NCBI RefSeq assembly: GCF_900188375.1
Contig: NZ_FZOO01000002.1
Coordinates: forward strand, 124,001 to 188,000
Reading direction: 5' to 3'
Source: Geodermatophilus pulveris
GTDB taxonomy: Bacteria; Actinomycetota; Actinomycetes; Mycobacteriales; Geodermatophilaceae
DNA length: 64,000 nt
The translations under genes were made by a program, and so were the position numbers. Shown piece by piece: positions 1-64,000 of the stretch. The notes under the pieces are model-generated. The model was not told the origin of the DNA and did not search any database. It was given only the letters and a program-made list of their open reading frames with translations. Position 1 is the first letter of the stretch. Every line of letters begins with the position of its first letter.

Positions 1-51
1 CACGACCACGGCCAGCACGGCGACGGCGGTGAACACGACGGTCAGCAGCAC
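1..51 (-). CDS. 5' end of a hydrophobic (membrane) protein, cut by window edge
   Basis: Reading the minus strand from a GTG at 51 gives 17 residues, nearly all Val, Leu, Ala and Thr, which look like the start of a membrane segment. The GTG lies 11 bases after the pafC stop, so it would be the next gene in the same transcript. In many actinobacteria tatA or a small membrane protein follows pafC. There is no clear Shine-Dalgarno sequence and the fragment is too short to identify. Confidence 0.35.
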   Translation of the reverse strand, partial: MLLTVVFTAVAVLAVVV

Positions 52-61
52 GGCCGCGACC

Positions 62-1057
62 CTAGTGCCCGGAGGTGGCCGGGAGCTGTCCGGCAGCCGG
101 ATAGCGGGTGAGGGCGGCCCGGGCGTCGGCGGCCACGGCCGCGGCCAGCGCGGCCGGCTCGTCGACGGTGACGGCCCCGCCCAGGGAGGCGACCAGCCGG
201 CGGGCCCACGCCACGTCGGCGGTGCGGACCGCGACGGCCAGCCCGCCGGGCGGGTCGTCGACCTCGCGCACCTCCTCCACCGGGTAGTACTCGGCCACCC
301 AGCGCGCGGTGCGGGACAGCCGCAGGCGCACCACGGGCGCGCCCGGCTCGGGCTGGTAGAGCCCGGCGTCGACGTCGCGCAGGGGCACCCCGGGCGGCGG
401 GGCGGAGGGCTCGTCGAGGACGCGGACGTCGTCGATGCGGTCCAGCCGGAACATCCGGACGGCGGCGACCTCGCGCGACCACGCCTCCAGGTACCAGCGG
501 CCGTCGACCAGGTGCAGGCGCAGCGGGTCGACGGTGCGCTCGGTGCGCTCGTCGCGGGTGGGCACGTAGTAGTGCAGGTGCAGCGCGCGGCCGCGCTCCA
601 GGCCCTCGCGGACGACGGCCAGCGCCTGCTCCTTGGCGTCGACCGACAGCGTCACCGGCGTCCCGCGGTCCGCGGCGTGCCCGGCGGCGGCGGACACCTT
701 GGCCAGCGCCCGGCCGACCGCCTCCCGCTCGGCCAGTCCCGGCAGCTCGAGCAGGGCGCGCAGCGCGACGACGAGGGCCACCGCCTCGTCGGTGGTCAGC
801 CGCAGCGGGCGCACCAGGCCCGCGGTGGAGGTGACCCGCACCCGGTCGCCCTCGAAGGCGAGGTCGATGAGGTCGCCGGGCCCGTAGCCGGGCAGCCCGC
901 ACATCCACAGCAGCTCCAGGTCGCGGCGCAGCTGCCGCTCGGGGACGCCGAAGTCGCGGGCCACCTCGGCCAGCGGCACCCCCTCGGGGCGCGCGGTGAG
1001 GTAGGGCACCAGGGAGAGCAGCCGGGTCATCCGCTCGGTGGTGGTGGGCGCGCTCAC
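62..1057 (-). CDS. pafC: PafC, WYL-domain transcriptional regulator
   Basis: The protein has 331 residues. An N-terminal winged-helix region (roughly 10-65, including FGVPERQLRRDLELLW) is followed by a WYL domain (about 130-220, with LHLVDGRWYLEAWS) and a WCX-like C-terminus. In mycobacteria PafB and PafC form a heterodimer that activates the LexA-independent DNA-damage response; a direct role in pupylation is not established. The GTG start at 1057 overlaps the pafB stop by four bases (GTGA), so the two are translationally coupled. A longer open frame extends upstream inside pafB, but the overlap and the family length favour this start. Confidence 0.93.
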   Translation of the reverse strand: MSAPTTTERMTRLLSLVPYLTARPEGVPLAEVARDFGVPERQLRRDLELLWMCGLPGYGPGDLIDLAFEGDRVRVTSTAGLVRPLRLTTDEAVALVVALRALLELPGLAEREAVGRALAKVSAAAGHAADRGTPVTLSVDAKEQALAVVREGLERGRALHLHYYVPTRDERTERTVDPLRLHLVDGRWYLEAWSREVAAVRMFRLDRIDDVRVLDEPSAPPPGVPLRDVDAGLYQPEPGAPVVRLRLSRTARWVAEYYPVEEVREVDDPPGGLAVAVRTADVAWARRLVASLGGAVTVDEPAALAAAVAADARAALTRYPAAGQLPATSGH

Positions 1058-2037
1058 GCGACACCCTCCGGGGACATGGCGGCCAGCCGGGTGAGCCGCT
1101 CGACGACCGCCTCGCGGACCGCGGCCGGGGCCTCGACGACGACGTCCGCCCCGTAGGAGGCGATCTCGCCGGCCAGCCGCATCGGCTCGGTGGTGCGCAG
1201 CTGCAGCCGGTCGTCCCCGTCGTCGGCCGCCCCCAGCGGGACGGCGTGCCGGCGCAGGCCGACCGCGGTGCCGGGCCGGGCGCGCACCACCACGAGCTGC
1301 TCCTCCCCGCGGACCTGCCCCGCGACCATGGCCGCGAGGTCCACGTCGGTCGGCGGCTCGAAGGCGCCGGCGGGTCCGGACGCCCGCGGCGTCCCGACGA
1401 CGCGGGACAGCCGGAACACCCGCGGCGCCCGGCGGTCGAGGTCCAGCCCGCCGAGGTACCAGCGGCCGTGCCAGGCGACGACCCCCCAGGGCTGCACGCG
1501 GCGGCGGGCGGGGGCGTCCTCGTCGGGGCGGCGGTAGTCGAAGTGCAGCTCCCGGCGGTCGCGGGCCGCGGCGTAGCTGGGCTCGAAGGCCGGTTCGTCG
1601 GAGTCCAGCCGGGGCCGCAGCGGGATCGCGCGGGAGGTGTCGACGTCCACCCCGGCGGCCTTGAGCTTGACCAGCGCGCTCTGCGCGGCGCCGGCCAGCT
1701 GCGCGGACTCCCACAGCCGCAGCGCCAGGCCGACCGCGGCGGCCTCCTCGCCGGTCAGGGTGATCTCGGGCAGCTCGTAGTCCGCGCGGGCGATGCGGTA
1801 GCCGTCCTCGGTGTCGAAGACGCTGGTGCGGCCGGTCTCCAGCGGCACGCCCATCTCGCGCAGCTCGGCCTTGTCCCGCTCGAACATCCGCTTGAAGGCC
1901 TCGTCGGCGCGGGCGGTGCCGTCGTCGGGCTCGTAGCCGGGCACGGTGGCGCGGATCTTCGCCGCCGTGACGTACTGCCGGGTGCCGAGCAGCGCGAAGA
2001 CCAGGTTCACCAGCCGCTCCGCCCGCTTCGCCGCCAC
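1054..2037 (-). CDS. pafB: PafB, WYL-domain transcriptional regulator
   Basis: This 327-residue protein begins VAAKRAERLVNLVFALL, a typical PafB N-terminus with a winged helix. A WYL domain follows (around residues 140-215, with GVVAWHGRWYLGGLDLDR). It is the partner subunit of PafC in the damage-response activator. The gene starts with GTG at 2037 and is first in a pafB-pafC operon. A divergent gene starts 56 bases away, so both promoters must sit in 2038-2092. Confidence 0.93.
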   Translation of the reverse strand: MAAKRAERLVNLVFALLGTRQYVTAAKIRATVPGYEPDDGTARADEAFKRMFERDKAELREMGVPLETGRTSVFDTEDGYRIARADYELPEITLTGEEAAAVGLALRLWESAQLAGAAQSALVKLKAAGVDVDTSRAIPLRPRLDSDEPAFEPSYAAARDRRELHFDYRRPDEDAPARRRVQPWGVVAWHGRWYLGGLDLDRRAPRVFRLSRVVGTPRASGPAGAFEPPTDVDLAAMVAGQVRGEEQLVVVRARPGTAVGLRRHAVPLGAADDGDDRLQLRTTEPMRLAGEIASYGADVVVEAPAAVREAVVERLTRLAAMSPEGVA

Positions 2038-2092
2038 AGGCCCAGGCTAGTCAGGAGCGGCAGCGCGTGAGGGTGCTGGCTAGCCTGCCCGG

Positions 2093-3193
2093 GTGGGGGA
2101 TGCAGAGGCGGCACGGCAGCGGATCCGGTGGCGCCGGGGCACGGTGACGGCGCTGGGCCGGGCCTGGCGCGACGCGCAGGAGCTCACGGCCCGGGTCGAG
2201 GGCGACGGCGAGGTGCGGGCGCTGGCGCACCCCTCGCTGGTCGGCGTCCCGGAGGTCGGCGACACGGTGCTGCTCAACACCACCGCGTGGGCGCAGGGCC
2301 TGGGCACCGGCGGGTACGCGCTGGTGGTCGCCGTCCCCGACCGGCTGCCGCCGGACCCCACCGGCCCCGGCCACCTGGTCAAGGCCCGGTACACGCCGCT
2401 GCAGGTGAGCGTGCAGGGCGTCGACGAGCAGGGCACCGAGCACCACCGCACGATCGCCGACGCCGAGGACGTCGCCGGGATGCCGGTCGTGGTCGCCGAC
2501 CTGCACTCCGCGCTGCCGGCCGCGCTGATCGGCGTCCTGGCCACCGACCCGGACCTGCGGGTGGCCTACGTCATGACCGACGGCGGCGCGCTGGTGGCCG
2601 GCTTCTCGCGGACGTTGTCGGCGCTGGCGCCCTCGCTGGCCGGCGTGGTGACCGTGGGCCAGGCGTTCGGCGGCGACCTGGAGGCGGTCACCCTGCACAC
2701 CGGGCTGCTGGCCGCCCGGCACGTGCTCGGCGCGGACGTGGCGATCGTCAGCCAGGGCCCGGGCAACCTGGGCACCGGGACGTCGTGGGGGTTCTCCGGG
2801 GTGGCCGCCGGCGAGGCGTGCAACGCGGTGACCGTGCTCGGCGGGGAGCCGGTGGGGGCGCTGCGCATCTCCGACGGCGACCCGCGGCCGCGGCACCGCG
2901 GGGTGTCCCACCACTCGCTGACCGCGTTCGGCCGGGTGGCCCTCGGCGGGGTGACGTTGGTGGCGCCGCGCGGGCTGGGCTCGGAGCTGGGCAGCCAGGT
3001 CGAGGAGGACCTCGCCGGCCAGCCGCAGCGCAACCGGGTGGTGTGGATGGACGTCGACGGCCTCGAGGACGCCCTCGGGCTGTCCCCGGTGCCGCTGTCG
3101 ACGATGGGCCGCAGCTTCCCCGAGGAGCGCGCCTACTTCCTGGCCGCGGCCGCCGCCGGCCGCTACGCCGCCCTCCAGGTGCCGCTGGACTGA
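2093..3193 (+). CDS. DUF3866 family protein
   Basis: The 366-residue protein matches the actinobacterial DUF3866 family, which is often found beside the pafBC/pafA locus. The N-terminal part looks like an OB-type barrel, and the remainder is glycine-rich with conserved runs such as SQGPGNLGTGTSWGFSG and RHRGVSHHSLTAFG. No catalytic motif is known to me, and it has no signal peptide or membrane segment. It is divergent from pafB and convergent with pafA. The GTG at 2093 is the first start after the intergenic gap. Confidence 0.85.
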   Translation: MGDAEAARQRIRWRRGTVTALGRAWRDAQELTARVEGDGEVRALAHPSLVGVPEVGDTVLLNTTAWAQGLGTGGYALVVAVPDRLPPDPTGPGHLVKARYTPLQVSVQGVDEQGTEHHRTIADAEDVAGMPVVVADLHSALPAALIGVLATDPDLRVAYVMTDGGALVAGFSRTLSALAPSLAGVVTVGQAFGGDLEAVTLHTGLLAARHVLGADVAIVSQGPGNLGTGTSWGFSGVAAGEACNAVTVLGGEPVGALRISDGDPRPRHRGVSHHSLTAFGRVALGGVTLVAPRGLGSELGSQVEEDLAGQPQRNRVVWMDVDGLEDALGLSPVPLSTMGRSFPEERAYFLAAAAAGRYAALQVPLD

Positions 3194-3234
3194 TCGTCGG
3201 CCCACCGGCCGACACCGCGCGGTGCCACGGCGAC

Positions 3235-3284
3235 ATCGGCGATCTCGCACGCCGTAGACGTCCTGAGCGTGCGAGATCGCCGAT
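3235..3284. terminator. 18-bp inverted repeat between convergent genes
   Basis: Bases 3235-3252 are the perfect reverse complement of 3267-3284, leaving a 14-base loop. The stem lies between the DUF3866 stop and the pafA stop, so it can act as a two-way terminator. It lacks a T tract. Each arm also contains the short palindrome GCGATCTCGC or its complement, so a dispersed repeat or protein-binding site is an alternative. Confidence 0.6.
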
Positions 3285-3296
3285 CTCGCCCACGGC

Positions 3297-4655
3297 TCAC
3301 ATGCTGGCGATGAGCTTGTCCACGCGCTCGTCGACGGCCTTGAACGGGTCCTTGCACAGCACGGTGCGCTGGGCCTGGTCGTTGAGCTTGAGGTGCACCC
3401 AGTCGACGGTGAAGTCGCGGCGCTTCTCCTGCGCCTTGCGGATGAACTCCCCGCGCAGCCGGGCGCGGGTGGTCTGCGGGGGCACGTTCTTGGCCTCGAA
3501 CACCCGCGGCTCGTGGGCCACCCGGTCGACCTGGTCGTTGCGCTCGAGCAGGTAGTACAGCCCGCGGGTGCGGCTGATGTCGTGGTAGGCGAGGTCCATC
3601 TGGGCGATCCGCGGGTGGCTCATCGGCAGGTCCCGCTTGGCCCGGTAGCGCTCGATGAGCTGGTACTTGGTGGCCCAGTCGATCTCCCGCTCGATGAGCG
3701 ACAGGTCGCCGGTGTCGACGGCCTTGAGCACCCGCCCCCACAGCTCGAGCATCTGCCGGTGCACCGGGCCGAAACCCTCGCGGTCGACGAACTCCGCCGC
3801 CCGGGAGTGGTACTCCGACTGGATCTCCAGCGCCGACATCTCCTTGCCGTTGGCCAGCCGCACCCGGCGCCGTCCGGTCATGTCGTGGCTGATCTCGCGG
3901 ATGGCGCGGATCGGGTTCTCCAGCGTCATGTCCCGGATGGGGACCCCGGCCTCGATCATGCGCAGCACCAGGTCGGTGACGGCGACCTTGAGCAGCGTCG
4001 TCGTCTCGTTCATGTTCGAGTCGCCGACGATGACGTGCAGCCGCCGGTAGCGCTCGGCGTCGGCGTGCGGCTCGTCGCGGGTGTTGATGATCGGCCGGGA
4101 GCGGGTGGTGGCGGAGGAGACGCCCTCCCAGATGTGCTCGGCGCGCTGGCTGATGCAGTAGATCGCCCCGCGCGGGGTCTGCAGCACCTTGCCCGCGCCG
4201 ACGACGATCTGACGGCTGACCAGGAAGGGGATGAGCACGTCGGCCAGCCGGCTGAACTCCCCGTGCCGGCCCACCAGGTAGTTCTCGTGGCAGCCGTAGC
4301 TGTTGCCGGCGGAGTCGGTGTTGTTCTTGAACAGGTAGATGTCGCCGGTGACGCCCTCCTCGGCCAGCCGCTGCTCGGCGTCGACCAGCAGCCCCTCCAG
4401 GATCCGCTCGCCGGCCTTGTCGTGGACCACGAGCTCGGTGAGGTCGTCGCACTCCGCGGTGGCGTACTCCGGGTGGCTGCCCACGTCGAGGTACAGCCGC
4501 GAGCCGTTGCGCAGGAAGACGTTGGAGCTGCGCCCCCACGACACCACGCGGCGGAACAGGTAGCGCGCCACCTCGTCCGGGGACAGCCGGCGCTGGCCGC
4601 GGAAGGTGCACGTCACCCCGTACTCGGTCTCGATGCCGAAGATGCGTCGCTCCAC
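3297..4655 (-). CDS. pafA: PafA, Pup-protein ligase
   Basis: PafA uses ATP to form an isopeptide bond between the C-terminal glutamate of Pup and a substrate lysine. The 452-residue length and the N-terminal [12 protein letters not shown] are typical of the carboxylate-amine ligase fold. [20 protein letters not shown] and the [20 protein letters not shown] block are shared with Dop further along the window. Translation starts at GTG 4655. The gene is separated from prcA by a plus-strand flavoprotein gene, so it probably has its own promoter in 4656-4722. Confidence 0.97.
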
Positions 4656-4722
4656 GTCCCGAGCCTAGGCGCCGCGACCGACATCAGCGTGCCGCGACGT
4701 CCCGTCACACCCCACCGGCACA

Positions 4723-5973
4723 GTGGGCCGGGTGCCCCTCCTGCCCGCGCCCCCCTCCCCCGCCGACGGCGCGACGCCCGCCGACACCGCCGCGTGGGTG
4801 TCCGCCCACCTCGGGGACCTCACCCTGGAGGGCCCGGACGGCGTCGCGCCCGGTGCGTTCCGCGGCGGGCAGTCGGCGGCCGACGCGGCGCTGGCCGCGC
4901 TGGACGTCACCGGCTACGCCCGCGACCGCAGCACGGTGCTGCCCGTGCGGCGGCGCGGTGCGAGCCGGGTGTCGCCGTACGTGCGGCACGGCCTGCTGCC
5001 GCTGCCGCGGGTGTGGGACGCCGTGGCCGGCGCCCCGCCGCGCGACCGCGCCAAGTACCGCGACGAGCTGCTCTGGCAGGAGTACGCGCGGCACCTGTAC
5101 GCGCGGGTCGGGCGTGGCCTGCGCGACCACCTGCGCTTCGACCAGCCACCCGCGGCGCGCTGGGACGACGAGCCGTGGCCGGAGCGGATGAACTGCATGG
5201 CGACCGTGGTGGAGGAGCTGCACCGCGACGGGTGGCTGGTCAACCAGACGCGCATGTGGCTGGCCTCGCAGTGGGCGGTGCGGGCCGGGGCGGACTGGCG
5301 CGACGGCGAGGCGGAGACCTATCGGCACCTGCTGGACGGGTCGCGGGCGGCCAACGGGCTGGGCTGGCAGTGGACGGTGGGCACCGGCAGCGGCAAGCCC
5401 TACGGGTTCAGCCGGTGGCAGGTGGAGAAGCGGGCGCCGGAGCTGTGCGCCGGGTGCGCGCTGCGCCGGGCGTGCCCGATCGAGCAGTGGCCGGAGGCCT
5501 CCCCCGGCCGGCGGGTGGACGGGCCCGAGCTCGGCCGGGGCCCGGTGCCCGGCGGGCCGCCGGCGGCCGAGGGCGCCGGGGCGGGCGAGTGGGTGTGGCT
5601 GACCGCGGAGTCCCTCGGCGACGAGGACCCGGCGCTGGCCGCCGACGCGACGCGCCCGGCGGTGTTCGTGTTCGACGAGCCGCTCCTGGCGCGGCTGCGG
5701 CTGTCGGGCAAGCGGCTGGTGTTCCTCGCCGAGACGCTGGGCGAGCTGGCCGCGCACCGGCCGGTGGAGGTGCGGCGCGGCCCGGTGACCGGTGAGCTGG
5801 CCGGCCGGCGGCTGGCCGCCACGTGGGCGCCGGTGCCCGGCTGGGGCCGGCGGGCCGCGGGACTGGACGTCGCCGAGGTGCACCCGTGGCCGTGGCTGGT
5901 GCGGCCGGGCACGACGTCGGTGAATTCGTTCAGCGCCTGGCGGCGGGACGCCGGCCGCGCCGTGCCCCGCTGA
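4723..5973 (+). CDS. Cryptochrome/photolyase-like flavoprotein with swapped domain order
   Basis: This 416-residue protein contains both photolyase domains in reverse order. Residues about 45-260 match the FAD-binding helical domain, which is normally C-terminal: GASRVSPYVRHGLL, ELLWQEYARHLY, WLVNQTRMWLASQW and the LGWQW segment. It ends with a cysteine group C242-x2-C245-x5-C251. After a Gly/Pro-rich linker (260-287), residues 288-405 match the antenna-binding alpha/beta domain that is normally N-terminal: VWLTAESLGDEDPALAAD, AVFVFDEPLLARL, RLVFLAETLGEL and a final WLVRPG...SFSAW. I infer a permuted member that may or may not repair DNA. A GTG at 4732 is an alternative start. Confidence 0.8.
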   Translation: MGRVPLLPAPPSPADGATPADTAAWVSAHLGDLTLEGPDGVAPGAFRGGQSAADAALAALDVTGYARDRSTVLPVRRRGASRVSPYVRHGLLPLPRVWDAVAGAPPRDRAKYRDELLWQEYARHLYARVGRGLRDHLRFDQPPAARWDDEPWPERMNCMATVVEELHRDGWLVNQTRMWLASQWAVRAGADWRDGEAETYRHLLDGSRAANGLGWQWTVGTGSGKPYGFSRWQVEKRAPELCAGCALRRACPIEQWPEASPGRRVDGPELGRGPVPGGPPAAEGAGAGEWVWLTAESLGDEDPALAADATRPAVFVFDEPLLARLRLSGKRLVFLAETLGELAAHRPVEVRRGPVTGELAGRRLAATWAPVPGWGRRAAGLDVAEVHPWPWLVRPGTTSVNSFSAWRRDAGRAVPR

Positions 5974-6009
5974 CGCGCGCGGGGCCGGGCGGTCCCCCCG
6001 GCGGTGCGG

Positions 6010-6870
6010 TCAGCCGGCGTCCGGTGCGGTGGCCTCGCCGGTGCCGCCCGCGGTGTCCGGCACGTCCGGGTCACCGAGCCCGGCCGGGGTGCCGGGCTGG
6101 GGCACGCTCGGGGCGTGGGCGGCGGTGTGCGGCTCCTCGGCGGCGACGGTCCCGCCCTCGTCGGACCGGTCCAGCAGGGTGCGCAGCGCGGCGCCGGTGA
6201 TCCGCCGGAAGGCCCGCTTGGGGCGGCGCCGGTCGAGGACGGCGACCTCCAGCAGCTCGCCGGACAGCAGTCCGGGGCCGCCGTTGCCGGCGGTGGCCGG
6301 GCTGACCGCGGACAGCGCCTGGACGCCGACCCGCAACGCCTCGGCCAGGCCCATGCCGGGGAGGAAGTGCTCGCGCAGGTTGGCGCTGACCGCGTCGGCC
6401 TGGCCGCCCATGACGATGAAGTCCGGCTCGTCGACGACCGAGCCGTCGAAGGTCAGCCGGTAGAGCTGGTCGGACTCCGGGGTCTCCCCGACCTCGGCGA
6501 CGCACAGCTCGACCTCGAAGGGCTTGGTCTGCTGGGTGAAGATCTCGCCGAGGGTCTGCGCGTAGGCGTTGGCGATGACCCGGCCGGTGACGTCGCGGCG
6601 GTTGTAGCTGTAGCCGCGGACGTCGGCCAGCCGGACGCCGGCCACCCGCAGGCTCTCGAACTCGCTGTACCGGCCGACGGCGGCGAAGCCGATGCGGTCG
6701 TAGAGCTCGCCGACCTTGTGCAGCGTGGAGCTGGGGTTCTCGGCGATGAACAGCACGCCGTCGGCGTAGGTGACGACGGCGACGCTGCGGCCGCGGGAGA
6801 TGCCCTTGCGGGCGTACTCCGAGCGGTCGCGCATGACCTGCTCGGGCGAGGCGTAGTACGGCATGGTCAC
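6010..6870 (-). CDS. prcA: 20S proteasome alpha subunit
   Basis: The alpha subunit forms the outer rings and gate of the bacterial 20S proteasome. The N-terminus [20 protein letters not shown] contains the gating segment and H0 helix, followed by a non-catalytic Ntn fold ([24 protein letters not shown]). The last 60 or so residues are a disordered Pro/Ala/Glu-rich tail. The GTG at 6870 lies five bases after the prcB stop; an ATG at 6864 is the other possible start. Confidence 0.97.
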
Positions 6871-6874
6871 GTCG

Positions 6875-7717
6875 TCAGCCCTGCCCGTCCGCGGCGGCCC
6901 GCTCGTCGGTGATGCCGGAGGCGACCGCGGCGACCTCGTCGTCGGCCAGCCGGACCGCCCCCTCGGCGTCCACCCGGTAGACGATCGGGTACAGCCGGCG
7001 CACCGGGTCCGGACCGCCGGTGGCGGAGTCGTCGTCGGCCGCGTCGTACAGGGCCTCGACCAGGCTGCGCGTGGCCGCGTCGCCGCCCAGGCCGGGCCGC
7101 CAGGTCTTCTTGAGGGAGTTGCGGGCGAACAGCGAGCCGGAGCCCACCGAGGCGTAGCCGCGCTCCTCGTAGTTCCCGCCGGTGACGTCGTAGCTGAAGA
7201 TGCGGCCCGGGCTGGTGCCCGGTGCGGCGTCGAGGTCGAAGCCGGCGAACAGCGGGACGACGGCCAGGCCCTGCAGCGCGGCGCCGAGGTTGCCGCGGAT
7301 CATCTGGGCCAGCCGGTTGGCCTTGCCGTCCAGGGAGAGGGTGAGGCCCTCGATCTTCTCGTAGTGCTCGAGCTCGACCTGGTAGAGCCGGACCATCTCG
7401 ATGGCGATGCCCGCGGCGCCGGCGATGCCGATGACCGACCAGGCGTCGGCCGGGTAGACCTTCTCGATGTCCCGGCTGGAGATCAGGTTGCCCATGGTGG
7501 CCCGCCGGTCGCCGCCCATGAGGACGCCGCCGTCGTAGGTGACCGCGACGATCGTGGTGCCGTGCGGGGCCAGCTCACCGACCGGCAGCTGCGGCACCGG
7601 ACGCCGGCTGGGCAGCAGGTCGGGGCTGGTCGCCGCCAGGAAGTCGGTGAAGGAGGACCCCACCCGGTCCAGGTAGGCGGGCGGGAACCCGCTCCGGCCA
7701 GCTGACGTCTCGCTCAC
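6875..7717 (-). CDS. prcB: 20S proteasome beta subunit (catalytic)
   Basis: The beta subunit carries the proteasome active site. From the GTG at 7717 the protein has 280 residues: a 53-residue propeptide ending in PHG, then the catalytic threonine (residue 54) in [21 protein letters not shown], after autocleavage between G and T. The frame is open upstream to 7786, but the start at 7717 is preceded by a purine-rich GAGAGG and gives the usual propeptide [20 protein letters not shown]. prcB and prcA form one transcription unit. Confidence 0.97.
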
Positions 7718-7805
7718 CCATCCGCCTCTCTCGCCGCCGGAGACCGGCGGCCTCCGCTCGTTCCGACACCGCGCCGAGGCCCGCACGGGGCCGGTCAGGA
7801 CGTCG

Positions 7806-8427
7806 TCACGACCCTACCGGCGGGTGCCCGTCCGGGCGCTCGGGAGCCGGACCGACGCACGTCTGCCGGATCCGGGCCAGGAGCTGGCGGTCCCGGTGGG
7901 CGTCGACGTGGAGCGCGGCCGCGTACAGCAGGCCCGGCTCGTCGCGGAACAGCCCCAGGCCCTGGTTGCACCGCTGGCACAGCAACTGGCGCGTCGCCCC
8001 GGTCGCGTGGTCGTGGTCCAGGTGCTGCGCCGGGTCCCCGCAGATGGCACAGCGGCCGCCCTGGGCCACGTGCATGTCAAGGACCTGCTTCTTGATCAGC
8101 TGGTGTCCACGGCGGAAGTAGTACTCGCTGTTGGCGGCGTTGTGACACGACGTGCAGCGGCTCCCGAAGCCGGACGCCGTGCGGCTGCTCCGCATGTAGG
8201 CGTCGTGCGCGACCGGCTGCCGGCACGACGGGCACCAGCGGAAACCTCGGGTACCCACGAGTGATCGCGGATCTTCTCGCCCATCGCTCCTCGCGATACC
8301 AGGCGTTGTTGCGGGACCGGTTGCACGCGAGGCAGTAGAACGAGAGCCCGTCCTTCAGCGTGCGGTTCTGGCCGAACTCCGACGCCGGCTTCGACTCCTC
8401 GCACGAGGGGCACCGCTCTATGATCAC
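7806..8427 (-). pseudogene. Endonuclease VII-like (HNH/His-Me) protein split by a +1 frameshift
   Basis: Two overlapping frames together encode one recognisable protein. The first (from GTG 8427) begins IIERCPSCEESKPASEFGQN and has a CxxC...CLAC zinc knuckle. The second, ending at 7806, has CPSCRQPV...CTSC, then ICGDPAQHLDHDHATG and LLCQRCNQGLGLF, the recombination endonuclease VII signature. The 622-base span is one base too long. Removing a G from the GGG run at about 8262-8264 joins ITRG to TRGFRWCPSC without loss. It lies between pup and prcB. A sequencing error would restore an intact protein of about 206 residues. Confidence 0.75.
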
Positions 8428-8444
8428 TCTTCGGAGTCAGATGG

Positions 8445-8654
8445 TCACTCTCCGCCCTTCTGTACGTAGCTCCGAACGAACTCTTCACTGTTCTCCTCGA
8501 GGACCTCGTCGATCTCGTCCAGGATCGAGTCGAGGTCCTCGGTGACCTCCTTGTGGCGCTCGGCGACCTCGGCGTCGACCGACGCCTCGACCTCCTCGGT
8601 CTCCTCGCGGTTGCGCGTGGAGCGCTGCTGACCGCCGCTGTCCCTCGTGGCCAT
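8445..8654 (-). CDS. pup: Pup, prokaryotic ubiquitin-like protein
   Basis: Pup is the small disordered tag that marks proteins for the proteasome. This 69-residue copy is rich in Glu, Asp and Gln and has the conserved coiled region DLDSILDEIDEVLEENSEEF and the C-terminus YVQKGGE. It ends in glutamate, not glutamine, so it can be ligated without prior deamidation. A strong GGGAGGA sequence sits five bases before the ATG at 8654. It lies 83 bases downstream of dop on the same strand. Confidence 0.97.
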   Translation of the reverse strand: MATRDSGGQQRSTRNREETEEVEASVDAEVAERHKEVTEDLDSILDEIDEVLEENSEEFVRSYVQKGGE

Positions 8655-8737
8655 GGGTCCTCCCGGTGCAGGTCGTGGCTGGTGCCTGCTGCTGAAGCTA
8701 CCCGCGGGGTGCGACGCGGGGGACCCGACCGACCGGG

Positions 8738-10243
8738 TCAGCCACCCGTGATGGTGTCCACCAGCTCCTGCGCCGAGGACGTCGACTCGAACAGCTCGCC
8801 CACGTGGTCGCGGGTGCCGCGCAGCGGCTCCATGGTGGGGATGCGCACCAGGTTCTCCCGGCCGAGGTCGAAGACCACCGAGTCCCAGGAGGCGGCCGCC
8901 ACCTGGGCCGGGTACCGGCGCAGGCACTCCCCGCGGAAGAACGCCCGGGTGTCCGACGGCGGGCTCAGCACCGCGCGCGCCACCTCCTCGTCGGTGAGCA
9001 GCCGCTGCATCGAGCCGCGGGACACCAGCCGGTGGTACAGCCCCTTCTCCGGCCGGACGTCGGAGTACTGCAGGTCCACCAGGCGCAGCCGGGAGTCGCC
9101 CCAGGCCAGGTCGTCGCGGGAGCGGTAGCCCTCCAGCAGCCGCAGCTTGGCCGGCCAGTCCAGCCGGTCCGCGCAGCGCATCGGGTCCGCGGCGAGGTCC
9201 TCGAGCACCTCGGCCCACCGGCGGAGCACGTCGGCGGTCTGCGCGTCGCCGTCCCCCCGCCGGTCGACGTGCCGCTGCGCCATCTCCAGGTAGGACTGCT
9301 GCACCTCCAGGGCGGTCATCCGGCGCCCGTCGCGCAGCCGCACCCGGTGGGTGAGCGACGGGTCGTGGCTGACCGCCTGCAACTCGGCCACCGGTTCCTC
9401 CAGCGACAGGTCGCGGGTGAGGGTGCGGGCCTCGATCATGTCCAGCACCAGCGCCGTCGTCCCGACCTTGAGGTAGGTCGACAGCTCGGCGAGGTTCGCG
9501 TCCCCGATGATCACGTGCAGCCGGCGGTACTTGTCGGCATCGGCGTGCGGCTCGTCGCGGGTGTTGATGATCGGCCGCTTGAGCGTGGTCTCCAGCCCCA
9601 CCTCGACCTCGAAGAAGTCCGCGCGCTGGGACAGCTGGAAGCCCTGCGTGCGGCTCTCGGTGCCGATGCCCACCCGGCCGGAGCCGGCGAACACCTGTCG
9701 GGTGGCGAAGAACGGGATGAGCCCGCGGATGATGTCCAGGAACGGCGTCCGCCGGTCCATGAGGTAGTTCTCGTGGGCGCCGTAGGACGCGCCCTTGCCG
9801 TCGGTGTTGTTCTTGTACAGCTGGATCGCACTCGTGCCGGGGACGCGCGCGGCCCGCCGGGCGGCCTCGGCCATCACCTGCTCACCGGCCTTGTCCCACA
9901 GGACGACGTCGCGCGGGTTGGTGACCTCCGGCGTCGAGTACTCCGGGTGCGCGTGGTCGACGTAGAGGCGGGCCCCGTTGGTGAGGATGACGTTGGCCAT
10001 CCCCGAGTCCTCGTCGAGGTCGTTGTGGTCCAGCGCCTGGGCCGGGGAGAGGTCGAACCCGCGGGCGTCGCGCAGCGGCGACTCCTCCTCGAAGTCCCAG
10101 CGCGGGCGGCGCGGCGAGGGCGCCTCGGCCACCGACCAGGCGTTCACCACCTGGCTGGACAGCGTCGTCGGGTTCGCCGTCGGCTGCCCGGGCACCGAGA
10201 TGCCGTACTCGACCTCGGTGCCCATGACCCGCCTGACGCTCAT
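8738..10243 (-). CDS. dop: Dop, depupylase/deamidase of Pup
   Basis: Dop removes Pup from substrates and, where Pup ends in Gln, deamidates it. The 501-residue protein shares the PafA fold: [13 protein letters not shown] at the N-terminus, [20 protein letters not shown], and [20 protein letters not shown]. It also has the Dop-specific loop after residue 35 ([16 protein letters not shown]) that PafA lacks. It starts with ATG at 10243 and heads the dop-pup-endonuclease-prcB-prcA series. Because Pup here already ends in Glu, its main job should be depupylation. Confidence 0.97.
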
Positions 10244-10315
10244 GCGGCCAACCCTAGGCGTCCGGCGCGACCCGGCCGGGGACGGGCCGCGGGGCCGTCC
10301 GGGGACGGCCGGACG

Positions 10316-10352
10316 CCGGCGGCCCGGCCCCGCGACGGGGCCGGGCCGCCGG
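10316..10352 (-). terminator. Strong hairpin downstream of arc
   Basis: Bases 10316-10332 pair perfectly with 10336-10352 (17 bp, three-base loop CGA), all G+C. It lies 15 bases past the arc TAA stop and before dop, so it should end or attenuate arc transcription. There is no T run, which is usual in this G+C range. Confidence 0.75.
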
Positions 10353-10366
10353 ACGGCGTCCGCCTG

Positions 10367-12148
10367 TTACAGGTACTGGCCGGTGTTGGTCGCGGTGTCG
10401 ATCGCCCGGCCGCTCTCGGTGCCCTTGCCGCTGATGAGCGTGCGGATGTAGACGATCCGCTCGCCCTTCTTCCCCGAGATGCGTGCCCAGTCGTCGGGGT
10501 TGGTGGTGTTGGGCAGGTCCTCGTTCTCCTTGAACTCGTCGACGCAGGCCTGCATCAGGTGGCCGACCCGCAGGCCGGCGGCGCCGGTCTCCAGCCGCTC
10601 CTTGATGGCCATCTTCTTGGCGCGGTCGACGATGTTCTGCAGCATCGCGCCGGAGTTGAAGTCCTTGAAGTACAGGACCTCCTTGTCACCGTTGGCGTAG
10701 GTCACCTCGAGGAAGCGGTTCTCCTCGCTCTCGGTGTACATCCGCTCGACGGTGCGCTGGATCATCCCGGCGACGGTGGCCTCCCGGCTGCCGCCGTGCT
10801 CGGCCAGGTCGTCGGGGTGCAGCGGCAGCGTGGTGGTCAGGTACTTGCTGAAGATGTCGCGGGCGGCCTCCGCGTCCGGCCGTTCGATCTTGATCTTCAC
10901 GTCCAGCCGGCCGGGCCGCAGGATCGCCGGGTCGATCATGTCCTCCCGGTTGGAGGCGCCGATGACGATGACGTTCTCCAGCCCCTCCACGCCGTCGATC
11001 TCGCTGAGCAGCTGGGGGACGATCGTGCTCTCGACGTCGGAGGACACCCCGGACCCGCGGGTGCGGAAGATCGAGTCCATCTCGTCGAAGAAGACGATGA
11101 CCGGCGTGCCCTCGCTGGCCTTCTCCCGGGCCCGCTGGAACACCAGCCGGATGTGCCGCTCGGTCTCCCCGACGTACTTGTTGAGCAGCTCGGGGCCCTT
11201 GATGTTGAGGAAGTAGGACTTCGCCTGCCCCTCCCCCTTCACCGCGGACACCTTCTTGGCCAGCGAGTTGGCCACCGCCTTGGCGATCAGCGTCTTGCCG
11301 CAGCCGGGCGGGCCGTAGAGCAGGATGCCCTTGGGCGGGCGCAGCTCGTACTCGCGGAACAGGTCGGCGTGCAGGAACGGCAGCTCGACGGCGTCGCGGA
11401 TCTGCTCGATCTGCCGGGCCAGCCCGCCGATGTCGGTGTAGTCGATGTCGGGGACCTCCTCGAGCACCAGCTCCTCGACCTCGCTCTTGGGGATCCGCTC
11501 GTAGGCGTAGCCCGAGCGGGTCTCCAGCAGCAGCGAGTCCCCGCTGCGCAGCGGCGAGTCGGCGAGGGACTCGGCGAGGTGCACCACCCGCTCCTCGTCG
11601 GTGTGCCCGATGACCAGCGCCCGCGGCGCCTCGCCCTCGACCGGCTCGAGGAGCTCCTTGAGCATGACGACGTCGCCGGCGCGCTCGAAGCCGCACGCCT
11701 CCACGACGTTCATCGCCTCGTTGAGCATGACCTCCTGGCCGCGCCGGAGCTCGTCGAGCTCCACCGCCGGGGACACCGAGACGCGCAGCTTGCGGCCGCC
11801 GGTGAAGACGTCGACCGTGCCGTCGTCGTGCCGGGTCAGGAAGACGCCGTAGCCCGACGGGGGCTGGCCGAGCCGGTCCACCTCCTCCTTGAGCGTGACC
11901 AGCTGGTCACGCGCGTCGCGCAGGGTGGTGGCGAGCTTGTCGTTGCGCTCGGACAGGAAGGCCGCCCGGCCCTCCGCCTCCGCGACCCGCTCCTCGAGCA
12001 GCCGCAGCTGGCGGGGGCTGTCGGCCACCTTGCGGCGCAGCAGGCCGATCTCCTCCTCCAGGTAGGAGATCTGGCTGAGCAGCGCGGTCGCGTCACGCTC
12101 GCGCCGTGCCCTGAACTCGTCGGGACCATTGCCAAGACCGGGGCCCAT
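10367..12148 (-). CDS. arc: ARC/Mpa proteasomal AAA+ ATPase
   Basis: This ring ATPase binds Pup through its coiled coil, unfolds the substrate and feeds it to the 20S core. The 593-residue protein has an N-terminal coiled coil (about 10-75), OB domains, then an AAA+ module with Walker A GPPGCGKT, Walker [11 protein letters not shown] and an arginine-finger region ending RPGRLDVKI. The C-terminus GQYL is the docking motif for the alpha ring. The ATG at 12148 is preceded by GGAGG at good spacing, so I prefer it to the start six codons upstream. Confidence 0.96.
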
Positions 12149-12238
12149 CGCGCACCTCCGACACATCGGGAGAGCCAGGAGGCAAATCTATACACGCCCG
12201 GCGACGCCCTGCCGGGGGCTCGCGGGGCAGCGCGGCGG

Positions 12239-14264
<2,026 letters not shown>

Positions 14265-14324
14265 CGGGGCCGCGCCGGTCGTGACCCCCTGGACCGGCCC
14301 GGTCCGCCCGCGGGAGCATCGCCC

Positions 14325-15506
14325 ATGCGCGCCTACCGGGCCCCGCGGGCCTTCGACGGTGAGCGCTTCGTCCCCGGCGGGGCTCTCGTGCTGGTCGAGG
14401 GCCGCACGGTGGTCGGCGTCGAGCCCGCCTCGGCCGCCGTCCCGGACGGGTGCCCGGTCACCGACGTCCCGGGCGGGACGCTGCTGCCCGGGCTGATCGA
14501 CACCCACGTCCACCTGTGCGGCGACGGTGGCCCACGGGCGCTGGAGCAGATCCCGGAGCTGGACGCGGCCGCCCTGGACGCGGTCGTCACCGCCGCCGAG
14601 CAGGAGACGCTGCGCGCAGGGGTCACCACCGTCCGGGACCTCGGCGACCACCACTGGACGGTCCTCGACCGCGCGAGGCGGGACGGCGAGCGTCCGACCG
14701 TCGTCGCCGCTGGGCCGCCGATCACCTCGCCGGGCGGGCACTGCTGGTCGATGGGCGGCGAGACCAGCGGGGTGGACGCGTTGCGCCGTGCCGTCCGCGA
14801 GCGGGCCGAGCGGGGCGCGGGCGTCGTGAAGGTGATGGCCAGCGGCGGCGTCCTCACGCCCGGCACCGACCTGACCGCCTGCCAGTTCGGCCTCGGCGAG
14901 CTGCGGGCGGTGGTCGACGAGGCGCACCGGCTGGGCCTCCCGGTCGCCGCGCACGCACACGGCCTGGCTGCGGTCGAGCGCGCGCTGGCCGCAGGCGTCG
15001 ACGCCATCGAGCACTGCAGCTGCTCCACCGCCGACGGCCCGCACCTGCCGGCCCGGCTCGGTGCGGCACTGGCCGCGGCCGGCACACTGGTGTGCCCGAC
15101 CGTGGGTTCCCTGCCCGGCGTCGACCCGCCGCCGCACGTGCGCGCCCGGCTGGCCGCGGTGGGCGCGACGATCGAGCAGCACCTGCCGCACGTCGCCCGG
15201 CTGCACGAGGCGGGGGTGACCCTGCTGGCCGGCACCGACGCCGGCATCGGCCCGACCAAGCGGCACGGGCAGGTGGCGTACGCGGTGGCCGACCTGGCCG
15301 GCCCCTGTGGTGTGCCGCTGGACCAGGCGCTGACCGCGGCGACCGCCCGGGCAGCCCGGGCCTGTGGGCTGGGCGGCACCGCCGGGCGGCTGGCGGCCGG
15401 GTACGACGCCGACCTGCTGGTGGTCGACGGTGACGTCAGGGCCGACGTCAGCGCCCTGCAGCGCCCGCGGGTCGTCCTCTCCCGCGGCCGGGAGGTACCG
15501 CTCTAG
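14325..15506 (+). CDS. Amidohydrolase (metal-dependent, prolidase/imidazolonepropionase-like)
   Basis: The 393-residue protein has the full amidohydrolase pattern. It has an N-terminal beta sandwich, then LLPGLIDTHVHL (metal HxH), the carboxylated-lysine region GVVKVMASGG, VAAHAHG (metal His), DAIEHCSC (metal His) and the catalytic Asp in LLAGTDAG. This places it with cytosolic hydrolases acting on cyclic amides or Xaa-Pro/Xaa-Lys-type dipeptides; the substrate cannot be told from sequence. It has no signal peptide. Its TAG stop shares the CTAG palindrome with the stop of the convergent HAD gene. Confidence 0.85.
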   Translation: MRAYRAPRAFDGERFVPGGALVLVEGRTVVGVEPASAAVPDGCPVTDVPGGTLLPGLIDTHVHLCGDGGPRALEQIPELDAAALDAVVTAAEQETLRAGVTTVRDLGDHHWTVLDRARRDGERPTVVAAGPPITSPGGHCWSMGGETSGVDALRRAVRERAERGAGVVKVMASGGVLTPGTDLTACQFGLGELRAVVDEAHRLGLPVAAHAHGLAAVERALAAGVDAIEHCSCSTADGPHLPARLGAALAAAGTLVCPTVGSLPGVDPPPHVRARLAAVGATIEQHLPHVARLHEAGVTLLAGTDAGIGPTKRHGQVAYAVADLAGPCGVPLDQALTAATARAARACGLGGTAGRLAAGYDADLLVVDGDVRADVSALQRPRVVLSRGREVPL

Positions 15507-16231
15507 GCCCGGGCGTCCGCCGCGGCGCGGGCGGCGAGCAGCCCGTCCAGGTCGGCCAGCCGCACGCCGGCCAGGGTGTCCCGGCGGACCAGGCCGGGCA
15601 GCTCCGGCAGCGGCTGCAGGGAGGGGATGCCGAGCACCGCCAGCCCGGCGGCCAGCCCGGCCGTCGCACCGACCAGGGAGTCCTCGAGGGCCACGCAGCC
15701 GCCGGCGTCCACCCCGAGGGCCGCCACGGCCTGCCGGTAGGGCGCCGGGTCCGGCTTGCGGGCGGGCACCTCGTCGCCGCAGACGGTGACGTCGAACGGC
15801 GGGCCGCCCAGGTCGCGTCCGACCTTGGCCAGCACCACGTCGGTCAGCCGCCGCGGGGTCGTCGTGACCAGCGCGGTCGGCAGCGCGGCGTCGCGGGCCT
15901 CGGCGAGCAGCTCCCGGGCGCCGGGCCGCCAGTGCAGCGGACCGGCCAGCATCTCGGCGACGGCGTCCACGACCCACCGGGAGTCCGCGGCGAGCTCGGC
16001 CTCGGTGCGGCTGATCCCCAGGTCGGCGTACAGCACGCCCATCGACGTCCGCATGCTCGTGCCGACCGTGCGCTCGCGGGCCGCGGCGGACATCTCCCCG
16101 CCGAGCCGGCGGGCGAGGGCGAACAACGCCTCCCCCCAGTGCTGCTCGGTCTCCACCAGCGTGCCGTCCATGTCGAACAGGACGGCCTGCAGCAGGCAGC
16201 GGGGTCGCACGTCGACGCTCACCACCACCAT
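15503..16231 (-). CDS. HAD-family phosphatase (beta-phosphoglucomutase-like)
   Basis: This 242-residue protein has the HAD motifs in order: I LFDMDGTLVETEQ, II LVTTTPRRLT, the motif-III lysine in ARKPDPAPY and IV VALEDSLVGATAG. A helical cap of class C1 sits between motifs I and II. It is a cytosolic phosphatase or phosphomutase for a small phosphometabolite that I cannot name. The ATG at 16231 is chosen because the longer frame runs through the patatin gene. It is probably co-transcribed with the patatin gene 44 bases upstream. Confidence 0.87.
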   Translation of the reverse strand: MVVVSVDVRPRCLLQAVLFDMDGTLVETEQHWGEALFALARRLGGEMSAAARERTVGTSMRTSMGVLYADLGISRTEAELAADSRWVVDAVAEMLAGPLHWRPGARELLAEARDAALPTALVTTTPRRLTDVVLAKVGRDLGGPPFDVTVCGDEVPARKPDPAPYRQAVAALGVDAGGCVALEDSLVGATAGLAAGLAVLGIPSLQPLPELPGLVRRDTLAGVRLADLDGLLAARAAADARA

Positions 16232-16275
16232 GGTGCCCCGGTGGCCGCCGTCACCCGGAGGCGGCCCGCGGGTGC

Positions 16276-17256
16276 TCAGCCCCGGCTGACGGCGGCCGGC
16301 ACCAGCTCGGGCCGGGCGTCCAGCCACTGCCGGGTGACCTCGCGGCCGGCCCGCACCAGGTCGGCGGTGCGGCTGACGTCGCGCGGGCCCAGCGGCAGGG
16401 CGTCGAGCAGCCCGGCGGCCCAGGCGTCCGCGACGTGCGGGACGACGTGCACCCGCGGGTCGGCCAGGGCGTCGCGGACGGCCGCCCGGTTGGCCACGGC
16501 CCGCGCCACGGTGAAGGCCTGCAGGACCGCGTCCAGCGCCCCGACGCCGCCCTCGACCGGCGGGACGTAGCGGGTCCGCCCCACGGCGACCGGCACGCCG
16601 CAGGCCTGGGCGGGCAGCACGTCGGAGGCGGCCGCGCAGACGTCGATGGGCCCGGTCACCGGCGCCAGGCCGCAGTCCAGCACCAGCACCCGGTCCCCCG
16701 GGCCCGCCGCCTCCAGCGCCGAGGCGATCGGCACGCCGTCGACGATGCCGCCGTCCACGTGCCGGTGGCCGTCGGGCAGGACGACGGTGCGGAACAGCCC
16801 GGGCAGCGCGCAGCTGGCGGCGAGGGTGTCGGCGACGTCCCCGGAGTCGTGCCGGTGCGCGCTGCCGCAGTCCAGGCAGGTGGTGGTGACCGTGACCGGG
16901 ACGGCGAGGCCGGCCAGGTCGGGGACGGGCACGTGCCGGGTGACCACCCGGCGCAGCGGCCGGTCGTCGAGCAGGGCGCCGCCGGGCCGCAGCGAGCGGG
17001 CGAGCCCGCGGGCCCGCGCCGGCCAGCCCGGCCGCAGCACCCGGGCCATCAGCGGGTCGCCCCACAGCCGGGCCAGCTCGGCGGCGCGCTCCCGGTCCGG
17101 GCGGACGGCGAGGAACGCGGCGTTGACCGCGCCGACCGAGCTGCCGTGCAGCGCGTCGACGGGCACGCCGGCCTCCAGCAGGGCCAGCAGGCCGCCGGCC
17201 TGGAAGGCCCCCATCGCGGCACCGCCGCCGAGCACGACGTGGGTCCGCGGGAGCAC
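16276..17256 (-). CDS. Patatin-like phospholipase (RssA/NTE type)
   Basis: The 326-residue protein carries a patatin catalytic dyad. The oxyanion loop GGGAAMGAFQAGG is at the start, the nucleophile serine is in LHGSSVGAVNAAF (GxSxG), and the aspartate is in DGGIVDGVP. It should hydrolyse acyl esters of lipids in the cytosol or at the membrane. There is no signal peptide. It starts with GTG at 17256 and is followed by the HAD gene on the same strand. Confidence 0.88.
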   Translation of the reverse strand: MLPRTHVVLGGGAAMGAFQAGGLLALLEAGVPVDALHGSSVGAVNAAFLAVRPDRERAAELARLWGDPLMARVLRPGWPARARGLARSLRPGGALLDDRPLRRVVTRHVPVPDLAGLAVPVTVTTTCLDCGSAHRHDSGDVADTLAASCALPGLFRTVVLPDGHRHVDGGIVDGVPIASALEAAGPGDRVLVLDCGLAPVTGPIDVCAAASDVLPAQACGVPVAVGRTRYVPPVEGGVGALDAVLQAFTVARAVANRAAVRDALADPRVHVVPHVADAWAAGLLDALPLGPRDVSRTADLVRAGREVTRQWLDARPELVPAAVSRG

Positions 17257-17352
17257 GCCCCCAGCGTGCCAGGTGCTGAACCCGCGGTGAACGAACGGAC
17301 GCCGGGTGACGTGCCGGAACGGTCCCCTCGCAGGGTCCCGCCGCGAGCGTCA

Positions 17353-17396
17353 GCGAGGGGCGAGGGGCGAGGGGCGAGGGGCGGGGGGCGAGGGGG
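17353..17396 (+). repeat. G-rich tandem heptamer/octamer repeat downstream of metH
   Basis: The unit GCGAGGG(G) is repeated about five times between metH and the patatin gene, and ends just before the metH stop. The first unit can also pair with CCCCTCGC at 17324-17331. Several runs of three or more G on the plus strand could form a quadruplex. It may act as a termination or pause element. Confidence 0.75.
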
Positions 17397-17401
17397 TCCC
17401 C

Positions 17402-21211
<3,810 letters not shown>

Positions 21212-21324
21212 CCGGTCAGGGTAGCCGCCGGTCGGGGCGCCCCGGTCGCTCCCGGGGGGATGCGGCCCGCACCGTCGGGCCGACCGGCAGGGGCGCGGCG
21301 GCCGACCGACGTAGGCTCGCAGGG

Positions 21325-22188
21325 GTGATCGACCCGAAGTCCACCCCTGAGGACCTGCCCCGGCTGAACGACCCGGTGGTGGTCGTCGCCTTCGAGGGCT
21401 GGAACGACGCCGGGGACGCGGCCACCGGGGCGCTGGAGCACCTCGAGCTGACGTGGGACGCCACCCCGCTCGCCGCGCTGGACCCCGAGGACTACTACGA
21501 CTTCCAGGTCAACCGCCCCACCGTCTCCCTCGTCGGCGGGCTGAGCCGGCGCATCGAGTGGCCCACCACGCGCATCTCCGTGGCCCGCCCGCCCGGCTCC
21601 GAGCGCGACGTCGTGCTGATCCGGGGCATCGAGCCGAACATGCGCTGGCGCGGGTTCTGCCAGGAGCTCATCGACCTGTGCCACGAGCTCGAGGTGGGCA
21701 CCGTCGTCGGCCTGGGCGCGCTGCTCGCCGACACCCCGCACACCCGGCCCACGCCGGTGAGCGGCTCGGCGTACGACCCGGAGTCCGCCGAGCACTGGGG
21801 GTTGCAGACCTCCAGCTACGAGGGGCCCACCGGCATCCTCGGCGTCTTCCAGGACGCCTGCGTGCAGGCCGGGCTCCCGGCGATCAGCTTCTGGGCCGCC
21901 GTCCCGCACTACGTCTCCCAGCCGCCGTCGCCGCGGGCGACCGTCGCGCTGCTGCAGCGGGTCGAGGAGGTCCTGGAACTCACCGTGCCGCTGGGCGAGC
22001 TGCCCCGGCAGGCCGACGAGTGGGTGAAGACCGTCGACGAGATGGCCCAGGAGGACGCCGAGGTCGTGGAGTACGTGCGGTCGCTGGAGGAGCGGGCCAC
22101 CGAGACCGACCTGTCCGAGGCCGACGGCGACCAGATCGCCCGCGAGTTCGAGCGCTACCTCCGCCGCCGGGGCTCCTCCCCCAACTGA
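21325..22188 (+). CDS. PAC2-family protein
   Basis: The 287-residue protein belongs to the PAC2 family, named after a eukaryotic proteasome-assembly chaperone and common in proteasome-bearing actinobacteria. The core fold spans about 15-215, with [41 protein letters not shown] and [15 protein letters not shown]. The last 70 residues are an acidic helical tail. A role in proteasome biogenesis is only suggested by the family. It starts with GTG at 21325, divergent from metH. Confidence 0.87.
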
Positions 22189-22299
22189 AGGAGGACCCTG
22201 CAGCCTTTCGCGCGCGGAAGGCGGTTGCGGCGTCGCGCCGAGAGTTGGGGATAACGGTCGCGCTGGGACCGTGGCGGGTCCGCGGCGGGACGGCGGGGG

Positions 22300-23337
22300 T
22301 CAGCGGCTGCGCAGCAGCGGGAGCATGCGGGCGGTCGCGTCGTCGTCGAACAGCCGGTCGTGCGTGGCCAGCGCGTACCGGTCGGTCATGCCCGACACGT
22401 AGTCGACGACCTGGGTGACCGGGTCGGCGGAGGTGTCCCGGTAGGTCGCCGGGATGAGCCCGGGGTGGGCCAGGTGGTGGTCGACCAGCCGGCGGGTGAC
22501 GTCGATGGCCAGTTGCTTCTGCCCCGCCGCGGTCTGCGACAGGTACACCCGCTCGAACATGAAGGCCCGCAGCTCCTGCATGGCCGCCAGCGGCTCGGCC
22601 GCCATGACCACCGCTCCCCCGTCGGCGAGCGAGCCGGCGACGACGGCGTCGATCATCGCGCCGACCATCCGGCTGCCCGGGTCGCCGAACACCGCCCGCG
22701 CCCGGGCGGGCAGGTCGCGCACCTGCAGCACGCCGGCGCGGACGGCGTCCAGCGCGTCGTGGGACAGGTAGCCGATCCGGTCGGCGTAGCGCACGCACTC
22801 CGCCTCGCGGGTGGTCGGCGGCGGGGTGATCTTCCAGCTGTGCGCGCGGATGCCGTCGCGCACCTCCCAGGTGAGGTTGAGGTGCTCGAGCACCTCGACG
22901 ATGCGCACGCCCTGCGCCGCGTGGTGCCACCCGCCGCGGACGTAGGGGCCCAGCGCGTCCTCGCCGATGTGGCCGAACGGCGAGTGGCCCAGGTCGTGGC
23001 CGAGCGCGACGGCCTCGGCGAGGGTCTCGTTGAGGCCGAGCGCGCGGGCCAGCGACCGGGCCACCTGGGTGACCTGCAGCGTGTGGGTCAGCCGGGTGAC
23101 GAAGTGGTCGCCGTCGGGGTTGAGGAAGACCTGCGTCTTGTGCTTGAGCCGGCGGAAGGCCTTGGCGTGCAGGATGCGGTCGCGGTCGCGCTCGAAGGCG
23201 GTGCGCAGGCGGTCCTCGGGCTCCGGGACGGCGCGGCCGCGAGACGCCGTGGAGCGGGTCGCCGCGGGGGCGAGGGCCGCGGCCTCGGCGCGCTCCCGGG
23301 CGGCCCGGTCGACCAGGGAGAAGCCCTCGGCGCGCAT
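22300..23337 (-). CDS. dgt: HD-domain dGTPase-like triphosphohydrolase
   Basis: This 345-residue protein has the Dgt-type HD layout: FRRLKHKTQVF, FVTRLTHTLQVTQVARSL (metal His), ALGHDLGHSPFGHIGEDAL (HD pair) and ECVRYADRIGYLSHDALDA (distal Asp). Such enzymes split dNTPs into nucleoside and tripolyphosphate. The ATG at 23337 overlaps the mshC stop by one base (TGATG), so the two are coupled. Whether the substrate is dGTP cannot be told from sequence. Confidence 0.9.
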   Translation of the reverse strand: MRAEGFSLVDRAARERAEAAALAPAATRSTASRGRAVPEPEDRLRTAFERDRDRILHAKAFRRLKHKTQVFLNPDGDHFVTRLTHTLQVTQVARSLARALGLNETLAEAVALGHDLGHSPFGHIGEDALGPYVRGGWHHAAQGVRIVEVLEHLNLTWEVRDGIRAHSWKITPPPTTREAECVRYADRIGYLSHDALDAVRAGVLQVRDLPARARAVFGDPGSRMVGAMIDAVVAGSLADGGAVVMAAEPLAAMQELRAFMFERVYLSQTAAGQKQLAIDVTRRLVDHHLAHPGLIPATYRDTSADPVTQVVDYVSGMTDRYALATHDRLFDDDATARMLPLLRSR

Positions 23338-24629
23338 CAGCGCCGGGTGCCCGCGTCCACGGTCACGCCGAGCAGCGCGTCCACCGCGTCGGCGACCACC
23401 GTCGGGGCGCAGTCCTCCTGCTCGTCGCCGGTGTCGCGGCCGGAGCCGGCGGCCAGGGTGCGGGCGGCCCAGGCGTCGACCAGCGCGATCGCCGCCGGGG
23501 TGTCCAGGTCGTCGGCCAGCCGCTCGCGCAGGCCCTGCAGCACCGGGGCGGCCGGCGCGCCGGCGTCCCGGGCCACGGCGCGGCGCCAGGTGTCCAGCCG
23601 CCGCTCGGCGTCGGCGAGCAGCGCGGGGGTCCACGCCCGGTCGGTGCGGTAGTGCCCGGCCAGCAGGGCCAGCCGGATGGCCATCGGGTCGACGCCCTCG
23701 CCGCGCAGCTTGGACACGAAGACCAGGTTGCCGCGGCTCTTGCTCATCTTCTCGCCGTCCAGGCCGATCATCGCCGCGTGCACGTAGGCCCTGGCGAAGG
23801 GCTGCTTGACCCCGGTCGCCACCGCGGTCAGCGCCTCGGCGTGCACGGCGGAGAACTCGTGGTGCGGGAAGACCAGGTCGCTGCCGCCGCCCTGGACGTC
23901 GAAGCCGGTCCCGATGGTCTCCAGGGCGATGGTGGCGCACTCGATGTGCCAGCCGGGGCGCCCGTCGATGCCGCGCGGCCCGGGCCAGGACGGCTCCCCC
24001 GGCCGGCGGGCGCGCCACAGCACCGGGTCCAGCCGGTTGCGCTTGCCGGGGCGGTCGGGGTCGCCGCCGCGCTCGGCGGACAGCCGCAGCATGGTCGCCT
24101 CGTCGTAGCCGGACTCGCTGCCGAACCCGGGGGCCTGCGCGACGTCGTGGTAGACGTCGCCGGTGCCGTCGTCGAGGACGTAGGCCAGGCCCTCGTCGAG
24201 CAGGGTCTCCACGTGCGCGACGATCCGCGGCACCGACTCCACCGCGCCCACGTAGTCGTCCGGCGGCAGCACCCGCAGCGCGGTCATGTCCTCCCGGAAC
24301 AGCGCCGTCTCCCGCATGCCGAGCACCACCCAGTCCTCGCCGTCCCGCTGCGCCCGCTCCAGCAGCGGGTCGTCGACGTCGGTGACGTTCTGCACGTAGT
24401 GGACGGCGTGCCCGGCGTCCCGCCACACCCGGTTGACCAGGTCGAAGGCCAGGTAGGTGGCCGCGTGGCCGAGGTGCGTGGCGTCGTAGGGGGTGATCCC
24501 GCAGACGTACATCCGCGCCACCGTGCCCGGATGGGTGGCGGCGACCTCGCCTCGTGCGGTGTCGTACAGCCGCAGGACCGGGCCGGGGCCCGGGAGGGTC
24601 GGCAGGAGCGGGGCGGGCCAGGCGAGCAC
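23337..24629 (-). CDS. mshC: MshC, cysteine:glucosaminyl-inositol ligase (mycothiol biosynthesis)
   Basis: MshC joins cysteine to GlcN-inositol, the ATP-dependent step of mycothiol synthesis. It resembles class I cysteinyl-tRNA synthetase: [20 protein letters not shown] (zinc Cys and HIGH-like), [20 protein letters not shown] (zinc His) and the KMSKS loop in [11 protein letters not shown]. The tRNA-binding domain is absent. The GTG at 24629 gives the typical [15 protein letters not shown]-terminus; the frame is open further upstream but over the antisense of the next gene. It shares a transcript with the HD gene. Confidence 0.95.
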
Positions 24630-24720
24630 GCCTGCGAGCCTAGAGGCGGGTGCCCCCGCACCCGGACGGCCCTCGTCCTGCGGGGAGACCGCGGCACCGG
24701 CCGCGGGGAGGGGGGACGGG

Positions 24721-25437
24721 ATGCAGCCCGACGAGTACCTGCCGGCCCTGCGGCGGACCGACGCGCGGTTCGCCGACGCCGCCGCGGCGGCGGTGCTGGC
24801 CTCCGGGTGGCGGGCCCCGGTGGCCGGCTGCCCCGGGTGGACGCTGGCCGACCTGGTCTGGCACCTGGCCGAGGTGCAGCACTTCTGGGCGTGGGTGGTG
24901 CGCACCCGCGCCCCCGACCCGGGCGCCTACACCGCGCCGCCCCGGCACCCCGACGACGAGCTGCTCGGCTTCGGCCTGGCGCAGTCCGCGGAGCTGGAGA
25001 CGGTCCTCGCCGGCGCCGACCCCGCCGAACGGGTGTGGACCTGGGCGCCGCGGCGCGACGTCGGGTTCGTGCTGCGCCGCCAGCTGGCCGAGGCGGTGGT
25101 GCACACCGCCGACGTCGAGCAGGTGCTCGGCGACCCGCGGCCCATCCCGCCCGACGTCGGCCTGGACGGGCTGGACGAGTGGCTGGAGGTGGTGGTCCCC
25201 GGCGTGCTGCCGCACGGGCCGCCGGACGGCGCGCACCCCGTCGTCCTGCACGCCGTGGACGCCGGTGTCGAGCGCACGCTGTTCCCCGGGACGCGGCCGG
25301 TGCCGGTCGCCCGGCTGACCGGCACCGCCGGGGACCTGCTGCTCGCCGTCTGGCGCCGCGTGCCGCTGGAGGTGCTCACCGTGCACGGCGACGGCCCGCA
25401 GGCCGCGGCGGTGATCGGCCTGGTCCGCGTGGAGTAG
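24721..25437 (+). CDS. Maleylpyruvate isomerase-family mycothiol-dependent protein
   Basis: The 238-residue protein has the DinB-like MDMPI N-terminal helical bundle. Conserved runs include [25 protein letters not shown] (first metal His), a region around [19 protein letters not shown] (further metal His) and a small C-terminal domain ending [10 protein letters not shown]. Family members use mycothiol as cofactor, and mshC is divergently transcribed 91 bases away. The ATG at 24721 follows a purine-rich GGGGAGGGGGGACGGG. The specific substrate is unknown. Confidence 0.85.
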
Positions 25438-25441
25438 CCCC

Positions 25442-25467
25442 GGTGCCTCCCGCGCGCGGGAGGCACC
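25442..25467. terminator. Perfect palindrome between convergent genes
   Basis: Bases 25442-25454 and 25455-25467 are exact reverse complements (13-bp arms with no spacer, opening at the central CGCG). The palindrome starts five bases after the MDMPI-family gene stop and ends nine bases before the VOC gene stop, so it serves as a bidirectional terminator. Confidence 0.8.
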
Positions 25468-25475
25468 TCGCTGGC

Positions 25476-25862
25476 TCAGGGCCAGGTGGTGGCGTGCCGG
25501 TCGAAGTCCTCGCCGGTCTGCACGCCGACGACGTCGAACACCAGCCCGGCGGGGTCGCGCATCTGCCAGAAGCCGCCCATGTCCTGCAGCGGGGTGGCGC
25601 CGAGCTCCACCAGCCGGGCGACCTCCGCGTCGACGTCGTCGGTCTCGACGTCGACGTGCCACCTCGGCGGCGTCCCGTGCCCGGTGCGCTGCACCTCCAG
25701 GTGGAAGCCGCCGGCGAAGGAGCCCAGCGAGGACCAGTTGTCGTCCATCCGGTCCGGTGCCACCCGGTGGCCGGTCGCGGCCGCCCAGAAGGCCTGCCCG
25801 GCGCCGTGCACCTCCGGCGGCAGGTCGAGCATCAGGACGGCCAGGCGGCTGCGGTGCGGCAC
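25476..25862 (-). CDS. VOC-family (glyoxalase-like) protein
   Basis: The 128-residue protein is a single-chain VOC/glyoxalase_6 type fold. The paired beta-alpha-beta modules include QAFWAAATGH, a central HVDVETDDVDAEVARLVELGA and a final MRDPAGLVFDVV. Potential metal ligands are His in RWHVDV and the later acidic residues. It could be a detoxification or resistance enzyme; the sequence does not say which. Start is GTG 25862. Confidence 0.82.
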   Translation of the reverse strand: MPHRSRLAVLMLDLPPEVHGAGQAFWAAATGHRVAPDRMDDNWSSLGSFAGGFHLEVQRTGHGTPPRWHVDVETDDVDAEVARLVELGATPLQDMGGFWQMRDPAGLVFDVVGVQTGEDFDRHATTWP

Positions 25863-25911
25863 GGCGGCAACCTAGCCGGGGACGGTGCCCATCGGTAGGC
25901 CGACGGGTGAC

Positions 25912-26646
25912 TCAGAACGGCGGCCAGGGCAGTGCGGGCCACTCGCCGCTGGGCTGCGGGTGCCGGCCGCTGCGCAGCAGGTCGGCCACCCGCTGCTGGG
26001 TGCGGCGCACCTCGCGGCGGGTGAGGTGCTCGTGCAGCTGCTCGCCGAGGTCGCCGAGCAGGTCGCCGGTGAGCTCCTCCAGCACCTCGACGGCCTCGGC
26101 GGTGAGCGGCTGCCCGGCCCAGCGCCACAGCAGGGTGCGCAGCTTGGGGTCCACGGAGAAGCAGATGCCGTGGTCGACGCCGTACACGTGGCCGGCCGAG
26201 GTCGGGATGATGTGCCCGCCCTTGCGGTCGGCGTTGTTGACGACCGCGTCGAAGACGGCCATGCGGCGCAGGCCGGGGTGGTCCGACCGCACGAACGCGG
26301 CGAGGTCGACGTCGGGGTCGCCGTCGACCCACAGCTGCACCATGCCCGGGCCGAAGGGCCCCTCGCGCAGCACGGTGGGGGGCACGACCCGCCAGCCGGT
26401 CGCCTCGCTGACCAGCGCCGCGGCCACCTCACGGCCGGCGAGGGTGCCGTCGGGGAAGTCCCACAGCGGCCGCTCGCCGGCGACCGGCTTGTAGACGCAC
26501 TCGGCGACCAGCTCGCCGCACTGCACCGCGCCGACCAGGGTGACGTTGGACGCGTCGAGCATCCGGCCCTCGAGGTCGATCTCCCCCTCGCGCAGGAGCA
26601 GCAGCGCCTCCGCGTCGTCGGCCGGCGGGCGCAGGTCCGGCTGCAC
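25912..26646 (-). CDS. SCO1664-family protein (PI3/4-kinase-like fold)
   Basis: This actinobacterial family always travels with DUF3090 and an MSMEG_4193-type phosphomutase, as here. Conserved blocks include VYKPVAGERPLWDFPDGTLAGREVAA, VNNADRKGGHI and VYGVDHGICFSVDPKLRTLLWRW, which resemble the nucleotide-binding and NxD/DHG-type loops of the PI3/4-kinase fold. The biochemical role is unknown. The frame extends back to 26739 inside DUF3090; I prefer GTG 26646 because family similarity begins soon after it, but GTG 26706 is possible. Confidence 0.8.
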   Translation of the reverse strand: MQPDLRPPADDAEALLLLREGEIDLEGRMLDASNVTLVGAVQCGELVAECVYKPVAGERPLWDFPDGTLAGREVAAALVSEATGWRVVPPTVLREGPFGPGMVQLWVDGDPDVDLAAFVRSDHPGLRRMAVFDAVVNNADRKGGHIIPTSAGHVYGVDHGICFSVDPKLRTLLWRWAGQPLTAEAVEVLEELTGDLLGDLGEQLHEHLTRREVRRTQQRVADLLRSGRHPQPSGEWPALPWPPF

Positions 26647-26675
26647 GGGCCGCCCGCTCGCCGGGCCGGTGCCGC

Positions 26676-27227
26676 TCAGCGGCGGTAGCCGTTCTGCCGC
26701 GGGCACACGTGCCCGGCCGGGTCCAGCGGGAGGGAGCACAGCGGGCAGGCCGGGCGGCCGGCGGCCACCACGCGGCGGGCGCGGACGACGAAGGCGCGGG
26801 CTGCGGCGGGGGTGATGGTCACCCGCAGCGCGTCGGGGCCCTCGTCGCTGTCGGAGAGGATCACGTCCTCCTCCACCGGCTCGTCGCCGGCGGCCACGGC
26901 CTCGACCACGACGGCCTGCGCGTCGCCGTCCCAGGCCAGGCCCATCGCCGCGACCCGGAACTCCTCGTCGACCGGCGCGGTGAGCGGCTCGAGGTCGTCG
27001 ACCTCGGCGTCCGGCGGGACGACGGTGTTCGGCCGGCTGGCGATCTCGTCGAGCAGCTCGTTCATCCGGTCGGCGAGCACCTGCACCTGGGCCTTCTCCA
27101 GCGCGACGCTGACCACGCGGCCCGCGGCGTCGGCGGCCTGCAGGTAGAAGGTGCGGTCGCCGGGCTGGCCCACCGTGCCGGCGACGAACCGGGACGGGCG
27201 GTCGAAGAGGAAGACCTGGCGGGGCAC
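26676..27227 (-). CDS. DUF3090 family protein
   Basis: The 183-residue protein starts PRQVFLFDRPSRFVAGTVGQPG, the hallmark of DUF3090. It ends with a zinc-ribbon-like pair CPLCSLPLDPAGHVCPRQNG (C-x2-C...C). The function is unknown. It lies between the phosphomutase gene and SCO1664-family gene on the same strand, the conserved three-gene order. Confidence 0.9.
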   Translation of the reverse strand: MPRQVFLFDRPSRFVAGTVGQPGDRTFYLQAADAAGRVVSVALEKAQVQVLADRMNELLDEIASRPNTVVPPDAEVDDLEPLTAPVDEEFRVAAMGLAWDGDAQAVVVEAVAAGDEPVEEDVILSDSDEGPDALRVTITPAAARAFVVRARRVVAAGRPACPLCSLPLDPAGHVCPRQNGYRR

Positions 27228-27277
27228 GGGCCCAGGTTACGCGGGCGGCCCGGGCCTTCGCCCCGGCGACGCGGAGG

Positions 27278-27979
27278 TCAGGCGGGCGCGCCCGCGCCGC
27301 CGCCGACGACCGCGTCGGAGTCCCGTCCCCGCCGGCGCCGGGGCCGCTTCCTCGGGGGGACGAGCGGCGCGACGTCCCCGCCGGTGTCGTTCATCCGCAC
27401 CACGAACGGCCGGGTGTCGGTGTAGGTGACCACCGACACCGAGGCGGGGTCGACGACGATCCGCTGGAACTGGTCGAGGTGCAGGCCGAGGGCGTCGGCG
27501 AGGATCGCCTTGATCACGTCGCCGTGGCTGCAGGCCAGCCAGACGGCGTCCGGGCCGAGCCGGGTGTTCCACTCCCGGACGGCGGCGACCGCGCGGGCCT
27601 GGGTCTGCGCCAGCCCCTCCCCCTCCGGGCCGGGGAAGACCGCGGCGGAGGGGTGCTGCTGCACGACCTTCCACAGCGGGTCCTTGACCAGCTCCTTGAG
27701 CGGGCGGCCGGTCCAGTCGCCGTAGCGGGCCTCGCCGAGCCGGTCGTCGGTGCCGAGCTCGAGGTCCCGGCCGGCCAGCACGGCGGCGGCGGTCTGCCGG
27801 CAGCGCTCCAGCGGGCTGCTGACGACGGCCGCCAGCGGCACCGGCGCCAGCCGCTCCCCCACCGCCCGCACCTGCTGCTCGCCGGTCTCGTCGAGCTGCA
27901 CGCCCGGGGTCCAGCCGGCCAGGACGCCGCCGGCGTTGGCCGTCGTCCGGCCGTGCCGCAGGAGGAGAACGGTGGTCAC
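27278..27979 (-). CDS. Histidine phosphatase, MSMEG_4193-type phosphomutase family
   Basis: The protein has the histidine-phosphatase RHG motif at the start (VLLLRHGRTTAN), the second-half ligands in SSPLERCRQTA and RLGEARYGDWTGR, and the catalytic second His in WLACSHGDVIKAIL. The last 25 residues are a basic, disordered tail. The family is co-conserved with DUF3090 and the SCO1664-like protein. The true substrate is not established. It starts with GTG at 27979. Confidence 0.9.
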   Translation of the reverse strand: MTTVLLLRHGRTTANAGGVLAGWTPGVQLDETGEQQVRAVGERLAPVPLAAVVSSPLERCRQTAAAVLAGRDLELGTDDRLGEARYGDWTGRPLKELVKDPLWKVVQQHPSAAVFPGPEGEGLAQTQARAVAAVREWNTRLGPDAVWLACSHGDVIKAILADALGLHLDQFQRIVVDPASVSVVTYTDTRPFVVRMNDTGGDVAPLVPPRKRPRRRRGRDSDAVVGGGAGAPA

Positions 27980-28024
27980 GACGTCCGAGCGTATGCGGCG
28001 TCGGGCCAGGTCACCCGGGCCGAG

Positions 28025-28858
28025 TCACTGGGGCGCGAGCACCCCGGCGCCGACGAGGGCGAGCAGCAGCAGGCCCAGCACCACCCGGTAGACGACGAAC
28101 GGCGTGAAGCTGCCGCGGTCCAGGTAGCGCAGCAGCCAGGCGATGACGGCCAGCCCGACGCCGAAGGCCAGCACGGTGGCCAGCACCGTCTGCGGCCAGG
28201 ACACCGCCTCCCCCGCCACCCCGCCGGTGAGCGCCTCGTAGACCTGGAAGAACCCCGAGGCCAGGACGGCGGGGACGGCGAGCAGGAAGGAGTAGCGGGC
28301 CGCGGCCGCCCGCGAGTAGCCGAGGAACAGGCCCATGGTGATCGTGCCGCCGGAGCGGGAGACCCCGGGCACCAGCGCCATGGCCTGGGCGAACCCGAAG
28401 GCGACGCCGTGCCCGACGGTGAGCTGGTCCAGCTCGCGCACCTTGGCCCCCACCCGGTCGGCCCAGTAGAGGACGACGGAGAAGGCGACCAGCGCGACCG
28501 CCACGATCCGCAGGTCGCGGAAGGTGGTCTCGATGCTGTCCTGGAACAGCAGCCCGAGGACGCCGATCGGCAGGGTGCCCACGATGATCAGCCAGCCCAT
28601 CCGGGCGTCCGGGTCGCTCCACCGCGAGCGGTCGGCCAGCGACCGGACCCAGGCGGTGAGGATCCGGCCGATGTCGCGGCGGAAGTACAGCAGCACCGCG
28701 GCCTCGGTGCCGATCTGGGTGATCGCGGTGAACGCCGCGCCGGGGTCGCCCCAGCCGAAGGCCTCCCCCACCACCCGCAGGTGCGCGCTGGAGGAGATCG
28801 GCAGGAACTCCGTCAGCCCCTGCACCAGCCCCAGGACGACGGCCTCGAGCCAGCTCAT
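28025..28858 (-). CDS. uppP: UppP/BacA, undecaprenyl-diphosphate phosphatase
   Basis: This membrane enzyme recycles the lipid carrier for cell-wall synthesis by removing one phosphate from undecaprenyl diphosphate. The 277 residues form about eight membrane segments. The two signature loops are near the N-terminus, GLTEFLPISSSAHL, and in the second half, LVPGVSRSGGTITMGL. The ATG at 28858 gives the usual MSWLEAVVLGLVQGLTEFLP start. It is 45 bases upstream of the phosphomutase gene and may be co-transcribed. Confidence 0.96.
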   Translation of the reverse strand: MSWLEAVVLGLVQGLTEFLPISSSAHLRVVGEAFGWGDPGAAFTAITQIGTEAAVLLYFRRDIGRILTAWVRSLADRSRWSDPDARMGWLIIVGTLPIGVLGLLFQDSIETTFRDLRIVAVALVAFSVVLYWADRVGAKVRELDQLTVGHGVAFGFAQAMALVPGVSRSGGTITMGLFLGYSRAAAARYSFLLAVPAVLASGFFQVYEALTGGVAGEAVSWPQTVLATVLAFGVGLAVIAWLLRYLDRGSFTPFVVYRVVLGLLLLALVGAGVLAPQ

Positions 28859-29026
28859 CGGCCGCTGCGCCCCCGTCGGGCGGCGGGCGTCGGGCGGGGG
28901 GCGCGGGCGGGCAGCAGGAGCACGGGAGGCCACCCTAGGCGCGCCCGTCCGGGCCCCCGGCGCGGCACGCAGGGACCGGCCGCGGTCCCCGGCCGGCACC
29001 CCGACCCGCCGGTAGGTTGGCCCCCC

Positions 29027-30007
29027 GTGGAACAACGCGCACTCGGGCGCAGCGGGCTGGTCGTCTCGCGGCTGGCCCTGGGCACCATGACCTGGGGGCG
29101 GGACACCGACGAGGACGACGCCGCGGTGCAGCTGGCCGCGTTCGTCGACGCCGGCGGCACGCTGGTCGACACCGCCGACGTCTACTGCGACGGGGAGAGC
29201 GAGCGCACCCTGGGCCGGCTGCTGGCCGACGTCGTCCCCCGCTCGGACGTGCTGGTGGCCACCAAGGCCGTCGGGCGCACCGGGCCCGGGCCGATGGGCC
29301 GCGGCGCCTCCCGCGGGCACCTGCTCGCCGCGCTGGACGCCTCCCTGGACCGGCTGGGCACCGACCACGTGGACCTCTGGCAGCTGCACAGCTGGGACGA
29401 CACCACGCCGCTGGAGGAGACCCTCGCCGCCTGCGACGCGGCCGTCTCCTCCGGCCGGGTGCGCTACGTGGGGGTCAGCAACTACACCGGCTGGCAGACC
29501 GCCCAGGCCGTCACCTGGCAGCGGGCCTGGCCGGGGCGGGTGCCGGTGGTGAGCACCCAGGTGGAGTACTCGCTGCTGCAGCGCGGCGTGGAGCGCGAGG
29601 TGCTGCCGGCCGCGGAGGCGCTGGGCGCCGGCGTGCTGGCCTGGTCCCCGCTGGGCCGCGGGCTGCTCACCGGCAAGTACCGGCAGGGCCCGCCGGCGGA
29701 CTCCCGGGGCGCGTCCCCGCAGTGGCAGGCGTTCCTCGACGGGCTGCGCTCGGCCACCGCCGACCGGATCGTGCAGGCCGTGGTCACCGCCGCCGACGGG
29801 CTGGGCACCACCCCGCTGGCGGTGGCGCTGGCCTGGGTGCGGGACCGCCCCGGGGTCACCGCGCCCGTGGTCGGGGCGCGCACCGCGCAGCAGCTGCAGG
29901 CCTCGCTGGACGCCGAGGCGGTGCGGCTGCCGGCGGCGATCCGCACCGCGCTCGAGGACGTCTCCGCGCCCCACTTCGGTTACCCCGAGCGGCGGTACGA
30001 CCGGTGA
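29027..30007 (+). CDS. Aldo/keto reductase
   Basis: The 326-residue TIM-barrel oxidoreductase begins EQRALGRSGLVVSRLALGTMTWG. It has the catalytic tetrad region DTADVYCDGESER (Asp and Tyr), VATKAV (Lys) and DLWQLHSWD (His). The NADPH-binding end is GVTAPVVGARTAQQLQASLDA. The substrate is unknown. The GTG at 29027 is chosen, since the open frame upstream is a shadow of minus-strand genes. Its TGA overlaps the GTG of the helicase gene by three bases. Confidence 0.9.
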   Translation: MEQRALGRSGLVVSRLALGTMTWGRDTDEDDAAVQLAAFVDAGGTLVDTADVYCDGESERTLGRLLADVVPRSDVLVATKAVGRTGPGPMGRGASRGHLLAALDASLDRLGTDHVDLWQLHSWDDTTPLEETLAACDAAVSSGRVRYVGVSNYTGWQTAQAVTWQRAWPGRVPVVSTQVEYSLLQRGVEREVLPAAEALGAGVLAWSPLGRGLLTGKYRQGPPADSRGASPQWQAFLDGLRSATADRIVQAVVTAADGLGTTPLAVALAWVRDRPGVTAPVVGARTAQQLQASLDAEAVRLPAAIRTALEDVSAPHFGYPERRYDR

Positions 30008-31926
30008 GCGCCCCCGACCCGGTCTTCGCCGCCTTCTGCGCGGCCGGCCTGTGGCCCGGCCTGGGCAGGCGGGCGGCCGCCGAGCTGCCCGCCGCCGGCA
30101 TCACCTCCCCCGACGACGTCACCGCCGACCGGCTCCTGAAGCTGCCGCGGGTGGGCCGGCAGCGCGCCGAGCGGCTGTTCTCCGGTTTCCTGTCCGCCGC
30201 GCCCACCTACGAGGTCGTGGGGCTGCTGGTCGGGGCCGGCCTGGAGGCGAGGCTGGCCGCGACCGCCGCCGACGCCCTGGGCAGCGACGCCGCCCGCCGG
30301 CTGCGCGACGACCCGTGGGCGCTGCTCGGCCTGACCGGGGTCACCCTCGCCGACGCCGACCGGCTGGCGGTCTCCGTCCTGCCCGGCGCGGACAAGCAGG
30401 ACGCCCGGCGCGGGCGGGCCGTCGTCGCGCACACCCTGCGGACGGCGACCCGCGACGGGCACACCGTGCTGCCGGCCGACCTGGTCGTCGCCGCGCTGCG
30501 CGCCGAGGGGGTGGCCGACCCGGTGGCGGCGATCGTCGCGGCCGTGGAGTCCGGCGAGGTCCTCGACCACGAGCCGCCCGAGCCGGAGGACCCCGACGCC
30601 GAACCGGACCCGGCGCTGCGCACGCTGTCGCTGGCCCGCTACGGGATGGCCGAGGAGGCGCTCGCGGAGAACGTGGCCCGGCTGGCCGCCACCGCCGGGC
30701 GGATCGCCGACCCCGCCGCCGTCCGCAGCGTGGCCACGGGCCTCGACGACGCGCAGAGGCAGGCGGTGGCCCAGGTGCTCGGCGCCGGCGTCTCGCTGCT
30801 CACCGGCGGCCCGGGCACCGGCAAGAGCCGCACCGTCGCCGCCGTCGTCGCGCTGCTGCGCAGCCGCGGCACCGACGTGGCGCTGGCCGCCCCCACCGGC
30901 CGGGCGGCCAAGCGGCTGGAGGAGCTGACCGACCACCCGGCGGTCACCGTGCACCGGCTGCTCGGCGCCCAGGGCACCTCCGGCGGGTTCGCCCGCAACG
31001 AGGAGTGGCCCCTCGACGCCGACGTCGTCGTGGTCGACGAGGCCTCGATGCTCGACGTCGAGCTCGCCGCGGCGCTGCTGGAGGCCTGCCCGGACGGCAC
31101 CCACCTGCTGCTGGTCGGCGACCCGGCGCAGCTGCCCTCGATCGGCCCGGGCCACGTGCTCGGCGACCTCATCGACTCCGGGGTCGTGCCGGTCACCGAG
31201 CTGACCACCCTCTACCGGCAGGCCGAGGGCGGGGCGATCGCCCGGCTGGCCAACGCCGTCCGGGCCGGGCAGCTGCCCCCGGTGGACTCCCCCGACCGCG
31301 AGGTCGTCGTCGTCCCGGCCGCCGGCAGCGCGGAGGCCGCCAAGCGGGTGGTGCAGCTGGTCACCGACTCGATCCCGCGGGCGCTGGGCATCGACCCGGC
31401 CACCGTGCAGGTCGTGACGCCGGTGCACCGCGGCCCGGCCGGGACGATCGAGCTGAACCGGGCGCTCAAGGCGCGGCTGAACCCCGGCGACGGCACGGTG
31501 TGGGGCTTCGACGTCGGCGACCGGGTGGTGGCCACCGCCAACCACCTGGACCTGGAGCCCGTCGGCTTCGCCAACGGGGAGACCGGCGTGGTCACCGGCA
31601 CCGGCGACGGCAGCCTGGACGTCGACTTCGCCTCCGGGCCGGTGACGGTCAGCGGGTCGGCGATGGGCGACCTGCGCCACGGCTGGGCGATCACCGTGCA
31701 CCGGGCGCAGGGCTCGGAGTGGCCCGGCGTGGTCGTCGTGCTGCCGCCGGAGGCCGGCGGGATGCTGTCGCGGCCGCTGGTCTACACCGCGCTGACCCGC
31801 GCGCAGCGGCACCTGTCGGTCGTGCACGCCAGCGGGGCGGCGCTGGCCCGGGCGGTCAGCCAGGTCGACGTCCGGCCGCGGCGCACCCGGCTGGCCCGGC
31901 TGCTCGCCGAGTCCCTCGGGGCATAG
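30004..31926 (+). CDS. RecD-like (RecD2-type) superfamily 1B DNA helicase
   Basis: The 640-residue protein starts with helix-hairpin-helix units (ITSPDDVTADRLLKLPRVGRQ). An SF1 helicase core follows: Walker A at 268-275 (GGPGTGKS), DVVVVDEASMLD, LLLVGDPAQLPSIGPG, and the C-terminal AITVHRAQGSEWPGVVVVLP with LVYTALTRAQ. No RecB or RecC is adjacent, consistent with RecD2, a 5'-3' helicase in repair. It is shorter than typical RecD2 at the N-terminus. Start is GTG 30004, coupled to the reductase gene. Confidence 0.88.
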   Translation: MSAPDPVFAAFCAAGLWPGLGRRAAAELPAAGITSPDDVTADRLLKLPRVGRQRAERLFSGFLSAAPTYEVVGLLVGAGLEARLAATAADALGSDAARRLRDDPWALLGLTGVTLADADRLAVSVLPGADKQDARRGRAVVAHTLRTATRDGHTVLPADLVVAALRAEGVADPVAAIVAAVESGEVLDHEPPEPEDPDAEPDPALRTLSLARYGMAEEALAENVARLAATAGRIADPAAVRSVATGLDDAQRQAVAQVLGAGVSLLTGGPGTGKSRTVAAVVALLRSRGTDVALAAPTGRAAKRLEELTDHPAVTVHRLLGAQGTSGGFARNEEWPLDADVVVVDEASMLDVELAAALLEACPDGTHLLLVGDPAQLPSIGPGHVLGDLIDSGVVPVTELTTLYRQAEGGAIARLANAVRAGQLPPVDSPDREVVVVPAAGSAEAAKRVVQLVTDSIPRALGIDPATVQVVTPVHRGPAGTIELNRALKARLNPGDGTVWGFDVGDRVVATANHLDLEPVGFANGETGVVTGTGDGSLDVDFASGPVTVSGSAMGDLRHGWAITVHRAQGSEWPGVVVVLPPEAGGMLSRPLVYTALTRAQRHLSVVHASGAALARAVSQVDVRPRRTRLARLLAESLGA

Positions 31927-31974
31927 GAGGCTCTGCCCCCGTCCGGAGGGCCGAGGACGGGAGCACGGCCTCCT
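31925..31974. terminator. Nested hairpin after the helicase gene
   Basis: AGGAGGC at 31925-31931 pairs with GCCTCCT at 31968-31974, and inside it CCCGTCC (31938-31944) pairs with GGACGGG (31955-31961). The structure begins at the helicase stop and ends ten bases before the DUF2470 stop, so it separates convergent transcripts. Confidence 0.6.
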
Positions 31975-31983
31975 GTGCCTGCG

Positions 31984-32736
31984 TCAGCCGCGGGCGGCGC
32001 AGACCAGCCGGCGGGTCGCGGCCGCCAGCTGCCCGGGGCAGGTGAGCGGCCGCGGGAAGGGCACCCGGACGTCGCGGTGGCCGGTGGGCCGCTCGATCCG
32101 CAGCCGGTAGCCCAGCCGGTCCACGCCCAGGGGGCGGACGACGTCCCGCGGGCCGAGCTCGCCGGCCGGTAGACGGGCACCCAGCAGGTCGAGCACCTCG
32201 GGGTGGGTGCGGTCCAGGTGCTGCAGCACCCGCGCCTCGACGGCGGCCAGCGGGTCGGGCCGCGCCTGCGCGTACGCCTGCGGGCCCACCTCGGTGCACC
32301 GCGACCCCTCCCGCAGCACCACCTCGGCCACGTCCAGCCGCAGCAGGGTGGCGCCGCGGCCGACGTCGAGCAGCGCGCCCACCGGGCGGACGGCGGCGAC
32401 CTCGAGGGCCGCGGCGCGCCGGTCGGCCGGGCGCAGCGGGGTGAGCCAGCCGGACAGCCACAGCTGGGCCCGCACCGGGTCGCGCAGCGGAACCGGCGCC
32501 CGGTCGCTGACCATGAGGACGGCGGTGACGTCCTCGCGGCCGGCCAACGCGGCGTCCACCTCGCCGCCGGTGGGCACCAGCACGTGGGTGGCACCCGTCG
32601 CGGTGGTCGCGGCGGCCAGCGGCCGGACGGCGTCCAGCCCGCGCACGCACAGCGCGGCCGACGGGCGGCTGCCGACGGTGCGGGCGCGCTCGGCCGGCTC
32701 GGCGCGGAGGGCCGGCGCGGCGGGGCTCGTCGTCAC
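31984..32736 (-). CDS. DUF2470-domain protein, likely heme/iron related
   Basis: The 250-residue protein has an N-terminal flavin-reductase-like half (about 25-130) and a C-terminal DUF2470 domain (about 165-245: AVEARVLQHLDRTHPEVLDLLG, LGVDRLGYRLRI). This pairing recalls HugZ-type heme-degrading proteins. An IdeR-type iron box lies 38 bases upstream of the GTG start, which supports a role in iron acquisition or heme use under iron limitation. A good GAGGGAG ribosome site precedes GTG 32736. Confidence 0.8.
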   Translation of the reverse strand: MTTSPAAPALRAEPAERARTVGSRPSAALCVRGLDAVRPLAAATTATGATHVLVPTGGEVDAALAGREDVTAVLMVSDRAPVPLRDPVRAQLWLSGWLTPLRPADRRAAALEVAAVRPVGALLDVGRGATLLRLDVAEVVLREGSRCTEVGPQAYAQARPDPLAAVEARVLQHLDRTHPEVLDLLGARLPAGELGPRDVVRPLGVDRLGYRLRIERPTGHRDVRVPFPRPLTCPGQLAAATRRLVCAARG

Positions 32737-32773
32737 GGGGCTCCCTCGGGTCGTCGGTCGACGCGGTATCGAC

Positions 32774-32792
32774 TTAGGCGAGCCTAACCTGA
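32774..32792 (-). promoter_or_regulatory. IdeR/DtxR iron box
   Basis: The 19-mer TTAGGCGAGCCTAACCTGA matches the IdeR/DtxR consensus TTAGGTTAGSCTAACCTAA at 16 of 19 positions. It sits just upstream of the DUF2470 gene, where iron-loaded repressor would block transcription. No other gene starts nearby on either strand. Confidence 0.75.
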
Positions 32793-32969
32793 CCGGGGCG
32801 CGGACGGTAGCGGCCGGGGTGGGACGGAGGGGTCCGGTCCGGGCGGGTCTGCGCTGGTCACAGCTCCGGCCCGACCGAGGCCACCGCCGATGCCGCCGCG
32901 GCGACCGAGCGGCCGGCCCGGACGGCCGCGGTGGCGGCGGCGCTGCTCGCCGGCCGACCCGGCGCCGCC

Positions 32970-33236
32970 CTACAGCGGGGCGTCGTCCTCGTCGACGGGC
33001 ACGTCGGCCTCCTGCTCGAGCACGTCGGCGGGGTCGGCCTCCCGGTCGCCGACCGACCCCCGCGGCCCGCCGGCCTCCCCGGGCCGGGCGGCCAGCTGCT
33101 GCTCCAGCGCGTCGGCCTCCGGGACGTCGGCCGGTAGGGGGGCGGCGTCACCGGCGGAGGCGACGGCCGGCGGGTCCAGCGGTGCCTGCTGCTCGGCGCG
33201 GTCGGCGTCGGGCACGTCGTTGCCGGGGGCGGTCAC
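32970..33236 (-). CDS. Small acidic protein with three ADxLEQ repeats
   Basis: The 88-residue protein starts at GTG 33236 behind a clear GGAGGA. It is rich in Asp, Glu, Pro and Ala and is probably disordered. A motif recurs three times: PDADRAEQQ, PEADALEQQ and PADVLEQEADVP, with the last leading to an acidic VDEDDAPL end. Similar short acidic proteins occur in actinobacteria but I know of no function. It is divergent from the DUF5703 gene. Confidence 0.65.
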   Translation of the reverse strand: MTAPGNDVPDADRAEQQAPLDPPAVASAGDAAPLPADVPEADALEQQLAARPGEAGGPRGSVGDREADPADVLEQEADVPVDEDDAPL

Positions 33237-33374
33237 GTCGTCCTCCGTGTCGTCGGGGCCAGTGGTCCGGTGCGGTGGTGCGGCGTCCCCATCCTGCCGC
33301 CCGGGACGTCGCCTGCGGGGCGGGGGTCCGCGGCGGGCGTGACCGGCGGGCCCCTGGCGTGCACAATCGGGCGG

Positions 33375-33581
33375 ATGGAGGCGGTCGCCGGGGAGTACGA
33401 GTTCGCGCCGCTGCGGATCCCGCCGGGCACGTCCCGGTCCGCGGCGGCGACCATGCTGAGCCTGCAGGCGGACACCGGTGGCTGGGAGCTGGCCCGGCTG
33501 CAGCTGCACGCCGACGGCACGCGCAAGGCGGTCCTGCGCCGGCGGGCGCGGCTGTCCTACCTGCCCAAGCCGCACATCTGA
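33375..33581 (+). CDS. DUF5703 family small protein
   Basis: The 68-residue protein matches the short actinobacterial family DUF5703: YEFAPLRIPPGTSRSAAATML, then GGWELARLQLHADGTRKAVLRRR and a basic end. It is probably a single small domain with a beta hairpin. The function is unknown. It starts with ATG at 33375 and lies 80 bases before the methyltransferase gene. Confidence 0.82.
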   Translation: MEAVAGEYEFAPLRIPPGTSRSAAATMLSLQADTGGWELARLQLHADGTRKAVLRRRARLSYLPKPHI

Positions 33582-33662
33582 GGCCCGCCCCGCTCGACGC
33601 CCCGGCCCGGGCGTGCCAGGGTCGACGCGGCCAGCCGCTCCCGGACGGCCGGGGAGGACGGC

Positions 33663-34232
33663 ATGCGCGACACCCTGAGCGACCGGTTCCGCTTCCTGCG
33701 CGCCTTCGTGGCGCACCCGCGGCAGGTGGGCGCGGTGCTGCCCACCTCCCGGTGGGCGGTGCGGGACATGCTGGACCTGGCCGACCTCGGCCGCGCCGGG
33801 CTGGTGGTGGAGCTGGGCGCCGGCACCGGGGTGCAGACCGGGGAGGTCCTCGCCCGGCTGGGCCCGGGGGCGCGGCTGGTGTCCCTGGAGATCGACCCCG
33901 GCCTGGCCGCGCTGCTCGAGGGCCGCTACGACGACCCGCGGCTGACCGTCGTCTGCGACTCCGCGGAGAAGCTCGCCGCCCACCTGGGCGGCGAGCGCGC
34001 CGACGTGCTGGTCTGCGTGCTGCCGTTCACCTCGTTCGACGCCGGGCTGCGCCGCCGGGTGCTGGACCTGCTGCCGGCCGCCCTCGCGCCCGGCGGGGTG
34101 CTCCTGGTGCTGCAGTACTCGCCGTTCATCCGGGGCGAGCTGCGCCGCCGCTTCGCGTCGGTGCAGCAGACGATCACCCCGTGGAACGTGCCCCCGGCGT
34201 TCGTGTACGCCTGCCGCGCCGACCCCGCCTGA
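33663..34232 (+). CDS. Class I SAM-dependent methyltransferase, PmtA-like
   Basis: The 189-residue protein has the N-terminal segment FLRAFVAHPRQVGAVLPTSR seen in phospholipid N-methyltransferase-like proteins. The Rossmann motif VVELGAGTGVQTGEVL, LVSLEIDPGLAALL and motif IV VLVCVLPFTSFD follow. Many actinobacterial members with this start are annotated as phosphatidylethanolamine methyltransferase-like, but the substrate is not proven. It is convergent with the SDR gene, with a three-base gap between stops. Confidence 0.85.
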   Translation: MRDTLSDRFRFLRAFVAHPRQVGAVLPTSRWAVRDMLDLADLGRAGLVVELGAGTGVQTGEVLARLGPGARLVSLEIDPGLAALLEGRYDDPRLTVVCDSAEKLAAHLGGERADVLVCVLPFTSFDAGLRRRVLDLLPAALAPGGVLLVLQYSPFIRGELRRRFASVQQTITPWNVPPAFVYACRADPA

Positions 34233-34235
34233 CGC

Positions 34236-35039
34236 TCACCTCATCGACGGGGGCCGCAGCGCCTCGGGGACGACGGCGGTCTCCCCGGCGGCGGTCCTCG
34301 CGCTGGGCACGCCCTTGAACCGGTAGGGCACCGTGCCCACCCCCGGCTGGACGACGTAGGCCGCGCCGGGCTCCCCCGACGTCCAGGCCGCGACCATCGC
34401 GTCGGCGACCTCCGCGGCGGTGAGCACCGGGAAACCGGCCTGCGTGAACTGGTCGCGGATGCGGTCTATGATCGCGGTGTCGGCGAAGCCGGGGCAGATT
34501 GCGGTGATCGTCGTCCCCTCGCGGGCCAGCCGCGGGGCCATCGACCGCACGAAGGCGACCGCGCCGCCCTTGGCGACGCTGTAGCCGGGGTCGGTGGCCA
34601 TCGGGGACAGGCCGGCCAGGGACGCCGTGACGACGATGGCCCCGCCGCCGGCCCGCCGGATCGCCGGGCGGGCGGCGACCGTGCCGTAGACCACGCCGAA
34701 CAGGTCGACGTCGACGACGTGCAGGAACTCGTCGAGGTCGAGCTCGTCCTCGCTCTTGGCCGCGGAGATGCCCGCGTTGAGGAAGGCGGCGTCCAGCCGG
34801 CCGTGCCGGGCCTCGACCCGCTCGACGACGGCGGCGTTGGCCGCGCGGTCGGTGACGTCGAGGGCCTCGAAGTCCGCGCCGAGCTCGGCGGCCGTCGCGC
34901 GCGCCCGCTCGCCGTCCAGGTCGGCCAGCACGACCCGGACGTCGCCGGCGAGCAGCGTGGCGGCGAGGGCGCGGCCGAAGCCGCCGGTGCCCCCGGTGAT
35001 CAGGGCGACGGAACCGGGACGGGGTGCAGGCGCGGTCAC
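34236..35039 (-). CDS. Short-chain dehydrogenase/reductase
   Basis: The 267-residue classical SDR has the cofactor motif TGGTGGFG near residue 15, an acidic Asp after beta 2 (VLADLDGER, suggesting NAD preference), FLNAGIS, a catalytic Ser in VTASLAG and the YxxxK pair in GYSVAKGGAV. The C-terminal 40 residues are variable. The substrate is unknown. It lies seven bases downstream of the racemase gene and is probably in its operon. Confidence 0.9.
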   Translation of the reverse strand: MTAPAPRPGSVALITGGTGGFGRALAATLLAGDVRVVLADLDGERARATAAELGADFEALDVTDRAANAAVVERVEARHGRLDAAFLNAGISAAKSEDELDLDEFLHVVDVDLFGVVYGTVAARPAIRRAGGGAIVVTASLAGLSPMATDPGYSVAKGGAVAFVRSMAPRLAREGTTITAICPGFADTAIIDRIRDQFTQAGFPVLTAAEVADAMVAAWTSGEPGAAYVVQPGVGTVPYRFKGVPSARTAAGETAVVPEALRPPSMR

Positions 35040-35046
35040 CGGCCCA

Positions 35047-35745
35047 TCAGACCACGGCCGGCCGCGGGGCGAGCGCGGCGTCGACGGCCGCGGTGACGTG
35101 CAGCCGGGCCGAGGGCAGCAGCGGCACCGGGCTGTCGCCGGGGCCGAGCAGCAGCTCCAGCTCGGTGCAGCACAGCGCCACGGCGTCGGCCCCCCGGTCG
35201 GCCAGCCGGCGGACGACGGCGCGCAGGTCGGCGCGGGTGGCGTCGGAGAGCACCCCGCGGCACAGCTCGCCGAAGATCGCGGCGTCCACGCGGTCGACGT
35301 CGTCGTCCGGCGGCACCAGCACGGTGAGCCCGGCGCCGGCCAGCCGCTCGCGGAGGAAGGGGCCGCGCACGGTGCCGGCCGTGCCCAGCAGGCCGACCGT
35401 AAGCCCGGGCGCGGCGGCGGCCACCGGGTCGGCGATGTGCAGGAAGGGCACGGTCAGGGCGGCCTCGACGGCCGGCGCGACGCGGTGCATGTAGTTGGTG
35501 CACAGCAGCACCAGGTCGGCACCGGCGTCCTGCAGGGTGCGGGCCTCGGTGGCCAGCAGCGCGGCGGCGTCGTCCCAGCGGTCCTGGACCTGGAGCTCGC
35601 GGACGGCGCGGAAGTCCAGGCTGCGCACCAGCACCGACGCGCTGGCCAGCCCGCCGAGCCGCTCGCGCACCAGCTCGTTGGCGGTGCGGTAGTACAGCGC
35701 CGTCGACTCCCAGCTCATCCCGCCCAGCAGGCCGATCGTCCTCAT
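35047..35745 (-). CDS. Aspartate/glutamate racemase family protein
   Basis: This 232-residue cofactor-independent racemase has the two-cysteine design. GGMSWESTALYYR is at the N-terminus, the first Cys is in LVLLCTNYMHRV and the second in ADAVALCCTELELL. Length and motifs fit the YgeA/aspartate racemase group. The gene is divergent from a LysR-type regulator 83 bases away, so the regulator probably controls it together with the SDR gene. Confidence 0.9.
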   Translation of the reverse strand: MRTIGLLGGMSWESTALYYRTANELVRERLGGLASASVLVRSLDFRAVRELQVQDRWDDAAALLATEARTLQDAGADLVLLCTNYMHRVAPAVEAALTVPFLHIADPVAAAAPGLTVGLLGTAGTVRGPFLRERLAGAGLTVLVPPDDDVDRVDAAIFGELCRGVLSDATRADLRAVVRRLADRGADAVALCCTELELLLGPGDSPVPLLPSARLHVTAAVDAALAPRPAVV

Positions 35746-35803
35746 GGGTCCAGGCTGGCGCCCCGGAAGGGTGCCGTCGAGACCGCGGGGTCGACGTGCT
35801 GAC

Positions 35804-35818
35804 CCAAGCGCTGCTTGG
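35804..35818. promoter_or_regulatory. Palindrome in the racemase/lysR divergent promoter
   Basis: CCAAGC (35804-35809) and GCTTGG (35813-35818) form a 6-3-6 inverted repeat, 11 bases before the LysR start and 58 bases from the racemase start. Position and symmetry fit a LysR-type regulator binding site used for autoregulation and divergent control. Confidence 0.55.
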
Positions 35819-35828
35819 ATGTCGCACC

Positions 35829-36701
35829 GTGGACCCCCGCCGGCTGCTGGTCTTCCGCGAGGTGGCCCGCGCCGGGTCGCTGGCCGGCGCGGCCCGCGCG
35901 CTGGGCTGGACGCAGCCGGCGGTCAGCCAGCAGGTGCGGGCCCTGGAGCGGGAGGCCGGCACGGCGCTGGTGCTGCGCCAGGGCCGCGGGGTGGCGCTGA
36001 CCGAGGCCGGCCGGGTGCTGCTGCGGCACGCCGAGGGGGTTGCCGACCGGCTGGCCGCGGCCGAGCAGGACATCGCGGCGCTCACCGGCCTGGCGGCGGG
36101 CACGGTGCGGCTGGCCGCCTTCCCGACGGCCGCGGCGGTGCTGCTGCCGCCGGCGCTGGTCGCGCTGCGGGAGCGGGCGCCGGCGCTGCGGGTGCACTTC
36201 ACCGAGCAGGAGCCGCCGGAGGCCGAGGAGGCGGTGCGCAGCGGCGCGGCCGACCTCGCGCTGGTGTTCCGCCACGAGGACGACGAGGACGCCGTGCCCG
36301 GCGACCTGCTGCGCGAGCCGCTCACCCGCCACCCGGTGCACGCCGTCGTCCCGGCGGGGCGTGCCCGGCCGGCGGCGCTGGCCGACCTGCGCGACGAGCC
36401 GTGGATTGCCGGCTGCGCGCGCTGCCGCGGTCACCTGCTGCGCTGCGCGCGGCGGGCCGGGTTCACCCCCGACGTCCGGTACGCCACCGACGACCACGTC
36501 GTCGTCCAGCGGCTGGTGGGCCGGGGGCTCGGCGTGGCGCTGCTGCCCGGCTGGGCGCTGGCGGCCAGCAGCCAGCCCGGGGTGGTGGCGGTCGACCTGC
36601 CCGACGTCGACGGCCGGGTGGTCGAGACGCTGGCCCGCCCGGACGCCCGCGGGGTGCCCGGCGTCGCGGCCCTGCTGGCCGCGCTGCGCGCCGCGGCCTG
36701 A
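35829..36701 (+). CDS. LysR-family transcriptional regulator
   Basis: The 290-residue protein begins DPRRLLVFREVARAGSLAGAARALGWTQPAVSQQ, a standard LysR winged helix. A linker helix and a periplasmic-binding-like effector domain (about 90-290) follow. The GTG at 35829 gives the canonical N-terminus; an upstream frame to 35796 crosses the palindromic operator. Its likely targets are the divergent racemase and SDR genes. Confidence 0.92.
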   Translation: MDPRRLLVFREVARAGSLAGAARALGWTQPAVSQQVRALEREAGTALVLRQGRGVALTEAGRVLLRHAEGVADRLAAAEQDIAALTGLAAGTVRLAAFPTAAAVLLPPALVALRERAPALRVHFTEQEPPEAEEAVRSGAADLALVFRHEDDEDAVPGDLLREPLTRHPVHAVVPAGRARPAALADLRDEPWIAGCARCRGHLLRCARRAGFTPDVRYATDDHVVVQRLVGRGLGVALLPGWALAASSQPGVVAVDLPDVDGRVVETLARPDARGVPGVAALLAALRAAA

Positions 36702-36708
36702 GCCGGCC

Positions 36709-38028
36709 TCAGCAGGCGCGGAGGAACCGGTCCAGCACGCGGATGCCGAAGCGCAGGGCCTCCACCGGCACCCGCTCGTCGATGCCGTGGAACAGCGAGG
36801 CGAAGTCCAGGTCCGGCGGCAGCCGCAGCGGGGAGAACCCGAAGCAGCGCATGCCCAGCCGCTCGAAGCTCTTGGCGTCGGTGCCGCCGGGCATGGTGAA
36901 CGGGACCGGGCGGGCGCCGTCGTCCTCGGCCTTCAGCGCGGCGACCATGGCGTCGACGAGCGGGCCGTCGAACGTCGTCTGCACGGCCTGGTCGTGCACC
37001 AGCCACTCGCGCCGCACGCCCTCGCCGATCAGGCCGGCGAGCTGGCGCTCGAACTCCTCCTCCTGGCCGTACAGGAAGCGGCCGTCGACGGTGGCGCTGG
37101 CGGTGCCGGGGATGACGTTGGCCTTGTAGCCGGCCTCGAGCATCGTCGGGTTGACCGTGTTGCGCAGGGCCGCGCCGACCATCCGGCTGATGCTGCCCAG
37201 GCGGGCCAGGGCCTGCTCGGGCTCGTCGGGGTCGATCTCGATGCCGTAGGCGTCCTCGACCGCGGCGAGGAACTCGCGCATGGGCGGGGTGAGCGCCGTC
37301 GGCAGCCGGGCCTCGCCCAGCCGGGCGACGGCCTGGCACAGCCGGGTGACGGCGTTGTCGTCGTGCACCATCGAGCCGTGGCCGGGCCGGCCGCCGGCGG
37401 TCAGCCGCATCCAGGCCAGGCCCTTCTCGGCGGTCTGCACCAGGTAGAGACGCAGGTCGTCGCGGACGGTGATGCTGAACCCGCCGACCTCGCTGATGGC
37501 CTCGGTGCAGCCCTCGAACAGGTCGGGGTGCTCGTCGACGAGGTAGCGGGCGCCGAGCTTCCCGCCGGCCTCCTCGTCGGCGACGAAGGCCAGGACGACG
37601 TCCCGCGGGGGCTGCACGCCGGTGCGCGCCCAGTCGCGGACGAGGGCGAGGGTCATGGCGTCCATGTCCTTCATGTCCACCGCGCCGCGGCCCCAGACGT
37701 AGCCGTCGCGCTCCTCGCCGGAGAACGGGTGCACGCTCCACTCGGCCGGGTCGGCGGGGACGACGTCGAGGTGGCCGTGCACCAGCAGGGCCGGTCGGGT
37801 GCGGTCGCTGCCCTCGATGCGGGCGACCAGGCTGGCCCGGCCGGGCTCGGACTCGTGGATGACGCTGTCGATGCCGACCTCGTCCAGCCTGCCGGCGACC
37901 CACTCCGCCGCCGCCCGCTCGCCCCTGCCGGTGGCGGTGTCGCCGGTGTTGGTCGTGTCGATGCGGATGAGGTCGCTCAGCAGCTCGGCGACCTCGTCCT
38001 GGGCCTGGCGCAGCGGGGTGGTCTCCAC
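36709..38028 (-). CDS. M20-family metallopeptidase
   Basis: The 439-residue protein has the M20 di-zinc site: LVHGHLDVVPAD (His), GRGAVDMKDMDAM (bridging Asp) and VADEEAGGKLGARYL (catalytic Glu and metal Glu). A bacterial exopeptidase dimerisation domain sits in the middle (GRPGHGSMVHDDNAV), and the final metal His region is around FGFSPLRLP. It is cytosolic. The substrate could be a dipeptide or N-acyl amino acid. GTG 38028 is chosen from a much longer open frame because it gives the usual N-terminus. Confidence 0.9.
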   Translation of the reverse strand: METTPLRQAQDEVAELLSDLIRIDTTNTGDTATGRGERAAAEWVAGRLDEVGIDSVIHESEPGRASLVARIEGSDRTRPALLVHGHLDVVPADPAEWSVHPFSGEERDGYVWGRGAVDMKDMDAMTLALVRDWARTGVQPPRDVVLAFVADEEAGGKLGARYLVDEHPDLFEGCTEAISEVGGFSITVRDDLRLYLVQTAEKGLAWMRLTAGGRPGHGSMVHDDNAVTRLCQAVARLGEARLPTALTPPMREFLAAVEDAYGIEIDPDEPEQALARLGSISRMVGAALRNTVNPTMLEAGYKANVIPGTASATVDGRFLYGQEEEFERQLAGLIGEGVRREWLVHDQAVQTTFDGPLVDAMVAALKAEDDGARPVPFTMPGGTDAKSFERLGMRCFGFSPLRLPPDLDFASLFHGIDERVPVEALRFGIRVLDRFLRAC

Positions 38029-38151
38029 CCGGGGAGCGTAGGCGGCAGGTCCGTCCTGCACCTGGGCGGGCGGGCCGGCGGTGTGCCATCCTGCCCGGCG
38101 GACCGGGGCGCGGCGTGGCGGCCCCGGGGCGACACCGGAGGTCCGCTGCCC

Positions 38152-39168
38152 ATGACCGTCAGGTCCCGGGACCCGTTGGCGGCTGCCCGCAGCGCGGTGC
38201 TGATCCTGCTGTTCTGCTCGGTGGCGGTCGCCGCGTGGACGGTGGTCGAGGCCCCCGGGCTGGGCCCCGCGACCGAGGCGGTGTCCTGGATCGTCGTGCT
38301 GCTGCTGGCCACCGCGGCCGCGGTGCACCACCTGGTGCCGCCGGGCCGGCTGGACCGGCTGGGCGCGGGGGCGGTCACCGCGCTGGGCGGGGTGCTGCTG
38401 GTCTGCCTGCTGCGGGTGCTCACCGACGACACGTCGGCGGCCGCGCACGCCTTCCTCACCTTCCCGGTGCTCTGGGCGGCGTCCCACCTGTGCGGCGGCG
38501 GGGTGGTGCTGGTGACCGGGGTGGCGCTGGCGGTCGACGCCGGCACGGTGCTGCTGCTGGTGCCGGTGGAGCAGGCGCTCACCGACGCGGTGTTCTCCGG
38601 CGCGGTGCTGGTCGTGTTGGCGGTGGTGCTGCACCGGGCGGCCGACCGGCAGGCCCGCCTGGTCGCCGCGCTGCGGGAGCAGGCGGGCGTGGACGCGCTG
38701 ACCGGCCTGGTCAACCGGCGGGTGTTCACCGAGGCGCTGTGCAGCGCGCCGGCCGGCCCGGGGACGGCGCTGGTGCTCATCGACGTCGACGCGTTCAAGG
38801 CCATCAACGACGTGCACGGGCACCCGGTGGGCGACGAGGTGCTGGTGCACCTGACCGCGGTGCTGCGCGAGCAGGTGCGCTGCGAGGACGCGGTGCTGTC
38901 CCGGCTCGGCGGTGACGAGCTGGCCGTGCTGCTGCGCCGGTGCAGCGCCGAGGTCGCCGCACGGCGGGCGGGCGCGCTGCTCGACGCCGTCCGGTCGGCT
39001 CCGCTGACCCTGCCCGACGGCACCCGGCTGCCGGTGTCGATCAGCGTCGGGGTGGCGCACCTGCCCGCGCGGGCCGGTGGGGGGCACAGCCTGTACACCG
39101 CCGCGGACGCCGCCCTCTACGACGCCAAGCGGGCGGGGCGGGGCCGCGTGGCGGTCGCGCCGGCCTGA
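38152..39168 (+). CDS. Membrane GGDEF-domain protein (GGDEL variant)
   Basis: The 338-residue protein has about five to six membrane segments in the first 170 residues, then a diguanylate cyclase domain (about 180-335). Substrate-binding features are present (GVDALTGLVNRRVF, LIDVDAFKAINDVHGHPVGDEVL), but the signature loop is GGDEL and not GGDEF. An RCED sequence before it resembles the inhibitory RxxD site but is one residue too far away. It may be a weak cyclase or a c-di-GMP sensor. Start is ATG 38152. Confidence 0.9.
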   Translation: MTVRSRDPLAAARSAVLILLFCSVAVAAWTVVEAPGLGPATEAVSWIVVLLLATAAAVHHLVPPGRLDRLGAGAVTALGGVLLVCLLRVLTDDTSAAAHAFLTFPVLWAASHLCGGGVVLVTGVALAVDAGTVLLLVPVEQALTDAVFSGAVLVVLAVVLHRAADRQARLVAALREQAGVDALTGLVNRRVFTEALCSAPAGPGTALVLIDVDAFKAINDVHGHPVGDEVLVHLTAVLREQVRCEDAVLSRLGGDELAVLLRRCSAEVAARRAGALLDAVRSAPLTLPDGTRLPVSISVGVAHLPARAGGGHSLYTAADAALYDAKRAGRGRVAVAPA

Positions 39169-39202
39169 CCTCCCCGGCCCGGGGGTGCCCGGGCCGGGAG
39201 GG
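39169..39202 (+). terminator. Hairpin after the GGDEF gene
   Basis: An 11-bp G+C stem, 39173-39183 with 39188-39198, has a GGTG loop and extends to the CCT/AGG bases outside with one bulged C. It begins at the GGDEF stop and ends 28 bases before tRNA-Leu. Confidence 0.7.
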
Positions 39203-39229
39203 GCGGTCGGGTAGTCTGGGCGCGCACTC

Positions 39230-39317
39230 GTCCGGGTGGCGGAATGGCAGACGCGCTAGCTTGAGGTGCTAGTGCCCTTTATCGGGCGTGGGGGTTCAAG
39301 TCCCCCCTCGGACACCA
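39230..39317 (+). tRNA. tRNA-Leu (anticodon GAG)
   Basis: The 88 bases fold as a type II tRNA with a long variable arm, as expected for leucine. The acceptor stem GTCCGGG pairs with CTCGGAC, and the anticodon stem CTAGC/GCTAG closes the loop TTGAGGT with anticodon GAG. The T-arm is GGGGGTTCAAGTCCCCC. CCA is encoded. Its 3' end is the attachment site for the islands that follow. Confidence 0.96.
39297..39317 (+). repeat. Attachment-site copy 1 (attL, within tRNA-Leu 3' end)
   Basis: CAAGTCCCCCCTCGGACACC plus the final A is the T-arm/acceptor end of tRNA-Leu. Near-identical copies lie at 57982 (18/19), 61952 (19/20) and 63842 (17/18). Integration at this end leaves the tRNA intact, as is usual for tyrosine integrases that target tRNA genes. 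Confidence 0.85.
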
Positions 39318-39508
39318 GGAAGTGGGAATCTTCCCACCTGCTAGAGCCGGAGCCACGCTCGGCGCCCACGACCGACACGGTCCCCGCCGACCCGCGGTCG
39401 GCAACCATCCCCCGCGTTCCGCCGGCCACGGCCGACACCGATCTGACGGCGCTGCAGCGCGTCCTGGGCGCGACTGCCGTGCAGGCGGCGGCACGGACGG
39501 TCCGGGCA

Positions 39509-40273
39509 ATGCCGAACGCTGCTCCCCCGAAGCCGGCGGCCGCGCGCCGCCGGGCCGCGGCGCCGCCGACGGTCCCGACGGCCTCCGCGCCGGACGCGCC
39601 GCCGCATGCCTCGTCCGCAGCGCCTTCCCGCGCACCGGCCGGGCTGCCGTCCTCCTGGGCCGGGTTCGGCGCGCTGCTGGACGACGCGGGCGAGCGGGTG
39701 CCCGTCGACGCGCTGACCCTCACCGCGGTCGCCTCCGCGGCTGGAAAAGGCGCCGAGGTGGACCTGTCGGGCATCTGGTCGCTGCCGGCCGAGATGGCGG
39801 CCGCGCGCAGCCACACTGTGCTGCGCGCTCTCGACGTCAAGGGCCGGCTGATGCTGCCGCTCGAGGTCGCCGCCGCGGCCCGCGTGCCGGCCGAACGCGA
39901 CGGCGCGGTGCTCACCGTGTTCCTGCCGGGCTCTGCCGACAGGCCGCGGCCGAACTTCGCCGTCGCCCCACTGCCGCTGGACGCCCGTGGCCGGCTCACG
40001 CTCACCGCCGGGGTGCGGCGGGCGGCCGGCATCCCCGACGGTGCCGACGTCTACGCCCGGATTGATCCCGACCGGAAGACGGTCATCTTCACCGCCGCCA
40101 GCCGCCTCGACGCCGCCCTCGCCGACGCCCTCGACGGGTTGCGCGCCCCCTCCCCCGCGGCCGACCGCTCCGACACCGACCCCGCCGACGGCATGCCCGC
40201 CGAGACGCTGCCCGCCACGGGTGCGCGGGCCGATGAGCCCCGTCCCGACCGGCGACTGCGCAGCGTCGGCTGA
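39509..40273 (+). CDS. Protein with two AbrB/MraZ-like repeats, next to integrase
   Basis: After a Pro/Ala-rich disordered N-terminus, two SpoVT-AbrB-like units are visible: LDVKGRLMLPLEVAAAARVP (about 110-145) and LDARGRLTLTAGVRRAAGIP (about 153-190). A disordered tail follows. Two swapped-hairpin units in one chain recall MraZ. It lies between the attachment site and the integrase gene, where recombination directionality factors or integrase regulators are usual, so it may bind attL. The frame stays open back into the tRNA; ATG 39509 or GTG 39479 are the likely starts. Confidence 0.6.
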   Translation: MPNAAPPKPAAARRRAAAPPTVPTASAPDAPPHASSAAPSRAPAGLPSSWAGFGALLDDAGERVPVDALTLTAVASAAGKGAEVDLSGIWSLPAEMAAARSHTVLRALDVKGRLMLPLEVAAAARVPAERDGAVLTVFLPGSADRPRPNFAVAPLPLDARGRLTLTAGVRRAAGIPDGADVYARIDPDRKTVIFTAASRLDAALADALDGLRAPSPAADRSDTDPADGMPAETLPATGARADEPRPDRRLRSVG

Positions 40274-40335
40274 CCCGCACCGTCGCCTGCGTCCCGCGGC
40301 ATGACCGGTGCCGCCCACCGAACGGGGAAACGACC

Positions 40336-41649
40336 ATGACCACCGTCCCGTCCCTCGGCGACGACGCCAAGCGTGAGGCGATGCGCGCCGCGCTGCTCGC
40401 GCAGGGCTGGAATCAGGCGGACATCGACGCGGCGTTCCTCCCGCCGCCGCCGGTGTCGGTGTACCGGATGCGCCAGGGCGTCGCCGACGCCCTGAAGGAG
40501 ATGCGCCGGGACCTGCCGCGCAGCGTCAAGACCTGGGAGCCGTACCTGCAGGTCTACCTCGACGGGTTCCCCGGTATGTGCCCGTGCCCGTGCGTCGCCT
40601 GCGCCACCGGCCCGTGCCCGTGCCCCGGCGGGACCGCCGGTCACCACGGAACCTGTGCGATGCCTGACGACGACCGGCACACCGACTGCGCCGAGCGCTA
40701 CACCGGCATCGCGGACCTGCCGGCCGCCGAGGCCACCTTCAGCGAGGTCGCCGAGGCGGCCTGGTGGGCCGAGCGGCACGGCCTCAAGCGCACCGTCGCC
40801 CGCAACGTCAAGCGTGAGGCGAAGGGCCGCAACCCACTGCACAGCGACGGCCGCGGGGCCCGCGAGCAGCTGATCCAGGCCAGCCGCTGGATGTTCGCCT
40901 GGCTGGAACGGAAGAAAAAGATCGACGGCAACCCGGCCCTGGAGGTCAAGCTGCCCCCGCGGCAGGAGGCCACGGCCCGCTCGCTGACCCCCGAGGAGTT
41001 CGGTGAGGTCTACGGCGTCGCGGTCAGCACCGGCCAGGACCCGACGCTGGACGGGCTGATCCTGCGCCACCTGCTCATCCAGGGCGTGCGCCGAGGCGCG
41101 CTGCTGGACAGCACCTGCGAGGGTCTCGACGTCGCCAACTGCCGGATCCGCTACTGGGACCAGAAGAAGACCTGGCGGTGGCGGCCCACCACCCGCACGC
41201 ACCTGGCCGATCTGATCACCCACGCGATCGTCCGGGGCCCGCGGGTGGCCGCCCCGCCGGACGCCTCGGAGGCCGAGCGGCGGCACGGCATCGCGGCGCT
41301 GACCGCCACCTCGCCGGTCTTCTACGGTCGGCCGGTCGACACCTTCGACGAGCACGGCTACTTCGTCTCCCGCACCGTGCGGCCGATCACCCGCAAGCGC
41401 ATCGAGCTGATCTTCGCCCGGATCCGCCGCAACCTCCCCTGGACCGAGAACGTCGAGCTGCGCTGCCACGACATCCGCCACACCAGCGGCCGCCTGATCT
41501 ACAAGGCCGCCGACCAGCAGATGGCCAAGCTGCACCTGGCCCACGACGGCGGTAGCACCACCGACCACTACCTCAAGGAGCGGCTCGACGAGCTCGCCAA
41601 GCTCAAGGAGCAGCTCTTCGAGCCCCGGCGGGACGACGAGCAATCGTAG
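40336..41649 (+). CDS. int: Tyrosine recombinase (integrase) with a cysteine-rich insert
   Basis: The catalytic set is present: Arg in GVRRGALLDS (252/253), H378-x2-R381 in CHDIRHTSGR, H403 in LAHDGGSTTDHYL and the nucleophile Y412. Before the SAM-like core domain (about 125-200) lies an unusual stretch with Cys 82, 84, 86, 89, 93, 95, 107 and 118 and several His, which looks like a metal-binding module. The ATG at 40336 follows a GGGGAAACGACC leader. The target is most likely the adjacent tRNA-Leu. Confidence 0.92.
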   Translation: MTTVPSLGDDAKREAMRAALLAQGWNQADIDAAFLPPPPVSVYRMRQGVADALKEMRRDLPRSVKTWEPYLQVYLDGFPGMCPCPCVACATGPCPCPGGTAGHHGTCAMPDDDRHTDCAERYTGIADLPAAEATFSEVAEAAWWAERHGLKRTVARNVKREAKGRNPLHSDGRGAREQLIQASRWMFAWLERKKKIDGNPALEVKLPPRQEATARSLTPEEFGEVYGVAVSTGQDPTLDGLILRHLLIQGVRRGALLDSTCEGLDVANCRIRYWDQKKTWRWRPTTRTHLADLITHAIVRGPRVAAPPDASEAERRHGIAALTATSPVFYGRPVDTFDEHGYFVSRTVRPITRKRIELIFARIRRNLPWTENVELRCHDIRHTSGRLIYKAADQQMAKLHLAHDGGSTTDHYLKERLDELAKLKEQLFEPRRDDEQS

Positions 41650-41663
41650 TCCCGCAGGCCATT

Positions 41664-41698
41664 CCGCAGGCCCACCGGATGCCCCGGTGGGCCTGCGG
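41664..41698 (+). terminator. Strong hairpin after the integrase gene
   Basis: Bases 41664-41678 pair perfectly with 41684-41698 (15 bp, five-base loop). It begins 15 bases after the integrase stop. Confidence 0.85.
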
Positions 41699-42290
41699 TG
41701 TTGCGCCCCAACTCTTCCTAAGCCCGGGGCTGGGGAGCCGGGTGCCGGGTGCCGGGAGCAGGGACGGCTACAGCCCGGCCGACCGCTGAACCATCGCGGT
41801 CGTCCATCCCGATGCCGAATCCTCCGGCCGCAGGCAGGAAGCGGTCGTGCTCCCCCGACGCCCACCCCCGGACGGCCCCAGAGGAACCGACTGCCTGTCC
41901 TACAACAGCGGAATCGCAAGTCCGCGTAGTAGCGGGGGAACCGGCCGGACCACCGCTCTCGCTGTTGGACCTCGTCCGTTTCCGCAGGTCACTAGCCGTT
42001 GCATAGGCATCTGTACACCCCCGTTCTGGTCCGTTTTCTGACCCGGCTTACTGGCCCGCCGGGATACGCAAGTGATCTTGGCACCTGCCTGGGACAGATC
42101 GATCGGAACTGCGGACAGGTCCGGTCACCACCAGCTCGGCCCGAGCCTGTGGGAAGCCCACGATCTCCTTGAACGTGTCCTGCCTACTGGACGCGGTGAC
42201 ATAGCGGCGGCCGTGCGACTCAGGTCGCTCGAGGCTGCGCTCGTCGCTCCTGCGCGATCGCTGAAGCCCGCCGGTGTATGGGCTGCTGGC
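41699..42290. other. 592-bp region with no gene found
   Basis: Only short overlapping frames without ribosome sites or recognisable motifs are present. Composition is somewhat less G+C-rich than the core. It lies between the integrase terminator and the end of the STAND gene and may be filler or decayed sequence. Confidence 0.5.
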
Positions 42291-45200
42291 TCACCCCGCA
42301 GCGGGCGGGGACGACTGGTGCAGGTCGCGGATGCGCTGGGCCCGCGCCCGGGTAGCAGCCGCGGCTTCGGCGTTGCCCTGCTGCTCCTGCACGCTCGCGA
42401 GGGCGTCGAGGTCGGTGGCGACCTCCGGGTGGTTCGGCCCGTAGGCGGCGGTGTCGACCTCGACCACCCGGCCGAACGCGGCGGCTGCAGAAGTTAGATC
42501 CCCGATCGCGACCTTCGCCCGTCCGAGCCGAAGCAGCCGCCCCGAAATGTGCGGATGCACCGGTCCCAGCACCCGCTCGGTGTCCGCGACCAACCGCTCG
42601 TACAACGCTCTCGCCTCGGCCAGCCGCCCAGTGGCCTGGTACGCGAAGGCGAGGTTGTCCCGGCTGGTCAGGGTGTCGGGGTGATCAGTACCGAGGATTC
42701 GCTGAGCGTCGGTGGCGGTGCGCTCCAACAGCGCCACCGCCTCTGCCAGCCGCCCGGCCGCCTGATAGGCGGAGGCGAGGTTGTTCCGGCTGGCCAGCGT
42801 GGCGGGGTGGTCGGCACCCAGCAGCCGCTCAGTGTCGGCGAGGGTGCGCTCGAGCAGCGGCAGCGCCTGCTCCAGCCGCCCGGCGTCGTAGTAGACGCCG
42901 GCGAGATTGTTCCGGCTGGCCAGCGTGTCGGGATGGTCCGGCCCCAGCAGCCGCTCCCGCTCGGCCAGGGTGCGTTCCAACAGCGGCAGTGCCTGCTCGA
43001 GCCGCCCGACGGCCTGGTAGGCGGCGGCGAGGTTGCTCCGGCTGGTCAGGGTGTTCGGGTGGTCCGAGCCGAGGACCCGCTCGGCGTCGGTCAGCGTCCG
43101 CTCGAACTGCGGCACCGTCGCCGCTAGCCGCCCGGCGTCCCGATAGGCGAGGGCGAGGTTATTCCGGCCGATCAGCGTGACCGGATGGTCGGGTCCGAGG
43201 ATCCGCTCGCGGTCGGCGAGGATGCGCTCGAATAGGGACACCGCGTCGGTCAGCCGCCCGGCGGCCCGGTAGGCGACGGCAAGGTTATCCCGGCCAATCA
43301 ACGTGTCCGGATGGTCTGGGCCCAGGAGCCGCTCAGCGTCGACCAGCGTCCGCTCGAACTGCGGCACCGCCGCCGCTAGCCGCCCGGCGTCCCGATAGGC
43401 AAGGGCGAGGTTATTCCGGCCGATCAGCGTGTCCCGATGGTCAGGTCCGAGGATCCGCTCGCGGTCGGCGAGGGTCTGCTCGAGTAGCGGTACAGCCTCG
43501 GCCGGCCGGCCGGCGGCCCGATAGGCGAGGGCGAGGTTGCCCCGGCCGATCAGCGTGACCGGATGGTCGGGTCCGAGAATCTGCTCGGCGTCGGCGAGAG
43601 TGCGCTCGAACAGCGGCAGCGCGTCGGTCAGCCGCCCGGCGGCCCGATAGGCGGAGGCGAGGTTGCCCCGGCTGCCCAGCGTGTCCGGATGCTCGGGGCC
43701 GAGGATCCGCTCCCGGTCGGCCAGCGTGCACTCGAAAAGCGGCAGCGCCTCGGCTAGCCGACCGGCCGCCCGGTAGGCGGAGGCGAGGTTGTTCCGGCTG
43801 GTCAGCGTGGCGGGGTGGTCGGGGCCGAGGATCCGCTCGCGGTCGGCGAGGATCCGCTCGAGCAGCGGCACTGCCTCCGCCGGCCGCCCGGCGTCCTCGT
43901 AGGTCGAGGCGAGGTTGTTCCGGCTGGTCAGGGTGTCCGGATGGTCAGGGCCCAGGAGCCGCTCGGCGTCGACCAGCGTCCGCTCGAACAACGTCACAGC
44001 CTCGGCCAGCCGCCCTGCGGCCGAATAGGCGAGGGCGAGGTTATTCCGACTGCCCAGTGTGGTGGGATGGTTGGAGCCGAGCAGCCGCTCGGCGTCGGTA
44101 AGGGCGCGCTCGAACAGCGGCAGCGCCTCGGCCAGCCGCCCTGCCGCCCGGTAGGCGTCGGCGAGGTTGCCCCGACTGGTCAGGGTGTCAGTGTGGTCGG
44201 GGCCCAGCAGCCGCTCGGCGTCGGCAAGGGTGCGCTCGAACAGCGGCAGCGCCTCGGCCAGCCGCCCGGCGGCCCGATAGGCAAGTGCGAGGTTGCCCCG
44301 GCCGCCCCAGGGTACTGGGGTGGTCCGGGCCGAGGCGCTGTTCAGCGGTGGAGCTCAAGATGGCCCAGTAGGGGACGGCCAGGGCGAGCAGTCCACCATC
44401 CGTTCGACTGCGGCCAGCGCGGAACAGCACCAGGTGGGCGTCCGGGGTCCACAGTGGACCGGGGGCGGTGGCGGCCAGGGCATCGGTGTTGTTCCGCAGG
44501 CTCTGGGCGAGCAGCGCCTGCTCCGGCTGGTAGTCCTGCTGCGGCCATGCCTGTAGCAGCGCATCCGCAGCGACCCGGGCCGCAGTCTCTGTCACGGCCG
44601 GGGCGGCCTGCTCGCGGGTGGCCCGCTGCACCAGCGCATGCACCCCCACCGAGCCACTCCCGCCGCCGTCTTGATCGGGGGTCAAGGTGATCAAGCTGAG
44701 CCGGTGCAGGTTGCGTAGCGCATCCTCCACGTCCTCAGCAAGCACCTGATCGAGAGGCGAGTCGGCCGTGCTTGAGCCCGGTTCGGACGCCGCTTCGGTG
44801 AGATGCGCGCGGACAGGATCGGTGATGAACACGGCGGTGGGGATGCCGTTGGAGTCAAGCTGGGCGGCCAGGTTCAGCAACGGGCTACTCAGCCCCACCG
44901 GGTTCATTCGGTCGGCCGCCTCGATTGATAGCGACCAGGTGGTGGCCACCGTGGCGGCGTAGTCGTCGGCGGCCGCGTCCGGCGGAGAGCCAGCTCCAGG
45001 CGGCGCCGGGCCAAGCGTTGCCGGTAGGCGGCGCAGGTCAGGTCGCGGTCCTGCATGTAGGCGGCGGCCTGGGCCAGGGCCAGCGGCAACCGGCCCAGGT
45101 CCTCGGCCAGCTCGCCGGCCTCGACCAGCCGCTCGGGGCACCGCCCCCCGGGGTCCAGCCGGCCGGTCAGGTACGCCACCGCCTCGCCGGGTGTGAACAG

Positions 45201-45836
45201 CCCGACGTCAATGACGGTGCCGCGATCGGCCAGCGCGGCGTCCCGGCGCCGCGTCGTCACCAGCGCCCGCCCGCTGCGGCCCTGCGGCCACAGCCCCCGG
45301 AGGTCCGCCGGGTCGGCCAGGTCGTCAAGCACCACCAGCCACCGCCTGTCGGTGGCCGCCAGCCAGGCCAGGAACCGCTGCGCCACCTGGTCGGTGTCCT
45401 CCCCCTCGACCGGCGATGCAACGTCGGCGCCGGCCTGGGCGTAGCCGGTCAGCACCGCGTCCCGGCCGCTGGCGGTCAGCCACACCAGCAGATCCACTCC
45501 ACCGGCGTCCCACAACCGGTGGGCGTAGGCGGCGGCCAGCTGGGTCTTGCCGACCCCGCCCATCCCCGACACCACGCCGGTCAGCACCGCCGCCCCCGAC
45601 GCCGCCCCGAACACCCGGTCCAGCTCCGCGGCCGGGTCCGTGCGCGCCTGGTAGCCGGCCGCCACCGGCGGCACCACCCCCACCCGATGCGGCCACGACA
45701 CCGCCGGCCGCCCCGCGTAGCTGACGTGGGTCGTGATGGGGGCGTAGTTACTGCCACCGATAGCAACCGCGCCCGCTCCGACGGCGGTGATCTGCACTGG
45801 CCCGGTCACCGGCGGCTCAGCCGCCCGGCGAAGCAC
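42291..45836 (-). pseudogene. NB-ARC/TPR (STAND) protein with two compensating frameshifts
   Basis: The gene runs from GTG 45836 to 42291. The N-terminus has a Gly/Ala/Val motif (residues 17-41), then an NB-ARC ATPase: Walker A GMGGVGKT at 91-98, Walker B LVVLDD at 167-172, sensor ALVTTRRR and RLPLALAQAAAYM. Near 44990 the frame is lost after RLELAL; the continuation PPDAAADDYAATVATTWSLS is in another frame. Near 44308 an extra base returns it to the first frame, in which about 14 TPRs of 42 residues follow. Such NLR-like proteins act in phage defence. An alternative start is GTG 45809. Two sequencing errors would restore one protein of about 1180 residues. Confidence 0.75.
42600..44310 (-). 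repeat. About 14 tandem 126-bp TPR-coding repeats
   Basis: Each unit encodes 42 residues of the pattern SRNNLAxAYRAAGRLxEAxPLxERTLxDxERxLGPDHPxT (TPR_10/12 class). Units are alike at the DNA level, so slippage and recombination between them are expected. The array is the ligand-sensing part of the STAND protein. Confidence 0.9.
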
Positions 45837-46374
45837 CCGGTGCGGGCGACGGCGGCGGGGCGTAGGAGGTGGTGGTGATGTTGCCGGTGTTGTCCCGGCC
45901 GACCGCCACCGCGCCCGGCCCGTTGGCGGTCACGTTCGCCACGTAGCTGGACACCTGCGCCGGCGTCCCCGCCTGCAGCGGGCTCCCGGTTGCCGGGCGC
46001 TGCTCACCGCGGAAGGTCACATGCTGCCCGTAGGCCAGCTCCAGCAGCCCCCGCAGCGCCGCCACCCGCTCCAACAGCCGCTCATCGGCCGGATCCGGCC
46101 GGACCAGCCCGTCGGCGTAGTCCGCCAGCTCCCGGCGCAGCTCCAACAGCCGCGCCTCGTTACCGGCCACCACCTCCAGGTCCACCGGCCGCGCCACCAA
46201 CGACCCGTCCAGCACCTCCACCGGGCCCGCCGGCACCACCGGCGCCGCCGCGGCGGCCTGCTCGGCCCGGTCCCGCCGGCGCTTGAGCAGCTCGGTGACC
46301 TGCCCGTAGAGGAACGTGATCCCCCCGGTAAGCGCCGCCCCACCCAGCGCCGCAAGCGACAACGGATCCACCAC
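45817..46374 (-). CDS. Small membrane protein coupled to the STAND gene; shares its N-terminal motif
   Basis: The 185-residue protein begins VVDPLSLAALGGAALTGGIT, which is followed by FLYGQVTELLKRRRDR: a short hydrophobic segment ending in a basic stretch. A helical middle follows (about 60-120), then a C-terminal motif TANGPGAVAVGRDNTGNITT (149-168). The STAND protein carries a matching motif TAVGAGAVAIGGSNYAPITT at 17-36. GTG 46374 is preceded by GGAGG. The gene overlaps the STAND start by 20 bases. I infer an effector or adaptor that the STAND protein recruits by motif pairing. Confidence 0.7.
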   Translation of the reverse strand: MVDPLSLAALGGAALTGGITFLYGQVTELLKRRRDRAEQAAAAAPVVPAGPVEVLDGSLVARPVDLEVVAGNEARLLELRRELADYADGLVRPDPADERLLERVAALRGLLELAYGQHVTFRGEQRPATGSPLQAGTPAQVSSYVANVTANGPGAVAVGRDNTGNITTTSYAPPPSPAPGASPGG

Positions 46375-46597
46375 GGCCGACCTCCCCCACGCCACGGCAC
46401 AGATGCGGGTCAGCCTGGCAGGTCTCCCGTCACCCACGCATCACCATCGGCCACGGCCATCGCAGAACCACCGGACCAGCCCCGACTGGCCTTCGACCAG
46501 CGAGGATGATCAGGTGCAGCGAGGACTCGAATGCACGACTTCACCGACGCCGCTACGCAGTGACGTAGCGAAAGATGTGCAACTCCAGGATTCGTGC

Positions 46598-47188
46598 TCA
46601 CTCTCCGGCAGAGCCGGGCGGCGATTTCTGCTCGCGAATGCGCTGGGCATGCGCGCGGCTAGCAGCCGCGTCGTCGGCGTTGCCCTGCTGCTCCTGCACG
46701 ACCGCGAGGAGTTCGAGGTCGGCGACGATCTGTGCATGGGCGGGCCCGTAGATGGCGGTGTCTACGTCGACCGCACGGCCCAGCGCGGCCGCCGCCGCGG
46801 CTAGATCACCCGACTCGCCCTTTCCCTGACCGAGCCGGCGCAGCGACTCCGCCAGCCGCGGATGCGACGACCCGAGCACCCTCTCAGCGGTCGAAACGTT
46901 CCGTTGGAGCAAGACCACGGCCTCCTCCAAACGGCCCGCGGCCCGATAGGCGAGCGCGAGGTTGCTCTCGCTGATCAAGGTGCCCACATGGTCGGGACCG
47001 AGGACCCGCTCGCAATCAGCGAGCGCCTTCTCGGACAAGGACACCGCCTCGTCCAGCCGCCCGGCCTCCCGGTACGCGAGTGCCAGGTTGTTACGGGTGA
47101 GAAGAGTGTCGGGATCGTCGGCTCCGAGCACCCTCTCGCGGTCGCCCAGAGTGCGCTCATACAACAACAGCGCTTCCGCCCGCCCCCC
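46598..47188 (-). pseudogene. 3' fragment of a second TPR/STAND gene, cut by an IS3-family element
   Basis: The 196 codons left encode two to three TPRs of the same 42-residue type and the same C-terminal cap as the first STAND gene (VDTAIYGPAHAQIVADLELLAVVQEQQGNADDAAASRAHAQRI). The frame runs straight into the IS end at 47189. No 5' part is found on the other side of the IS, so it was deleted. It is a paralogue of the 42.3-45.8 kb gene. Confidence 0.85.
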
Positions 47189-47202
47189 TGAAGTGACCCC
47201 CG

Positions 47203-48099
47203 TCAGGCGGACACCTCGTTCTGTGTCAGCTGGATGTTCTCGTAGTCGGTGGGGCTGAGGTTGCCGAGCCGGGAGTGCCGGCGGCGGGTGTTGTAGAAGC
47301 CTTCGAGGTAGGAGAAGACCTCCATCTCCAGCTCGTGTCGGGTAGGCCAGGAGCGGCGGTAGATCAGTTCGGTCTTCAGGGTGGCGAACACCGATTCGGC
47401 CATTGCGTTGTCGAACGCCGAGCCGACCCGGCCCATCGAGGCCAGCAGGCCCGACGCGCGCAGCGCCTTGCCGAATTCGTAGGAGGTGTACTGGCTGCCG
47501 CGGTCGGTGTGATGCACCGTGCCCGCCGCGGGCTTGCGGGTGGTGATGGCCATCCCGACGGCGTCGAGGACCAGCTCGGTGCGCAGGTGGTCGGCCATCG
47601 CCCAGCCCACGACCTTGCGGGAGAAGGCGTCGACGACGACCGCCAGGTAGACGAAGCCCTCCCAGGTCCGCAGGTAGGTGATGTCGGCGACCCACAGCTG
47701 ATTGGGCGCGGTGGCGGTGAAGTTCCGTTCGACCCGGTCCGGCGCGGTCGCGGTGGAGGAACTGCGGCGGCCGTACTTGCCGCGCCTGCGGCGGTGGATT
47801 CCTTCGATACCGCCGGCGCGCATGAGTCGGGCGACCCGCTTGCGGTTCCAGGCGTGGCCGCGGTCGCGGACCTCGGCGGTCAGCCGGCGGACGCCGTAGA
47901 TCCGGCGGTGCTCGGCCCAGGCTGTCCGGGCGGCCTCGATGGCGTAGGCGTCGTCGAGTTCAGCGGCGGTCGGGCCGCCGGCGCGGGCGGCCCAGGCGTA
48001 GAAGCTGGTGGGGCTGATGCCGAACACCCGGCAGAGACGGCGCACGCCGTAGCTGGTCTTCTCCGCGGCGATGAACTCGCAGAGCACTCCGCGGTTCAC
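47203..48099 (-). CDS. IS3-family transposase OrfB (DDE integrase)
   Basis: The 298-residue protein has an HTH_21 region (KTSYGVRRLCRVFGIS, IYGVRRLTAEVRDRG) and the rve catalytic core. The DDE residues are in LWVADITYLRT, HTDRGSQYTS and AMAESVFATLKTE. The GTG start at 48099 overlapped the TGA of intact orfA (GTGA), normal for translational coupling or frameshifting in IS3 elements. orfB itself looks intact. Confidence 0.95.
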   Translation of the reverse strand: MNRGVLCEFIAAEKTSYGVRRLCRVFGISPTSFYAWAARAGGPTAAELDDAYAIEAARTAWAEHRRIYGVRRLTAEVRDRGHAWNRKRVARLMRAGGIEGIHRRRRGKYGRRSSSTATAPDRVERNFTATAPNQLWVADITYLRTWEGFVYLAVVVDAFSRKVVGWAMADHLRTELVLDAVGMAITTRKPAAGTVHHTDRGSQYTSYEFGKALRASGLLASMGRVGSAFDNAMAESVFATLKTELIYRRSWPTRHELEMEVFSYLEGFYNTRRRHSRLGNLSPTDYENIQLTQNEVSA

Positions 48100-48130
48100 C
48101 GGCCCGTCTCCCGAGCGAAGAAGACCGCGG

Positions 48131-49344
48131 TGAAGTCAACCGGTCAGCGCAACAGTGCGGCGAGCCTATCGGCGGGAGTGTCGAAGCTAAGGGTCTTGCG
48201 GGGCCGGGCGTTCAGCTTCGCGGCGATCGCGTCCAGGTCGTCCTGGGTCAGGTGAGCCATGCTCTGACCTTTGGGCAGGTATTGGCGCAGCAGCCGATTG
48301 GTGTTCTCGTTCGTGCCGCGCTGCCAGGGGCTTCGTGGGTCGGCGAAGTAGACGTCCAAGCCGGTAGTGACCGTGACGGTCTTGTGGTCGGCCAGCTCCA
48401 TGCCGCGGTCCCAGGTCAGGGACTTGCGGAGCTGTTCGGGCAGCCGGGTCATCTCCCGGGACAGGCCGGCGGTCACGGTGGTCATGTCCCGGCCGTCGAG
48501 GGCAACCAGCACGGTGAAGCGGGTCGCCCGCTCGACCACGGTCGCCACCTGGCTCCAGTGCCGGCCCAGCAGCAGGTCGCCTTCCCAGTGCCCGGGAATG
48601 GCCCGGTCCTCGACCTCGGCGGGGCGCTCACTAATCGACACCGCGTCCTTGATCTGTGAGCGCCACTGGCCGGTCACGGTGTTGTGGATGTTGCGGCGGG
48701 TCGGACGCCCGCTGCGCAGGTGTTTCTGCAGCTCCTTGGCCAGCACGCCGCGGGACTGCACGAACAGCGACTTGTAGATCGTCTCGTGCGACACCCGGAC
48801 TCCGGTCCCGATCGGGGGCGTCCCTGGCGAGCACGCCGGCGATCTGCTCGGGCGACCAGTCCTCGCCGAGTCTGGCAGCGACGTAGGCCCGCAGCACCGG
48901 GTCGCGCGCCAGCAGGCAGGCCTTCGGCCGGCGGGCCCGCCGCCAGGCCCGGTCATCGGCATCCACCGCCCGGTACTTGCGCCGGCCGCGGTTACCGGCG
49001 ATCTCCCGGCTGACCGTCGAGGCAGCCCGCCCCAGCGTGCGGGCGATCTGACGCACCGACTCCTTCCGGGCCAGCCCGCGGGAGATCTCCTCACGCTCCA
49101 CCAACGTCAACGCACCCGACCGGCGCTTACGCGGCGCCGGAACGTAGCCTCCAATTTGTTTGATCACCGTGAAGATCGAGCCCGGCGGATAACCGATCGC
49201 CCTCGAGATCTCGCTGAACGACTCCCCTGCAGACCACATCGCCCATAACTGCGCGCGGGACTGGTCGCTCATGCCCGGCCGGCCCAGCTTCGCCACCGCA
49301 CACCTCCAAGATCGTGAAGGTGTTGCGCTGACCGGTTGACTTCA
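48131..49344 (-). mobile_element. IS30-family element inside the IS3 element
   Basis: The ends are a perfect 24-bp inverted repeat (48131-48154 and 49321-49344), beginning TGAAGTCAACCGGTCAGCGC. It is flanked by the six-base target duplication CCGCGG (48125-48130 and 49345-49350). Removing the element and one CCGCGG restores the IS3 orfA end as KKAAVFFARETGR followed by TGA, which proves the order of insertion. Confidence 0.95.
48144..49296 (-). pseudogene. IS30-family transposase with a one-base frameshift
   Basis: The GTG at 49296 has an ideal GGAGG site. The N-terminal part has the IS30 HTH pair (SEISRAIGYPPGSIFTVI; LTLVEREEISRGLARKESVRQIAR). The C-terminal part has the DDE core: HWEGDLLLG, TWDRGMELADH and a DPRSPWQRGTNENTNRLLRQ block. 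The two parts are in different frames that cross at about 48800 (the N-terminal frame reads ARDAPDRDRSPG, the other GVRVSHETIYKSLF). The span is one base too long for one frame, so the enzyme is probably inactive unless this is a read error. Confidence 0.85.
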
Positions 49345-49606
49345 CCGCGGCTTTTTTCAGGATCTCCCGCTCGAGCTCCAGCTCGGCGACCTTGCGCCGC
49401 AGCCGGGCCAGCTCGAACCGCTCATCGGCACTGAGCGCGGCCGGCCCTTCGGCCCGCTGACGGCGCTCGGCCGCGACCCAGTTCCGCAGCGTCTCGTGGT
49501 TGACCCCCAGCTCGCCGGCCACGTCACGGACGCTGCGCCGGCTGTCCAGGACCAGCTGCGCGGCTCGCTGCCGAAACTCCTCGGGGTACTTGCTCCGTCG
49601 GCCCAA
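49345..49606 (-). pseudogene. IS3-family OrfA, interrupted by the IS30 element
   Basis: The TTG at 49606 follows GGAGGGAGG. The 87 residues left here contain the IS3 HTH (YPEEFRQRAAQLVLDSRRSV) and the leucine zipper region LARLRRKVAELELEREILKKAA. The last nine codons lie beyond the insertion at 48096-48124. OrfA is therefore broken and the element should be unable to move by itself. Confidence 0.9.
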
Positions 49607-49668
49607 CGGGCCCTCCCTCCTCGGCTTGCGCCAAGTCTGGAGGTGTTCAGCCGACGGGGGTCACTTCA

Positions 49669-50153
49669 CTCGCCGCGATCGACGATTGACACAGCAGCTG
49701 ATTAGCAACGGGCTGGCGCGGCACCAGTCCTGGAATGACCGCTGGCATCCCGCTCCGGGCGTCAGCGCGCCTCGGTGAGCTCGTCACCGCTGAGAACCTC
49801 AGTCCCGGGCAGTTCATCCATACCCGGCCGCTGGCCCGAACCGGCATGGAGTGGTGTGGGGTCCGTGAAGGCAAACGCGGACCCGGGAGCTCCGCTGGCT
49901 GCACTACACCGCCCGGGTCACACCCGGTGGCGCGAATGGGGGCTTGGGCTACTCGTGCGCCGCGTCGTGAAAGCGCTAGGCCCCCCACGCGTGGCTGGAC
50001 CGCCTCCGGCACTGTGCGGCCTGAGCAGTCGTCGCACGCTTGGTCGGCAGGATTGGGGCTGCTCGGGGACGGCTGCCTGATCTTCGGCCGACCAGGCGGC
50101 GCGCGGCACCAGCGCCTTCGCCGGCGGCCGCACGCGCGCGTGCGTGCGGTGAC
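49669..50153. other. 485-bp region with no gene found
   Basis: This is the right flank of the IS3-family element. Short frames here lack ribosome sites and recognisable motifs. No 5' part of the truncated TPR gene is present. It ends at the PLD-family gene stop. Confidence 0.5.
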
Positions 50154-51113
50154 CTACTTGCGCTTCCAGTCGAGTGCGGCAATCGAAGCACGTGCCTGCG
50201 GCGTCACCGACGTCCGAAAGCCACGGCGCCGCCACCCGGGCTGCGCCGCCATGATCGCGGCGTCGACCCTGTTTCTCCGGAGCTGCTTGAGGTCTCCGCG
50301 CATCCGGTAGACGATTCCGGCGCGCTGGTGATGGGCCGGGCGCAGCACCTCGACGATGACTGCCGGCGGGTCCGTCCAGTCATCATCCGGGTTCGAGAAC
50401 AGCAGGATGTCCCCCATCCGCAACGGTCGCAGTTCATCAGGGTTTGCGAAGCGCAAGTCCTGCAGGTAGTCGGCGCGGTGCAGCTCGTCGGCGTGCTGCT
50501 GCTGCACGGCGGTCAGCTGAGTGAGCTCGCGCCTTGTTCGACGGTTGTCCTCCTCCCACTGGATCACCCACAGGCGTCCCCCGTCCGGGATTGCAGGCGC
50601 TACCCGGGCGGCGCCGGGCCAGCGTGGCTCGCGCACCGGGAGCTTCGCCAGCCGCTGCAGCGCCGCGTCGTCTAGCACGAGGCTCGGTAAGGTCATCAGG
50701 GACTGCACGTAGCGCCGCAGCGCGGTGACGACGCCAGAGTCGGAAGTGACGAGGGTTTCCTCATCGCGGTCTCCGGCCGAGCGTTGGCTGACGTTGGCGG
50801 AGCCGATGAACGCACGCCGGCCGACGACGCCGGCCTTCGCGTGGAGCCCGTCCCGGCTGAACAGGCGCACCCCGGTCGTATGCCATCGGCGCAGCTGATC
50901 CACGCTCGTCAGGCCGAGCCGGACCGCCTCCTCGGACGCGTCGCAGACCAGCACGTCGTCCTTCCGCAGCGGCAGCCAGGTGTCGGCAGTCGAGCCGATG
51001 TAGGCGACGGCGACATACGCCGGCGAGGACCCGGTCCGGCCCGCGCCGGTCAGCGTCGCCGCGAGCCGCGGCCACACTCCGACCCCGTGCAGCAGCTGCT
51101 GCCCCGTCGGCAT
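50154..51113 (-). CDS. PLD-superfamily protein with one HKD-type motif
   Basis: The 319-residue protein has a phospholipase D-type active site in GLHAKAGVVGRRAFIGSANVSQRS (HxK, then GSxN about ten residues on), about residues 94-115. The N-terminal half is a PLD fold (VAVAYIGSTADTWLPLRKDDVLVCD). The C-terminal 150 residues are basic, with a possible beta barrel. One HKD motif implies a dimer, as in BfiI-like and Nuc-like nucleases. It is last in the minus-strand nuclease/kinase series, 84 bases after the PD-(D/E)XK gene. Confidence 0.8.
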   Translation of the reverse strand: MPTGQQLLHGVGVWPRLAATLTGAGRTGSSPAYVAVAYIGSTADTWLPLRKDDVLVCDASEEAVRLGLTSVDQLRRWHTTGVRLFSRDGLHAKAGVVGRRAFIGSANVSQRSAGDRDEETLVTSDSGVVTALRRYVQSLMTLPSLVLDDAALQRLAKLPVREPRWPGAARVAPAIPDGGRLWVIQWEEDNRRTRRELTQLTAVQQQHADELHRADYLQDLRFANPDELRPLRMGDILLFSNPDDDWTDPPAVIVEVLRPAHHQRAGIVYRMRGDLKQLRRNRVDAAIMAAQPGWRRRGFRTSVTPQARASIAALDWKRK

Positions 51114-51197
51114 GCGAGCACGGTACCGACCGGCCGATGTCGTCCGCGCCGACAGACATCACCCCCTCGCCGCAGCGGTGCGCGGCCCGCGTGCGGC

Positions 51198-52142
51198 TCA
51201 GCCGGGGTGAACGCCCAGGTAGCGCTCCCCCAGGGCGCCAACCCAGTCGGCATCGGTGACGGCGGCTACCACGGCCAGGTACTCCTCCAGCGCCACAAGC
51301 CGCACCCGCGCCGGGGCGATCAGCGCGTTGTACGCGGCGACCGCCGAGGCGCACGGCGTGTTGCCTCCCGGGGCCAGCACCACGAAGTCGCCGTGCCGGT
51401 ACTGGCGGCTGGTGACCATCGAGCGCGCGAGGAGGTCGTCGAGCCACAACTGCCAGACCGGCGCCCGCCACAGCGCGTCGACGTCGGCGCCGGCGAGCAC
51501 CTCACCAGTCAGCTCGACGCAGCGCGCGTCCGGGCGTGAACCCCGCTTCGGTGGCTGCTTGAGATCTTCGTGATACTTGACCTCGATGCCGGTGAACCCG
51601 CGGGTGCCGTCGGGCAGCCGGTAATCGACGAAGACGTCGAACGCCGACCGCGTGCCGGTGTACCGGGGATCACCACGGCCCGGGGAGAACTCGAAACGCA
51701 CATCGACGACCGTCACGCCCGGATGGACGAGGCGACGCCAGACGGCGGTGGCGAGAGCGTGGTCGGCGGCGAGTTCGCCGAATGCGTTGAACGCCAGCGG
51801 CTGGCTGGACAGCAGATCGCCGTACAGCCGGTCCTCCTGTATCAGGGCGCCGCGCTGACGCTCTACGAGCGCCCGGTCGACCTGCGCCGCGATCGTCGTC
51901 GTCAGAAAGTTCCACTGGTGACCGCGCGCGTCCGGCAGCGGGAGCCTCGACCCGAGCACGCGGCCGTCACCGTCGCGGGCCGGCCACGGGCCGATCGGGA
52001 GCGTCCGGCGCTCCCGCCACCGCGCCTGCATAAGCCGCGCCCGCTGCTGCCACTCCCCTGTCTCCCCGGGCACGAAGACATGGTGGGCCTTCAGCTCCTC
52101 GACGCTCGGAGCGGGCGCGGCCGACGGTGTGACGGACTTCAC
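51198..52142 (-). CDS. PD-(D/E)XK nuclease-like protein (PGN_0703 type)
   Basis: From GTG 52142 the protein has 314 residues. The catalytic pattern is in the middle: SAFDVFVDYRL (Asp) followed by GFTGIEVKYHEDL (E-x-K). Around it are features of the PGN_0703 family (WQQRARLMQARWRERRTLPIG, NFLTTTIAAQVDRAL, QLWLDDLLARSM). It is likely a DNA nuclease of the restriction-endonuclease fold. An upstream frame to 52226 exists, but AGGAG precedes the chosen GTG. It is transcribed after the receiver-HEPN gene with a 195-base gap. Confidence 0.78.
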   Translation of the reverse strand: MKSVTPSAAPAPSVEELKAHHVFVPGETGEWQQRARLMQARWRERRTLPIGPWPARDGDGRVLGSRLPLPDARGHQWNFLTTTIAAQVDRALVERQRGALIQEDRLYGDLLSSQPLAFNAFGELAADHALATAVWRRLVHPGVTVVDVRFEFSPGRGDPRYTGTRSAFDVFVDYRLPDGTRGFTGIEVKYHEDLKQPPKRGSRPDARCVELTGEVLAGADVDALWRAPVWQLWLDDLLARSMVTSRQYRHGDFVVLAPGGNTPCASAVAAYNALIAPARVRLVALEEYLAVVAAVTDADWVGALGERYLGVHPG

Positions 52143-52337
52143 CAGAGCCAGTCTCCTGAGTGGGAGCCGCTGTTGTGGGATGCGGGCGAACGTGTCATGA
52201 CGCCGGAGCGCCACTGCGGCGTCCAACTCCTGGGCATGCGCGTACGCCTGCCTGTCCGCGGCCGGCGACCATCGGCCGACCGCGCCGTCACCGCCGCTTT
52301 CGCGGGAGTGCCGGCCGACGTCGGAGGGCTCGGGCCA

Positions 52338-53555
52338 TCAAGGCGCTTCCGCACCATGCAGCTCATCAACTACACGTTCCTGCGACGTCAGACGCTCCCC
52401 CGTCTGACAGTCCACGTACTTCAACCGATCCGTAGAACTCGTCTTGCCACGGCGGGTCTCATGAAAGCCATCCAAGACCCGGACATTCCAGTCCCCGGCC
52501 GGTCCCGCGCCCGCCAAGATCAACGGCCATATGTCCACATAGTCGTTGGCGGATGCCAGATAAACTCGGCCCGAGACGAGCGGCGTCGCCACCTCCGTCC
52601 GAGCCACTCCCACGGAGCGGGCCGCGCCGGACAGAGGTGACAACTCCGTGTTGTAGGCAGTCCCCGTAAACGTCATGGCTCCGGCGACCACAAGGTCGAC
52701 CGGGATGCCGGATCGGACAGTCAGAACGAAGAAGTCGAGCCACCCGAGTACATCCGTAAGGGCCTGATCCACGCCCCCCGCCGGGACGCCGCCCCCGTGC
52801 ACCGAATCGTTCCGGTGGCGGACGATGACGTCCATCTCCGGAACGCACACGGCCTCGATCCACCTGCCAAGCCCATGCTCACGAACTGTCGGGAGGAGAT
52901 GACGGCAGATCCCCCGCCAGGTCCCGAAGCTCGGCCGCGCCATCTGGCTCAACAACGACTCGTCCAGTCGTCCACGGGCACGAGCGACTGCGATCGCGGC
53001 GAGCGCAGAGAACCGAACGGCGGCCTCCGCGGCCGCTAGACCAGCACGAAACCGGGCCTCGCCGTCCTGGGGCACCTGCATACGCTGGTACGGCAAGGCG
53101 ACAGGTGCTGGGAGTCGGCTGGCCGCGAAATCGGACCGAGCCTTCGCGGCCGCAACCAACGTCTCGCGAACGCGAGCCGCGAGCTCTACCGATGCTTTGT
53201 CCTTGACGACGAAATCGTGCGCTCCGAGGCGGATGGCTTCGATGGTCTCGGACTGTCCCGCCTCTCCGGACAGGACAAGGGTGTCAACGAGAAGACCGCG
53301 CTGAGACAGTTCGCGAAGCACCCAAAGCCCTCCCCAGTCGCCCGGAGGCATCCGAAGATCCAGAATCGCCAGGTCGAAGACCTCGGCGAGGAGCCGCTCC
53401 AGGCCCGCCTCCCCGTTATCGGCGAAACGGCATTCCACGCCCTCGCTTGCCAGCAACCCGGATAGCGTCGTGGCCACTTCCCTCTGGTCGTCAACGAAGA
53501 GGACGCGAGGCCGGCGACGTCGAGGACCATTTCCTGGCACGTTTCCATCCATCAT
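52338..53555 (-). CDS. Response regulator with HEPN-like (RNxxxH) output domain
   Basis: The 405-residue protein has a receiver domain at about 16-135: acidic pair D22/D23, phospho-acceptor D66 in LAILDLRMP, S96 in LVLSGE and K118 in FVVKDK. The output region (about 165-285) is helical with RPSFGTWRGICRHLL and R248-N-D-S-V-H253, the R-N-x3-H motif of HEPN ribonucleases. The last 110 residues are of unknown type. No DNA-binding domain is seen. Its ATG (53555) overlaps the kinase stop as ATGA, so the two are made together. I infer that phosphorylation switches an RNase. Confidence 0.75.
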   Translation of the reverse strand: MMDGNVPGNGPRRRRPRVLFVDDQREVATTLSGLLASEGVECRFADNGEAGLERLLAEVFDLAILDLRMPPGDWGGLWVLRELSQRGLLVDTLVLSGEAGQSETIEAIRLGAHDFVVKDKASVELAARVRETLVAAAKARSDFAASRLPAPVALPYQRMQVPQDGEARFRAGLAAAEAAVRFSALAAIAVARARGRLDESLLSQMARPSFGTWRGICRHLLPTVREHGLGRWIEAVCVPEMDVIVRHRNDSVHGGGVPAGGVDQALTDVLGWLDFFVLTVRSGIPVDLVVAGAMTFTGTAYNTELSPLSGAARSVGVARTEVATPLVSGRVYLASANDYVDIWPLILAGAGPAGDWNVRVLDGFHETRRGKTSSTDRLKYVDCQTGERLTSQERVVDELHGAEAP

Positions 53556-56500
53556 GCAGCCTCAGTGAGCTCGGTGGCCGTAGCCAGCGGCAAGGTGATC
53601 AGCCAGCCGGTTCCACGCGCTCGAGGCACGGACTCGAGGTCTCCCCCGGCGCGACGGAGAATGCGACGCACACCAAGAAGGCCGAGACCGCTGCCCTCTC
53701 GCTTGCTGCTGGAGACCGGCTTGCCCGCCGCGAGAGCCTCGATGACCGCCACCGGGATACCGTCGCCGGTATCAGCGATGTCTATGAGCAGGACATCGTC
53801 AGCCGGTGATGCCGTATACTCGAATGTGATCTCGCCACCAGCGCTCATCGCCTGCTCCGCATTCTTGACCAGGTTATCGAGAACTGCGCGCAACGCGCGC
53901 TGGTCAACGGCCGCCACGGCTGGGACCAGTGTCGGCGGCACGACGCGGATGTGCGTGGGCAGTTGCCGCATGAGGTCACTGACGTACCCCTGCATGAAGG
54001 CGGCGACATCCGTGCTGCCGACGAGGTCTGCGGCCGCGTACAGCATGTCAGCGTCCCGCAGGCGCGACGCTAACGCGGCTGCGGCGTCCACGTGCCGACT
54101 GGACGCCAGCTGCGCTTCCAGTCTCTCTGTCCGCGTACCGGCGTTCCGCTCGGACGCCACCTTCGCCCCAGTCACCTCGTTCTTCAGGTCGTGAATGAGG
54201 CGCGCCAACTCAGCGTCGTAGTCGTCAGCCGCGGGCTCACCGTATGCGGCCGCAGTCAGCCAGTCGGCGTTCGACGAGCGGAGTGAGTTCTTCACCCTGA
54301 GCTCAATCGAATGCGCATCGGGCGCATCCACGACCAGTCGCCGAGACGACTCACCAAGAAGCCGCATCATGAGGGATGACCTCAACGCACTCAGAACACT
54401 CCCCACGCAACCGACAACAACGGTCGCTCCGTCCGCTGTTGTACGACCGCGCACCGAAACGTGAGGCTGATCTAGCCGGGAGACGTGATCCGCGCAATCC
54501 TGCAGAGCCTTGAGCAGCGCGGACGTGGTCCGGGCGTCCACGACAGCACCGTCCAGTGCGACATCGCACTCGGCGTTCAGTCTGCGCCGGTTGAGGAGAA
54601 TCCAGTCGTCGATGATCTGCCGCACCGCTTGATCCTCCCCCGAGGACAACCACACACTCTGCGCGGCCGATAGCGGGACGAGCCTCCGCATGGGCTCGTC
54701 GAACGATGTGGGTAGCTCATCGCTCCGTCCCGCTTCGGCTATCCAGTCCGTCACCTCGGTGAGGGTGGCCGTGAACAGGGCGCGCGCGTGAGGGGCTTGC
54801 AGCACTTGCCCGAAGTAGTCGGTCAGTGAGGCCTCAACAGCCGGGTCCGGCCGCCAGCGCGAACCCGTGACCTCGAGCACCCGGGCAGCCCATCGGCCGA
54901 ACGACTCGAAGTCCTCCCGCGCCAGCATGTGGGCACCGAGTCGCCCGAGACGCTGCCACCGCGGCCAACGAGCCCGCGACGCCGGGAGGACCTCCAACTG
55001 CCGCACGAGGAGCAGTCGTGCGATCGACGCATCCGGCACGTCCGCCGACCGATCGGTCAAGACATCCGCCGACGCCAGGAAGTCAGCCGCAGCGGCCTGA
55101 CGGGCCGCGGTTCGGGACGCGCCCGCGCCCTCCACAGCGATTGGCTGCGCTAGCCCTCGGACGTTCATTCGCACACGGAACGTGGTGTTGTGGTCGGGAC
55201 CTTCCCGCTTGTCCTTCTCATCAAGCTCAAAGTGCAACTCGGCGGCGAGTTGCTCAAGGCGAGTGATGGGACTGAGGAGACTGATGCTGGCCTTCCGGAC
55301 CAGGAACCGCGACACCTCATCCGGCAGTTTAGTCTCGAAAGTCGCGTGGTCCGGCCACTGGAGGTGTGATGCTGCGAGAGTCGCCCGCACCATGCTCGCG
55401 ACTATCTCGTCTGTAAGAGGTTGCCCTCTGAGGCCGGCGCCGACCCGGGCAAGTCTCCGTAAACCGAGATCCTCGAAGAGGGAACGGAGGGCCGCGTCGG
55501 GAATGGTGAGCGCCACCGCGACCTCTGGGTCTGGATCGGTCGTCTGACTCAGCAGGATCGCAGCTCGATGGCGCATCGCCGTGGCTGTCAAGACCGAGCT
55601 CCCGAGGCTGGCCAGCAGCGCATTGCTGTGACGCTCCACGTCGCCCCCGACGACGTTCTCGTACGTCCAGGATCGGTGCGTCAGGGCGCGGGTAAATGGT
55701 TCCGAGTTCCGACAGTGGAACCGGTCCGCCAGAGTGACATAGCGCTCGTCTGTGACGGGATACTCGGGTCGACGAGCTATCTGGCGCGGACCCTTCACCG
55801 GGACGCCTGTATCGGCAAGGATGTGGGGGGCATGTCGCGACAAATAATCGTGACATGCCAGGCGTTGCGCTTCCTTCTTGGACCGGGCTTCAGCCTTCCC
55901 CGTCCGGCCGTCCCTTGTTGTGACCGTCACAACGAATACGAGATCATGGTCCGGTCCTGACGATGTTATGTCGAACGCCGGAGCCAGCCCTGCGGTGTGC
56001 TGTTGAAACCTGAGTCGCACGTCCTCGATAGCAGCGCCGAGTGACGACGCAGCCTGCGCGTATAGCGCCTCCACGAAGGTCCTCAGCCCAGCGCCTGACA
56101 GCGCTAAGGACCACCAACCCACGACTTGTAACGCGACATTCTCGAATGCCCGCACCTTTAAACCTCTGGCGACCATGCCAGCAGCCTGGGCGGCTTCTCC
56201 CCGGCCCAGGCCAGCACGGCCCCTGATGCCGAGTGCGAGCGTGGCCAGTTCACGGACCGTAGGGTTGATACGACGCACCTGTTCATGCGTTCGCTTCAGA
56301 TCGAAGTTGGGGGCCGCCTTCGCTATGGCGCGCCGCAGTTCGACCTCGATCGTCGCGGCGCCCACGCGCTCCAGCAGCGTGAGACACACCGGGCTGATGT
56401 TGGGATACGAGTTCTTGTTCTCGTACAGCGCGGAACTATGAAGCGTGGCGATAGTCAGCCACTGACGTTCTCTCGCAGGCAGCTCCTTGAGGGCGCGCCC

Positions 56501-56656
56501 TGCCGCATGCTCAAGCTCAGGCCACTCCAGCAGCTCGGGGATCGTCGTCGGTAGAGCAACCAGCCGAGGAAGCGAAGAGTGCACCTGCTGGCTCACGAGA
56601 CCAACCTCGGCGGCCAAACCGGAAGTCGCTTCGGCAGCAGAGTCATTGCCCAGCAC
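53552..56656 (-). CDS. Histidine kinase with two degenerate RNase III-dsRBD units
   Basis: The 1034 residues read as five parts. (1) 65-200: RNase III-like (LTIATLHSSALYENKNSYP; AFENVALQVVGWW). (2) 202-275: dsRBD (GPDHDLVFVVTV; EARSKKEAQRLACHDYL). (3) 300-455: second RNase III-like domain (ALTHRSWTYEN; NALLASLGSSVL, where active enzymes have NERLEFLGDSVL). (4) 462-528: second dsRBD (GPDHNTTFRVRMNV; GASRTAARQAAAADFL). (5) 810-1025: kinase, with H822 in LIHDLKNEVTG, N-box DNLVKNAEQAM, G1 DIADTGDGIP and G2 EGSGLGLLG. Catalytic acidic residues of both RNase III units are lost, so they should bind and not cut dsRNA. No membrane segment. Start GTG 56656 behind GAGGAG. Confidence 0.82.
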   Translation of the reverse strand: MLGNDSAAEATSGLAAEVGLVSQQVHSSLPRLVALPTTIPELLEWPELEHAAGRALKELPARERQWLTIATLHSSALYENKNSYPNISPVCLTLLERVGAATIEVELRRAIAKAAPNFDLKRTHEQVRRINPTVRELATLALGIRGRAGLGRGEAAQAAGMVARGLKVRAFENVALQVVGWWSLALSGAGLRTFVEALYAQAASSLGAAIEDVRLRFQQHTAGLAPAFDITSSGPDHDLVFVVTVTTRDGRTGKAEARSKKEAQRLACHDYLSRHAPHILADTGVPVKGPRQIARRPEYPVTDERYVTLADRFHCRNSEPFTRALTHRSWTYENVVGGDVERHSNALLASLGSSVLTATAMRHRAAILLSQTTDPDPEVAVALTIPDAALRSLFEDLGLRRLARVGAGLRGQPLTDEIVASMVRATLAASHLQWPDHATFETKLPDEVSRFLVRKASISLLSPITRLEQLAAELHFELDEKDKREGPDHNTTFRVRMNVRGLAQPIAVEGAGASRTAARQAAAADFLASADVLTDRSADVPDASIARLLLVRQLEVLPASRARWPRWQRLGRLGAHMLAREDFESFGRWAARVLEVTGSRWRPDPAVEASLTDYFGQVLQAPHARALFTATLTEVTDWIAEAGRSDELPTSFDEPMRRLVPLSAAQSVWLSSGEDQAVRQIIDDWILLNRRRLNAECDVALDGAVVDARTTSALLKALQDCADHVSRLDQPHVSVRGRTTADGATVVVGCVGSVLSALRSSLMMRLLGESSRRLVVDAPDAHSIELRVKNSLRSSNADWLTAAAYGEPAADDYDAELARLIHDLKNEVTGAKVASERNAGTRTERLEAQLASSRHVDAAAALASRLRDADMLYAAADLVGSTDVAAFMQGYVSDLMRQLPTHIRVVPPTLVPAVAAVDQRALRAVLDNLVKNAEQAMSAGGEITFEYTASPADDVLLIDIADTGDGIPVAVIEALAAGKPVSSSKREGSGLGLLGVRRILRRAGGDLESVPRARGTGWLITLPLATATELTEAA

Positions 56657-56905
56657 TGCGCTCGCTCCTCGAGGTCGAGTAGGTGGTTGCTGATCCTCTT
56701 AGCCTGCACAGACAGTCAGTTCTCCCCCGTCGTTCAGGCGCAGCCGTGCCCGGCCACGTTAGCCCGACAGTGCCGCCTCGCCATCGTCCCGACGCAGACA
56801 GGCACCCCGACGACTGCGACGGTTCCTCAAGCGCCACGTGCTCGGCCAGCTCCTCGTTGCCGAAATCGTGGCGCCGCCTGCGTCATGCGGCCGGCGCACC
56901 TCAAT

Positions 56906-57772
56906 CTACGGCGCATCAGCTCCGCCGGGCAGGAAGGCTTCGGCCGCCTGGTAGTAGGCCCGCTTGGCCACGACGCTGACGAGCTCGCGTTCCGGATAGC
57001 GCAACGCGGTGAGCCGACCACCGAACACGCAGCCGGTGTCCAGGCACAGGGTGTTGTTGACCCACTCTGGCGCCGGCACCGGGGTATGCCCGTAAAGAAC
57101 CATCGCGCGGCCGCGGTACTCCTTCGCTCACGGGTAGCGCACTGGCAGTCCGAACTCGTCGGTCTCGCCCGTCGTCTCCCCGTAGAGCGCAAAGGCCCGC
57201 ACCCGAGCGCTGGAACGGCCCTGCAGCGACTCCTTGAGCCCGGCATGGGCGACGACCAGCGCTCCGCCGTCGAGAACGTAGTGGCTGACCAGGCCCGAGC
57301 AGAAGTCCTGAACCCGCCGGCGAAACGCATCGTCCTCCGCCTCGAGTTGGGCCAGCGTGCGCCCGAGGCCGTGGGTGATCTGCACGTTGCGGCCGCCCAG
57401 GGCGCGCGCCAGCTTGTTCTCGTGATTGCCGGAGACGCAGAGTGCGTGGTCGGCGGCGACCATGCCCATGACCAAACGCAGGACGCCGGGTGAGTCTGGA
57501 CCGCGGTCGACGAGGTCCCCGACGAAGAGCGCCCGGCGGCCGGCCGGGTGCTCGGCGTCCACGGCGCGGCCTTGCTCATCCCGGGCTAGGTCGTAGCCGA
57601 GTTCGCCCAGCAACTCCTCGAGCTCAGCCCGGCAGCCATGCACGTCGCCGATGACGTCAAACGGGCCGGCGTCCGCCCACCAGCCGCCGTGATCGTGCTC
57701 GTAGTTGATGACCGCGCGCTCCACTTCTCCGGCGCTGCTGAGCAGTCGCACCTTACGGAACCCCATGCGCAA
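56906..57772 (-). pseudogene. Remnant of Pnkp phosphatase domain with an in-frame TGA
   Basis: The frame encodes the metallophosphoesterase domain of bacterial polynucleotide kinase-phosphatase: FDVIGDVHGCRAELEELL, FVGDLVDRGPDSPGVL, VSGNHENKL and VVAHAGL. At 57128-57130 a TGA replaces the Trp expected in RYPWAxEYRGRA; the same frame then continues [45 protein letters not shown]. The N-terminal kinase and C-terminal ligase domains of Pnkp are missing, and the 5' end is close to the island border at 57982. It is a decayed RNA-repair gene. Confidence 0.8.
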
Positions 57773-57981
57773 GGCGGCTCAGGTCGCGTCGATGTCGGCC
57801 GGCTCCCCCGCAATCGGGGCGGTGACGTCAGCCTCTTCGTGAGCAGACGCTGCAGCCGCAGCTGCGAACGATCTTGTCCGACAGGCCCGCTACGTTCCGA
57901 CCATGTCCACGAAGCCGCGCGTACCGCGCTCCTCCCCCACCGGGACGGTCGCTGGTGGGACGGCTCCCACTTCGCGGTGCC

Positions 57982-58000
57982 CAAGTCCTCCCTCGGACAC
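57982..58000 (+). repeat. Attachment-site copy 2
   Basis: CAAGTCCTCCCTCGGACAC differs from the tRNA-Leu 3' end at one of 19 bases. It is followed eight bases later by a terminator of the kind expected after a tRNA gene. It marks the right end of island 1 or the left end of island 2. Confidence 0.8.
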
Positions 58001-58007
58001 ACAGCAG

Positions 58008-58036
58008 AACCCCCACGGCCGGTGGCCGTGGGGGTT
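58008..58036 (+). terminator. tRNA-type terminator after attachment copy 2
   Basis: AACCCCCACGGCC (58008-58020) pairs perfectly with 58024-58036, with a GGT loop. A nearly identical hairpin follows attachment copy 3 at 61978-62007, so both probably descend from the terminator of the original tRNA-Leu gene. Confidence 0.8.
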
Positions 58037-58062
58037 CCGTCGCTCCCGGCCTCGCCGTCCCG

Positions 58063-58359
58063 TTAGCCGCCGGCTGCCGCAGCGAGACCGCGCTGCAGAT
58101 CGTCGGCGTTCATCACCGGGATGAATTCGACCGTGGCGCCCATCCGTTGGAAGAGGGGTTCCGCGATGACCGGGATCTGCGCCGAGTCAACCATGTCGAA
58201 CACCAGGTAGCCGGTACGCCGGCCGTGGTCCGTCGCGAAGTAGGCGGCCTCCGGCTTGGTGCTGTCCATGAGCTGCCGGTTGAGCTCGTCCGACTCCCCT
58301 GTGCGGTTCAACTCGTTGGCCGCGGCCAGCCCCATCTCGAACCGCAGCAGCATTCTCAT
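58063..58359 (-). CDS. Small ferredoxin-like-fold protein of unknown function
   Basis: The 98-residue protein begins MRMLLRFEMGLAAANELNR and contains KPEAAYFATDHGRRTGYLVFDMVDSAQIP and AEPLFQRMGATVEFIPVMNADDL. The pattern suggests a dimeric alpha-beta barrel-like fold as in muconolactone isomerase-like or DUF3303-like proteins. The ATG at 58359 follows GAAGGA. It is last in a LuxR-DoxX-small protein series; similar pairs with DoxX proteins occur in other actinobacteria. Function unknown. Confidence 0.7.
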   Translation of the reverse strand: MRMLLRFEMGLAAANELNRTGESDELNRQLMDSTKPEAAYFATDHGRRTGYLVFDMVDSAQIPVIAEPLFQRMGATVEFIPVMNADDLQRGLAAAAGG

Positions 58360-58384
58360 GACGTCCTTCTCTCCTATGGATGGA

Positions 58385-58759
58385 TCAGAACGCGTAGGGG
58401 CCGAATCGGCCCCAGGCGACGAACACGGCGGCTCCGAACAGGACCCCGACGACACCGATGAAGGCGAACTCGCCCCGTCGGAAGTGGACGACGCCGGCGC
58501 CGGCCATCAGCACCCCGATGCCGGCCGCGGCCAGTGGTGTCAGCACCGGCGCGATGCCCGTGAGCGCAGGAAGGACCAGCCCGACGGCGGCCACTATCTC
58601 GAGGACGCCGATCGCCTTCACAGCCGCTTCTGGGAAGTCCTCGACCCACGTGATGCCGTCGTCGAAGAGACGTTTCCGATCCCGGGTCGCCTTCACGATG
58701 CCGCTCCCACCGAAGACGAGAGCCAGCAGCCCCTGGACGATCCACAATGCGACGAGCAC
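58385..58759 (-). CDS. DoxX-family membrane protein
   Basis: The 124-residue protein has four membrane segments (LVALWIVQGLLALVFGGSGI; GVLEIVAAVGLVLPAL; an Ala/Gly-rich third; GVVGVLFGAAVFVAW). It has the DoxX-type GSGIVKATRDRK loop. DoxX-like proteins are linked to redox stress and small-molecule oxidation at the membrane. GTG 58759 is behind GGAGGA. It lies 25 bases upstream of the small protein gene and is surely co-transcribed. Confidence 0.87.
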   Translation of the reverse strand: MLVALWIVQGLLALVFGGSGIVKATRDRKRLFDDGITWVEDFPEAAVKAIGVLEIVAAVGLVLPALTGIAPVLTPLAAAGIGVLMAGAGVVHFRRGEFAFIGVVGVLFGAAVFVAWGRFGPYAF

Positions 58760-58830
58760 AGGTCCTCCGATGCCGTACCGACCGTGCGCATCGACCGTAG
58801 GAAGCCGTCATCGGGGCGTCGTCCGCTGAA

Positions 58831-61740
58831 CTACCCAGCCGACCTACTCACCTTCGATGTGGCCACCCACACGGCGATCTGGCCGCGGTTCGGCAGGTCC
58901 AGCTTGGTGAGGATGTGCTGCACGTGGTTCTGCGCGGTGCGCTCGGAGAGATACAGCCGAGCGGCGATCTGGCGGTTGGTGAGCCCCTCCCCCACCAGGA
59001 CGGCGACCTCCCGCTCGCGCGGCGTGAGCGGGTTGCCGCGCTCGTCGTCGAGCCGGTCCACGAGGCGTCGGGCACGGCCGGCCCACGGAACCATCCCAAG
59101 TGCCGACGCCTGCTCGATGACCCAGACGCCCAGGCGCCGCGCCCACACCAGGTCCCCTGGACGAGCGCGCCGGATCAGGACGGTGGCCAGCTCGAATCGG
59201 CACTGGACGTCGAAGCCGGCCGCCCCGTTCGCCGCGCAGGCTCGTGACGCCGTCTCCAGATCGGCCACGGCGTCGTCGAGCAGGCCCAGATGTGCCTCGG
59301 CGGACCCCAGGTAGAGCTCGACCGGGCCGTTGTAGGCGACTGCCCCAGCCCCGTCTGCGACGTGGCGTCCGCGGAAGCGGGCGAGTCGCCCGTGCAGTAC
59401 GGCCACGTCGTCGGACGCGTCCAGCGCTATAGCGGCGCCGATCCCGAGCGCGAAGCAGGACGTCGTCGCATGGGGGGTCGGCCGCCAGCTTCCTGGGGGC
59501 CCGAGACGGCGGTACACGGTCGCCGCCTGGGTCAGCAGACCGCTGTGCGCGAGGAAGAAGGCCGCTGCGATCGAGAAGATGACCCCTTCGATGGGGAAGT
59601 CCAGCCCGTCGCCGTCCTCGTGGCCGGGTCCGTAGTCCAGCAGGCCGGTGAGGTCGGATGCATCACCGGTGTGCAGCCCGATCAGGGACAGCAGCGCCGT
59701 CCGGTTGATCTGCGCCGACTCCCGACCGGCCGCGGACGGTGGGATCGCGCCCACCGCACGATCAGCCAGCAGCCGTGCGTCGGCGAATCTGCCCGATGCC
59801 TGCGCGAGGACCGCCCGCGCCTGCAGCAGGTGCCAGCGCGTCACCGGGGTGCGCAGTTCGGCCACGCATTGCGCGAGCGGTTCCAGTTCCCGGCTGACGG
59901 CAGCGAGCTCGCCACGCTCGAACGCCACATCGATCCGCCACAGGTGCCCCCACATCCGCAGGGCCGGGTCCCGGCCCTCCCGACCGAGGGCGAGCATCCG
60001 ATCGGCGAGCGCCGCGCGATCCTCCGTCTCCTCGGGACCCGCCGCGACCAGCTGACGGGCCCGCAACGCCGCGGCCAGGGAGGCGGGGTCGGCGGAGCGG
60101 TCGGCCATCTCCAGCGCGTGCGCGCTCGCACGGCCTGCCGCCTCGAGATCGCCGAGGTACATGCACGCGTCCGAGAGGTTCGCGGCCACCCGGGCCCTCA
60201 GAGCGCAGGCCGACGAAGGCAAGGCTGCCAGGGCCTCTTCGCAGGACGCTCGCACCGACGCCTCGGCCTCGAGGTCCGATTCGCCACCCTCCATGGCCAG
60301 CGCCGCCTCGGCGAGCAGGTCCGGGCGTCGCAGCCCGCGAGCCAGGGCCGCTGCTTCGCGACAGGCCGGTAGGCGTCCCGAGAGCTCACCCGCCGCTTTC
60401 AGCGCACCGGCGATACCCAGCAGGAGCCGGCAACGACGACCGTCGTCGATGTCGACGGCACCGACTGCCAGTGCGAGCCGGTAGAGGCGGGCGGCCTCCT
60501 CGTAGCCGAGACGACGCATCGCCTCGTCCGCGGCACGCGTGATCCAGTCAGCTGCCTGTTCCCTCTCCCCGAGGACGGCCGCCGCGGCCCAGTGGCGGGC
60601 CAGGTCGGACAGATGCGGTTCGAGCCGTCCGATGTGCAGCCGTTCGACGGCGTCAGCGGCGCTGCGGTGCAACCGCACGCGCTCGTCCGCAGCCAGGCCG
60701 GCCTCGATCGCCTCCCGGATCAGGTCGTGCACGAAGCGGTGGTGACCAGGTGCACGAGTCGTGATCAGCCCCGCGGCGGTGGCCTCCTCGATGAGAGGCA
60801 GGCACGTCAGTTCCGACGCCTCCAGCATGTCGGCGACCGCCGTCGACGCGAACTCGCGGCCGACGACGGAGGCGGCGTGGAGCAGCCGGACCGTCTCAGG
60901 GGAGAGCCTCGCCAGCCGCGTTCGGATGGCCTCCCGAACACCGGCGGGCACCGGCCACCCGACGAGCGCGCCGGGTCGGTCCACGAGCGCCCGGCCAACC
61001 TCCGCGACGTAGAAGGGATTGCCCCCGGTGCGTGCGTGGATCTGCTCGACATCCTGGTCGGACAGCTGCCCGTCGAGGACTGCCCTCAGCTGCGTACCGA
61101 CCTCGGGAAGCGAGAGCCCGCCGATCTCCACCACTCGCGTCGCCGGGCTGCGGGTCAATCCGGCCAGCAGCACGGAGCTCAGCGGTTCGGTGTCTCGGTG
61201 ATTCACGACGAGCAGAAGTCGCGCAGCACTCATGGAGTCCGCGAGATGCTGCAGGAGGAGCAGCGACGAGTCATCGGCCCAGTGCACGTCGTCGAGCACG
61301 ATCAGCAGGGGCTGATCCTGCGACAGCAGATGCAGCAGCCGGTCGACCGCGTCGAAGAGCCGGAAGCGGTCCTCCACCGTGCCGGGGCCCTGTGCGCCCT
61401 CCGGCTCACCCGGGAACAAGTCGGGCGCGAGCCGCGCGAGCTCGGCGGTCAGCCCGTGGTCTCGAGCGCGGGCTCTCAGATCGATGCCCTCTCCTACTGC
61501 GCGCAGGACCTGCCGCCACGGCCAGTAAGGAGGGGCCCCGGCGGTCTCTGGCGACCGTCCCCACACGACCACGGCGCCTGCCGCGGCGGCCACGGCGGAC
61601 AGCTCCTCTGCCAGCCGGGTCTTCCCGATACCGGGTTGCCCACGGCACAGCACCAGACGCGGGTGCGCGGCGAGCGCCGACCCGAGCGACTCCTCGAGGA
61701 CGGCGAGCTCCCGGTCGCGGCCCACGAATGACGTGCGCAT
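58831..61740 (-). CDS. LuxR-family transcriptional regulator with AAA ATPase domain (LAL type)
   Basis: The 969-residue protein has an N-terminal AAA_16/NTPase domain (SFVGRDRELAVLEESL; Walker A GQPGIGKT; Walker B LLIVLDDVHWADD), a long helical TPR-like middle, and a C-terminal LuxR HTH (LTPREREVAVLVGEGLTNRQ, ending KLDLPNRGQIAVWV). This is the large ATP-binding LuxR (MalT-like) type. ATG 61740 is behind GGAGGAGAGGG; a start nine codons earlier is less likely. It is 71 bases upstream of doxX on the same strand and is its likely regulator. Confidence 0.93.
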   Translation of the reverse strand: MRTSFVGRDRELAVLEESLGSALAAHPRLVLCRGQPGIGKTRLAEELSAVAAAAGAVVVWGRSPETAGAPPYWPWRQVLRAVGEGIDLRARARDHGLTAELARLAPDLFPGEPEGAQGPGTVEDRFRLFDAVDRLLHLLSQDQPLLIVLDDVHWADDSSLLLLQHLADSMSAARLLLVVNHRDTEPLSSVLLAGLTRSPATRVVEIGGLSLPEVGTQLRAVLDGQLSDQDVEQIHARTGGNPFYVAEVGRALVDRPGALVGWPVPAGVREAIRTRLARLSPETVRLLHAASVVGREFASTAVADMLEASELTCLPLIEEATAAGLITTRAPGHHRFVHDLIREAIEAGLAADERVRLHRSAADAVERLHIGRLEPHLSDLARHWAAAAVLGEREQAADWITRAADEAMRRLGYEEAARLYRLALAVGAVDIDDGRRCRLLLGIAGALKAAGELSGRLPACREAAALARGLRRPDLLAEAALAMEGGESDLEAEASVRASCEEALAALPSSACALRARVAANLSDACMYLGDLEAAGRASAHALEMADRSADPASLAAALRARQLVAAGPEETEDRAALADRMLALGREGRDPALRMWGHLWRIDVAFERGELAAVSRELEPLAQCVAELRTPVTRWHLLQARAVLAQASGRFADARLLADRAVGAIPPSAAGRESAQINRTALLSLIGLHTGDASDLTGLLDYGPGHEDGDGLDFPIEGVIFSIAAAFFLAHSGLLTQAATVYRRLGPPGSWRPTPHATTSCFALGIGAAIALDASDDVAVLHGRLARFRGRHVADGAGAVAYNGPVELYLGSAEAHLGLLDDAVADLETASRACAANGAAGFDVQCRFELATVLIRRARPGDLVWARRLGVWVIEQASALGMVPWAGRARRLVDRLDDERGNPLTPREREVAVLVGEGLTNRQIAARLYLSERTAQNHVQHILTKLDLPNRGQIAVWVATSKVSRSAG

Positions 61741-61951
61741 GAACCCTCTCCTCCAACCCGCCTGCACCGGACCCCCACATGTGCAGGTCCTCTCGGCCTG
61801 ATGGCCGTGTGCCCTGACGGCGTCAGCGATCCTCCACCGTCTCCCTGCCTGAGGACACGCATACCGGCGCAGCGATCGGCGGCTCGCGGTGCGCGCTACG
61901 GCGGTTCGGCGGAGCTACCGCCGCGACAACCCGATTCGTTGGGCTATGTGC

Positions 61952-61971
61952 CAAGTCGCCCCTCGGACACC
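61952..61971 (+). repeat. Attachment-site copy 3
   Basis: CAAGTCGCCCCTCGGACACC differs from the tRNA-Leu end at one of 20 bases, and is followed by a tRNA-type terminator at 61978. It is the border between islands 2 and 3. Confidence 0.8.
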
Positions 61972-61977
61972 GAGTTG

Positions 61978-62007
61978 AACCCCCACGGCTCTCGAGCCGT
62001 GTGGGTT
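61978..62007 (+). terminator. tRNA-type terminator after attachment copy 3
   Basis: AACCCCCACGGCT (61978-61990) pairs with 61995-62007 at 12 of 13 positions around a CTCG loop, followed by TTTCG. It strongly resembles the hairpin at 58008. The 295 bases from here to the next gene hold nothing else I can recognise. Confidence 0.75.
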
Positions 62008-62302
62008 TCGTCATCCGTGGGGTGATCGGAGCGGTGACGCCTTCGCTTGAGCGCAGCTGCGTCGGACCCCGTTCCGGGGGCCGGGCGACCCTGGGGATCG
62101 GACCCCGGCGCACCCGGATCCCGTGCCGCTCTGCGGGTCCCAGCAGGCACCTTCCGACCGCGCCGACCGGGAGCGCGATGCCCTCGGGCGCCGGGTGCCC
62201 TCGAGTCGCGTCCGCCCGAGCAGTCCGACCCTGGTGGCGTGCTCCGCCGGAGGGCACGCTGGGGCCGCGCCCTCGGCCTCGGGAGCGCCGGAGGAGACGG
62301 CC

Positions 62303-63667
62303 ATGACCCACAGCGCGTTCCATGACGGCCCGTTCGCTCCGGTCACCGAGGAGATCACAGCGTTCGACCTCCCCGTCACGGGCAGCCTGCCGGTGGAGCT
62401 CAGCGGCCGCTATCTGCGCAACGGCCCCAACCCGATCGGTCTCGACGACGCCGAAGCACACTGGTTCCTGGGCGCAGGCATGGTGCACGGCGTCCGGCTG
62501 CGTGATGGCCGGGCCGAGTGGTACCGCAATCGCTGGGTGCGGTCGCGGGACGTGGCCGCGGCACTGGGCGAGACCTGGGCGGGCGGCCCGGAGCACGACG
62601 GGATGGATTTCCCGGCCAACACACACGTCCTCTCGCACGGTGGACGGACCCTCGCCACCGTGGAGTCCGGTCCGCTGCCCTACGAGCTGACCGACGAGCT
62701 GGACACGGTCGGGCCGTGCGACTTCGGCGGCACCCTGCCGGGCGGCTACGCCGCGCACACCAAACTCGACCGGCGGACCGGCGACCTGCACGCGATCGCC
62801 TACTACTGGGCCTGGCCCCACATCCAGCACATCGTCGTCGGCCCCGACGGCACAGTCGGATCAACCACCGACATCCCGGTCAGCGACGGCCCGATGATCC
62901 ATGACTTCGCCCTGACCGAGCGCTACGTCGTCCTGTTCGATCTGCCGGTCACCTTCAGCATGGACGCGGTCGCCGCGGGAAGCCGGCTGCCCTACACGTG
63001 GAACCCGACGCACCAGGCCCGGATCGGCCTCCTGCCCCGCGCCGGGACCGCGCGCGAGGTGCAGTGGATCGAGGTGGAGCCGTGCTGGGTCTTCCACACC
63101 CTCAACGCCTACGACGACGGCGACCGGGTCGTGGTGGACATGTGCCGGTACCAGGGCTCCTACGACGTCTCCATCCTCTCCGGCCGAGGGCCGCTCACCC
63201 TCGACCGGTGGATCGTCGACCCCGCCGCCGGGAAAGTCGTCCAGCAGCGACTCGACGACCGCACCCAGGAGTTCCCGCGAGCCGACGAACGGGTGATCTC
63301 CCGCCCCTACCGCTACGGCTACAGCGCGCAGATCGCAGAGGTCAGCCGTGCGATGGTCGACGGGAACGGCGACCTCACCGACGCCGCGTTCGCCAACACG
63401 CTCATCAAGCACGACCTGATGGCCGGGACGACGCAGGTCCACGCGTTCGGCAGGGATGCCACCGCCGGGGAGGCGGTGTTCGCCCCCTCGTCCCCCGATG
63501 CAGCCGAGGACGACGGCTACGTCATGGCCTTCGTGCACGACCCCGACCGCGGAGCCACCGACCTGGTGCTGCTCGCCGGCCAGGACTTCACCGGCGAACC
63601 GGTGACCCGGGTGCACCTGCCGGTGCGGGTCCCCCTGGGCTTCCACGGCAACTGGATCGGCGATTAG
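62303..63667 (+). CDS. Carotenoid cleavage oxygenase family protein
   Basis: The 454-residue protein is an RPE65/apocarotenoid oxygenase-type seven-blade propeller. It starts with SGRYLRNGPNPIG and HWFLGAGMVHGVRL. The four iron-binding His are expected in GGYAAHTKLD, GPMIHDFALTERY, CWVFHTLNAYDDG and the C-terminal GFHGNWIGD; all are present. It should cleave a carotenoid, stilbene or similar double bond with O2. ATG 62303 is behind GGAGGAGACGG. It is the only gene between attachment copies 3 and 4. Confidence 0.92.
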   Translation: MTHSAFHDGPFAPVTEEITAFDLPVTGSLPVELSGRYLRNGPNPIGLDDAEAHWFLGAGMVHGVRLRDGRAEWYRNRWVRSRDVAAALGETWAGGPEHDGMDFPANTHVLSHGGRTLATVESGPLPYELTDELDTVGPCDFGGTLPGGYAAHTKLDRRTGDLHAIAYYWAWPHIQHIVVGPDGTVGSTTDIPVSDGPMIHDFALTERYVVLFDLPVTFSMDAVAAGSRLPYTWNPTHQARIGLLPRAGTAREVQWIEVEPCWVFHTLNAYDDGDRVVVDMCRYQGSYDVSILSGRGPLTLDRWIVDPAAGKVVQQRLDDRTQEFPRADERVISRPYRYGYSAQIAEVSRAMVDGNGDLTDAAFANTLIKHDLMAGTTQVHAFGRDATAGEAVFAPSSPDAAEDDGYVMAFVHDPDRGATDLVLLAGQDFTGEPVTRVHLPVRVPLGFHGNWIGD

Positions 63668-63841
63668 CCCCGGAGAGGCCGACAGCCGGCGTCAGCGCCT
63701 GGCGCCGGTATGCCCCCTCGGTTGGGTGCCCACCCGAGACGGCGCGCCCGTGCGCAACCGACCGCTTGCGTCTACCGGCTGCGGCCGCCATCGAGGACCG
63801 GGGCCGGAGGTTGCGACGCCAGGCGTGTGCGTATGTAGCGT

Positions 63842-63859
63842 GTCGCCCCTCGGACACCA
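63842..63859 (+). repeat. Attachment-site copy 4
   Basis: GTCGCCCCTCGGACACCA matches the last 18 bases of tRNA-Leu at 17 positions and copy 3 fully over the shared part. Unlike copies 2 and 3 it has no tRNA-type terminator after it, and IS-like sequence begins five bases later. Confidence 0.7.
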
Positions 63860-63863
63860 CTGC

Positions 63864-63902
63864 GATGTCCCGAGACACCGTTCACAGGTGTCTCGGGACA
63901 TC
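63864..63902. repeat. 16-bp perfect inverted repeat at the edge of a transposon
   Basis: GATGTCCCGAGACACC (63864-63879) pairs with GGTGTCTCGGGACATC (63887-63902) around a seven-base loop. The second arm followed by GTTCAC resembles terminal sequence of IS481-like elements. It may be an IS end or the transposase terminator, since the transposase stop is at 63905. Confidence 0.6.
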
Positions 63903-63904
63903 GT

Positions 63905-64000
63905 TCACGTTGGGGCCTGTGGTTGGTTGCGGCTCGGGTCGAGGGTCAGGTCCCGGAGTAGTCCCCCGCTGGTGCTGAACACGCGGATGTGCAGGTCGTG
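63905..64000 (-). CDS. C-terminus of a transposase (IS481-like), cut by window edge
   Basis: The minus strand from the window end reads HDLHIRVFSTSGGLLRDLTL, then a further eleven residues and TGA at 63905-63907. A tail of the type VR(V/L)xxxxGELLRxLTLDPxRxYQP is common at the end of DDE transposases of the IS481 group. The catalytic part lies outside the window. Confidence 0.6.
   Translation of the reverse strand, partial: HDLHIRVFSTSGGLLRDLTLDPSRNQPQAPT

What the first reader, a model, noticed from the sequence alone, without database searches (positions are those of the whole stretch)
4723..5973. Photolyase/cryptochrome-like protein with the two domains in swapped order
The FAD-binding domain is at the N-terminus and the antenna/Rossmann domain at the C-terminus. 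Each half aligns by eye to known photolyase motifs, but the order is reversed, as in a circular permutation. There is also a C-x2-C-x5-C group at the end of the FAD domain that may hold a metal or Fe-S cluster. It sits inside the proteasome locus, between pafA and prcA.
Basis: partly seen in the sequence, partly recalled or inferred. Interest (0 to 1): 0.82.

Follow-up and report, generated by a model that had tools for sequence, protein, structure and literature searches.

The report
Photolyase with its two halves swapped
This gene encodes a light-driven DNA-repair enzyme whose two domains are joined in the reverse of the usual order and which probably carries an iron-sulfur cluster; such inverted photolyases were already reported in other bacteria, and here they prove widespread in Actinobacteria, with the domain said to be missing sitting at the other end.

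Summary
The 416-aa protein has a photolyase FAD domain first and a shortened photolyase alpha/beta (antenna) domain second. It is not an assembly error: 463 GTDB stretches encode relatives, and the order is kept in all 86 members aligned. FAD half vs canonical C-terminal half P=6e-33; C-terminal half vs canonical antenna domain P=4.5e-9 (3e-13 for Deinococcus relatives); wrong-order and Usp controls >0.04. Four cysteines, not three, are invariant (86/86) and align with the [4Fe-4S] ligands of bacterial (6-4) photolyases; lesion-contact residues are CPD-type. Best reading: an Fe-S CPD photolyase with inverted domains.

The kind is known: NewPHL (2020), SPL (2021), cyanobacterial Phr4/5 and Phr6 (2022; near-identical cysteine spacing). 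What is added: SPLs are described as lacking the alpha/beta domain and hence ancestral, but in this SPL-like family it sits at the C-terminus; Deinococcus relatives, grouped with NewPHL, keep it too, so the NewPHL 'Z-domain' is probably its decayed form. The proteasome-locus position is incidental. Nothing was tested biochemically; the NewPHL and SPL papers were available only at second hand.

The parts
4723..5973 (+). whole gene, 416 aa, inverted photolyase (alternative start at 4732)
   Evidence: orthologues
4861..5502 (+). photolyase FAD-binding catalytic domain, residues ~47-260, at the N-terminus
   Evidence: Pfam FAD_binding_7; hhalign to canonical C-terminal half P=5.6e-33
5194..5196 (+).
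   Evidence: invariant in 86/86; aligned with FeS-BCP Cys1
5446..5475 (+). Cys242, Cys245, Cys251 (C-x2-C-x5-C-P), predicted Fe-S ligands 2-4
   Evidence: invariant in 86/86; aligned with FeS-BCP C-x2-C...CP
5476..5589 (+). linker joining FAD domain to alpha/beta domain (residues 252-289); replaces the C-terminal helices of canonical class I enzymes
   Evidence: alignments
5590..5952 (+). shortened photolyase alpha/beta (antenna/Rossmann) domain, residues ~290-410, at the C-terminus
   Evidence: hhalign P=4.5e-9 with controls; AF2 Rossmann-like fold; Foldseek class II photolyase N-domain

Best explanation
The gene encodes an inverted (circularly permuted) member of the photolyase/cryptochrome superfamily. 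The N-terminal domain binds FAD and the lesion; a [4Fe-4S] cluster held by C158, C242, C245 and C251 caps the end of that domain; the C-terminal domain is the displaced photolyase alpha/beta domain, which packs on the FAD domain and closes the flavin pocket. It most likely repairs cyclobutane pyrimidine dimers, perhaps mainly in single-stranded DNA, by blue-light-driven electron transfer from FADH-, as an extra to the ordinary class I photolyase of the same cell. Shown by computation: both domains, their order, the four invariant Cys, the CPD-type lesion residues. Inferred: FAD and cluster occupancy, domain packing, substrate, strand preference, and whether any antenna pigment is bound.
For: FAD half P=5.6e-33 and C-terminal half P=4.5e-9 against the opposite halves of canonical enzymes; wrong-order controls 0.48 and 0.13, Usp control 0.11. 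AF2 full model pLDDT 94.3, pTM 0.93. Isolated C-terminal domain: class II photolyase N-domains are the main solved structures matched with high probability (up to 0.99, TMq ~0.6), then Usp. Exactly four conserved Cys columns, 86/86, median 4 Cys per protein, in register with FeS-BCP Cys. Spacing 84/3/6, against 85/3/6 in RS9916 Phr4. E115, W118, N174, M178, W217 equal class I CPD lesion contacts, where FeS-BCP relatives have Q/W/H/L/Q. SPL is described as an Fe-S protein with CPD photolyase activity (PMC9649867).
Against: The C-terminal domain alone has no single-sequence family hit, and isolated-domain Foldseek E-values are weak (best photolyase 0.019; the top-ranked hit is unrelated). Residues conserved in canonical enzymes differ here: T234 to A80, R278 to Q119, R342 to Q175, D374 to S207 (E. 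coli numbering). The mBio 2022 authors predicted (6-4) activity for the Fe-S inverted form and found UV-C protection. No spectrum or activity was measured.
Confidence: 0.85

Rival explanations
1. Same inverted Fe-S architecture, but the substrate is the (6-4) photoproduct, as in the Fe-S bacterial (6-4) photolyases.
For: Four Cys in register with FeS-BCP; mBio 2022 (PMC9426592) argues this from the Cys and from UV-C phenotypes of phr4/phr5.
Against: All five CPD lesion-contact positions match class I and four of them differ from FeS-BCP, including N174 where FeS-BCP has His; SPL is reported as a CPD enzyme. UV-C also makes CPDs.
Confidence: 0.12
2. A light sensor or regulator (cryptochrome-like) rather than a repair enzyme.
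For: Solitary gene with no conserved partners; R278, R342 and D374 positions substituted; patchy distribution.
Against: Lesion-contact and electron-transfer residues kept; CPD repair reported for other inverted relatives.
Confidence: 0.08
3. The C-terminal domain is an unrelated Rossmann/HUP domain (e.g. Usp-like) fused to the FAD domain, so there is no permutation.
For: No single-sequence family hit; Usp structures are also among the Foldseek matches.
Against: Profile match specific to canonical antenna domains, 4.5e-9 and 2.9e-13, against Usp 0.11 and 0.045; Pfam DNA_photolyase hits on Deinococcus relatives; DNA_photolyase is the only recurrent, though sub-threshold, Pfam family across the actinobacterial C-termini, 10 of 48.
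Confidence: 0.04
4. Origin (compatible with the best explanation of function): the two domains were separate genes in the ancestor and were fused twice in opposite orders, rather than one order being permuted into the other.
For: Split versions exist: Deinococcus QL22 has FAD and alpha/beta ORFs overlapping by 4 bases, marine Synechococcus has phr4/phr5.
Against: The split Deinococcus gene groups with fused relatives (weak support), so its split looks secondary.
Confidence: 0.25

Closest known systems
Cyanobacterial Phr6 and split Phr4/Phr5 (mBio 2022, PMC9426592)
   Same: FAD domain first, DNA-photolyase domain second; four Fe-S Cys with nearly identical spacing (C169/C254/C257/C263 against C158/C242/C245/C251).
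   Different: Cyanobacterial; often split in two ORFs; predicted by its authors to be a (6-4) enzyme. Sequences could not be aligned here.
SPL, short photolyase-like (Xu et al. 2021, read at second hand in PMC9649867 and PMC9178010)
   Same: Class I/III-like FAD domain, Fe-S cluster, CPD activity; from memory the cloned member is from Rhodococcus fascians, and Rhodococcus is rich in this family (L089-L099).
   Different: [quoted passage not shown] in this family the domain is present, at the C-terminus.
NewPHL (Emmerich et al. 2020, read at second hand in PMC13274461 and PMC9426592)
   Same: Inverted topology; same side of a split in the FAD tree (84.3/96).
   Different: No Fe-S Cys; C-terminal 'Z-domain' not recognisable by sequence as the antenna domain; known from alphaproteobacteria and Prochlorococcus.
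FeS-BCP / prokaryotic (6-4) photolyases (PhrB, PMC3204975)
   Same: Four Cys in register, Cys2-x2-Cys3 and C-P at Cys4.
   Different: Canonical domain order; longer Cys3-Cys4 gap (12-15 against 5 here); different lesion residues; separate clade (100/100).
Class I CPD photolyase
   Same: Most FAD- and lesion-contact residues, electron-transfer Trp382/359 equivalents.
   Different: Canonical order, no Fe-S Cys, full antenna domain, extra C-terminal helices.

Membership tests
Inverted photolyases (NewPHL / SPL / Phr6 group) | FAD domain N-terminal and second domain C-terminal in one chain | tested here: met
Inverted photolyases (NewPHL / SPL / Phr6 group) | FAD domain groups with NewPHL-like proteins, apart from class I and FeS-BCP | tested here: met
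   split 84.3/96 SH-aLRT/UFBoot; rooting not tested
Phr4/5/6 (Fe-S inverted type) | four Cys at the FeS-BCP positions with Phr4 spacing | tested here: met
   86/86 invariant; spacing compared with published numbers only
[quoted passage not shown]
SPL (short photolyase-like) | no alpha/beta domain at the N-terminus, class I/III-like FAD domain, Fe-S Cys | tested here: met
   direct sequence comparison with the published SPL was not possible
SPL (short photolyase-like) | no alpha/beta domain at all | tested here: not met
   domain present at the C-terminus; the published description speaks only of the N-terminal domain
NewPHL (strict) | no Fe-S Cys, divergent Z-domain | tested here: not met
FeS-BCP / prokaryotic (6-4) photolyase | canonical order and (6-4)-type lesion residues | tested here: not met
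CPD photolyase activity | light-dependent CPD repair | not testable with these tools
   lesion residues are consistent with it

The most novel reading that the evidence does not exclude
Inverted photolyases are not relics that predate the antenna domain. Their common ancestor already had both domains and an Fe-S site; the antenna domain came to lie at the C-terminus once, was kept in Actinobacteria and Deinococcus, and eroded into the NewPHL Z-domain. The proposal that SPL/NewPHL are the ancestors of the superfamily because they lack or simplify the domain would then fail.
Probability: 0.55. Interest if true: 0.6.

Novelty: new member of a known kind. Interest (0 to 1): 0.42.

Why it matters
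Which photolyase came first is disputed, and one published argument rests on SPLs lacking the alpha/beta domain. A large, clean family in which that domain is demonstrably present, but moved, gives a direct test. It also offers hundreds of natural swapped-domain enzymes for studying what the order and the Fe-S cluster do, and shows that annotation pipelines label such proteins only as 'FAD-binding domain-containing'.

Tried and rejected
Single-sequence searches of the C-terminal half: nothing useful. Foldseek of the full model aligns mainly the FAD half because it is sequential. The first hhalign with low-diversity alignments gave only P=7e-5 over 48 columns; adding Deinococcus relatives and varied canonical enzymes improved it. 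The ETF control alignment was taken from the wrong strand and was discarded. Conserved gene neighbourhood sought in 80 loci: none shared by more than 12, and those within single lineages. Phage/viral carriage: no full-length relative in phages, none in viral contigs. Functional link to the proteasome: rejected. The primary SPL and NewPHL papers are not in the library. Promoter/terminator scan: nothing.

Full report
Observation. The ORF at window 4723-5973 (+) exists and encodes 416 aa. Its N-terminal part matches Pfam FAD_binding_7 above cut-off and aligns with solved class I photolyases, E. coli 1dnp and Thermus 1iqr. Its C-terminal 140 aa alone hit nothing useful in Pfam, NCBIfam or PDB sequences, and a PF00875 scan of the genome finds only the cell's ordinary photolyase.

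Not an error. In 99 genomes of the window's family, 12 carry a full-length relative (the other 11 are 63-87% identical) in the same order, and these genomes also carry another photolyase match. The order-wide and phylum-wide searches find more. A GTDB scan finds 463 stretches encoding relatives; the best 80 include Geodermatophilus, Modestobacter, Rhodococcus, Nocardioides, Williamsia, Pseudonocardia, Actinomycetospora, Patulibacter and Conexibacter. The nearest, Geodermatophilus nigrescens (87%), places the window in Geodermatophilaceae. More distant relatives (~33%) lie on Deinococcus plasmids.

The C-terminal half is the antenna domain. An HMM of the family hits canonical photolyases twice, in swapped order, though the C-terminal hits are individually weak. 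Profile-profile comparison with diverse alignments gives P=4.5e-9 for family C-terminus against canonical N-terminus and 5.6e-33 for family N-terminus against canonical C-terminus, while the wrong-order pairs give 0.48 and 0.13. Usp profiles, the fold look-alike tested, give 0.11. The Deinococcus relatives alone give 2.9e-13 over 131 columns, aligned to the end of the canonical domain. Pfam DNA_photolyase reaches E 7e-4, 1e-3 and 2.3e-4 on three Deinococcus sequences, one a stand-alone ORF, all just under the curated cut-off. AlphaFold2 predicts a confident fold (pLDDT 94.3, pTM 0.93); the isolated C-terminal domain (pLDDT 89.5) matches class II photolyase N-domains with probability up to 0.99 and TM about 0.6, but weak E-values.

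Iron-sulfur site. These four are the only conserved Cys columns, 86 of 86 sequences, and the median protein has four Cys in all. An unconstrained MAFFT alignment places them on the four Cys of FeS-BCP relatives fetched from related genomes. In FeS-BCPs the Cys are the ligands of a [4Fe-4S] cluster with 86-89, 2 and 12-15 residues between them (PMC3204975); here 83, 2 and 5.

Substrate. At the E. coli lesion contacts E274, W277, N341, M345 and W384 (assignment of roles from general knowledge of class I photolyases) the window has E115, W118, N174, M178 and W217, as in class I; the FeS-BCP relatives have Q, W, H, L and Q. The electron-transfer Trp equivalents of W382 and W359 are kept; FeS-BCP have Met and Pro. 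This argues for CPD repair, against the (6-4) prediction made for the cyanobacterial relatives (PMC9426592). Some canonical residues differ (T234 to A80, R278 to Q119, R342 to Q175, D374 to S207), which deserves a test.

Place in the family. In a FAD-domain tree (45 sequences, 244 columns, LG+G4) the actinobacterial permuted proteins (100/100), Deinococcus permuted proteins and NewPHL-like proteins form one side of a split (84.3/96), with Deinococcus beside NewPHL (86.3/96). FeS-BCP was used only to display the tree; the root is not known. The NewPHL-like C-terminal domain shows no sequence match to either antenna profile (few sequences). The simplest reading is that the antenna domain was already present in the common ancestor of the inverted clade and eroded in NewPHL. 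Split versions exist: Deinococcus sp. QL22 has two ORFs overlapping by 4 bases at the domain border, and marine Synechococcus has phr4/phr5, so a two-gene origin is not excluded.

Prior knowledge. The inverted topology is published. PMC13274461 cites Emmerich et al. 2020 for 'NewPHLs or SPLs' with inverted domain topology. PMC9426592 describes Phr4/5 and Phr6, reverse order with Fe-S Cys. PMC9649867 describes SPLs (Xu et al. [quoted passage not shown] Those two primary papers are not held; that the SPL characterised was from Rhodococcus fascians is from memory. So this is a new member of a known kind. The part that may be new is evidence that the 'missing' domain of SPL-like proteins is present and displaced.

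Context. The gene lies between pafA and prcA on the opposite strand. In the genus, 3 of 23 genomes (own included) with a readable interval carry it there (gap ~1.35 kb); the others have 117-584 bp and no remnant. Modestobacter and Goekera share the site; one Nocardioidaceae MAG has it beside dop. The other 76 GTDB loci show no proteasome genes nearby, and neighbours change by lineage. The location is therefore treated as incidental.

Noticed in passing
L201:1312-2603: Deinococcus sp. QL22 plasmid carries the inverted photolyase split at the domain border into two ORFs with a 4-base overlap; the second is annotated only as hypothetical protein but hits DNA_photolyase.
   Followed up: partly
L003:1501-2757: One family member (G049) has a TAG in place of a conserved Trp codon near its end (HP*PWL); possible recent pseudogene or sequencing error.
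   Followed up: no
L124:6001-7236: In a Nocardioidaceae MAG the inverted photolyase gene lies in the same proteasome cluster but at another interval, between dop and arc; two different placements in one cluster, probably coincidence.
   Followed up: partly
L095, L097, L105, L106, just upstream of the photolyase gene: In four Rhodococcus/Rhodococcoides loci a divergent ORF that looks by eye like a radical-SAM protein directly abuts the inverted photolyase gene.
   Followed up: no
window 7806-8427 (-): Small CxxC/HNH-like endonuclease-type ORFs sit between prcB and the next proteasome genes inside the cluster; related ORFs are at the same place in L086-L088.
   Followed up: no
L198:1749-3855 and L211:498-2604: In Asticcacaulis the NewPHL-like gene overlaps an upstream FAD/NAD(P)-binding oxidoreductase gene by about 11 bp, suggesting a co-translated flavoprotein pair.
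   Followed up: no
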